Part shown: piece by piece, positions 1 through 32,977 of the stretch
Position numbering within the stretch: position 1 is the stretch's first letter
Layout: each line of letters begins with the position of its first letter
Origin: Alphaproteobacteria bacterium
Lineage (GTDB): Bacteria; Pseudomonadota; Alphaproteobacteria; CAAHEQ01; UBA3637
Assembly (NCBI GenBank): GCA_017650375.1
Contig: JAGCFA010000060.1
Coordinates: 1-32,977, forward strand
Length of the DNA: 32,977 bases
Reading direction: 5' to 3'
Position numbers and translations under genes: made by a program
The notes under the pieces: model-generated
What the model was told of the DNA's origin: nothing
Databases searched by the model: none
What the model saw: only the letters and a program-made list of their open reading frames with translations

Positions 1-791
1 CATTAGCAATGACGCTTTATGGAGATATGGATATATCTATTTTGGATGAAAAGCCATCAGGACGAACCCCCGTTATAACACGTATGATGAGTAATAAAAA
101 AATTCCTGAAATCATCCAAAAATTAAAAAGCTGGCCCAATCAGGTTTATTGGGTTTGTCCTTTGGTAGAAGAATCTGAAAAATCAGATTTAGTGGCGGTA
201 AAAGAACGTTTCAACGAGCTTAAACAAGTTTTCGAAAAAGATGTGGCTTTGATTCATGGCAAAATGAAGCTTGATGAAAAAGAAAAAACAATGGCTGATT
301 TTATTTCTGGCAAAACAAAAATTTTAGTTTCTACCACCGTTATAGAAGTGGGCGTTGACGTTCCAAATGCCTCTTTGATGATTATTGAACAAGCAGAACG
401 TTTCGGATTAGCAACATTGCATCAACTGCGAGGACGTGTCGGACGCGGGATTTTGCATTCATCTTGTTTGCTTGTATATGGGAAACTATCAGAAAATGCA
501 CGGCAACGATTGGAATTATTACGCGAAACAGAAGATGGGTTTAAAATTGCTGAAGCTGATTTACAAATGCGAGGAGCCGGTGAAATTTTAGGCTGGCGTC
601 AAAGCGGATTGCAGGAATTTAAGTTAGCTCAATTACCAGAACACACTGAATTATTAAAGCAAGCAACCATAGACGCAAAAAACATTTTAAAAGCAGATCC
701 AATCTTAGCTACAAAGCGAGGGCAGGCTCTGAGAAGTCTTTTGTATTTATTTGAAAAAGATGCTTCCATCCATACACTGAAAGCGGGGTAA
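1..791 (+). CDS. recG: ATP-dependent DNA helicase RecG, C-terminal part (5' end outside window)
   Basis: RecG remodels stalled replication forks and branches Holliday junctions. The reading frame is open to the left edge, so only about the last 263 residues are present. Visible are the tail of the helicase core (TLYGDMDIS after the missing TATPIPRT region), STTVIEVGVDVPNAS, the motif VI sequence QLRGRVGRG, and the RecG wedge-like C-terminal signature DLQMRGAGEILGWRQSGLQE. The last part (LAQLPEHTELLKQA) also fits RecG. Mfd shares this translocase, but the end GWRQSGLQEFKLAQ is RecG-type, and a full mfd is at the other end of the window. The next gene starts 2 bases after the stop, so the two are probably cotranscribed. 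The missing N-terminal wedge domain cannot be assessed. Confidence 0.93.
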   Translation, partial: LAMTLYGDMDISILDEKPSGRTPVITRMMSNKKIPEIIQKLKSWPNQVYWVCPLVEESEKSDLVAVKERFNELKQVFEKDVALIHGKMKLDEKEKTMADFISGKTKILVSTTVIEVGVDVPNASLMIIEQAERFGLATLHQLRGRVGRGILHSSCLLVYGKLSENARQRLELLRETEDGFKIAEADLQMRGAGEILGWRQSGLQEFKLAQLPEHTELLKQATIDAKNILKADPILATKRGQALRSLLYLFEKDASIHTLKAG

Positions 792-793
792 AT

Positions 794-1231
794 ATGCCAG
801 TACAATTCAAACTTCAACCAAGAACTTATACAAAACAAATGCGTAAAGAATTCGATCATAAAAGGTTGAATCGAGTCTTTGTTTTATGGCTTTATCGGTC
901 AGGACAACTGGATAAATATGTGCGAGAAATCAATTTGGCCAGAGCTGCTCGTGGTTTAATTCCGCATGGATTCGATATTCATCATATTGTGCCGTTATCT
1001 GGTGGCGGGACAAATCGGCTATCAAACCTTTGTTTAATCGAAAAAAGTCTGCATAAATTTATCAATAAAAATTGTTTTGATCCCGTTTTGAAGAATATTC
1101 AAGAAGGAGAAACTGTCATCATTCCTGTTCCGGATTTTGGTCGCATTGCCTTTCGCCAACAGTACGCTTCGTGGATTAACGAGATTTTGGAAAACAAAAA
1201 AACTTGTAAAAATAAAACTTTTGTGGTATAA
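794..1231 (+). CDS. small HNH endonuclease-family protein
   Basis: A 145-residue protein with a compact HNH (beta-beta-alpha metal) motif: DIHHIVPLSGGG at residues 61-72, N78 in LSNLCLI and H87 in LHKFI. H63/H64, N78 and H87 are the expected metal-binding and catalytic positions. No zinc-binding CxxC pairs and no other domain are visible. The N-terminal 60 residues are basic and could bind DNA. The ATG lies 2 bases after the recG stop, so translation is probably coupled. No toxin delivery domain, immunity gene or restriction partner is nearby. It could be a domesticated nuclease working with RecG or a stray homing-type HNH; the sequence does not decide. The TATAAT box of the next gene overlaps its stop codon. 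Confidence 0.75.
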   Translation: MPVQFKLQPRTYTKQMRKEFDHKRLNRVFVLWLYRSGQLDKYVREINLARAARGLIPHGFDIHHIVPLSGGGTNRLSNLCLIEKSLHKFINKNCFDPVLKNIQEGETVIIPVPDFGRIAFRQQYASWINEILENKKTCKNKTFVV

Positions 1232-1232
1232 T
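1204..1232 (+). promoter_or_regulatory. promoter of the giant prepilin-like gene
   Basis: TTGTAA (1204-1209), a 17-base spacer and a perfect TATAAT (1227-1232). It lies in the 3' end of the HNH gene, so the surface protein can be transcribed independently of recG. The expected start near 1239 leaves a short leader containing the AAAGGAGG ribosome-binding site. Confidence 0.7.
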
Positions 1233-1262
1233 AGTGGGAATTTTTCCATAAAGGAGGATTAT

Positions 1263-4200
1263 ATGAGCAAAAAACATTCTGAATCCGGTCGTAGCTTATT
1301 AGAAATTGTCGTTGTTTTAGGCATCGTTGCTTTATTGATGATTATCACTTCATTGGGATATAGTTTCATTTCATTAAAGTATCGTGAAAAAGAATCTGTC
1401 AAGCAGGTATCCGAATTGGCGGTGCGTTATAAATTGAATCCCGTTAAACCAAAAGAAGGTAAAAAAAGAATCCCCCTTAAAACAATCTATCCGGAAGCTG
1501 TTTTAACCGAAGCTAGTGAAGCTTTAGTAACACCAGATACAACATCAACACGCGTTTATTTGCAACCATATGAGGAAACATCTGCTTTCAGTATCGTTGT
1601 CAATCAAACTTTACCAGGGACATGTGAAGAGTTATTGGAAAGCGGCGAATACGATATGGTCGTGTTTAAAGAAGGAGTATCCATTGAAGAGGCTTTAACT
1701 ACCCAAGGCGAAACAGAAAAAAACGCTTTCAGTCGGGATTATTTAATGAGCCCTGAAGGCAAGGAATTAATTCAAAAAATATGTGCACAAGAAAAAGAAA
1801 CAAAAAAAGTTACCGGTTTAGGATTGGTCTTTGACAAGCGCTGTCCTGGATTAGGAAAGAGCTTTTGGTACAGAGGTCAATGTTGGAACTGCCCCATTAC
1901 ACAGGTACAAGATATTCATGGTGCTTGTTGTTCTTCCTTGAATGAATGTGGTGTCTGCCGTTGTCCTAATGGTGCTTGTAAAACAGAAACAAAAACTTGT
2001 GTGGAATGTGTTAACGATGCTAATTGTGCCAATAATTCAAAAGGACATAGGTGTGACACAACAACAAACAAATGTGTTTCCTGTCTTGCAGATAGCGATT
2101 GTGCGGAAGGATCTTATTGTACATCCGGTCATACCTGCGTCCAATGTGATACGTTGGACGAAAAAAAACATCTGCTTTGGAATTCCAAAACTGATGAATG
2201 TGAATGTGCTAAACCTTTGTTAGCTCTTGGGCAAGACTGTGAAGAGGAGACAAATTGTTGTGGCACGGGTTTAACATGCCATGAGGGTATTTGTAATGAA
2301 TGTTGGGAACACAAAGGCCCACAACCAAAAGTAGGCGCATGTAATAGTGCTGATTTCCCTATTTGTAAACCAACTGGAAATGGTGCAAATAAATGTGAAA
2401 GATGCCCTCAAACACCAACCGCTATTGGTGACGAATGCTACGAAGTATGTGGAGGTTGTTCTGCAGCTGTCAATTTGACTTGCGATACAACACGAAATCA
2501 ATGTGTTTGCAGTGACAATTTACATTGGAATGGTGTACGTTGCGTCGAATGTACTGAAAATAGCCATTGCCCCACTGGAACAACTTGTAGTGTCACTGGT
2601 TCCTGTGAAGGCTGTACAGCTAATTCTTCCTGCCCCAGTTGCCAGGCTTTAGATCCGACAAAGCCGTATTGGGATGGAACAAAGTGTATCGAATGTTTCG
2701 CAAATGGACCAGAAGGCGGATGTGTCGATCCAACAAAACCACGTTGTAATTTGACAACAAATGTTTGCGAACCTTGTCCGACTACTGCTCCAAATTGGGA
2801 TGGAACAAAGTGTGTTGAATGCGTCAACAACAGTCATTGTCCTGTAGGAAAAACATGTGATATAACAAATTCTTGCAAAGACTGCGCAATCAATTCTTCC
2901 TGCCCCAGTTGTCTGGCTTTAGATCCGACAAAGCCGTATTGGGATGGAACAAAGTGTATCGAATGTTTCGCAAATGGACCAGAAGGCGGATGTGTCGATC
3001 CAACAAAGCCACGTTGTAATTTGACAACAAATGTTTGTGAACCTTGTCCGACTACTGCTCCAAATTGGGATGGAACAAAGTGTGTTGAATGTTCAGAACC
3101 AAGCCATTGCCCTGCGGGTAAAACTTGTAATAGTTCAAATTCTTGTGAAGATTGCGCAATCAATTCTTCCTGCCCCAGTTGTCTGGCCCTGGATCCTGAA
3201 AAACCATATTGGGATGGAACCCAATGTATTGGGTGTTCTGCAAATGGACCAGCCGGTGGTTGTACTGAAGAAAAACCTGTATGTAATAAAGAGACAAAAG
3301 TTTGTGAACCTTGTCCAGCAGAAACACCTAACTGGAACGGATTGCGGTGTTTGGAATGTTTTTCTCACAGTCATTGTGCTGATCGAACAGATGGGCGCGT
3401 AACTTGTGATATCAACAGTCATATGTGTATTGAATGTCCGGATAATGCTTCCGGTGTACCGACAGATCAACGTATTGGTTTAACGGCATGTTATTGTCGT
3501 CCTGGTTATGTCGTCAACAGCATCGGTACAAAATGTGTTGAAAATTGCTTTTCCGATGTTGACTGCGCAGGCCGGACGGATGGAAGCACCTCATGCGATC
3601 TACAAACACATCGTTGTGTAAGCTGTCCAGAAGGATACTTCATGGAAAATGGTTCATGTAAGACCTGTGGAACAGACAGAAATTGCGTTTGTAACCGTTA
3701 TGGTTTATCCCCTTGGACAGCCGGAGCTAGTTGTGGAAAAGGGAAAAGCTTATATGTCACATTCGAAGGATATTTAATCTTGGATAAAGATGTAACAGAA
3801 ATCGGTCAAGGTCAAGGCTGTCGCACGGGAACATTGACTTTGACTTCTGAAGAAACAGGGGAAGTTTTCACAATTCCCGCGAAAGGGTATTCCGATGCAT
3901 ATAAACCATTCAAAGTTAACTTGAAAAAAGGTGTCTATAAAGCCGTCCTTCAGACAAATCATGCAAAAGGGATGGAATTTTGTTATCCATCTTATGATTC
4001 CAATTTGGGATATGCAGCAATGTGTACAGGAAAATACTATAAGGTCTGCCCTAAAGGAACTTTCTTAGATACCGGATCAAATATGTGTGTTAATTGCTTA
4101 AGTGACTATGGCACTGGAGAAGAAGGAGCTTGTGCTAATTTATCAAAACCATGGTGCAATCCGTCCAGCAATTCTTGCGAAGCTTGCTCGGCCAATAAAC

Positions 4201-5006
4201 CTTATTGGAACACAGCACGACGTGAATGCGTGGAATGTATGTCAGATGCTCATTGCGCTAATCGGACAGACGGAAAAACCATTTGCGATACATCTACAAA
4301 CCTTTGTTTCCCCAAAAATAATCCATATCATCTGGGGCAAACGATTTTTGAATCTGAAACACCAAACACATATTATGTGAACCTCTATCCAGGAATCTAT
4401 GACATAGTCATTGTTGGTGCCGGTGGTGGAAACCGTGGTATTCGTGAAAAGCATAATCATAACTCTGGTACGGGTGCTAGCGGTGGTTCTGGGGCTGGTT
4501 TTGTCGGAACAATTACTGTTACTAAAGCTAAAAATAACGTAGCCGTTCATGTTGGAAAAGGTGGAAAATATAAGTTCACTGACCAGTGTTGCGTTGGTGA
4601 AAAAGCAACAGATGGAGAAGCTTCAAGCATTTCTGGAATTATTTCTTGTCCTGGTGGAATGGCAGGAAGTGTTCAGAGCGACTATAATCAAGCTACTGCT
4701 GGTACGGGCGGATCTGCATGTACTATTTCAGGCAAGGTTGTTTCAAGCTTAATAAAAAAAGCAGGATCAACAGGTCATACTGGTTCTGCTAAGAAATCAG
4801 GTAATCTGACGGCTGTTCCTGGAACGACATCCGTTGTCAGCAACTTTGTTCCCAATAACAATGGGGGTACTCCAGGATTCTGTGCCGGATGGTGGATGAA
4901 TGGGATGTATGAAGCGGGTCAACACAGTTGTGGTAGTGGTTTAACGAATACTTCCATGACAGATAGTCCTTCTGGATACGTTAAGATTATCTATAAAGGT
5001 AATTAG
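1263..5006 (+). CDS. giant prepilin-like, Cys-rich repeat surface protein with Gly-rich C-terminus
   Basis: A 1247-residue protein. The start at 1263 is chosen because AAAGGAGG precedes it by a few bases; the longer frame from 1137 overlaps the HNH gene. Residues 1-30 are a type IV prepilin leader: a short basic stretch, then ESG|RSLLEIVVVLGIVALL, with Gly at -1, Glu at +5 and a hydrophobic helix, but Arg instead of Phe at +1. Residues about 30-190 resemble a pseudopilin-like body. Residues about 195-825 are very Cys-rich, EGF-like or keratin-like repeats built on W(D/N)GT(K/R)C(I/V)EC and (R)TDGxxxCD motifs, including 270-bp tandem repeats. Residues about 828-910 form a beta-rich spacer, followed by more Cys modules. 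Residues from about 1020 are a Gly-rich domain (VGAGGG, GTGASGGSGAG, HVGKGGKY) like those of adhesin or tail-tip proteins. An envelope-anchored adhesin or minor-pilin tip is likely; the function is inferred. Confidence 0.8.
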   Translation: MSKKHSESGRSLLEIVVVLGIVALLMIITSLGYSFISLKYREKESVKQVSELAVRYKLNPVKPKEGKKRIPLKTIYPEAVLTEASEALVTPDTTSTRVYLQPYEETSAFSIVVNQTLPGTCEELLESGEYDMVVFKEGVSIEEALTTQGETEKNAFSRDYLMSPEGKELIQKICAQEKETKKVTGLGLVFDKRCPGLGKSFWYRGQCWNCPITQVQDIHGACCSSLNECGVCRCPNGACKTETKTCVECVNDANCANNSKGHRCDTTTNKCVSCLADSDCAEGSYCTSGHTCVQCDTLDEKKHLLWNSKTDECECAKPLLALGQDCEEETNCCGTGLTCHEGICNECWEHKGPQPKVGACNSADFPICKPTGNGANKCERCPQTPTAIGDECYEVCGGCSAAVNLTCDTTRNQCVCSDNLHWNGVRCVECTENSHCPTGTTCSVTGSCEGCTANSSCPSCQALDPTKPYWDGTKCIECFANGPEGGCVDPTKPRCNLTTNVCEPCPTTAPNWDGTKCVECVNNSHCPVGKTCDITNSCKDCAINSSCPSCLALDPTKPYWDGTKCIECFANGPEGGCVDPTKPRCNLTTNVCEPCPTTAPNWDGTKCVECSEPSHCPAGKTCNSSNSCEDCAINSSCPSCLALDPEKPYWDGTQCIGCSANGPAGGCTEEKPVCNKETKVCEPCPAETPNWNGLRCLECFSHSHCADRTDGRVTCDINSHMCIECPDNASGVPTDQRIGLTACYCRPGYVVNSIGTKCVENCFSDVDCAGRTDGSTSCDLQTHRCVSCPEGYFMENGSCKTCGTDRNCVCNRYGLSPWTAGASCGKGKSLYVTFEGYLILDKDVTEIGQGQGCRTGTLTLTSEETGEVFTIPAKGYSDAYKPFKVNLKKGVYKAVLQTNHAKGMEFCYPSYDSNLGYAAMCTGKYYKVCPKGTFLDTGSNMCVNCLSDYGTGEEGACANLSKPWCNPSSNSCEACSANKPYWNTARRECVECMSDAHCANRTDGKTICDTSTNLCFPKNNPYHLGQTIFESETPNTYYVNLYPGIYDIVIVGAGGGNRGIREKHNHNSGTGASGGSGAGFVGTITVTKAKNNVAVHVGKGGKYKFTDQCCVGEKATDGEASSISGIISCPGGMAGSVQSDYNQATAGTGGSACTISGKVVSSLIKKAGSTGHTGSAKKSGNLTAVPGTTSVVSNFVPNNNGGTPGFCAGWWMNGMYEAGQHSCGSGLTNTSMTDSPSGYVKIIYKGN
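2622..3431 (+). repeat. three tandem 270-bp (90-residue) repeats inside the surface protein gene
   Basis: Copies begin at 2622, 2892 and 3162, each with AATTCTTCCTGCCCCAGTTG. Copies 1 and 2 are almost identical at the DNA level over their first 200 bases (2622-2821 and 2892-3091). The third copy is clearly related but diverged. Each 90-residue unit starts NSSCPSC and holds PYWDGTKCIEC, a CxxxTxxVCEPC segment and NWDGTKCVEC. The period is a multiple of three, so copy-number change would keep the frame. Confidence 0.9.
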
Positions 5007-5023
5007 AATCCTTTTTAAGAAAG

Positions 5024-5052
5024 AAAACAGCCCCAATATTGGGGCTGTTTTT
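5024..5052. terminator. bidirectional rho-independent terminator between convergent genes
   Basis: Stem AAAACAGCCCC / GGGGCTGTTTT (5024-5034 and 5041-5051) around AATATT, followed by T on the plus strand and by a T-rich tract on the minus strand. The stop codon of the minus-strand hemerythrin gene (5051-5053) lies in the plus-strand U tract. Confidence 0.9.
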
Positions 5053-5488
5053 AATAATTCATCCGAGGAGGAAGATGTCTTAAACGTACCAAATAAGGCT
5101 TGATAGGTTTATCTCGAGAAATGACGTGTCCCAGAAACCATACGCTTAAAAAAGCAATTGTTTTTTGAGCAATTTCAAATTTAGGACCACGGTCAACCAT
5201 TTTTTCATACTTTTGGCGAAATGAAGAGATATTTTTGATGAACAGTTGATGACTGACAATATGTTCTTCTAGTTCAGGATAGTTAATGCGTTCCATAATG
5301 TCTTCTTCGTGAGAAAAATGGTTGCGTACATAGTCATAGCAGGCTTCAAACATATGGTCTATTTTGGCAATATCCCGTTCCCGCAATCCTTCTGAGGCTT
5401 TGTTGATTTCTTCCAAAAACGCTTTGTGTTCATCATCCAAGGGCGGATAATTCAAGCTCATTTGTTCCCGCCAAGATAAAACTGCCAT
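5051..5488 (-). CDS. bacteriohemerythrin (O2-binding non-haem diiron protein)
   Basis: A four-helix-bundle diiron protein that binds O2 reversibly and is thought to store, carry or sense it. The seven ligands are visible in order: His in LDDEHK, His and Glu in NHFSHEE, two His in EEHIVSHQLF, and His and Asp in WFLGHVISRD. At 145 residues it is a single-domain form without an attached signalling domain. The start at 5488 (MAVLSW) is chosen because AAAGGGGG precedes it; an upstream in-frame ATG at 5536 lies inside ychF. It follows ychF by 19 bases on the same strand, so it is probably in its operon, and both end at the shared terminator. The C-terminus (RLRHLPPRMNY) is basic. Confidence 0.92.
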   Translation of the reverse strand: MAVLSWREQMSLNYPPLDDEHKAFLEEINKASEGLRERDIAKIDHMFEACYDYVRNHFSHEEDIMERINYPELEEHIVSHQLFIKNISSFRQKYEKMVDRGPKFEIAQKTIAFLSVWFLGHVISRDKPIKPYLVRLRHLPPRMNY

Positions 5489-5507
5489 TTTTCCCCCTTT
5501 CGTTTTT

Positions 5508-6608
5508 TTAGGTATTGAACAGAAAGTGTACAACATCTCCGTCTTGCATTATATAACTTTTTCCTTCCTGACGCAAGAGGCCTTTTTCACGTGCTCCAGA
5601 TTCACCCTGACACGCAATATAATCTTTGTAAGAAACCACTTCAGCCCGAATGAATCCGCGTTCAAAATCACTGTGGATAATGCCGGCGGCCTGAGGGGCC
5701 AAAATCCCCTTATGCATGGTCCAAGCATGTGATTCCTTGGGACCCGATGTAAAGAAAGTTTCCAGCCCTAATAACTGATAGCCCGCCTTAATAATGCGTG
5801 CTAAGCCCGTTTCCTTTAATCCTAAAGTTTCCAAGAATTCCCCTTGTTCAGATAAAGGCAATTGTGCAATTTCTTGTTCAATGCTGGCAGAAATGATAAC
5901 AGCGGAATTGCCTTGTTTTGTGGCCATTTCCTCAACTTGTTTTGAAAATTCATTTCCTGTAGCAGCAGATCCTTCGTCCACGTTGCACACATAAAGCACC
6001 GGTTTCCCTGTCAATAATCCCAGCTGATTGAATAATTTCAGGGCATCTGCATCTTCTGGTTTTGCCACACGCGCCGGCTTTCCATCCTGTAAAGCCTTTA
6101 ATACAGGTTCCATCACGGCAACCCAAGCTTTTGATTCTTTATCACCAGCCTGCGCTTTTTTCTGAATAGGAACGATCCGTTTTTCCATGGATTCCAAATC
6201 AGCTAACATCAATTCTGTTTCAACAGTTTCAGCATCTCGAATAGGATTGACAGACCCTTCCACATGTACCACATTGGGATCTTCGAAACAGCGCAAAACG
6301 TGGATAATAGCATCCACTTCGCGAATATTGGCTAAAAATTGATTACCCAGTCCTTCGCCCTTGCTGGCCCCGCGCACAAGCCCTGCAATATCCACAAACT
6401 CTAACTGAGTGGGAACAATCTTTTCAGCTTTATCAATTTTTTGCAATTCATCCAAACGACTATCCGGCACAGCAACACGCCCGACATTTGGTTCAATTGT
6501 ACAAAACGGATAGTTCGCCGCCTGTGCATTGACAGTAGCGGTTAGCGCATTAAACAAAGTTGATTTCCCGACGTTCGGTAATCCCACAATTCCACAATTA
6601 AATCCCAT
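5508..6608 (-). CDS. ychF: redox-regulated ATPase YchF (Obg-family P-loop protein)
   Basis: A universally conserved P-loop protein that binds the ribosome and prefers ATP to GTP; linked to oxidative stress responses. At 366 residues it is of usual length. Visible are the Walker A sequence [14 protein letters not shown] near the N-terminus, [14 protein letters not shown], the switch II sequence [20 protein letters not shown], the altered G4 motif NVDE typical of YchF in place of NKxD, and the C-terminal TGS domain with [23 protein letters not shown]. The start at 6608 (MGFNCGIVG) fits the family; an ATG at 6647 would add 13 unlikely residues. It has its own promoter and is followed by the hemerythrin gene. 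Confidence 0.96.
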
Positions 6609-6635
6609 TTTATAAGCCTTTCTTTTATTGAGGTT

Positions 6636-6664
6636 ATTATCGTACAAAATAATTTTTTTTTCAA
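6636..6664 (-). promoter_or_regulatory. promoter of ychF
   Basis: On the minus strand TTGAAA (6659-6664), a 17-base spacer and GATAAT (6636-6641), between the eno terminator and the ychF start at 6608. Confidence 0.6.
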
Positions 6665-6686
6665 GAAGTTTTTTTAATAAAGATTT

Positions 6687-6714
6687 AAAAAAGCCCCTTG
6701 ATTAAAGGGGCTTT
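6687..6714 (-). terminator. rho-independent terminator of eno
   Basis: Read on the minus strand, AAAGCCCCTT and AAGGGGCTTT (arms 6705-6714 and 6690-6699) form a 10-bp stem around 5 bases and are followed by a run of T (TTTTTT). It separates eno from ychF. Confidence 0.9.
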
Positions 6715-6734
6715 CATTTTTCGGATTTAACCGA

Positions 6735-8045
<1,311 letters not shown>

Positions 8046-8056
8046 TTAAGCAAATG

Positions 8057-8437
8057 TTAATAGCGCTGATTTTGCACCATTTTTCTTGAAATTGCAAGAG
8101 ATTTTTGCGGATGCAAACAAACCATTTCTTCAAATTTTTGTCTTTCATTGTCTGATAAATACGTGTAAGCATTCAGAACCTTGATATACGGGATAAGAAG
8201 CTGCTTATTTTTAATTCTAGAATACGACATATATTCAGGGTAATAAGATAAATCTCCCGATAAAAAATTGCTTAAATTTTGAGCTATTTCCAAAGATAAA
8301 CTCCCAGCATCCGATGATTTTTCAGCTCTTTTTCGTGCATAGGAATTAAATTTATAAATAAAAAATGCTCTATCTCTAAAAGTTAACTTCTGCATTTTTT
8401 GAGCAAATTTTCTAAAACAAACAATTCTATTTTCCAT
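8057..8437 (-). CDS. hypothetical protein, 126 residues
   Basis: I do not recognise this protein. It is basic and appears helical, with no signal peptide, membrane segment or Cys motif. The start at 8437 has AAGGAAAAGG upstream. It sits between an unknown gene of 177 residues and eno, in a region otherwise made of core metabolic genes. Its C-terminus (LSDNERQKFEEMV) resembles SLDERKAFNDAV of the 177-residue neighbour, and both have a shared pattern of a Leu-rich segment, a helix with FxxK and YxxxxA, and a C-terminal basic tail. This suggests two diverged copies of one family. Its codon use is more AT-rich than that of eno and tpiA. Confidence 0.65.
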   Translation of the reverse strand: MENRIVCFRKFAQKMQKLTFRDRAFFIYKFNSYARKRAEKSSDAGSLSLEIAQNLSNFLSGDLSYYPEYMSYSRIKNKQLLIPYIKVLNAYTYLSDNERQKFEEMVCLHPQKSLAISRKMVQNQRY

Positions 8438-8549
8438 TTTTCCTTTTCCTTATTAATTTTTTATCAACATTCTTTTTGAAAAAAACAAGTTTTCAAGTGC
8501 CTATGTACCATTTTAGTCAAAGCTTCTGATTTTTTTCACAATATTTTCT

Positions 8550-9083
8550 TTATCTTGACCTGTATGAAAGGGTCATCCTTTTCAGAGTTCCTTCATTGAA
8601 TAAAACAGCATCATTGAAAGCCTTTCTTTCATCCAAGGATGCATTATTATAACTTCCAATAACTGCGTAATAACGTCGATTTTGTTCCGGCGTAATCAGT
8701 TTAATCAGTTTGTGGTCTGTTGTTTCCTTTAAAATAGCCTTCGTTTCCACCAAATTTCTGCCCTCATCCAACAATAAAACAGCAGAAAGCAGAAATTGGC
8801 GTAAGGCAGAATTTGCCTTTCCTACAGTATCATCAACGTCTTCTCTTTTTCCCCCGCTTCCACAAAAGGACATCAGTCTTAATCCCCTGGCTTCGTGCAA
8901 TACATATTGCTTCATTTTATCCAATAAAAATATTTTAGATTCAACGGGCAGAGGGGAAAATTGTTTACGAAAAACATTTAGAATTTTTTTCCCTGCTTCC
9001 GATGCAGAGGGCGGAATTGAAATGTATTGTTCCGCAAAAGCATCCATTTGCTTTGGATTCATTCTTGGTTCTTGAGAAATCAT
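8550..9083 (-). CDS. hypothetical protein, 177 residues
   Basis: I do not recognise this protein. It is soluble by appearance and mostly helical, with a central FCGSGGKREDVDD stretch that is probably a loop, and a basic C-terminus. It starts 2 bases after the kdsA stop, and its ribosome-binding site (AGAAAGGAT) lies across the end of kdsA, so it is cotranslated with kdsA. The C-terminal LDERKAFNDAVLFNEG resembles the end of the 126-residue protein downstream. A 112-base gap with no clear terminator separates the two. A role in KDO synthesis cannot be inferred from position alone. Confidence 0.65.
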   Translation of the reverse strand: MISQEPRMNPKQMDAFAEQYISIPPSASEAGKKILNVFRKQFSPLPVESKIFLLDKMKQYVLHEARGLRLMSFCGSGGKREDVDDTVGKANSALRQFLLSAVLLLDEGRNLVETKAILKETTDHKLIKLITPEQNRRYYAVIGSYNNASLDERKAFNDAVLFNEGTLKRMTLSYRSR

Positions 9084-9085
9084 CT

Positions 9086-9907
9086 TTATCCTTTCTTAGT
9101 GAGGTTATCCAAGTCCCGTAAACGCACTAAAACAGATTCCATATCTTTTAAAGGAATCATATTTGGTCCGTCACTGGGCGCTTTATCAGGTGTTTCATGC
9201 GTTTCAATGAAAATCCCTGAAATACCAGTCGTAATAGCCGCATTAGCTAAAACAGGAGCAAACTCACGTTGCCCACCACTGGCTCCCCCTAATCCCCCCG
9301 GTTGTTGAACAGAATGAGTCGCATCAAAAATAACCGGATATCCCGTTTGTTTCATTTGCGGCAGCGAACGCATATCCACCACCAAAGTGTTATATCCAAA
9401 TGATGTCCCCCGTTCTGTCAGCATAATTTTATTATTTCCAGTACTTTCAATTTTAGCCACTACATTTTTCATATCCCATGGGGCCAAAAATTGACCTTTT
9501 TTTACATTAATGGCACGTCCCGTACGACCTGCTGCCAATAATAAATCTGTTTGGCGACAAAGAAAAGCCGGAATCTGTAAAATATCCAAAACCTCTCCTG
9601 CTACGGCACATTGATAAGGTTCGTGCACATCGGTCAAGCAGGCACACCCCACTTTTTCTTTAATATCAGCAAAGGCCTGAATCCCAGCGCTTAAGCCCAT
9701 CCCGCGAATACCGTTAACACTGGTGCGATTTGCCTTATCAAACGAGGCTTTGAATACGAAAGGAATACCCAATTTTTCTGTTAATTCCTTTAAAGCTAAA
9801 GCCATTTCCATCCCGTGCTGGGTCGATTCCATTTGACAAGGACCAGCAATCAAAACGAAGGGCGTATCGTTTGAAAAAACGATTTCTTTTACTTTCACAT
9901 CTGTCAT
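9086..9907 (-). CDS. kdsA: 3-deoxy-8-phosphooctulonate synthase (KDO-8-P synthase)
   Basis: Condenses phosphoenolpyruvate with arabinose 5-phosphate to give KDO 8-phosphate, the first committed step toward the inner-core sugar of lipopolysaccharide. The presence of this gene implies an LPS-type outer membrane. The 273 residues show the family's [71 protein letters not shown] and [12 protein letters not shown] blocks. The start has GAGGAG upstream, formed by the last codons of secG, three bases apart. eno, further along the strand, makes its phosphoenolpyruvate substrate. In many Alphaproteobacteria pyrG lies between secG and kdsA; here it does not. Confidence 0.97.
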
Positions 9908-9910
9908 AAT

Positions 9911-10210
9911 TTACTCCTCAACTGGCGCTGTGGCGGGTGTTTCTGTTGTCACCGGAATCAAGGAAACATCTTCTGGCTGAGAGGCATGTTTTGCCATAAT
10001 AACTAAAGACAAACTGGTGCAAACAAATGCCGTAAAAAAGTACTTGGTGAGTTTACTGAGTAAATTCCCTGTTTGTCGGCTGGTCAAAAAATTAGCGGCG
10101 CTATTATTTCCGCCCAGACCACCCAAACTCCCTTCGGAACGTTGCAATAACACCAATACCGTAATACCGGCGGCCAATAAAATATGAACAACTAAAATAA
10201 ATGAATACAT
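9911..10210 (-). CDS. secG: protein-export membrane protein SecG
   Basis: Non-essential subunit of the SecYEG translocon in the inner membrane. The 99 residues hold two membrane segments (about residues 3-22 and 53-73) separated by the family's Gly-rich cytosolic loop: RSEGSLGGLGGNNSAANFLT. The C-terminal tail is Pro/Thr/Glu-rich (TTETPATAPVEE), common in alphaproteobacterial SecG. It lies 28 bases after tpiA and 3 bases before kdsA, consistent with one operon. Confidence 0.93.
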   Translation of the reverse strand: MYSFILVVHILLAAGITVLVLLQRSEGSLGGLGGNNSAANFLTSRQTGNLLSKLTKYFFTAFVCTSLSLVIMAKHASQPEDVSLIPVTTETPATAPVEE

Positions 10211-10238
10211 GATCTTTTTCCTTTCATCTCGTTTATTT

Positions 10239-10997
10239 TTACATCAGTGTTTCAGCAATTGCCCAAAAGGAATCAGCTTTCAAGCTGGCGCCACCAATCA
10301 AAGCACCATCTACATTCTCAACATTTAAAAGCTCTTTAGCGTTTTCGGGTTTCACAGAACCGCCATATAAAATACGCATTTTATCAGCTTTTTCTTGTCC
10401 CAAAACTTTTGCCAGTTCATCACGCACTGCCGCATGAATTTCAGCCACATCAGCTGTGGTTGGGACTTTACCCGTTCCAATCGCCCAAACGGGTTCATAA
10501 GCAATCACACAATTTTCAGCTGTGGCCTGCATCGGCACACATTCGCGCGTTTGGCGACGGACAACATCCACCGCTTGACCTGCTTCACGTTCAGCTAAAG
10601 TTTCACCAATACAGATCACTGTTGTCAGACCGGCACCGATAGCATTCAAAGCCTTTTGTTTCACAACAGCATCTGTTTCATGATGATATTGACGGCGTTC
10701 AGAATGCCCAACCAAAGTCCATGTGGCCCCTAAATCAAGTACCATTTGCGCAGAAATATCACCGGTAAAAGCACCGTTTGGTTTTGTTGTTTCCGCCACA
10801 TCCTGTGCTCCAACAAAAGCCCCCGCATGTGGCAATTCAGCAACAAAGCCCAACACATTCATAGGCGGACAGACCAAAATATCAAAAGTCTTATCAGGGG
10901 TTGTGGCACATTTTTCAAAAACAGCTTTTGCCAAAGCAATTCCTTCAGCCTTTAAACCGTTCATTTTCCAATTTCCTGCAATCAATTTACGACGCAT
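10239..10997 (-). CDS. tpiA: triose-phosphate isomerase
   Basis: Interconverts dihydroxyacetone phosphate and glyceraldehyde 3-phosphate. It has 252 residues from the start at 10997 (MRRKLIAGNWKMNG), which has AAAAGGAGC upstream; an earlier in-frame ATG at 11057 would add 20 non-conserved residues. Visible are the substrate lysine in GNWKMNG, the catalytic His in VGHSERRQ, the catalytic Glu in IAYEPVWAIGTGK, and the phosphate-binding YGGSVKPEN and GALIGGASL. Upstream on the same strand is gpsA, whose product also uses dihydroxyacetone phosphate, and secG follows. Confidence 0.97.
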   Translation of the reverse strand: MRRKLIAGNWKMNGLKAEGIALAKAVFEKCATTPDKTFDILVCPPMNVLGFVAELPHAGAFVGAQDVAETTKPNGAFTGDISAQMVLDLGATWTLVGHSERRQYHHETDAVVKQKALNAIGAGLTTVICIGETLAEREAGQAVDVVRRQTRECVPMQATAENCVIAYEPVWAIGTGKVPTTADVAEIHAAVRDELAKVLGQEKADKMRILYGGSVKPENAKELLNVENVDGALIGGASLKADSFWAIAETLM

Positions 10998-11079
10998 TTT
11001 TTGCTCCTTTTTAAGCGTTTCATATAATAGTTGTTTTTTTAGCATAAAATAGGACAAAAAGCAAGTTTTTTGTTAAAAT

Positions 11080-12045
11080 TTAAAATTCTGCTTTGTTGTC
11101 GCGTTGAAAAAGTTTTGAAATCTGTGCGCGCGGTTCAGCACCTTCATAAACAACGTGGTAAAGCGCTGAACAGATGGGCAAATCCAACTGATCACGCAAT
11201 TCATAAACCGCTTTTAAAGTTGCTACACCTTCCGCTAATTTGGCAAATTTTTCACCTTTAACCAACCCTTCCCCATAAGCGCGGTTATGGCTGTGCGGGG
11301 AAAAGAGGGTTGCTTCATAGTCCCCCAAGTGAGCTAAACCATAGGCACTTTTGGGATTGCCACCAAAGTAACCGATTAAACGGCCAACTTCCACAGGAGA
11401 ACGCGCTATCAAAGCCCCTTTTAAGCCACCCCAACCTAAACCGTCCAACACGCCGGCTGCCACCCCAATCACATTTTTAAGGGCAGCACCAACTTCGTTA
11501 CCAGCCAAATCATTACCGTAATAGGTGCGAATTAAGGAACTATTGAAAAAATCCGCCAACGCATGTGTCAATTCAGGCTTTTCTGAATCAATCACAACAC
11601 AGCTGGGGATACTTTTCAAATAATCCTGAACATGACCGGGGCCCAATAAAACAGCAACATCAGCATCTTGAGTGATTTCTTGATGAAAGATTTGGGTCAT
11701 ACGCATGCTGGTCCCTTCTTCCAAACCCTTCATCGCCAACAAAAAGGTCTTACCCTTTAAATCATAGCTGTTTAATTGACGGCAAAGACCACGAAAGCCT
11801 TGGCAGCCAATTGACACAACAATAAAATCATTCTTCAAACATTCGTTCATATCTGTGGTGTATTTCACATGATCTGGCATTGTCAAATATCCGTTGTTGC
11901 CGGTCGCAATCAAAGATTGATAGGCTGGATCTTCCGGAACACCTAAAAACAGAACGTCTGCTTTTTTATAGGTCGCCAAATAATACCCCAAAAAACCACC
12001 CCAACGGCCACAGCCAATCACAGATACAGAATTAAAGTTTGTCAT
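11080..12045 (-). CDS. gpsA: NAD(P)-dependent glycerol-3-phosphate dehydrogenase, divergent GpsA
   Basis: Reduces dihydroxyacetone phosphate to glycerol 3-phosphate for phospholipid synthesis. It has 321 residues from the ATG at 12045, which has AAAGGAGAG upstream; an open frame continues further upstream but overlaps the divergent gene. The Rossmann motif is GCGRWGGFLGYYLA. The catalytic Lys lies in ALKNVIGVAAG, followed by ALIARSPVEVGRL and GLAHLGDYEATLFSPHSHNR, equivalent to the usual GLAGxGDLxxTCxxxxSRN block. The usual GPSFA-type motif is replaced by GPGHVQDY. It is therefore a divergent member, but the key Lys and the C-terminal domain signature are intact. Confidence 0.86.
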   Translation of the reverse strand: MTNFNSVSVIGCGRWGGFLGYYLATYKKADVLFLGVPEDPAYQSLIATGNNGYLTMPDHVKYTTDMNECLKNDFIVVSIGCQGFRGLCRQLNSYDLKGKTFLLAMKGLEEGTSMRMTQIFHQEITQDADVAVLLGPGHVQDYLKSIPSCVVIDSEKPELTHALADFFNSSLIRTYYGNDLAGNEVGAALKNVIGVAAGVLDGLGWGGLKGALIARSPVEVGRLIGYFGGNPKSAYGLAHLGDYEATLFSPHSHNRAYGEGLVKGEKFAKLAEGVATLKAVYELRDQLDLPICSALYHVVYEGAEPRAQISKLFQRDNKAEF

Positions 12046-12068
12046 AATCTCTCCTTTGTTGAAATCGG

Positions 12069-12097
12069 ATGCTAGCAAATTCTGAATTAAAAAGCAA
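12069..12097 (-). promoter_or_regulatory. promoter of gpsA
   Basis: Minus strand TTGCTT (12092-12097), a 17-base spacer, TAGCAT (12069-12074), 23 bases before the gpsA ATG and ahead of its ribosome-binding site. Confidence 0.5.
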
Positions 12098-12189
12098 GCC
12101 GAACAAATTTTTCTAAGTTTTTCCTTGACTTGGATATTTGGGTATGCTAAGGTTGGGATAAACTTATTTTTAACAGGAACGGAGATTAA

Positions 12190-12659
12190 ATGGAACAATT
12201 TGAATCCGGTCGGTCTATGCTGGAAGTATTGGCAATGTTGGCGATTGCCGGCATCATTGGTGCCGGTGGCGTTGGTGGATATACAGTGGCAATGAACAAA
12301 CATCGCGCCAATGAATTGATTCATGAATCCGCTGGACGGGCCTTGGCTGTGTCACAACAACTGGCGGTGGGCAGAAAATTGGATGAGATAGATTTCGGGG
12401 ATATCCGAACAATGATACAGGGCATGGGAAGTTTGCAGATAAGCCGATTCCTTTGACAGGGGGCGATTTCTTTAAAATCCCCATTACAGGAATGGATCAA
12501 GCTGGCTGTAACGCCCTTTATCCAGAAGGTTGGTTTAGGACTAATTATGGCGAGTGCTATTCGTGCTCTTACGAGAATGCTCCTTACACCAGCAAGGCCG
12601 AATGCGATAAGTGCGGTGCCTTACGCTACCAAGATGGCACTCATTGTTGGAAAAAATAA
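12190..12659 (+). pseudogene. prepilin-like Cys-rich protein interrupted by a -1 frameshift
   Basis: The first frame (12190-12456) encodes a prepilin leader FESG|RSMLEVLAMLAIAGII with Gly at -1, Glu at +5, and a pilin-like helix ending MNKHRANELIHESAG. It reaches TGA after GMG-SLQISRFL. The other frame continues from about 12426 as GKFADKPIPLTGGDFFKIPITGMD and ends at 12659 with a Cys-rich tail (GECYSCSYEN, CDKCGALRYQDGTHC). One missing base in GGGAAG near 12426-12431 (GGGAAAG expected) would join both frames into about 156 residues. The tail resembles the WDGTKC modules of the giant protein. A sequencing error, real decay or programmed slippage are all possible. ACGGAG precedes the ATG, and TTGACT at 12125 may be its -35. 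Confidence 0.72.
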
Positions 12660-12662
12660 AAT

Positions 12663-13997
12663 TTAAATCCTGCGTTTAGAGAAGTAATTTTCCCGAGCTT
12701 TTATATCTCGACCACAAAAACGAACACCTTCTTGGCAAAGGCCACGCGCCATACAAGGCGGGGCAAAACGCGCTAAAATATCAGGATTTTTTAATTTTTC
12801 CTTTAAGCCTGAACGCAACCCGCATGCCAAATGATAAATTTCTTCCTGCGCACACCAGCAAGTCCGTTTGGCCTGTTCGTGCACCAAGGCATTTAAATCA
12901 CCAACCTTTTGATACTTTACCATCGCACCATAGGGGGCGATTAAAGTTGCCACATCCCGCCCGTATTCCTTTGCCAAATCTAACCATTCTTGCATATAGG
13001 CTTGGGCGGTTTCGGAAAGCCCCGCTTCAGCAACCAAAGGCGGCACATAAAAAGCCCCTGTAAAGGCCGGAGCTGAACGTTTAAGGGAACGGTGGCGTTG
13101 ATCTTGTCCAAAGGTCGCACAAGAACACACCACTTCACTTTGAATTAAAAACTGGCTGTTAGTCATAGTCGTTGGCGCAAAAGGAAGCGTATCTAAACTG
13201 TCGGTCAAAGGTGTGGTGCTAACAGCATTTTCATCCCCTATCACATTCAAGACTTTAGCGGTGGGTTCCAAAACAACCGAAGCCTGTCCCGATAAAATTT
13301 CAGGTGCCCACTTCGTCGTTTGCTTTTCAGAATTAAACATATAGCTTAAATCGGGATTTTCAGTGATGACTAAATCCGCCATTTGTTTGGTAGCTAAACG
13401 CATTTCAGGGCTCCACGCCACACGATAAAGTGCCGTCAATGCCGACAGATTCACTGTAAAATCCAGAGCTGTCGGCGCAAGCTGAGAAATAAACACACGC
13501 AGTTGTTCTTGGGCAATTTTGGGCGCATTTTGAGTGATATATTTTCCATTCACAAAGGGGCGTTCTTGTTTGATTTTTTCCGTAGCTAATTCGGTTAAGC
13601 AAGAAATGTTTTCTTGATAAATTCTGACTCCCTTTTCCACCCAAGACATGATTTTATCAGCTGGGGCTGAGGGATAAAAAGAAAGCAGACTGCTACGTAG
13701 GGCGTTGAAATCCGGTTCGTTATACATTTTGGAATAGCGCCCTGACCGTTGGTCTGAGTTATAATGGGGGCTAGCTAAATGCAGGCCAAAAGCCACCGCC
13801 GATACAGGGATATCTTCCACAAAAAAGGTAAAATAATTGTGTTGTAAAGTCGTGTGATGGCCAGGATCAAACAGACGTGTCTTTACATCAATCGGTTGAT
13901 TAATTGTTTCTGGGTTGATAGAATAACATACGCGGGCGGCATGGCTGGCCAGTGCGGTGACCGATAAATCTGTTTTGGCTTTCAGGGCAACTTTCAT
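12663..13997 (-). CDS. thyX: two-domain ThyX-like FAD-dependent thymidylate synthase
   Basis: ThyX methylates dUMP using FAD, NADPH and methylene-tetrahydrofolate. This protein has 444 residues, twice the usual length of about 220, and reads as two ThyX domains. The N-terminal domain (1 to about 225) keeps AARVCYS, GHHTTLQHNYFTF and the RSGRYSKM element, but the signature RHRxxSxN is changed to LHLASPHYN (about 72-80). The C-terminal domain (about 280-435) keeps RHR at about 301-303 (TFGQDQRHRSLKR) and RTCWCAQEEIYHLA near 375-385. So one half looks catalytic and the other structural or degenerate, since ThyX active sites form at subunit interfaces. It overlaps the upstream ELM1-family gene by 4 bases (ATGA). 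No thyA is in the window. Confidence 0.78.
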   Translation of the reverse strand: MKVALKAKTDLSVTALASHAARVCYSINPETINQPIDVKTRLFDPGHHTTLQHNYFTFFVEDIPVSAVAFGLHLASPHYNSDQRSGRYSKMYNEPDFNALRSSLLSFYPSAPADKIMSWVEKGVRIYQENISCLTELATEKIKQERPFVNGKYITQNAPKIAQEQLRVFISQLAPTALDFTVNLSALTALYRVAWSPEMRLATKQMADLVITENPDLSYMFNSEKQTTKWAPEILSGQASVVLEPTAKVLNVIGDENAVSTTPLTDSLDTLPFAPTTMTNSQFLIQSEVVCSCATFGQDQRHRSLKRSAPAFTGAFYVPPLVAEAGLSETAQAYMQEWLDLAKEYGRDVATLIAPYGAMVKYQKVGDLNALVHEQAKRTCWCAQEEIYHLACGLRSGLKEKLKNPDILARFAPPCMARGLCQEGVRFCGRDIKARENYFSKRRI

Positions 13998-14935
13998 AAT
14001 AACTCCTTTTTAATCTTTTGGGCAATTTCTTGAGCCGGATTTAAGCAATCTTTCGGCGGATGAGGCCATCCCCCAACCGGAACAGCATAACCTTGGCTGT
14101 ATAAGGCCTGATGAAAACGGGCGTGTTTTTCCCCTACCATTTCCTTAGGAGCAAAAATAACAACAGGTACCCCTACCCCCGCACATTCTGAACACATACT
14201 CATAGAATCCCCTGTTACAACCAACATATCTGCCATAGACAAAAGCCCAAAATAAGGATTCTCACTTTGATCGCCAAAGCAATAAAAAAACTTAGGCTCT
14301 GGAAGTTCTTTTTCCAAAAATGTCACAATTTCACTGGGTGTTCTGCGCGAAGTCGTTACCAATAAACTGGCCGGTTTTAAAGCCCGAATTGCATCAACTA
14401 ATTGTTGAGCATGTTTCAAAGTAAATGATTTATCCTTGGTGGCGCCTCCCACTAAAACACTGACACGCGGTGTGGGGTACTTCTTAAAAATTGGAGCCCA
14501 ATGTTTTTTTTCACGGGCTAATTTTTCAGGCGTCACACGATGCGGTGTTCCTAGAACTTGCATCACATTTGATGCTTTTCCAGAATAATTATCGTGGGTT
14601 GGTAAAATCAACAAATCAGCCTTTTTTTCTTCTAATTTCCCGGGGTTCATTAGTTGCACAATTTTTGTTTTTCCTCCTGATAATTTTTTGATGGCCAATG
14701 CTACAGGGAAACTGCGCCGGCCGGCACTTAAAACCACGTCAGGATAAGGGGCGGACAATCCAGCCTTTGATTCTTCTGTAATACCGATAAAGCTGGCCCC
14801 ACGCAAAAAGTTCGGCAAGCGCACCCAAGCATTATAGCGAATATCTTTGCGTTCATAGGGTTCCCCTAATGCTTCTACAATTCCAAGCAATTGATTGACA
14901 TTCCCTGCACGGTCATCTGCTAAGATCCAAATCAT
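13994..14935 (-). CDS. ELM1/DUF1022-family protein (GT-B-like)
   Basis: Belongs to the family named after plant mitochondrial fission protein ELM1, whose bacterial members are common in Alphaproteobacteria and of unknown activity. It has 313 residues with a GT-B-like layout. The start is IWILADDRAGNVNQLLGIVEAL, a family hallmark, followed by PDVVLSAGRRS, VQLMNPG, VSVLVGGATKDKSF, LLVTTSRRTPSE, and a C-terminal VTGDSMSMCSECAGVGVPVVIFAP. The DSMSM element resembles the sugar-nucleotide phosphate site of GT-B enzymes. It overlaps both neighbours by 4 bases, so it is translated with the lipoprotein and ThyX. A role in envelope sugar chemistry is a reasonable guess only. Confidence 0.85.
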   Translation of the reverse strand: MIWILADDRAGNVNQLLGIVEALGEPYERKDIRYNAWVRLPNFLRGASFIGITEESKAGLSAPYPDVVLSAGRRSFPVALAIKKLSGGKTKIVQLMNPGKLEEKKADLLILPTHDNYSGKASNVMQVLGTPHRVTPEKLAREKKHWAPIFKKYPTPRVSVLVGGATKDKSFTLKHAQQLVDAIRALKPASLLVTTSRRTPSEIVTFLEKELPEPKFFYCFGDQSENPYFGLLSMADMLVVTGDSMSMCSECAGVGVPVVIFAPKEMVGEKHARFHQALYSQGYAVPVGGWPHPPKDCLNPAQEIAQKIKKELL

Positions 14936-15318
14936 TTGATTCCTTTCACTGTTACTTCATTTGTCGCAGCTTTTTTCTTAAGTTGTTCAATCCCTTTTAA
15001 AACAATTCTATCTGATTCAATAGAGCTGATTTCTTTTGCACAAACAGACGTTTGAAAATACTGGCAAGGACGTGCAATATAAGCAACATTTCCCCCTTTA
15101 TCTTTTACAGCTTGTTCACGAACCGTTGCAGAGGGAGGAACCTCATATCCTTCCACATACACAGTTAAGGGTTCACCCTGCTTTGAAATACGATACCAAC
15201 CAGAAAGTACGTAAGGAGGCACTACCAATGTTTGAAAACGAAAATCAGCCTTTTCCAACGGATTACGATAGGTGCATCCGGATAAAAATAATATTAAAAA
15301 CAAAATCCCTTTTTTCAT
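14932..15318 (-). CDS. short lipoprotein resembling the N-terminus of an alpha/beta hydrolase
   Basis: It has 128 residues from the ATG at 15318. Residues 1-15 are a lipoprotein signal (MKKGILFLILFLSGC, lipobox L-S-G|C15). The body shows PLTVYVEGY, NVAYIARPCQYF and a Cys soon after, matching my memory of the first half of alphaproteobacterial alpha/beta-hydrolase lipoproteins (YxEGDG, NVxYLARPCQ). It ends at residue 128, before the nucleophile elbow (GxSxG) such enzymes need, and the usual EGDG is EGY. It is therefore either a truncated relic or a repurposed domain. It has no Shine-Dalgarno sequence: a TATAGT box lies 6 bases before the ATG. It overlaps the ELM1-family gene by 4 bases. Confidence 0.75.
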   Translation of the reverse strand: MKKGILFLILFLSGCTYRNPLEKADFRFQTLVVPPYVLSGWYRISKQGEPLTVYVEGYEVPPSATVREQAVKDKGGNVAYIARPCQYFQTSVCAKEISSIESDRIVLKGIEQLKKKAATNEVTVKGIK

Positions 15319-15324
15319 ATCTTC

Positions 15325-15353
15325 ACTATACCAAACGAAAGAAGAATTGACAA
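15325..15353 (-). promoter_or_regulatory. promoter of the lipoprotein-ELM1-thyX operon, probably leaderless
   Basis: Minus strand TTGTCA (15348-15353), 17 bases, TATAGT (15325-15330), then only 6 bases to the ATG at 15318. A normal start point would fall on or next to the A of ATG. The same hexamer read on the plus strand is TTGACA (15347-15352), pointing at the microprotein gene. Confidence 0.65.
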
Positions 15354-15399
15354 GTAAAAAATGAAATCCTTTTTTAAAAAAAGAAAGGGGGTGAGAAAT

Positions 15400-15471
15400 A
15401 TGGCTGGAAATAAAGATTGTGGGTGCGGTTGTGGCACCAAAAAAGGCGGTTCCAAAAAGGGAGCCAAATAA
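15400..15471 (+). CDS. 23-residue Cys-rich basic microprotein
   Basis: A tiny gene in an otherwise empty gap. Its product starts MAGNKDCGCGCGTKK and continues with alternating Gly, Ser and Lys; it has three Cys in CGCGCG and about seven Lys. It is preceded by a near-perfect ribosome-binding site (AAAGGGGGTGAG, 5 bases before ATG) and followed 5 bases later by a strong terminator hairpin, so it is a complete transcription unit by layout. A perfect TTGACA lies at 15347-15352, though no good -10 follows it. The Cys triplet suggests metal binding, or modification as a peptide precursor. No modifying enzyme or exporter is adjacent. I know no named family for it. Confidence 0.65.
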   Translation: MAGNKDCGCGCGTKKGGSKKGAK

Positions 15472-15476
15472 CTCAT

Positions 15477-15503
15477 ATGCCACCGTTTATTCGGTGGCAT
15501 TTT
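15477..15503. terminator. terminator between the microprotein gene and the convergent chpT-like gene
   Basis: Stem ATGCCACCG / CGGTGGCAT (15477-15485 and 15492-15500) with a 6-base loop, then TTT on the plus strand. The minus-strand chpT-like gene stops at 15502-15504, so the hairpin probably serves both directions. Confidence 0.8.
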
Positions 15504-16038
15504 AAATAATTTCAAGTTGAGCAGAAGTGGCTTTCAATGCCATTTTTAATTTTTTATTCTGATTTTTCAACTGTTCCATCAACCAACCCGCTTCTACGAT
15601 TTCAGGTGTCATTTCTACTTTTTTATTTTCTAATAAAGCCATAAATTCAGGACGCGCTGTAATTTCCGGACCTTTTAAAGTCATTTTATTATCCTTAAAG
15701 CTCAGTGTTCCGCCTTGAGCCAGCAAAATAATGCCTACTGCCACCAAAGAAAGATGCAAGCGATTTTCAACACTTCCTTCAAGTGTAATTTTTTGTCCCC
15801 ATGTTTTCAAGTGTTCCGTAATAATTGAAGCATTAATTTCTTTTGTTTCTGCCCCAAACAGTGCCCGATAAAAACGCAAACGCGCCATCAGCATTAAACT
15901 GTTTTGTTTAAGCATAACTGCTGCTTCCCCTGAAAAAGACGGATCAATTTCCATCAGTTCCGCTGTTGAAGCTACTGCCCCTATTCCTCCGGCCAAATCA
16001 TGGCTGATTCTGCCTGTAATCGCTTCAGTTAGTGTCAT
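15502..16038 (-). CDS. chpT: ChpT-like histidine phosphotransferase
   Basis: In Alphaproteobacteria ChpT passes phosphate from the hybrid kinase CckA to CtrA and CpdR, controlling the cell cycle. This 178-residue protein begins with the dimerisation/phosphoacceptor helix RISHDLAGGIGAVASTAELM (His13 followed by Asp-Leu, as in the ChpT HDL motif), has the conserved ARLRFYRALFGA helix, and a C-terminal half lacking ATP-binding motifs, as expected for the degenerate HATPase-like domain of ChpT. It is shorter than Caulobacter ChpT. Its ATG overlaps the sucD-like stop (ATGA), so it is translated with that gene. The coupling to a SucCD-like pair is unusual. No cckA, ctrA or cpdR is in the window. 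Confidence 0.72.
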   Translation of the reverse strand: MTLTEAITGRISHDLAGGIGAVASTAELMEIDPSFSGEAAVMLKQNSLMLMARLRFYRALFGAETKEINASIITEHLKTWGQKITLEGSVENRLHLSLVAVGIILLAQGGTLSFKDNKMTLKGPEITARPEFMALLENKKVEMTPEIVEAGWLMEQLKNQNKKLKMALKATSAQLEII

Positions 16039-16913
16039 TTCTTTTTCCTTTTATATTCTTTTAAAATTTGTTTCCCGATTTCATCTGGGGAATCAATCCA
16101 GCATGCGTTTGCTTTTTTAAACAAGGTCTTTTTTTCCTGAATAACATCCGAAAACAGAACGGACTTCATGCCTAACAACGGATGTTTATCAGAACGCGCC
16201 AATGTTTTTCCCGGAATATAAACAAACATTTTTTTAGGATGATTCTTTTGATAAAAAGAAGCTAATTCTTGTTCCAAAGTCCCATGAACTTGCCCTATCA
16301 CTAAAATAGCCTTTGTTGCTGTATCTGCATACAAGCATTCAATCACAGGAATAAAAGAGGCTCCGATCAAATGGTCTGCCCCTAATGAAACACATTGAGA
16401 GACCCCTAATCCTGCCTCGGAGAGTTGTTGTACAGCCTCAAACATTAAAGAAGAGGAACGTCCCACAATCGCAATAGAACCAGCAGAAAATAAGTGCGTC
16501 GGAATGGTTCCTGCAACAGCATGGCCAACATTTAAAATGCCAGCAGAAGACGGCCCCAATAAAGTTACACCAGCTTGATCAGCAGCCAATTTCATTTTCA
16601 AGGAATCATGCATCGGCACATGTTCTGTAGTACAAATAATTAATGGTATTTTAGCCTTAATTGCTTCTAAAACATCTGATAAGGCTTTTTGAGGTGTAGA
16701 AAAAACAACACTGACCTGTACTTTCTTTGCACGCATTGCCTTTGCAACAGAAGAATATAGCGGAATAGAGCCCAATTTTCCTGTTATTTCCTGACTGACT
16801 CCAGCCACCAAATTTGTCCCATAGCTGAGAGCCAGTTCCGTTTGATAACGCCCCATGGCAGAAGTAATTCCTTGAAAAAGAATTGGTGTTTTTTGATTTG
16901 GAAAGAAAAACAT
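16035..16913 (-). CDS. SucD-like (succinyl-CoA synthetase alpha) protein lacking the phosphohistidine
   Basis: It has 292 residues, as usual for SucD, and alignable end to end by eye: ILFQGITSAMGRYQTELALSYG near the N-terminus (CoA-binding Rossmann fold), GVTLLGPSSAGI for GVRMIGPNCPG, IAIVGRSSSLMFEA for VGIVSRSGTLTYEA, and AILVIGQVHG for AIVMIGEIGG. In the ungapped alignment the catalytic His of MGHAG is replaced by Leu (HPLLG, about residue 246) and the Glu that stabilises it is Gln (about 208). A His lies two residues earlier and could be a shifted substitute. The start at 16913 overlaps the sucC-like stop by one base (TGATG) with AAAGGAG ahead. Canonical succinyl-CoA synthesis is doubtful; a CoA-binding or sensory role is inference. 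Confidence 0.82.
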   Translation of the reverse strand: MFFFPNQKTPILFQGITSAMGRYQTELALSYGTNLVAGVSQEITGKLGSIPLYSSVAKAMRAKKVQVSVVFSTPQKALSDVLEAIKAKIPLIICTTEHVPMHDSLKMKLAADQAGVTLLGPSSAGILNVGHAVAGTIPTHLFSAGSIAIVGRSSSLMFEAVQQLSEAGLGVSQCVSLGADHLIGASFIPVIECLYADTATKAILVIGQVHGTLEQELASFYQKNHPKKMFVYIPGKTLARSDKHPLLGMKSVLFSDVIQEKKTLFKKANACWIDSPDEIGKQILKEYKRKKK

Positions 16914-18052
16914 CAAAGAACTCCTTTCACCTGTTTAACAATTTCAGATGTTGCATCCGAAATTTTATTCATAACAATAAAAGGAGAAATAGAGCGCGTC
17001 AACAAACGGACTCCCTCTGTCGAATCAAGACCCGCCATTCGTACAACAACCGGAATACCCGTTGCAATTTCAGGAGAAGCAGCTAAAGCACCTTCTGCCA
17101 CGGTCTTACAACTGGTTAATCCCCCAAAAATATTGACCAATATACCATCAACATTTGGTTCAGCCAAAGCCAACTTCATCGCTTTTGTAATAGCGTTCGC
17201 TGTGGGTTCTGTCCCTACATCCAACAGACAAGCAACTTGTCCCCCTTTTTGATGAATCAAATCAATCGTTGCCCAACCAAAACCTATACCATTGACCAGA
17301 CAAGCAATGTTACCACACATTTTTGTATACCTGAATGCATTTTTTTTAGCCAAAGCTTCTCTTTCATGGCCCCACTTTATTTCCTGACGCTTAACAATTT
17401 CCGGAAAGCGAAACAATGAATCAGGATCAAATACCAAACGCCCATCCACAACAACCAAGGTCTTATCATTTTGGACAATCGGGTTCAATTCAACAGCCAC
17501 AGCCCCGTAATGAATGAAAAGGCGATATGCTTTTTCTAGAACACTCTCCAAAAGTCGACCAATATGGCGATCATTGATTTTCATACATTTTAAAATTTCT
17601 TTTTTAATAGCAGATGTCAATTTTAATTCGGTCAAAAAGAAGGTGTTTTCCCCTTTATCAGAAACAATGGTCAATGTATAGGTTTGACGGTCAAAATCCA
17701 CCCTAAAAACAAAACGACATAAAGCTTTTTTTTGTACTGCTTGTTCAATATAGACACGCTGAATTGTGGCCGGCACATCCGCAGGAAAACCTTTAACATG
17801 CATTCCTAGAATCTGTTCAGTTAAAGCTAAAACTTCTTCTGAATTTTCAGCTAATCTTTTTTCCAACAACAAATTACGTTTTTTATCCGGTGTATATCCT
17901 AATAATACCTGAGGCTTGACCCAAAAAGGTCCTGACGTCATCTGACAAGCGATATTTTTTGCTTCTTCAGGCGTATAGGCAACACCCCCTAATAAAACGG
18001 GCAAGCCTGCTGTCTTAAAAATCTCTTTAACGTAATATTCATGCAGTTCCAT
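16913..18052 (-). CDS. SucC-like (succinyl-CoA synthetase beta) protein, divergent
   Basis: It has 379 residues, close to the usual length of about 390. The start MELHEYYVKEIFKTAGLPV and the C-terminal CoA-ligase half (GNIACLVNGIGFGWATIDLI, LLDVGTEPTANAITKA, VNIFGGLTSCKTVAEG, PVVVRMAG) are clearly SucC. The ATP-grasp half is poorly conserved: the usual VKxQVxxGGRGKAGG is VKPQVLLGYTPDKK, so the Gly-rich nucleotide loop is missing, while the metal-site region ELNPIV and VVDGRLVFD remains. The usual DVGGGA is DVGTEP. With the matching loss in its SucD-like partner, the whole complex seems to have drifted from nucleotide-dependent thioester chemistry. It lies 13 bases after the diadenylate cyclase gene. 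Confidence 0.82.
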   Translation of the reverse strand: MELHEYYVKEIFKTAGLPVLLGGVAYTPEEAKNIACQMTSGPFWVKPQVLLGYTPDKKRNLLLEKRLAENSEEVLALTEQILGMHVKGFPADVPATIQRVYIEQAVQKKALCRFVFRVDFDRQTYTLTIVSDKGENTFFLTELKLTSAIKKEILKCMKINDRHIGRLLESVLEKAYRLFIHYGAVAVELNPIVQNDKTLVVVDGRLVFDPDSLFRFPEIVKRQEIKWGHEREALAKKNAFRYTKMCGNIACLVNGIGFGWATIDLIHQKGGQVACLLDVGTEPTANAITKAMKLALAEPNVDGILVNIFGGLTSCKTVAEGALAASPEIATGIPVVVRMAGLDSTEGVRLLTRSISPFIVMNKISDATSEIVKQVKGVL

Positions 18053-18065
18053 TGAATTCCCTTCT

Positions 18066-18968
18066 TTATTTTATTGTATTTGGTCTTTGCCAAGAAGTCA
18101 ATTTCTTTTTTAAATCCTGCCATTTTTCCTTCAAAGTCTTTTGATGTTCTTGATAAATAAGAGGCGTAAAAAAGTTGTTTAACTTTTTATCCAGTTCATC
18201 CATATTAGAAAAAGTATTTACCTTACCATTCTTCACCAATGAGACATCCCCAGTTTCTTCAGAAATTACCAAGCATAGAGCATCCGTATTTTCAGAAAGG
18301 CCAATAGCTGCACGATGTCGTGTCCCGTATCTCCAGCTGAGGTCCGGCGTAGTGGAAAGAGGCAAAATAACACCAGCAGAAACAATTCGTTTACCACGAA
18401 TCAAAACCGCCCCATCATGAAGTGGTGTATTGACAAAAAAGATATTGATTAAAAGTTCTGCTGATAAAACAGCATCTAAGCTGACTCCTCCGGCTAAAAC
18501 CGTATCCATGGGTTCTTGATTTTCAAAAACAATCAGAGCACCTGTTTTGTGAGTACGCCAATAGGAAATGCTTTGCATTAACAGGTTTACCAAATCTTTT
18601 CCTTCTTTCTTGCGTTTTTTATGCGACCAAGTATCCCAGCTGAGATTATTACCAAAACGCGCCATTAAACGACGAAGTTCAGGTTGAAAAATAACCACAA
18701 AGGAAAGCAAAAGCAATAAAATCAAATTCTTCAAAAGCCCACTGAGGATGCGCAAATGGAATAGGGAAAAAATTTCCCCAGTCATCCAAACAATAACCAA
18801 AAAAAACAAAACGCCTTTGACCGTCTTTTCTGCTGGAGAATTCTTAACCAGTTTCACATAAGCAAGCCATAGCAAAAAGACAATAATGCCTGTTTGTAGC
18901 AAAAAGCTGGCCCATGTCAAGCCAGAAACGCCCAATAAAGATTGCAAATATTCGCGTAAAGATTCCAT
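18066..18968 (-). CDS. dacA: diadenylate cyclase, CdaA/DacA type (c-di-AMP synthase)
   Basis: Makes cyclic di-AMP from two ATP at the inner membrane. It has 300 residues from the ATG at 18968, which has GAGGGGA upstream. Three membrane segments lie at about residues 19-36, 46-65 and 73-92, followed by IFQPELRRLMARFG, a CdaA hallmark. The DAC domain then carries NTPLHDGAVLIRG (DGA motif) and GTRHRAAIGLSE (RHR motif), both needed for catalysis, and ends with VISEETGDVSLVKNGK. A Lys-rich tail of about 40 residues follows. c-di-AMP is well studied in Firmicutes and Actinobacteria but is unusual in Alphaproteobacteria. No CdaR-like or phosphodiesterase gene is adjacent; the sucC-like gene follows by 13 bases. 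Confidence 0.92.
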   Translation of the reverse strand: MESLREYLQSLLGVSGLTWASFLLQTGIIVFLLWLAYVKLVKNSPAEKTVKGVLFFLVIVWMTGEIFSLFHLRILSGLLKNLILLLLLSFVVIFQPELRRLMARFGNNLSWDTWSHKKRKKEGKDLVNLLMQSISYWRTHKTGALIVFENQEPMDTVLAGGVSLDAVLSAELLINIFFVNTPLHDGAVLIRGKRIVSAGVILPLSTTPDLSWRYGTRHRAAIGLSENTDALCLVISEETGDVSLVKNGKVNTFSNMDELDKKLNNFFTPLIYQEHQKTLKEKWQDLKKKLTSWQRPNTIK

Positions 18969-18994
18969 CTTCCCCTCTTTCAATTTTCGAATAA

Positions 18995-19023
18995 AGGGTA
19001 GATGAAAGCGCGCTGTTTGTCAA
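18995..19023 (-). promoter_or_regulatory. possible promoter of the dacA operon
   Basis: Minus strand perfect TTGACA (19018-19023), a 17-base spacer and a weak TACCCT (18995-19000), 26 bases before the dacA ATG. Confidence 0.4.
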
Positions 19024-19040
19024 GCTCTTTTTAAAGTTTT

Positions 19041-19265
19041 TTAAGCAGCTCTTTGCATTTTTTGCCGTTGCATCACAGCCAGCATTTTTTGTTTTGCTTG
19101 ATCGGCTTTTTGTTGGACTTCTTGTGTACGGCGTTGTTCTTCTTCAATTTGACGAGCGCGTTCTTCATAGTAAGCAGCGCGTCGTTCTTCCAACTGACGA
19201 CGTTTTGTGGCTTTTTCCAAAGCTTCACGAGATTGATCAGTTTCAGGTCTTTCATTTTCTTCCAT
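19041..19265 (-). CDS. small highly charged coiled-coil protein, 74 residues
   Basis: No family is recognised. The sequence is almost entirely Glu, Arg, Lys, Gln and Ala (EERRAAYYEERARQIEEEQR), predicting one long charged helix or coiled coil, with no signal or membrane segment. The ribosome-binding site AAAGGAG and a near-consensus promoter support a real gene. An inverted repeat between its -35 and -10 boxes suggests repression. It lies between divergent gap and the dacA operon. Such proteins may act as scaffolds or nucleic-acid-binding chaperones, but nothing here proves that. Confidence 0.7.
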   Translation of the reverse strand: MEENERPETDQSREALEKATKRRQLEERRAAYYEERARQIEEEQRRTQEVQQKADQAKQKMLAVMQRQKMQRAA

Positions 19266-19292
19266 TTGGGACTCCTTTCACTTCACACTTAT

Positions 19293-19320
19293 ATTATATC
19301 ACAGATTTAAAATCTGTCAA
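19293..19320 (-). promoter_or_regulatory. consensus promoter with an operator-like palindrome (small coiled-coil gene)
   Basis: Minus strand TTGACA (19315-19320), 16 bases, TATAAT (19293-19298): both hexamers are perfect. A perfect inverted repeat ACAGATTT-A-AAATCTGT (19301-19317) fills the spacer and overlaps the -35 box, the classic position for a repressor site. The divergent gap promoter starts 8 bases away. Confidence 0.75.
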
Positions 19321-19327
19321 AAAAAAC

Positions 19328-19357
19328 TTGCAATTTAATTTAAAAAGTGCTTATATA
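19328..19357 (+). promoter_or_regulatory. probable promoter of gap
   Basis: TTGCAA (19328-19333), 18 bases, TATATA (19352-19357); TATAGT at 19354-19359 is an alternative -10. It lies upstream of the AGAAAGGA ribosome-binding site of gap. Confidence 0.45.
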
Positions 19358-19401
19358 GTTGCCATCAAATAAAGTGTCAACAAAAAAAGAAAGGAAAAAA
19401 A

Positions 19402-20409
19402 ATGACATTAAAAGTAGCCATCAATGGCTTTGGCCGTATTGGTCGTTTGGTTTATCGTGCTTGGTTGGAATCCGGTCGTAAGGACTTGGACATCGTCGCC
19501 ATCAATGATTTGGGCGATGCTGCTGCCAATGCTTATTTATTAAAATATGACTCTGTCCATAAACGCTTGGACATGGACATTCGTGCCGAAGGCGAATATT
19601 TAATCGCTGGCGACAAAAAATCCAAAGTGATTGCTCAACGTGATCCCACACAATTGCCGTGGAAAGAATTAGGCATTGATATTGTGTTTGAATGCACTGG
19701 TATCTTTACCTCCAAAGAAAAAGCTTCCGTGCATTTGGCCGCCGGTGCAAAGCGCGTGTTGGTTTCTGCCCCAAGTGAAGGCGCCGACAAGACAATCGTC
19801 TATGGCGTGAACCAAAACACATTAACAAAAGAAGATTTGGTTGTATCCAATGCTTCCTGCACTACCAACTGCTTGGCCCCTGTGGTCTATGTGTTGCAAA
19901 AAGCTTTCGGCATTAAGCAAGGCTTTATGACAACCATCCACAGCTACACCAATGACCAAAAGATTTTGGATCAATTACATAAGGATTTGTATCGCGCTCG
20001 CGCTGCCGCTATGAGCATGATTCCCACAAAGACCGGTGCTGCTAAAGCTATCGGTTTAGTGATGCCTGAATTGGCTGGCAAATTAGACGGCGTGTCCATC
20101 CGTGTACCGACACCCGATGTTTCTTTGGTGGATGCCAACTTGATTATGGAAAAAGAAGTCACGGTGGATGAAGTGAATGCCGCTATGAAAGCCGCCGCTG
20201 AAGGTGAATTGAAAGGCGTGTTGGGCTACAATGCCGAAAAATTAGTCAGCATTGACTTTACACACGATTCACACTCTTCCACCTTTGATGCCAATGGCAC
20301 CAAGGTCATGGGTGGCACACAATTGCGCGTGATGAGCTGGTACGACAACGAATGGGGTTTCTCCAACCGTATGTTAGATACAGCCGTTGCGATGGGCAAA
20401 TTGTTGTAA
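19402..20409 (+). CDS. gap: glyceraldehyde-3-phosphate dehydrogenase, type I
   Basis: Oxidises and phosphorylates glyceraldehyde 3-phosphate to 1,3-bisphosphoglycerate with NAD. Full length at 335 residues. Visible are the NAD-binding VAINGFGRIGRLVYRAW, Asp in AINDLGD (NAD preference), the active-site SNASCTTNC with Cys153, TTIHSYTNDQ, SMIPTKTGAAKAIG, GVSIRVPTPDVS and the C-terminal SWYDNEWGFSNRM. Its codon choice is GCC/GGC/ATC-rich compared with neighbouring genes, as for eno and tpiA, fitting high expression. It is monocistronic: its own promoter upstream and a strong terminator downstream, and no pgk follows. Confidence 0.98.
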   Translation: MTLKVAINGFGRIGRLVYRAWLESGRKDLDIVAINDLGDAAANAYLLKYDSVHKRLDMDIRAEGEYLIAGDKKSKVIAQRDPTQLPWKELGIDIVFECTGIFTSKEKASVHLAAGAKRVLVSAPSEGADKTIVYGVNQNTLTKEDLVVSNASCTTNCLAPVVYVLQKAFGIKQGFMTTIHSYTNDQKILDQLHKDLYRARAAAMSMIPTKTGAAKAIGLVMPELAGKLDGVSIRVPTPDVSLVDANLIMEKEVTVDEVNAAMKAAAEGELKGVLGYNAEKLVSIDFTHDSHSSTFDANGTKVMGGTQLRVMSWYDNEWGFSNRMLDTAVAMGKLL

Positions 20410-20421
20410 TAAAGACAAAAG

Positions 20422-20454
20422 AAAACACCCTCGGAATAACCGAGGGTGTTTTTT
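20422..20454. terminator. terminator of gap, also facing tRNA-Leu
   Basis: 13-bp stem AAAACACCCTCGG / CCGAGGGTGTTTT (20422-20434 and 20440-20452) with loop AATAA, followed by TT on the plus strand. The convergent tRNA-Leu ends 3 bases beyond, so it may serve both directions. Confidence 0.92.
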
Positions 20455-20456
20455 AT

Positions 20457-20540
20457 TGGTGCGGGCGAAAGGACTTGAACCTTCACGCTTGAAAGCATTG
20501 GCTTCTAAGACCAACGTGTCTACCATTCCACCACGCCCGC
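20457..20540 (-). tRNA. tRNA-Leu (anticodon TAG)
   Basis: Minus strand: acceptor GCGGGCG / CGCCCGC with an A discriminator and an encoded CCA (20457-20459). The anticodon stem TTGGT/GCCAA closes the loop CTTAGAA with anticodon TAG. A long variable arm follows (class II tRNA), and the T loop is TTCAAGT. This decodes CUN leucine codons. Confidence 0.95.
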
Positions 20541-20551
20541 TGGACAAGTTT

Positions 20552-20580
20552 ATTATATCATAGCCTTAATCAAATTTCAA
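20552..20580 (-). promoter_or_regulatory. promoter of tRNA-Leu
   Basis: Minus strand TTGAAA (20575-20580), 17 bases, perfect TATAAT (20552-20557), 11 bases before the tRNA 5' end. Confidence 0.75.
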
Positions 20581-20584
20581 GAAA

Positions 20585-20612
20585 AATAAAACCCGTTAAA
20601 AAAGCGGGTTTT
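20585..20612 (-). terminator. terminator of the rplU-rpmA operon
   Basis: Read on the minus strand AAAACCCG (20605-20612) pairs with CGGGTTTT (20588-20595), followed by ATTTTTC. It lies just after the 68-residue unknown gene, which is therefore inside the ribosomal protein operon. Confidence 0.85.
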
Positions 20613-20616
20613 AGAT

Positions 20617-20823
20617 TTAATCTTTTATTTTAATTGGTGTTCTTACCGAATGAATCCCTAAATAAAAGAAGCTGTCGTGTTCATCGTAAACAAAATCTTT
20701 ATGTTTTGTAACAAGAACTGTTTTTTCCTTTGAGGATTCTGGAACATCGCGCCTTTCCCTAGAACCGCCCCCCCCAGAAGCTTCATGCGGGGAGACTGTA
20801 GCCAAAAGCTTAAAATAATCCAT
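20617..20823 (-). CDS. hypothetical protein, 68 residues, in the rplU-rpmA operon
   Basis: No family is recognised. It starts 7 bases after the rpmA stop with TAAGGAAC ahead of the ATG and ends 5 bases before the operon terminator, so its position supports a real gene. The N-terminal part is MDYFKLLATVSPH, the middle a flexible ASGGGGSRERRD stretch, and the end an aromatic segment (DFVYDEHDSFFYLGIH) that could form a small beta structure. In many bacteria obgE or an unrelated gene follows rpmA, so this is lineage-specific. It might be a ribosome-linked small protein; that is a guess from position. Confidence 0.6.
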   Translation of the reverse strand: MDYFKLLATVSPHEASGGGGSRERRDVPESSKEKTVLVTKHKDFVYDEHDSFFYLGIHSVRTPIKIKD

Positions 20824-20830
20824 AAGTTCC

Positions 20831-21085
20831 TTACTTTGTCACAACAGAGACATAGGTACGATTTTTAACAGAATGTTTAAATTCCACGATACCATCAGCT
20901 GTTGCATAAATGGTATGGTCAGTCCCCATTCCAACATTTTCACCAGGATAGTATTGAGTCCCGCGTTGACGAATAATGATGTTACCGGCAACAACAGCTT
21001 GACCACCTGATTTTTTGAGCCCTAACCGACGACCGGCAGAGTCTTGTGAGTTTTTAACGGAACCGCCCGCTTTTTTATGAGCCAT
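20831..21085 (-). CDS. rpmA: 50S ribosomal protein L27
   Basis: Component of the large ribosomal subunit whose N-terminus reaches the peptidyl-transferase centre. The 84 residues begin [20 protein letters not shown], without the cleavable extension found in Firmicutes, and contain [11 protein letters not shown]-type sequence ([19 protein letters not shown]). It starts 12 bases after rplU, with AAGGAGA upstream, in the usual order rplU-rpmA. Confidence 0.98.
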
Positions 21086-21097
21086 TTCAAATTCTCC

Positions 21098-21397
21098 TTA
21101 AGCTTTAATATCCACAATCTTAATCAAGGTCAATTGTTGACGATGACCATTCTTACGTTTGTAACCGTGACGACGTTTCTTTTTGAACACTAAAACTTTT
21201 TCATCACGTACTTGACGCACGATTTCAGCATCCACGGAAGCCCCCTTCACTGTTGGCGTTCCCACTTTGCCATCCACCATCAAAACTTCCTTGATAGCGA
21301 CCTTATCACCGGCTTTACCTTCTAACTTATCAACAGCCAAAACATCATCTTTTTGGACTTTGAATTGTTTTCCGCCTGTTTTAATAATTGCAAACAT
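21098..21397 (-). CDS. rplU: 50S ribosomal protein L21
   Basis: Large-subunit protein binding 23S rRNA near L20. The 99 residues begin MFAIIKTGGKQFKVQKDDVL and end with the basic RNA-binding KKKRRHGYKRKNGHRQQLT block and ILV-rich TLIKIVDIKA. It is first in the operon with rpmA, with a strong promoter and AAAAGGAT ahead of the ATG. The leader of about 30 bases shows no obvious L21 autoregulatory fold. Confidence 0.98.
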   Translation of the reverse strand: MFAIIKTGGKQFKVQKDDVLAVDKLEGKAGDKVAIKEVLMVDGKVGTPTVKGASVDAEIVRQVRDEKVLVFKKKRRHGYKRKNGHRQQLTLIKIVDIKA

Positions 21398-21434
21398 TTG
21401 TTATCCTTTTCTTTAAATAAAACTCTGGGGCATA

Positions 21435-21463
21435 TTTATACCCGATTTTAAAGCATTTGTCAA
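21435..21463 (-). promoter_or_regulatory. promoter of rplU-rpmA
   Basis: Minus strand perfect TTGACA (21458-21463), 17 bases, TATAAA (21435-21440), about 38 bases before the rplU ATG. Confidence 0.78.
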
Positions 21464-21504
21464 GCAAAAAATAGAACTTTTTTCATATTTTTTAGAAAAA
21501 GTGC

Positions 21505-21533
21505 TTGCATTTTACAAAAAAGCTTGATATAAT
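21505..21533 (+). promoter_or_regulatory. promoter of tRNA-Arg
   Basis: TTGCAT (21505-21510), 17 bases, perfect TATAAT (21528-21533), 13 bases before the tRNA. Confidence 0.78.
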
Positions 21534-21546
21534 AGTGCTCACTGAC

Positions 21547-21623
21547 GCGCTCGTAGCTCAACTGGATAGAGCATCTGACTACGGATCAGAAGGCTGTGAG
21601 TTCGAATCCCGCCGAGCGCACCA
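21547..21623 (+). tRNA. tRNA-Arg (anticodon ACG)
   Basis: Acceptor GCGCTCG / CGAGCGC, D arm GCTCAACTGGATAGAGC, anticodon stem TCTGA/TCAGA around loop CTACGGA (anticodon ACG, read as ICG after deamination), T loop TTCGAAT, encoded CCA (21621-21623). 77 bases. Confidence 0.96.
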
Positions 21624-21629
21624 TAAAAA

Positions 21630-21654
21630 CCACCCCAAAAGGGTGGATTTTTTT
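21630..21654 (+). terminator. terminator of tRNA-Arg
   Basis: Stem CCACCC / GGGTGG (21630-21635 and 21641-21646), loop CAAAA, followed by A and seven T. Confidence 0.85.
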
Positions 21655-21737
21655 ATGTTTGAAGTGGTATCTACCATTAAGTTCAATTATTGGTCATCAA
21701 TAAAAAGGCCTTAAGAAAGTGAGAAAGAAAAATATTC

Positions 21738-21813
21738 AAACTCCTTATTAAAATTTTACTTTACAACAATATCAAAATATGTTAGGTATTTCCTAAGTTT
21801 AAAGAAGGAGTTT
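21738..21813 (+). promoter_or_regulatory. possible leader structure sequestering the neuB ribosome-binding site
   Basis: AAACTCCTT (21738-21746) is the exact complement of AAGGAGTTT (21805-21813), which contains the neuB Shine-Dalgarno sequence. The 58 bases between hold a smaller inverted repeat TTAGG-TATTT-CCTAA (21782-21796). If both lie in the transcript, the outer 9-bp stem would hide the ribosome-binding site. No convincing promoter box was found to place the start. Confidence 0.4.
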
Positions 21814-21816
21814 AAA

Positions 21817-22857
21817 ATGAGTCGTTGTTTTTCAATAAAAGGTCGTAAAGTCGGGTTAGATTATGCCCCATTAGTAGTCGCCGAAATAGGCATTAATCAT
21901 AATGGATCTTTGCAAGAAGCTTTTAAATTAGTTGATGCGGCAAAAGAGGCTGGGGCAGAAATTGTTAAACACCAAACCCATATTCCAGAAGCCGAAATGA
22001 GTTCTTTGGCAAAAACCACAATCCCAGGGAATTCCCCCTATTCTATTTGGGATATTATGGTCAGATGTGCCCTTTCCGAAAAAGACGAATTTGCATTGAA
22101 AGAATATACAGAAAGTAAAGGAATGATCTTTATTTCAACCCCGTTTTCTTTTGCTGCTATCGACAGATTAGAAAAGATGGATGTACCAGCTTATAAAATT
22201 GGCTCTGGAGAAATGAATAATTATGAATTTGTGCGGTGCATCGCTGAAAAACGGAAACCCATTATTTTATCAACAGGTATGAACAATATGGAGGCTGTTA
22301 AAAAAGCTGTGGCCTGCATTCAAGAATATCATAATGATTTCGCTATCTTACATACAACAAACCTGTATCCAACAAAACCAGAACAAATACGTTTAGGGGC
22401 TTTGGAAGAAATCCGACGTGAATTCCCAGAGGCGATTATCGGATTATCCGATCACAGTTTGAATAATTTAGCTTGCTTAGCTGCAACTGCATTAGGAGCT
22501 TCGATACTGGAGCGCCATTTTACAGACACAAAAGAACGTGTCGGAGAAGATATTATTTGTTCTATGACAACCCAAGAATGTCATGATTTAATTCGGGATT
22601 CAGCCGAAATTGCTAAAATGCGTGGAGGAACTAAGGAGGCTTTAAAAGAAGAAGAGGTCACTATTCAATTTGCTTTTGGAACCATTGTAGCAACAAAAGA
22701 AATTCCGGCAGGTAAAAAGTTGGAACGATCAGATTTAACAACAAAACGCCCAGGTATTAGAGGCATTCGTGCAGAAGAACTTCCTAATCTTATCGGGAAA
22801 AAAGTCAAACACACTATTGCAGCAGATGAGCATTTGATGCCGGAGGATTTAGCCTGA
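21817..22857 (+). CDS. neuB: N-acetylneuraminate (nonulosonic acid) synthase NeuB
   Basis: Condenses phosphoenolpyruvate with N-acetylmannosamine (or a related sugar) to a nine-carbon acidic sugar. The 346 residues comprise a TIM-barrel domain (about 1-270) with VVAEIGINHNGS, EIVKHQTHIPEAEM, FISTPFSFAAIDRL, AYKIGSGEMNNYEF, PIILSTGMNN and GLSDHSLNN, and a C-terminal antifreeze-like SAF domain (about 285-346, TKEIPAGKKLERSDLTTKRPG, GIRAEELPNLIGKK). The neighbouring NeuC supplies the mannosamine, which favours a sialic or legionaminic acid over pseudaminic acid. Its stop overlaps the next ATG by one base. GAAGGAG precedes its start. The exact product cannot be told from sequence. Confidence 0.9.
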   Translation: MSRCFSIKGRKVGLDYAPLVVAEIGINHNGSLQEAFKLVDAAKEAGAEIVKHQTHIPEAEMSSLAKTTIPGNSPYSIWDIMVRCALSEKDEFALKEYTESKGMIFISTPFSFAAIDRLEKMDVPAYKIGSGEMNNYEFVRCIAEKRKPIILSTGMNNMEAVKKAVACIQEYHNDFAILHTTNLYPTKPEQIRLGALEEIRREFPEAIIGLSDHSLNNLACLAATALGASILERHFTDTKERVGEDIICSMTTQECHDLIRDSAEIAKMRGGTKEALKEEEVTIQFAFGTIVATKEIPAGKKLERSDLTTKRPGIRGIRAEELPNLIGKKVKHTIAADEHLMPEDLA

Positions 22858-25085
22858 TGAATATTTCTTTTTTATCCGGAACACGAGCTGATTACAGTAA
22901 AATTAAACCTTATATTAGTTATCTGTTAGAAAAGCAAAAGGATAAAAAGATTTACCTTTTTGTGACGGGGATGCACATGTTGAAAAAATATGGGCAAACT
23001 TGCCAAGAAGTGGAAAAAGATTTTAAAAGTACTTGCCAAATTATTTTAGACAAAGATTTTTCGGAACAAAACACATCTCAAGAAATGGCCCATATCATCG
23101 CCTGTTATGATCAATATTTACGGAAAGATCATATTGATTTTGTTTTTGTTCATGGAGATCGTCCGGAAGCTTTGGCTGGTGCTATCGCCGCCAGATTAAA
23201 TAATATCCCTGTTTGTCAAATTGAAGCTGGCGATTTGAGTGGAAGTATTGACGACAGCATCCGCCATTCTATTACAAAATTGGCTCACCGGTTTTTGGTT
23301 TCAGATGAACAAGCCAAACAAATTTTATTACAGATGGGAGAAAATAAAAAAGATATCTTTGTTATCGGGAACAGCAGTTTAGCCAATGATATTCCAGATA
23401 TGGAAGGTATTTTCCAAAAATATGATATTCCTTTCAATAAGTATGCCATTCTGATTTATCATCCGGTAACGACACTTCCTGCGGAAAAAATTCAAACAGA
23501 AATACACCTTTTGATGAAAAAGCTGGTAGAAAGTAATTTAAATTATATCGTTATTATGCCAAATAATGATTTAAATCACAAAATCATTTTAAATGAATAC
23601 CGTCAGCTTGAAGGAAACAAAAACTTTCGTTTCTTTACCTCTTTGCCTTTAGATGTTTTTATAAATCTATTAAAAAAAGCTCAGTTTTTAATAGGAAACA
23701 GTTCTTGTGGTATTAAAGAAGCTCCCTATTATCAAGTCCCCACAATTGACATTGGTGTAAGGCAACAAAATCGCTATCAAAATTTAAACACTAGGTATTT
23801 TACTCATCTTGGTTCTTTGAAAAAACTCAATAAATTAATTAATAAAATTTGTTCAAAAAAAGAAACTAAAAAAAAGACGGACTTTAAAAAGTTATTTGTA
23901 AAGAAATTAGATCGGTGTTTTTCCAACTCTTTTTGGCATCCAAATATTCAAAAGGGGTCTTCTTTTTTATTGAAAAAGCCCAGAATTAACAGAATCTTTC
24001 GTACATTGCTTTCTTTGGGTGGTTTTTTGGCATTTTTTGCCTTGTCATCCTATTTGTTTTTCAGGATAGTATATACCCCCCCAATTGCCCATATATATAT
24101 CGATTTAGCATCTGTTCCATCTTTATTCCAAATGACAGATGCTTTACAACAACCCTCTGAAGAACCAAAACTGTTCATTTGGAAAAGATTTCCCGCTTTA
24201 AAAGCTGATGATAGGATACTTCAATCTATGAACGCAATTATGGTTGATAGCAAATTTTTGGGTGAAAAGAATTATGAAAAATTTAATACATTGGTTGATA
24301 CAAATTTGATGGAATTTTACGCAAAAAATTTCAACCATCATTTCGTCATTCATCTAAATGCCTATCATGCCTTGAATAAGTCTGGCCATTTTTCCAATAT
24401 TATTCCTACTGAAAAAATCAAGGAAATTCACTTATATGATGATGCTATCGGCAGAAGCCTATGGGATAAAAAAACATATATTTCCTATGCAACTCTTTCC
24501 GGAAATTTAAAAACATATATGCACCTTGCTCAATACGATCCTAAAATATTACCTATAGAAAAAGAAAAGATTATTCCCCTTGATTTTTATCAAGCTGCAG
24601 CAACGTTGTCTGATGATAAAAAAACGATGTTGGCACACCTGACAGGGTTAGATTTGGAAAAAATGAACCAAGCATTCGAACACAGGCCTGTTGCTGTTTT
24701 TTTAGATGACCCTGACTTAAAATGGCAGGCAGCAGAAAAATTTATCAAAGAATTAATTAGAAAACATCCTGAGATAAAAAATTATACATGGCTTTATAAA
24801 AATCATCCACGCGTTTCCAAAAACGGAGAAACTTTAAAACTTCTTTCTAAATATTTTCCGAAAATAATCGTCATTTCAAATGGAATTCCTTTGGAAACAT
24901 TAATTATGGTTAAATTGGTTCCTGACTTCATTGCCGGATACGGATCAAGTGTTTTTTACTCTTTCCCAAAAGAAAAAATATTGGGATATATTCATCGAAT
25001 AAAAAATGAATATTACCAAACTTCATTAATAAATTTAGGCATTTTAACACCCGAATTAATTTTTGACGATCAAACAGGAGATTGA
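22857..25085 (+). CDS. fusion of NeuC-type UDP-GlcNAc 2-epimerase and GT80-like sialyltransferase
   Basis: 742 residues in one frame. Residues 1 to about 370 are a hydrolysing UDP-GlcNAc 2-epimerase: SFLSGTRADYSKIKPYI, FVHGDRPEALAG (His99), IEAGDLSGSIDDSIRHS, GNSSCGIKEAPYY (about 280) and IDIGVRQQNR. A basic stretch and a membrane segment (LLSLGGFLAFFALSSYLFF, about 384-405) follow. Residues about 411-742 resemble GT80 sialyltransferases such as Pasteurella PM0188 as I recall them: IYIDLASVPSLFQM at the start, LYDDAIG (Asp528-529; DDG in the family), LYKNHPR (His650) and GSSVFYSFPKEK (Ser697-698), then LGI near the end. So one protein would make the sialic acid precursor and transfer the finished sugar. 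ATG overlaps the neuB stop. Charges before the segment suggest a cytosolic N-terminus. Confidence 0.82.
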   Translation: MNISFLSGTRADYSKIKPYISYLLEKQKDKKIYLFVTGMHMLKKYGQTCQEVEKDFKSTCQIILDKDFSEQNTSQEMAHIIACYDQYLRKDHIDFVFVHGDRPEALAGAIAARLNNIPVCQIEAGDLSGSIDDSIRHSITKLAHRFLVSDEQAKQILLQMGENKKDIFVIGNSSLANDIPDMEGIFQKYDIPFNKYAILIYHPVTTLPAEKIQTEIHLLMKKLVESNLNYIVIMPNNDLNHKIILNEYRQLEGNKNFRFFTSLPLDVFINLLKKAQFLIGNSSCGIKEAPYYQVPTIDIGVRQQNRYQNLNTRYFTHLGSLKKLNKLINKICSKKETKKKTDFKKLFVKKLDRCFSNSFWHPNIQKGSSFLLKKPRINRIFRTLLSLGGFLAFFALSSYLFFRIVYTPPIAHIYIDLASVPSLFQMTDALQQPSEEPKLFIWKRFPALKADDRILQSMNAIMVDSKFLGEKNYEKFNTLVDTNLMEFYAKNFNHHFVIHLNAYHALNKSGHFSNIIPTEKIKEIHLYDDAIGRSLWDKKTYISYATLSGNLKTYMHLAQYDPKILPIEKEKIIPLDFYQAAATLSDDKKTMLAHLTGLDLEKMNQAFEHRPVAVFLDDPDLKWQAAEKFIKELIRKHPEIKNYTWLYKNHPRVSKNGETLKLLSKYFPKIIVISNGIPLETLIMVKLVPDFIAGYGSSVFYSFPKEKILGYIHRIKNEYYQTSLINLGILTPELIFDDQTGD

Positions 25086-25089
25086 GATT

Positions 25090-26370
25090 ATGAATAATAG
25101 ATTAAAAAGATCTTTAGCATATGTTTTTTGGGGAGGTGTTTCTACTTCGGCGGTAGATACTTTGGTAGTCGGTCCCACTTTATTTGCTTATGCTGCTTTT
25201 TTCGGTGCTGGTGATATTGCTTTTGGTATATTAGGGGCTGTCCCTTATTTTGGAAATTTAGCCCATTTATTTTCTGCATGGTTAATTGAGCATGGTTTTT
25301 CCATTCGGAAAACAGCTTTTTATACGGCTTTTATTTCCAGATTTTTCCTATTAATTGCTGCTTTATTGGCTTTTAAACCTAATATGCCAGGCGCATTAGA
25401 AATTTTAATTTTGATTTTAACTCTTAATTATTTAATTGGTTGTATTTCTGGGGGTGTTTGGTTACCCTGGATGAAAACACTTATCCCTGCGCGGATTATG
25501 GGACGTTTCTTTTCTTTTCGTTTTAAATATATGATGGTGGCCAAAGTTATTTGTTTTTGGTTTAGCGCTCTTTTATTAAAATACGGTGTTTCCTTTGTTC
25601 CGCAAGATAAAGAAATTTATATCTATGCTTTCTTATTCATTATTGCTTTTATTATTGGTTTATTCAGTGCTTGGACTTTATCACAAGTGGAAGATAAAAA
25701 ACAAGTTTCCGTTTCCAATTCACTTTCCTTTATTCAAAAAGTGAAGACATGCTTGATGAACAAACCATTCAGAAATCTTTTGTTCACATTAAGTTTTACA
25801 AATTTCACTGTTGCCTTTATAACACCCTTTGTGACTGTTTTTATGTTAAAATATTTGGAAATTCCAATGTCCACCATTTTAATTTTCACTTTAATTATGC
25901 AGTTGACTTATACACTCGTCATTAAAAAGTTGGGGAAAATTGCAGATAAAGAAGATACTTTGAAAGTTTTAAAATTATCTGTTCCTTTGCTGTTATTATC
26001 TTTGTTAGGTTTTTTAATCATAAATCAATTCACCTTAGGACTTTATACAACATATGCTGTATTGATAATTGCTCATATTATTTTGGGTATAGCAACTGCC
26101 GGCATCGCTTTAGGAATTAACAATGCTTCCTTGATTTACGTTCCAAAGGAATCTTCAGCTATATATCTTTCTGTAAATTCCGTCGTAAAATCTTTTGCCG
26201 GTGTTGTTGCTTCTATTCTAGCGGGTGTGACTTTATCTTTATGTACACTTTTGGAAACCTCTTTTGCTAATCGTTGGACCGTTTTTTGGAGCATTTCTGT
26301 CTTCATTGCAGTTGTATCCTATTATACAATCATCGTATTTAAATCTTCATTAAAAAAAGGAACAAAATGA
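25090..26370 (+). CDS. MFS-family membrane transporter
   Basis: 426 residues with about 12 hydrophobic segments in two halves separated by a charged loop (about residues 200-225, VEDKKQVSVSN). The segment WLPWMKTLIPARIMGRFFSFR after helix 4 matches the MFS loop pattern of the W..W...(I/V)P...(R/M)G.FF..R type, and the second half has the equivalent LGKIADKEDTLK loop. The ATG at 25090 with AGGAG upstream is chosen over an earlier TTG inside the previous gene. It lies 4 bases after the NeuC-GT80 stop and overlaps pyrG by 4 bases. The substrate is unknown; a sugar or glycan intermediate is suggested only by the operon. Confidence 0.82.
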   Translation: MNNRLKRSLAYVFWGGVSTSAVDTLVVGPTLFAYAAFFGAGDIAFGILGAVPYFGNLAHLFSAWLIEHGFSIRKTAFYTAFISRFFLLIAALLAFKPNMPGALEILILILTLNYLIGCISGGVWLPWMKTLIPARIMGRFFSFRFKYMMVAKVICFWFSALLLKYGVSFVPQDKEIYIYAFLFIIAFIIGLFSAWTLSQVEDKKQVSVSNSLSFIQKVKTCLMNKPFRNLLFTLSFTNFTVAFITPFVTVFMLKYLEIPMSTILIFTLIMQLTYTLVIKKLGKIADKEDTLKVLKLSVPLLLLSLLGFLIINQFTLGLYTTYAVLIIAHIILGIATAGIALGINNASLIYVPKESSAIYLSVNSVVKSFAGVVASILAGVTLSLCTLLETSFANRWTVFWSISVFIAVVSYYTIIVFKSSLKKGTK

Positions 26371-27995
26371 CAAAATATATTTTTACTTTAGGTGGTGTGG
26401 TATCTAGTTTGGGCAAAGGAATTGCTTCTGCAACTTTGGGGGCATTATTACAAGCTCGTGGTTATAAAGTGCGCATGCGCAAAATGGACCCTTATTTGAA
26501 TCTGGATCCCGGTACCATGAGCCCCTATCAACATGGAGAGGTATTTGTTACCGAAGATGGTGCTGAAACGGATTTAGATTTAGGCCATTATGAACGCTTT
26601 GCTAATATTTCATGTCATAAAACTGATAGTATTTCCGGCGGACGTATTTATCACAACGTCTTGACAAAAGAAAGACGGGGCGATTATTTAGGTGGGACAG
26701 TTCAAATGATTCCTCATGTGACAAATGAAGTAAAAGCTTTCCTTGAATCTGATTTGACTGATGAAGATTTTGTTCTGTATGAAGTGGGCGGAACAGTTGG
26801 CGATATTGAAGGAACTATCTTTTTGGAAGCGGTTCGTCAATTTATGAATGAAAAGGGGCGTAAAAACTGTTGTGTCGTTTATTTGACTTTATTGCCCTTT
26901 ATTGAAACGGCCGGTGAATTAAAAACCAAACCCACTCAACAGGCGGTTAAACGTTTAATGGAAGCCGGCATTCAAGCCGATGTTTTATTGTGTCGCAGTA
27001 AAATTGCTTTAGGAGAAGATGAACGCAAAAAATTGGCTTTGTTTTGTAATGTGCCCAGTCAGAATGTAGTCGCTGCTTTGGATGTTGACAACGTCTATGG
27101 ATTGCCAATCTCTTATCACGAACAAGGTTTAGATACTTCTGTTTTAAGTTATTTTGATATGCCTTCCGATGTTGATTTAAGCAAATGGAAACAAATAGTC
27201 AACACGATGAATCATTTCCAAAAAAATGTTCAAATTGCTGTGGTCGGAAAATACTGTCATTTACCGGATACATATAAATCCTTAAAAGAAGCCTTAGTCC
27301 ACGCTGGAATTTCTGAAAACACAAAGGTTGATATTGATTGGATCGAAAGTGATCTGTTAGAGGGTAAAAGCACAAAAGAAGTAGCAAAAGCTTTGGAAAA
27401 ATATCAAGGCATTTTAGTCCCCGGCGGATTTGGAAATCGCGGTGTTGAAGGCAAAATTACAGCTGTCCAATACGCCAGAGAAAACAAAATTCCCTTCTTT
27501 GGAATTTGTTTGGGAATGCAGATGGCTGTTGTAGAATGTATGCGCCATTTATGCGGTGTAAAAGATGCTAACTCTACTGAATTTACATCAGATTGCACCC
27601 CTGTTATTACACGCATGAGTGTTTGGGAAAAAGATGGCATTAAAACAATCCGTCCAGAAAAAGGGGATATGGGCGGAACCATGCGCTTAGGAGCTTATCC
27701 TTGTGTATTAAAAAAAGGATCTTTAGCTGAAAAATTATATGGGACAAAACAAATCAGTGAACGCCATCGTCATCGTTATGAAATGGATATCAATTATGAA
27801 TCTGTTTTGGCAGAAAAAGGCGTTGTTATTTCTGGGAAATCTCCTGATGGTTTATTGCCGGAAATAATTGAAATCCCCGAACATCCATTTTTCTTTGCGG
27901 GACAGTTTCATCCGGAATTTAAATCTAAGCCTTTTGCTGCTCATCCTGTTTTCCAAGGATTTATTCGTGCTGCATTGAAAAAAGCTTCTGAATAA
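26367..27995 (+). CDS. pyrG: CTP synthase
   Basis: Makes CTP from UTP, ATP and glutamine. Full length at 542 residues. The N-terminal amidoligase half carries GGVVSSLGKGIASATLGALL, RKMDPYLNLDPGTMSPYQHG and VTEDGAETDLDLGHYERF. The C-terminal class I glutamine amidotransferase half has GILVPGGFGNRGVEGK, the nucleophile Cys381 in FFGICLGMQ, and the catalytic His-Glu pair in GQFHPEFKS. The first ATG overlaps the MFS stop by 4 bases, so it is translated with the sialic acid genes. Many Alphaproteobacteria carry pyrG between secG and kdsA; here it has moved next to genes whose product needs CTP for activation as a CMP sugar. Confidence 0.98.
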   Translation: MTKYIFTLGGVVSSLGKGIASATLGALLQARGYKVRMRKMDPYLNLDPGTMSPYQHGEVFVTEDGAETDLDLGHYERFANISCHKTDSISGGRIYHNVLTKERRGDYLGGTVQMIPHVTNEVKAFLESDLTDEDFVLYEVGGTVGDIEGTIFLEAVRQFMNEKGRKNCCVVYLTLLPFIETAGELKTKPTQQAVKRLMEAGIQADVLLCRSKIALGEDERKKLALFCNVPSQNVVAALDVDNVYGLPISYHEQGLDTSVLSYFDMPSDVDLSKWKQIVNTMNHFQKNVQIAVVGKYCHLPDTYKSLKEALVHAGISENTKVDIDWIESDLLEGKSTKEVAKALEKYQGILVPGGFGNRGVEGKITAVQYARENKIPFFGICLGMQMAVVECMRHLCGVKDANSTEFTSDCTPVITRMSVWEKDGIKTIRPEKGDMGGTMRLGAYPCVLKKGSLAEKLYGTKQISERHRHRYEMDINYESVLAEKGVVISGKSPDGLLPEIIEIPEHPFFFAGQFHPEFKSKPFAAHPVFQGFIRAALKKASE

Positions 27996-28005
27996 GGAGA
28001 AAATA

Positions 28006-29400
28006 ATGATATTATTTTTAATTGCTTGTTTGACTTTAATTTTGGGATATTGTGTGTATGGCGTTTTTGTGGAAAAAGTATGGGGGATTTCGCATACGCC
28101 GACGCCTGCTGTGAAGCACCCTGACGGGGTGGACTATATTCCTTTTCCAACCTATAAAGCTTTTTTGATTCAATTTTTAAACATCGCCGGATTGGGACCT
28201 GTTTTTGGGGCAATTTTGGGCGCAGTTTATGGTCCAGTATGTTTGTTGTGGATTGTGTTCGGATGCATTTTTGCAGGCGCAGTACATGATTATTTGTCAG
28301 GAATGCTTTCATTAAAACATGACGGAAAATCATTGATTTACTTGATGGAAATTTATTTTGGCAAAAAAATTAAATATGTCGCCTTATTTTTGTTGGTGGC
28401 CATGCTGTTATTAGTGGGCGCCATTTTTGCTAAAAGCCCTGCACAAATGTTGGGACAATTGACGCATTCGTCTATGTGGATTTGGTTGGCTGTGGTTTTT
28501 GGATATTATTTTGTAGCAACACTACTTCCCATAGATAAACTCATCGGACGGTTTTACCCCATGTTTGCCCTGTGCTTATTGGGATCAAGCGTGTGCTTGA
28601 TTATCGCCTTGTTTATGCGGGATATTCCTCCCTTTTTAAATTTTACAACTGAAAATTTGCACCCCAAGGGATTGCCCTTATTCCCTCTACTGTTCGTAAC
28701 AATTGCGTGTGGTGCCATCAGCGGATTCCATGCAACTCAATCCCCCATGATTGCCAGGTGCTTAAAAGACGAAAAATATGGACGACCTGTGTTTTATGGG
28801 GCCATGATTGTAGAAGGGATTGTGGCACTCATTTGGGCAACCTTAGGGATTTGTTTTTATCCCACAACGCAACACTTATTGGCCACGATTACGCAAAGTG
28901 ATGCGGGGGGCGTCGTATCCGAAATTGCCAAGGGATTATTAGGAAATGTGGGTGGCGTTGCGACGATTGCTTCTGTGGTGATTTTAGCAATTACAACGGG
29001 CGATACCTGTTTCAGATCGGCACGTTTGACCTTGGCGGACTTTTTAAAACTCCCCCAAGAAAAAATCAGATTCAGATTGATTTTATCGTTGGTTGTGTTG
29101 GCGGGGGGTGTGTTTTTATCCGTCATCAATGTCGCCACGATTTGGCGCTATTTCGGGTGGTTTAATCAAACGCTGGCCATGTTCACTTTGTGGTTAACAA
29201 CTATGTATTTGAAAAAGGCGGGGAAGTGTTTTTGGATTTCGTTAGTGCCTGCCGTCTTTATGACCGCTGTTTCGGCAGCCTATGTTGCTTATGACCAGCT
29301 GTTTTTGGGATTAAGTGTTGATACTGCACAAATTATAGGCGCCATCGTTGGATTAGTGGCCTTGATGGGATTTTTGGGGTTCAGTGAAAAAAGAAAATAA
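28006..29400 (+). CDS. CstA-family transporter, short form
   Basis: Inner-membrane protein of the carbon-starvation CstA family, which includes peptide and pyruvate transporters. It has 464 residues, while E. coli CstA has about 700, and about 12 hydrophobic segments. Visible family sequences are YGVFVEKVWGI, FPTYKAFLIQFLNIAGLGPVFGAILGAVYGP, AGAVHDYLSGMLSLKHDGKSL, CGAISGFHATQSPMIAR and AITTGDTCFRSARLTLADFL. It lies 10 bases after pyrG with AAGGAG ahead of its ATG, so it may be read from the sialic acid operon. No terminator follows: its stop codon directly abuts the stop codon of convergent mfd. Confidence 0.9.
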   Translation: MILFLIACLTLILGYCVYGVFVEKVWGISHTPTPAVKHPDGVDYIPFPTYKAFLIQFLNIAGLGPVFGAILGAVYGPVCLLWIVFGCIFAGAVHDYLSGMLSLKHDGKSLIYLMEIYFGKKIKYVALFLLVAMLLLVGAIFAKSPAQMLGQLTHSSMWIWLAVVFGYYFVATLLPIDKLIGRFYPMFALCLLGSSVCLIIALFMRDIPPFLNFTTENLHPKGLPLFPLLFVTIACGAISGFHATQSPMIARCLKDEKYGRPVFYGAMIVEGIVALIWATLGICFYPTTQHLLATITQSDAGGVVSEIAKGLLGNVGGVATIASVVILAITTGDTCFRSARLTLADFLKLPQEKIRFRLILSLVVLAGGVFLSVINVATIWRYFGWFNQTLAMFTLWLTTMYLKKAGKCFWISLVPAVFMTAVSAAYVAYDQLFLGLSVDTAQIIGAIVGLVALMGFLGFSEKRK

Positions 29401-32400
29401 TTAGGATTTGGCAATTTCGGCGAGGCGGGAAATCATAGAGCGAACACCAGAAAGGCGCTTATCAATATCGACCCATGGGCGCATGACGACAACCTTTTGA
29501 TCTGGGCGAATTTTCATGGTGCCAACCTGAGATTGAATATAATCAATCAGGCCTGCTGGATTTGGGAACGTATTTTGATAAAAGCTTATCGTTGCGCCTT
29601 TATCGCCAGCGTCAATGCGATCAATATGCGCTTGCTTTGCCAATACCTTTAATTCCAATGTTAAAAAGAGGTTTTCTGTTTCCACTGGGTACAAACCAAA
29701 ACGGTCTTTCAGTTCATCCCGCATGGCATTAATTTCATCAAGGGTGGTGAGTTCACTCAAGCGACGGTATAAATCCATACGCACGCCCAAATCAGGGATA
29801 TATTTTTCAGAAATGAGGACAGGAAGTCCCACCGAAATTTGGGGCGACCAATCTTCCTCCACTGGTTTTTCGCCTGCTTTTTCTTGACGAAGTTGCCCCA
29901 CAGCTTCCTTTAACATTTTTTGATAAAGCGCGACACCCACTTCACGAATATGACCTGATTGTTCCTGACCCAGCAAGTTCCCTGCCCCACGGATATCCAA
30001 ATCATGACTGGCGAGCATAAAGCCAGCCCCTAAACTATCCAATTTTTGCATGACCTCCAAGCGTTTACGGGCATTATCAGAAAGAGTGCCCATCGTCGTT
30101 AAATAAGCGTAGGCCTTTTTCTTAGAACGCCCCACGCGCCCACGGAGTTGATAAAGGGCTGCGAGCCCAAACATATCGGCGCGGTAAATGACAATTGTAT
30201 TTACGTCTGGTAAATCCAACCCTGATTCCACAATGCTGGTAGCAAGCAAGATATCATATTCGTGTGCGGTAAAAGCGGACATGATTTTTTCAAGCTCAGA
30301 GGGTGCCATTTGACCATGAGCTTTCACAATTTTTAAATCAGGTAAAAGCGCGTGTAATTTTTCATAGACTTCGTCCATATCCGAAATGCGCGGAACAACG
30401 ACAAAGCTTTGGCCGGCGCGGAAATGTTCACGCAAAATCGCCTCTTTAATCACCACGGGATCAAAGGGCATGACGTAGGTTTTAACAGCAAGGCGATCCA
30501 CTGGGGGTGTGGCGATAATGGAAAGTTCACGAACACCCGAAAGGGAGAGCTGCAGAGTACGGGGGATGGGGGTGGCAGTCAAAGTAAGGACATGGACACC
30601 TGATTTTAATTCTTTCAAGCGTTCCTTATGCGCAACACCGAAATGTTGTTCTTCATCAATAATGACGAGTCCCAGATTTTTAAAGCGAATGTTTTTATTT
30701 AAAAGGGCGTGGGTACCGATCACAATATCAAGCCCGCCTTTTTCCAAGCCTTCTTTCGTGCGTTTGGTATCAGTAGATGTCACAAGACGTGAAAGAGAAG
30801 CAATGCGCACTGGGAAACCCTGAAAACGTTTGATAAAGTTTTCGGCGTGTTGGCGCGCCAAAAGGGTGGTGGGTGCAACCAAAGCCACTTGGGCGCCATT
30901 CATCACGGTTAAGAAAGCGGCGCGCATGGCAATTTCTGTTTTGCCAAAGCCCACATCCCCGCAAACCAGACGATCCATCGGTTGACCTTTCGCCAAATCT
31001 GTTTCAATTTCAGCCATAGTTTTTAGCTGATCTTCTGTTTCCACATAGGGAAAACGAGCACAGAATTCCTGATAAAGACCATGGGGTGCCAAGACTTTGG
31101 GCATTTTATTAACAGCGCGCTGAGAAGCAATACTGATAAGTTTATCTGCCATGACAAGTAGGTCTTTTTTGACCTTTTCTTTACGCGTCGCAAAAGCAGT
31201 TCCACCAAGTCTATCCAACGCAATTTCGCTTGAGCCATAGCGCGAGAGGACATCAGCGTTTTCAACGGGCACAAAAAGTTTGGCATTATCAGCGTATTCA
31301 AGGCACAAGCAATCGTGAGGGGCACCCGCCAAGGTAAGCGCCTCCAGCCCCAAAAACCGCCCTATCCCATGTGTTTGGTGGACCACTAAATCGCCAGCTG
31401 AAAGTGTGGAAATATCACCGATAAAATCTTGAGAACGGCGACGTTTGGGCGCGGACTGCATGCGTTCGCCAAACATATCTGTTTCAGTTAAAATCAGAAA
31501 ATCATCTGTTTGAAAACCGGATTCAAAGGGGGCAACAATCAGGCTGGGGGCACGTTTGATAGCCTCTGCCCAAGTGGTTGCCCATTTTAAAGTGGTTCCC
31601 TTTTCCTTTAAGAGTGCCAAGAGGCGTTCCCCTGCCCCTTCGGTAAAAACACTGACGATAATGGACTTTGGGGAGCCCGCGATAAAATCAGAAATCGCTT
31701 CAAAAATATCTTGCTTTTGCTGGATACGGATATCCATAAAATCGTGACCCGAACGCCCGCCTTGATCAGATGTTTTTTCCTGATGAAAGGGTGTCAGTTG
31801 AACGGTATCAAATTGAGACAATAAGTTTTCAGTTTCCTTCTGGGACAAAAACATAAGTTCTGGTTTGATGGGGTGGTAGACACCGTTTGGATCCAGTTTT
31901 TCCTTCAAGGCCTGCAGGCGCGCATCATAGTATTCTTGAATTTGTTCGGTGCGGGAAGTGATAGCTTCCCAAGCTGTGGGGGATAAGAAGAGGCGCGTGT
32001 CATCGGGCAAGTAATCTACCAAAGTGAACATTTTTTCATAAAAAAGTGGTAAAAAGTGTTCTAAGCCCTGTACATAATGCCCCGCTGAAACCGATTGATA
32101 AATGGGGTCTTCTTCCCCTGCCGAAAGCATTTCACGATAACGTGTACGGAAAAGCGTTTGGTTTTCGGGTGTGATCTGGATAAGGCGCACGGGCTTTAAT
32201 AAAAGGGTATCTAAAGTTCCCTGTGTGCGCTGAGTGGCCGGATTGAAAAACTTCATGGATTCCAATTCGTCATCAAAAAAATCAAGGCGAACGGGATTTT
32301 GAAAGCCTGCAGGATAAATGTCCACAATTTCACCACGAACAGCAAATTCGCCAGAAGTTGCCACCACATCTGTAGATTGATATCCATTTTGAGTTAAAAA

Positions 32401-32790
32401 ATGAGTGAGGCGTGTCAGCGAGACATTTTTACCTACCATCAAGGTAAGTGTATTACCATCAAAAGCTTCCTTGGGTGGAACACGTTGCATAAAAGCTGAA
32501 ACAGTTGTTAAAACAATTTGATTTTTAGAAAGGGTAGGCATCTGTGCCAACGCTTCAATTTGTTCGCCAATAATATCTGGAGAAGGTGAGATACGGTCAT
32601 AAGGCACTGTATCCCAGTTGGAATAAGAAATAATTTTTAGCTTGGGGGCAATTAAAGCCAGCGTCTTTTGGGCAAAATCCAATTGTTTTTCATTAGAGGC
32701 AATGTATACAATCCCCCCTTGTTTGGCTTCGCGCGCTAAAACAAAAGCTTCAAATCCAGCCGGAACTGAACTAAAAATCTTTTTTGTCAT
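29401..32790 (-). CDS. mfd: transcription-repair coupling factor Mfd
   Basis: Removes RNA polymerase stalled at DNA lesions and recruits UvrA. Full length at 1129 residues. The N-terminal UvrB-like region (about 1-330) starts SSVPAGFEAFVLAREAKQGG and has NWDTVPYDRISPSPDIIGEQ. The RNA polymerase interaction domain (about 475-545) shows LSAGDLVVHQTHGIGRFLGLE. The translocase has Walker A GDVGFGKTEIAMRAAF (about 613), DEEQHFGV (about 708), LTLTATPIPRTLQLSLSGV and YQLRGRVGRSKKKAYAYL. The C-terminal domain (DLYRRLSEL) that masks UvrA binding is present. The ATG lacks a Shine-Dalgarno sequence. In many Alphaproteobacteria mfd sits near recG; here recG is at the other end of the window. Confidence 0.97.
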   Translation of the reverse strand: MTKKIFSSVPAGFEAFVLAREAKQGGIVYIASNEKQLDFAQKTLALIAPKLKIISYSNWDTVPYDRISPSPDIIGEQIEALAQMPTLSKNQIVLTTVSAFMQRVPPKEAFDGNTLTLMVGKNVSLTRLTHFLTQNGYQSTDVVATSGEFAVRGEIVDIYPAGFQNPVRLDFFDDELESMKFFNPATQRTQGTLDTLLLKPVRLIQITPENQTLFRTRYREMLSAGEEDPIYQSVSAGHYVQGLEHFLPLFYEKMFTLVDYLPDDTRLFLSPTAWEAITSRTEQIQEYYDARLQALKEKLDPNGVYHPIKPELMFLSQKETENLLSQFDTVQLTPFHQEKTSDQGGRSGHDFMDIRIQQKQDIFEAISDFIAGSPKSIIVSVFTEGAGERLLALLKEKGTTLKWATTWAEAIKRAPSLIVAPFESGFQTDDFLILTETDMFGERMQSAPKRRRSQDFIGDISTLSAGDLVVHQTHGIGRFLGLEALTLAGAPHDCLCLEYADNAKLFVPVENADVLSRYGSSEIALDRLGGTAFATRKEKVKKDLLVMADKLISIASQRAVNKMPKVLAPHGLYQEFCARFPYVETEDQLKTMAEIETDLAKGQPMDRLVCGDVGFGKTEIAMRAAFLTVMNGAQVALVAPTTLLARQHAENFIKRFQGFPVRIASLSRLVTSTDTKRTKEGLEKGGLDIVIGTHALLNKNIRFKNLGLVIIDEEQHFGVAHKERLKELKSGVHVLTLTATPIPRTLQLSLSGVRELSIIATPPVDRLAVKTYVMPFDPVVIKEAILREHFRAGQSFVVVPRISDMDEVYEKLHALLPDLKIVKAHGQMAPSELEKIMSAFTAHEYDILLATSIVESGLDLPDVNTIVIYRADMFGLAALYQLRGRVGRSKKKAYAYLTTMGTLSDNARKRLEVMQKLDSLGAGFMLASHDLDIRGAGNLLGQEQSGHIREVGVALYQKMLKEAVGQLRQEKAGEKPVEEDWSPQISVGLPVLISEKYIPDLGVRMDLYRRLSELTTLDEINAMRDELKDRFGLYPVETENLFLTLELKVLAKQAHIDRIDAGDKGATISFYQNTFPNPAGLIDYIQSQVGTMKIRPDQKVVVMRPWVDIDKRLSGVRSMISRLAEIAKS

Positions 32791-32796
32791 AAGGAT

Positions 32797-32825
32797 ATTT
32801 TATGCTTTTTTGACAAAAAGCGCAA
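32797..32825 (-). promoter_or_regulatory. possible leaderless promoter of mfd
   Basis: Minus strand TTGCGC (32820-32825), 17 bases, TAAAAT (32797-32802), then 6 bases to the ATG at 32790. No Shine-Dalgarno sequence lies in between (ATCCTT). Confidence 0.4.
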
Positions 32826-32834
32826 GATATAACC

Positions 32835-32863
32835 TTGAAAAAAAGAAGTCTTTGTGGTAATCT
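32835..32863 (+). promoter_or_regulatory. promoter of the gene at the right edge
   Basis: TTGAAA (32835-32840), 17 bases, TAATCT (32858-32863), ahead of AAAAGGAG and the ATG at 32882. It diverges from the mfd promoter. Confidence 0.5.
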
Positions 32864-32881
32864 GAAAGAAAAGGAGAAGAA

Positions 32882-32977
32882 ATGACCTTAAAAAGTACAT
32901 TAGTCAACGGAAAAACAAAGACAGCAGATACACTTACTTTCTACCATGTAAGTACTGAAATCGATGCTTTCAGATCC
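32882..32977 (+). CDS. start of an unknown gene, cut by the window edge
   Basis: The open frame runs from ATG at 32882, with AAAAGGAGAAG just upstream, to the last base (32 codons). The start reads MTLKSTLVNGKTKTADTLTF, without a signal peptide or a recognisable domain. It has its own promoter and diverges from mfd. Too little is present for a function. Confidence 0.6.
   Translation, partial: MTLKSTLVNGKTKTADTLTFYHVSTEIDAFRS

Follow-up and report, generated by a model that had tools for sequence, protein, structure and literature searches.

A giant modular prepilin with a Cys-rich stalk as a candidate exchangeable tip adhesin of type IVb pili in an uncultured alphaproteobacterium

In the 32,977-nucleotide contig analysed here (JAGCFA010000060.1, hereafter the window), positions 1263-5006 of the forward strand encode a giant prepilin which we interpret, with a probability of roughly two in three, as a type IVb minor pilin of modular build that would display a tip adhesin on a disulfide-bonded stalk. 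Most likely it belongs to a group of adhesive tips that the cell can exchange on its type IV pili, and the best reading of its architecture is that of a new, extreme form of the known modular type IV pilins. The genome to which it belongs (0.9 Mb, 92% complete, 94 contigs) was examined through searches and selected contigs.

The reading frame is intact from the ATG at 1263 to the stop codon at 5004-5006 and encodes 1,247 amino acids, exactly as the preliminary description of this DNA had placed it; all features of the gene given below are on the forward strand. Upstream of it are a ribosome-binding site, AGGAGG (1252-1257), and a promoter-like element of the sigma-70 type, TTGTAA-17-TATAAT (1204-1232), identified by consensus match only, with agreement at 10 of 12 positions and a TG before the second hexamer. 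The stop codon of the preceding gene, named by eye as HNH-type and without a Pfam match, lies 31 bases before the start. The computed mature protein has 1,238 residues, a mass of 132 kDa and 121 Cys, with a density of mostly 6-10 Cys per 50 amino acids between residues 200 and 800. The frame is not the product of chance, since homologues of its N-terminal module are present in 10 other genes with the same G-1, E5 and Cys positions and its leader is shared by around 20 genes of the genome.

By sequence and structural model, the N-terminal ~205 residues of the protein are a genuine type IVb pilin module (aa 1-205, 1263-1877), delimited by alignment, profile, AlphaFold and Foldseek and containing the conserved Cys121 and Cys174. 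It starts with a class III leader, MSKKHSESG (1263-1289), with predicted cleavage after G9, and the junction with the mature sequence, MSKKHSESG|RSLLEIV, has G at -1, E at +5 and then a hydrophobic tract, which is the only strongly hydrophobic stretch of the protein. In an alignment of 11 sequences of the genus, G-1, E5, Cys121 and the first Cys of the stalk are invariant. AlphaFold, run on this alignment, modelled the module as a 49-residue alpha-1 helix (aa 10-58, 1290-1436) plus a beta head, with a pLDDT of 79.7, and the best two of 78 PDB matches obtained with Foldseek were the TCP pilin of V. cholerae (probability 0.96) and the type IVb pilin of S. Typhi (0.51), with a modest E-value of only 0.04. 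A profile derived from the same alignment and run against 385 genomes of the class retrieved, from other families, pilins that stand alone and have mostly 150-250 aa; three of these short pilins were examined and matched PilS/Bundlin far above the cut-off. The stand-alone pilins found by the profile, the PilS/Bundlin matches and the type IVb matches in the PDB lead us to accept the base as an authentic type IVb pilin module. Its giant tail seems to be an addition made within the family to which the window belongs. The Pfam N_methyl model scores below its cut-off in the giant prepilin (13.6 versus 21.2 bits), and undoubted short pilins of the same and related lineages likewise miss this cut-off. 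The type IV prepilin leader proposed in the preliminary description is upheld by the G-1/E5 signature, by the pilin-like model and by the relationship of the module with stand-alone type IVb pilins.

The genome contains both a prepilin peptidase, encoded near the end of a contig, and pilus assembly genes, whose absence would have argued against a pilin. An uncleaved membrane anchor, the other reading that the preliminary description set against a pilin, would still agree with the sequence. The assembly genes form one cluster in contig C65, which contains TcpQ, a secretin lipoprotein, PAP_PilO, a protein taken as PilP-like from its position only, the assembly ATPase and T2SSF, and corresponds to a PilL/N/O/P/Q/R-like type IVb arrangement. 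PAP_PilO was detected in 35 of 40 genomes of the family, and in 26 of the 27 good ones. The giant prepilin gene is outside the pilus cluster; pilin genes are dispersed over the genome, and no prepilin gene was found inside the cluster in this genome or in the clusters inspected in ten relatives. This dispersal away from the cluster, the fact that the hydrophobic helix is the sole membrane segment and the great length of some members of the set (1,732 aa) would all fit a protein located at the surface or in the periplasm, outside any filament, for which the pilin helix is a mere inner-membrane anchor or a pseudopilus-like export handle. We consider this unlikely, given that the pilin module is conserved as a whole, and not just its helix, that it is homologous to stand-alone pilins elsewhere, that E5 is invariant and that nearly all genomes of the family have a pilus machine.

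Other genes were observed in the surroundings of the pilus cluster. Genes of virion type for portal, capsid, tail and terminase, recognized by eye, adjoin it in this genome (L037, contig C65, 508-9286) and in two further members of its genus (L183, L184), and divergent TrbC/VirB2-type small pilins are located next to it in most of the genomes inspected (L037, 18314-19115, with a Pfam match; L183-L188, assigned by eye elsewhere). In a further contig, C78, a 1,690-aa repeat protein whose end is VirB10-like precedes a DotB/VirB11-type ATPase (L087, 6-6078), an arrangement that by eye resembles a portion of a Dot/Icm-type secretion system.

The pilin base is followed by a Cys-rich stalk (aa 206-820, 1878-3722), defined by its Cys count and by the NCBIfam model TIGR04201 (Myxo_Cys_RPT), which matched five stretches of the protein (3.6e-8). 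Three 90-aa repeats can be distinguished in it (aa 421-690, 2523-3332), including a 270-bp tandem duplication, and copies 1 and 2 have ~97-100% identical DNA in their distal halves, which points to a recent duplication or to gene conversion. A Cys-poor intercalated module (aa 821-933, 3723-4061) separates the stalk from a second Cys-rich stretch, apparent in the sequence (aa 934-1015, 4062-4307). The Cys-rich modules noticed in the preliminary description are thus confirmed, while their designation as EGF-like has to be withdrawn: no Pfam EGF profile matched at E<=1, whether the whole protein or pieces of it were searched, and the repeats correspond to TIGR04201 instead.

The remaining part of the protein is a Gly-rich domain (aa 1016-1247, 4308-5003), with 41 Gly within the last 205 amino acids. 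When isolated, this domain gave a weak match, above the cut-off, with PF21722 Gly_rich_2 (27.8 bits, cut-off 24.3; E 3.2e-6), in line with the Gly-rich C-terminus described previously; the match was not recovered in Pfam searches with the whole protein or the whole genome. It also matched a phage tail protein group, PHROG 863, at 6.8e-8, and domains of the Gly_rich_2 kind sit at the tips of phage fibres. No relatives of this end were found among 42 other genomes of the order, nor in a scan of viral contigs or by tblastn against phages, and the full giant prepilin scanned against the genome contigs gave no relatives either. PDB sequence searches with the Gly-rich end, and with the vWA-like and C74 ends of other prepilins, returned nothing useful. 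As indicated by the above-cut-off PF21722 match and the TIGR04201 repeats, the modules added to the pilin base are not pilus-specific. A tip adhesin of the PilY1/PilC type was also considered and discarded, there being no Pfam match with the C-terminal PilY1 beta-propeller. The earlier proposal of a pilus-tip adhesin, or of a surface fibre anchored through its pilin helix, is supported as far as the pilin base, the machine and the PF21722 and phage-tail matches are concerned, and fails in the EGF label.

The preliminary description had missed that the giant prepilin belongs to a genome-wide and family-wide set. Around 20 prepilin-like starts with a GR[ST]xxE leader are present in the genome, and the lengths of the closed prepilins, counted from the Gly at -1, include 1,732, 1,239, 893, 757, 578 and 403 residues. 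The pilin base was matched in 38 of 43 genomes of the family and in all ten other members of the genus, most of them with frames of 850-1,350 aa. Of 111 prepilins encoded at 79 loci of named genomes, 110 have Arg at +1. These loci come almost exclusively from uncultured Alphaproteobacteria, mostly from the guts of ruminants, rabbits and other animals; the group is probably the order designated RF32 in GTDB. The search for relatives sharing the architecture revealed a set of giant prepilins across the genus, with ends that differ: when the individual segments were compared by BLAST with 18 sister proteins, 16 of these contained the base and several contained Cys stretches, and none had the intercalated module or the Gly-rich end. 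The C-terminal region of three sisters from the genus has the DxSxS...T...SDG spacing of a vWA domain, and a low-confidence model of it (pLDDT 53) gave Foldseek matches that were nearly all of vWA fold (TRAP, MIC2, integrin, SpaC); other ends resemble C-type lectins or LamG by eye, without profile support. The longest of the closed prepilins listed above, in contig C40 (L031, 8091-13286, reverse strand), has 1,732 aa, 178 Cys and the same kind of leader; no ATG lies close to this leader, and the probable start codon is TTG. The EGF label would be correct for this protein, which has 13 EGF_Teneurin repeats (4.4e-47). In the literature we came across no account of pilins from this lineage; an expansion of pilins is known in Elusimicrobium.

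The window itself contains a second prepilin-like gene (12190-12660, forward strand), starting MEQFES|GRSMLEV, whose frame stops after ~80 codons and is followed by a downstream frame encoding a Cys-rich end that resembles the end of the 1,732-aa protein. It is a broken small pilin gene. With such a neighbour, an assembly in 94 contigs and tandem repeats prone to mis-assembly, one could ask if the giant prepilin gene is itself decaying, or an assembly chimera, and devoid of function. This is highly improbable in view of its uninterrupted 1,247 codons with a promoter-like site and a ribosome-binding site, and of the homologues with intact frames of 800-1,300 aa in most members of the genus.

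We propose that the leader would be removed by the prepilin peptidase and that the base, with its 49-residue alpha-1 helix, beta head and two conserved Cys, would enter the filament. By analogy with CofB/TcpB and PilB, insertion would most plausibly take place at the tip, where a subunit of such bulk would be accommodated best. Grafted on the base, a stalk of ~800 residues made up of small Cys-rich repeats would carry the Gly-rich domain, and this phage-tail-type end may bind the surface of a partner. The large folded chain would have to pass through the secretin. A single machine would serve a set of pilins with a conserved base and different ends, resulting in different adhesive tips. Location of the protein along the shaft, or its secretion as cargo by the pilus machine in the manner of a T2SS, would be alternatives to a single tip subunit, and TCP-type machines do secrete proteins as well, such as TcpF of V. 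cholerae (PMC9565799). Neither seems at all probable to us: a leader and a retained alpha-1 helix are typical of filament subunits and not of cargo, and a 132-kDa subunit in the shaft would protrude or clash, as reasoned for CofB/TcpB (PMC5207764).

The 121 Cys of the giant prepilin raise the question of the route by which they would be oxidized where neither DsbB nor VKOR is found. DsbB was not detected in this genome, which is ~8% incomplete, by searches that recovered 6 of 14 controls, and VKOR, as a substitute for DsbB, was not detected in 40 genomes of the family by searches that recovered 3 of 14 controls. These results were obtained despite the many very Cys-rich exported proteins encoded.

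Among known systems, the Cys repeats are shared with myxobacterial TIGR04201 proteins such as TraA, in which, to our knowledge, no pilin leader is involved; the NCBIfam TraA model itself is far below its cut-off in the giant prepilin (14 versus 750 bits). In the Kil/Tad system of Myxococcus, several interchangeable large-pilin tips are used on one pilus, with performance differing on target cells, according to the available part of the report (PMC12075869); these are Tad-type pilins, another class, and in that part a Cys-rich stalk is not described for them. PilV of the R64/TP114 conjugative thin pili (PMC9045228) belongs to the same PilL/N/O/P/Q/R-like cluster class and also combines a constant N-terminal pilin part with a variable C-terminal binding part. 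It has ~415-460 residues, 345 of them constant and 69-113 variable, and its variation arises from a shufflon that works by DNA inversion (PMC9045228), whereas each variant found here has a chromosomal gene of its own, at a dispersed location. Next to the giant prepilin gene, inversion sites were looked for and not detected, the only candidates being one 17-nt pair with 82% complementarity, at the level of chance, and a palindrome located in a different gene. A broader picture, possible but doubtful as a whole, would be that of a family of small-genome, mostly animal-gut alphaproteobacteria in which one type IVb pilus is equipped with dispersed giant disulfide-stalked exchangeable tips, as a static equivalent of the PilV shufflon, oxidized by a pathway other than the recognized DsbB and VKOR ones.

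CofB and TcpB, with ~500 residues, are less than half the size of the giant prepilin. They are type IVb minor pilins too, with a pilin domain, a linker and extra disulfide-stabilized C-terminal domains, and have been proposed to be at the tip, but their C-terminal folds are different and they have no long Cys-repeat stalk (PMC5207764). In PilB and PilC of Streptococcus sanguinis, a short pilin module is likewise joined to a C-terminal functional module (vWA, lectin) whose location has been modelled at the tip, and ends of the vWA type are also found in the sisters of the giant prepilin. However, PilB has 454 residues (PMC8179133), compared with 1,238 in the mature giant prepilin and ~1,730 in a sister. 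In addition, the base and the end of the giant prepilin are separated by a long Cys-rich stalk, and the protein goes with the type IVb machine of a diderm. The 2021 census of modular pilins by Raynaud et al. (PMC8179133) recorded 264 architectures and required annotated domains and a leader motif visible to databases; as this lineage often misses the N_methyl cut-off, giant pilins may have been under-counted in it. These proteins would provide test cases for the amount of folded protein that can be carried by a type IVb secretin and by a pilus tip, and would make modular pilins a main surface strategy of an uncultured lineage, extending the modular-pilin idea well beyond the 860 residues of the most extreme protein in that census.

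Follow-up and report, generated by a model that had tools for sequence, protein, structure and literature searches.

The stretch of DNA analysed here, referred to as the window, comprises 32,977 nucleotides of an alphaproteobacterial genome (assembly GCA_017650375.1, contig JAGCFA010000060.1). Positions 15400-15471 of its plus strand encode a 23-residue product, with the ORF coordinates exactly as noted in a first-pass annotation made from the letters alone. This ORF is almost certainly a real micropeptide gene and not a chance frame. The gene is vertically kept, its amino acids are under selection, and it carries its own ribosome-binding site and terminator, with a recognisable promoter in most relatives. 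The features of the locus are as follows.

15400..15471, plus strand: micropeptide gene, MAGNKDCGCGCGTKKGGSKKGAK plus stop (ORF read directly; orthologues in relatives)
15424..15441, plus strand: codons for the conserved core C-G-C-G-T-K (alignment with orthologues)
15384..15395, plus strand: Shine-Dalgarno sequence AAAGGGGGTGAG (computed duplex with the 16S tail)
15477..15500, plus strand: terminator hairpin with 9-bp stem, 6-nt loop and weak U-tract (computed folding)
15347..15354, plus strand: TTGACAAG, putative -35 box of the microgene, overlapping the opposite-strand -35 box of the divergent gene (28 of 30 genomes)
15370..15375, plus strand: -10 box position at 17-nt spacing, TTTTTT in the window, a poor match (hexamer comparison)
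15325..15353, minus strand: promoter of the divergent lipoprotein gene, TTGTCA - 17 nt - TATAGT (promoter scan and relatives)
14932..15321, minus strand: divergent lipoprotein gene, 129 aa, a neighbour and at most a putative partner (truncated relative of an alpha/beta-hydrolase-like lipoprotein of approx. 250-270 aa)

Organization of the locus

Both flanking operons lie on the minus strand, hence the plus-strand microgene points away from one of them (divergent) and towards the other (convergent). The gap had been described as lying between divergent/convergent operons, which holds for the microgene with respect to its flanks, but not for the operons themselves, which share one strand. Pfam and NCBIfam profile searches with the micropeptide gave no family in either collection, neither a metallothionein nor another named Cys-rich model, such searches being insensitive at 23 residues, and an Rfam scan of the window returned two tRNAs only, with no RNA family at the microgene. 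No opposite-strand gene overlaps the ORF, save for an unlikely GTG extension of the lipoprotein frame, and an antisense role was rejected. An upstream in-frame ATG at 15361 was also discarded as start, being inside the putative promoter spacer and absent in G004 and other genomes.

Elsewhere in the window, positions approx. 1257-5006 (plus strand) encode a very large Cys-rich repeat protein with a prepilin-like N-terminus (SGRSLLEIVVVLGIVALL), a similar start being present in locus L104, and two adjacent ORFs at 16035-18052 (minus strand) carry CoA-ligase domains resembling succinyl-CoA ligase subunits, perhaps diverged.

Translation and termination signals

Directly upstream of the micropeptide ATG stands GGGGGTGAG, and the Shine-Dalgarno AAAGGGGGTGAG ends 4 nt before the start codon. 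Its duplex with the 16S tail, computed with a tail sequence that we assumed, reaches -21.3 kcal/mol, as compared with -0.5 to -12.3 for the other 17 window gene starts that were scored; a fraction of 0.0003 of 3000 random positions attains this value. The ribosome-binding site, which had been called near-perfect, is the strongest among the starts scored. The hairpin at 15477-15500 begins 5 nt past the stop and folds at -16.1 kcal/mol, shuffled sequences averaging -4.2 (z = -5.8). A terminator directly after the stop had also been proposed, and the 9-bp stem and its position agree with this, but the U-tract behind it is weak (TTTAAATAATTT) and a standard terminator scan of the window did not list this hairpin. 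Only two of the 495 ATG ORFs of 10-50 codons in the window combine a Shine-Dalgarno value of -9 or lower with a terminator-like hairpin within 30 nt, namely the microgene and an ORF at 4905, the latter being the in-frame tail of a large ORF.

The same signals accompany the gene in its relatives. All 30 micropeptide copies have a Shine-Dalgarno at least as strong as -11.9 kcal/mol, and each of them is followed, 0-33 nt past the stop, by a hairpin with a T-rich tail (those of G002, G003, G006, G008, G009 and G040 counted through a loosened fit), the terminators varying in both sequence and distance. In four genomes (G003, G005, G006 and G009; loci L003, L004, L008 and L009) a short 5' hairpin, read by eye, is found just upstream of the Shine-Dalgarno, and its stem pairs co-vary between genomes (GCCAA/TTGGC vs GACAC/GTGTC); it is possibly an mRNA stabiliser.

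Promoter region and neighbouring genes

Of 30 genomes, 28 have the putative -35 box TTGACAAG within 140 nt upstream of the gene; its distance from the ATG is 52-85 nt in 27 of these and 116 nt in G010. On the microgene strand the hexamer at 17 nt begins with TA in 21 of 29 genomes, the window being among the eight that fail. Read on the opposite strand, the same bases give TTGTCA, and of the 29 genomes that have TTGACA, 27 show TAnnnT at a spacing of 17 nt. The putative -35 boxes of the two divergent promoters overlap on the same bases (TTGACA / TTGTCA; window 15325-15354), as they do in most relatives. TTGACAAG is absent only in G002 and G026, both with the microgene clearly parted from the lipoprotein gene, which is consistent with two divergent promoters having one -35 box in common. 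Other ORFs, spanning about 1.2 kb, lie between the two genes in G002, while in G026 the microgene, with Shine-Dalgarno and terminator retained, sits away from the lipoprotein gene, flanked by what we take to be an anaerobic ribonucleotide reductase gene and an outer-membrane-protein-like gene. This shared -35 geometry differs from known bacterial bidirectional promoters, which in the excerpted text of PMC10268837 rest mostly on -10 symmetry.

Concerning the lipoprotein itself, it is cut to about 129 aa in the window's genus and measures about 250-270 aa, with weak alpha/beta-hydrolase matches, in other genera; in-frame stops are found in copies or paralogues of G007, G008, G012, G017, G019 and G024 (locus L019 was also noted). 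Divergence from this gene is the usual arrangement of the microgene among relatives, but the peptide is kept in G026 without this adjacency, which makes the neighbour dispensable. The loci read contain no constant neighbouring enzyme apart from the lipoprotein/ELM1 pair, itself separable.

The neighbourhood bears on two further readings. The first-pass annotation had suggested a peptide precursor, and a RiPP-like precursor in the manner of MccA of microcin C, or a secreted peptide with a signal sequence, has a precedent in the 7-aa MccA, whose short gene, strong Shine-Dalgarno and closely following terminator are described in excerpts of PMC6495379. Such a precursor is nevertheless improbable here and the suggestion is unsupported, as neither MccB-like, other modifying nor export genes, transporters included, were seen beside the microgene in the loci read, nor was a signal sequence; furthermore, MccA precursors end in Asn and are not conserved in sequence, whereas the micropeptides end in Lys or, once, Cys and are conserved. 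A leader or attenuator peptide, whose translation would sense cysteine, or metal in the manner of CutF, and control expression in cis, would explain a short Cys-containing ORF with a terminator immediately behind it, and copper sensing by the nascent CutF peptide, as partially documented, gives it a precedent. We regard it as very improbable, since there is nothing to control: the next gene in the window is convergent and no co-directional gene follows the terminator there, the downstream neighbours vary among genera, and the terminators differ in sequence and in distance (0-33 nt). Leader-peptide, RiPP-precursor and antisense readings all fit the neighbourhood poorly.

Distribution in the genus and the order

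Of 43 genomes searched in the order, 30, belonging to 8 of its 13 genera, carry the micropeptide gene, 28 copies being recognised by exact motif pattern and the remaining two being those of G008 and G040. The codon-degenerate CGCGTKK pattern gave a single match in each of 28 of the 43 genomes, and the reversed control pattern gave none in 43. A tblastn search of 43 genomes of the family with the 23-mer matched nine, all of one genus (9 of its 11 genomes, the window's own included), and missed every copy outside it; the impression of a genus-restricted gene that this gives is false, as neighbour-based and codon-degenerate searches found other genera. A nine-row profile search matched neither G007 nor G008, though G008 carries a syntenic copy, MILYADGCGCGSKGGKKGSAK, at the same place as the genus copies. 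G007 has no copy, its genome being 59% complete and the syntenic lipoprotein gene missing.

Products of the window's genus range from 17 to 27 residues, their lengths differing by whole codons, with C9-G10-C11-G12 and K14 invariant across ten rows. In other genera the whole gene has 10-13 codons, typically MPGCGCGTKK(K), with AAAGGAGG upstream and a terminator hairpin downstream. The length of 23 aa, set against 10-13 aa in most relatives outside the genus, does not define the family, of which the window micropeptide is an extended form. The family-wide invariant core is C-G-C-G-(T/S)-K; its two Cys are conserved, while a third is present only in part of the window's genus and in G015.

Fetching the ELM1 neighbour from other genomes of the order (30 of 32 genomes matched, 30 loci) revealed a 10-12-codon ORF in the divergent position, usually MPGCGCGTKKK or MPGCGCGTKK. 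The micropeptide is present in 17 of these 30 loci and in 9 of 10 lipoprotein-fetched loci, as scored with regular expressions that again required the motif. In 13 of the 43 genomes the gene is absent or too diverged to detect, hence its function is dispensable there; all searched genomes of genera g2, g6, g8, g10 and g11 and the single genomes G007, G024 and G034 have no copy. In g2, g6 and g8 the lipoprotein gene stands behind co-directional genes, which leaves no divergent space. A relaxed pattern (2 mismatches) applied to 15 genomes matched in 6, only the match of G040 being genuine (MPGCGCGSKGTKK, with Shine-Dalgarno and terminator); the five others lie in different genomic contexts and were rejected as copies. 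A Shine-Dalgarno-anchored pattern returned only G025 and G040, both already counted.

Beyond the order, the pattern GGNTGYGGNTGYGGNACNAARAAR was searched class-wide and matched 3 of 385 genomes, all inside the order (to which 5 of the 385 belong), and none of the 380 outside it. Across 84,980 species, M-x-GCGCG-(T/S-like)-KK occurs in 19 stretches, 18 of them from Alphaproteobacteria, at least several of these 18 records being identical in sequence to order loci already collected. The nineteenth, from Desulfotignum, was rejected as a chance near-motif match, as it overlaps a same-strand 1087-codon frame and has no Shine-Dalgarno. The stated sources of the matching Alphaproteobacteria are sheep, yak and roe deer, together with rabbit by isolate name ('Lapin'); the family is one kept by an order of animal-gut bacteria. 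A tblastn search of phages and plasmids with the micropeptide gave no match. On a viral contig (L147:4947-5135), a 62-aa ORF starts with MMGCGCGSKK and continues with two CPxC pairs in a zinc-ribbon-like manner; it is apparently no relative. The strings CGCGTKK and MPGCGCG have no full-text match in the open-licence papers searched, sequence strings being rare in main text. Metagenomic small-protein catalogues include GMSC and the Sberro families; according to an excerpt of PMC11364881, GMSC keeps ORFs from 30 nt (9-99 aa), so unannotated micropeptide copies may sit there.

Selection on the coding frame

Among 13 short-form genomes, third codon positions are variable in 8 of 10 cases and first and second positions in 0 of 20 (Fisher p = 8e-6), the absence of first- and second-position changes being partly built in since the pattern that collected these genomes demanded seven of the ten codons. 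All differences in the ten shared codons are synonymous (264 pairwise codon differences), and the 42 non-synonymous pairwise differences all fall at the 11th codon, Lys vs stop. It should be noted that the same genomes were also reached via neighbours, with no pattern at that fetch step, and that motif selection accounts neither for the freely varying third positions nor for the constant location next to the same neighbours. Frame and amino acids are conserved in relatives and synonymous change is in excess, as expected of a protein-coding gene. The complete small expression unit originally proposed is strongly supported by the orthologues, their in-frame indels, the synonymous-only change of the short forms and the conserved ribosome-binding sites and terminators; a search of the orthologues for frame-disrupting substitutions left it standing.

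These data also bear on the RNA as the product, with an incidental ORF. The window transcript does fold better than its shuffles (z = -2.95), the terminator being the main contributor, but third positions vary freely over fixed first and second ones (partly an effect of motif selection, as mentioned), lengths differ by whole codons and the Shine-Dalgarno is kept in 30 of 30 copies, which makes an RNA product extremely improbable.

Proposed mode of action

The only constant chemistry of the micropeptide is C-G-C-G-(T/S)-K plus lysines. Since its two C-x-C cysteines are kept in every copy, the metal binding suggested in the first-pass annotation appears plausible. No hydrophobic or membrane segment and no signal peptide is visible by eye in any product. 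The best mechanism, which we put forward tentatively and with slightly less than even confidence, is that of a cytosolic, highly translated CGC dithiol peptide that would bind a soft metal or buffer redox. A housekeeping-type promoter, with a -35 box overlapping the one that serves the divergent gene, would drive transcription, and the exceptionally strong Shine-Dalgarno together with the very short frame would give a high translation rate. The product would remain in the cytosol and act through its invariant Cys-Gly-Cys-Gly as a flexible dithiol, either coordinating a soft metal ion (Zn, Cu(I) or Fe/Fe-S) or cycling as a small dithiol/disulfide, whereas the lysine tail may confer solubility, lower the thiol pKa, or dock to nucleic acid or an acidic partner.

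We favour this metal/redox peptide in view of the absence of a constant neighbour enzyme, the redox precedent of the CGC tripeptide, for which a potential of -167 mV and a degree of disulfide-isomerase activity are reported (cited in the accessible part of PMC5238392), and the motif C-Xn-C-X-C, by which A-type carriers are believed to bind Fe-S clusters (PMC7144353, in extract). Very short frames can be translated repeatedly without ribosome release, as excerpts of PMC6495379 describe, which would suit bulk peptide production. Counting against the mechanism, a lone two-Cys 10-mer would bind metal weakly unless as an oligomer or with a partner, the loci read show no metal- or redox-related gene as a regular neighbour, 13 of 43 genomes do without a recognisable copy, and the -10 box of the window itself is poor. 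A narrower version, which we consider unlikely, sees the free-standing 10-11-codon gene (MPGCGCGTKK/K) as encoding an unmodified cytosolic dithiol made in bulk, either a ribosomal counterpart of glutathione or a minimal Fe-S/metal shuttle; it takes in the extreme Shine-Dalgarno, possibly repeated translation, and genome-reduced gut Alphaproteobacteria without A-type Fe-S carrier.

The main rival would be a protein-binding microprotein, whose Cys-Gly-Cys-Gly-Thr-Lys may dock on one enzyme or on the ribosome and modulate this target, the cysteines being structural or sharing a metal. Strict conservation over only six to eight residues, with free codon choice, is what a docking motif leads one to expect, and each of the 28 exact-pattern genomes has a single copy; as there is no candidate partner, and the usual neighbour (lipoprotein/ELM1) is no longer adjacent in G026 with the peptide kept, we hold it to be rather unlikely.

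A-type carriers have a CGCG-x-S-F ending, and the micropeptide could be a partial stand-in for them, displaying Cys-Gly-Cys-Gly as a free fragment in an order that has no PF01521 protein. A search that was positive in 9 of 14 controls, Caulobacter included, detected this family in none of 40 genomes from the order, and C-Xn-C-X-C is the A-type motif in the extract of PMC7144353. Against this, the 12 peptide-free genomes among the 40 also lack PF01521, leaving no complementary pattern and making the absence a lead and no more, and anaerobes may simply not need A-type carriers. Such replacement hence seems very doubtful.

As regards significance, the amino acids of the micropeptide are clearly under selection in several genera, and neither a leader nor the precursor of a modified peptide is an obvious reading of it; to our knowledge, few free-standing bacterial genes with ten sense codons are known. 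Should the peptide itself be the active product, it would demonstrate that cells can retain a dithiol of ten residues as a component, and that a class of genes escapes notice through length cut-offs and the statistics of local alignment.

Comparison with known systems

One likeness in gene architecture is MccA (7 codons), also a very short gene that pairs a strong Shine-Dalgarno with a terminator directly behind the ORF; in vitro, about 71, 30 and 6 rounds without ribosome release are given for 7, 11 and 15 codons in the excerpted text of PMC6495379. The micropeptide differs from MccA in having no C-terminal Asn, in its conserved sequence and in being vertically kept across genera, and no mccB-type enzyme was recognised on reading the ORFs around the microgene.

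The A-type carriers IscA/ErpA/SufA (PF01521) share the Cys-x-Cys, which in them lies within a Cys-Gly-Cys-Gly stretch. They differ in size, with a domain of about 110 positions against the 10-27 aa of the micropeptide, and in their three-cysteine motif C-Xn-C-X-C, the micropeptide core having two conserved Cys; neither the micropeptide nor any of 40 genomes of the order matches PF01521.

CutF is a nascent exported protein that exerts translational control of other genes. The CutF-type copper-sensing ORFs, as partially described, are likewise small and Cys-containing and come from the same class, Alphaproteobacteria, but the micropeptide shows no signal peptide by eye, and in the window its gene is not followed by a co-directional one.

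Finally, the CGC dithiol peptides of Woycechowsky and Raines (as cited in the accessible part of PMC5238392) present the same Cys-Gly-Cys dithiol in a very short peptide. These are synthetic, whereas the micropeptide is gene-encoded and continues after CGC with Gly-Thr/Ser-Lys.
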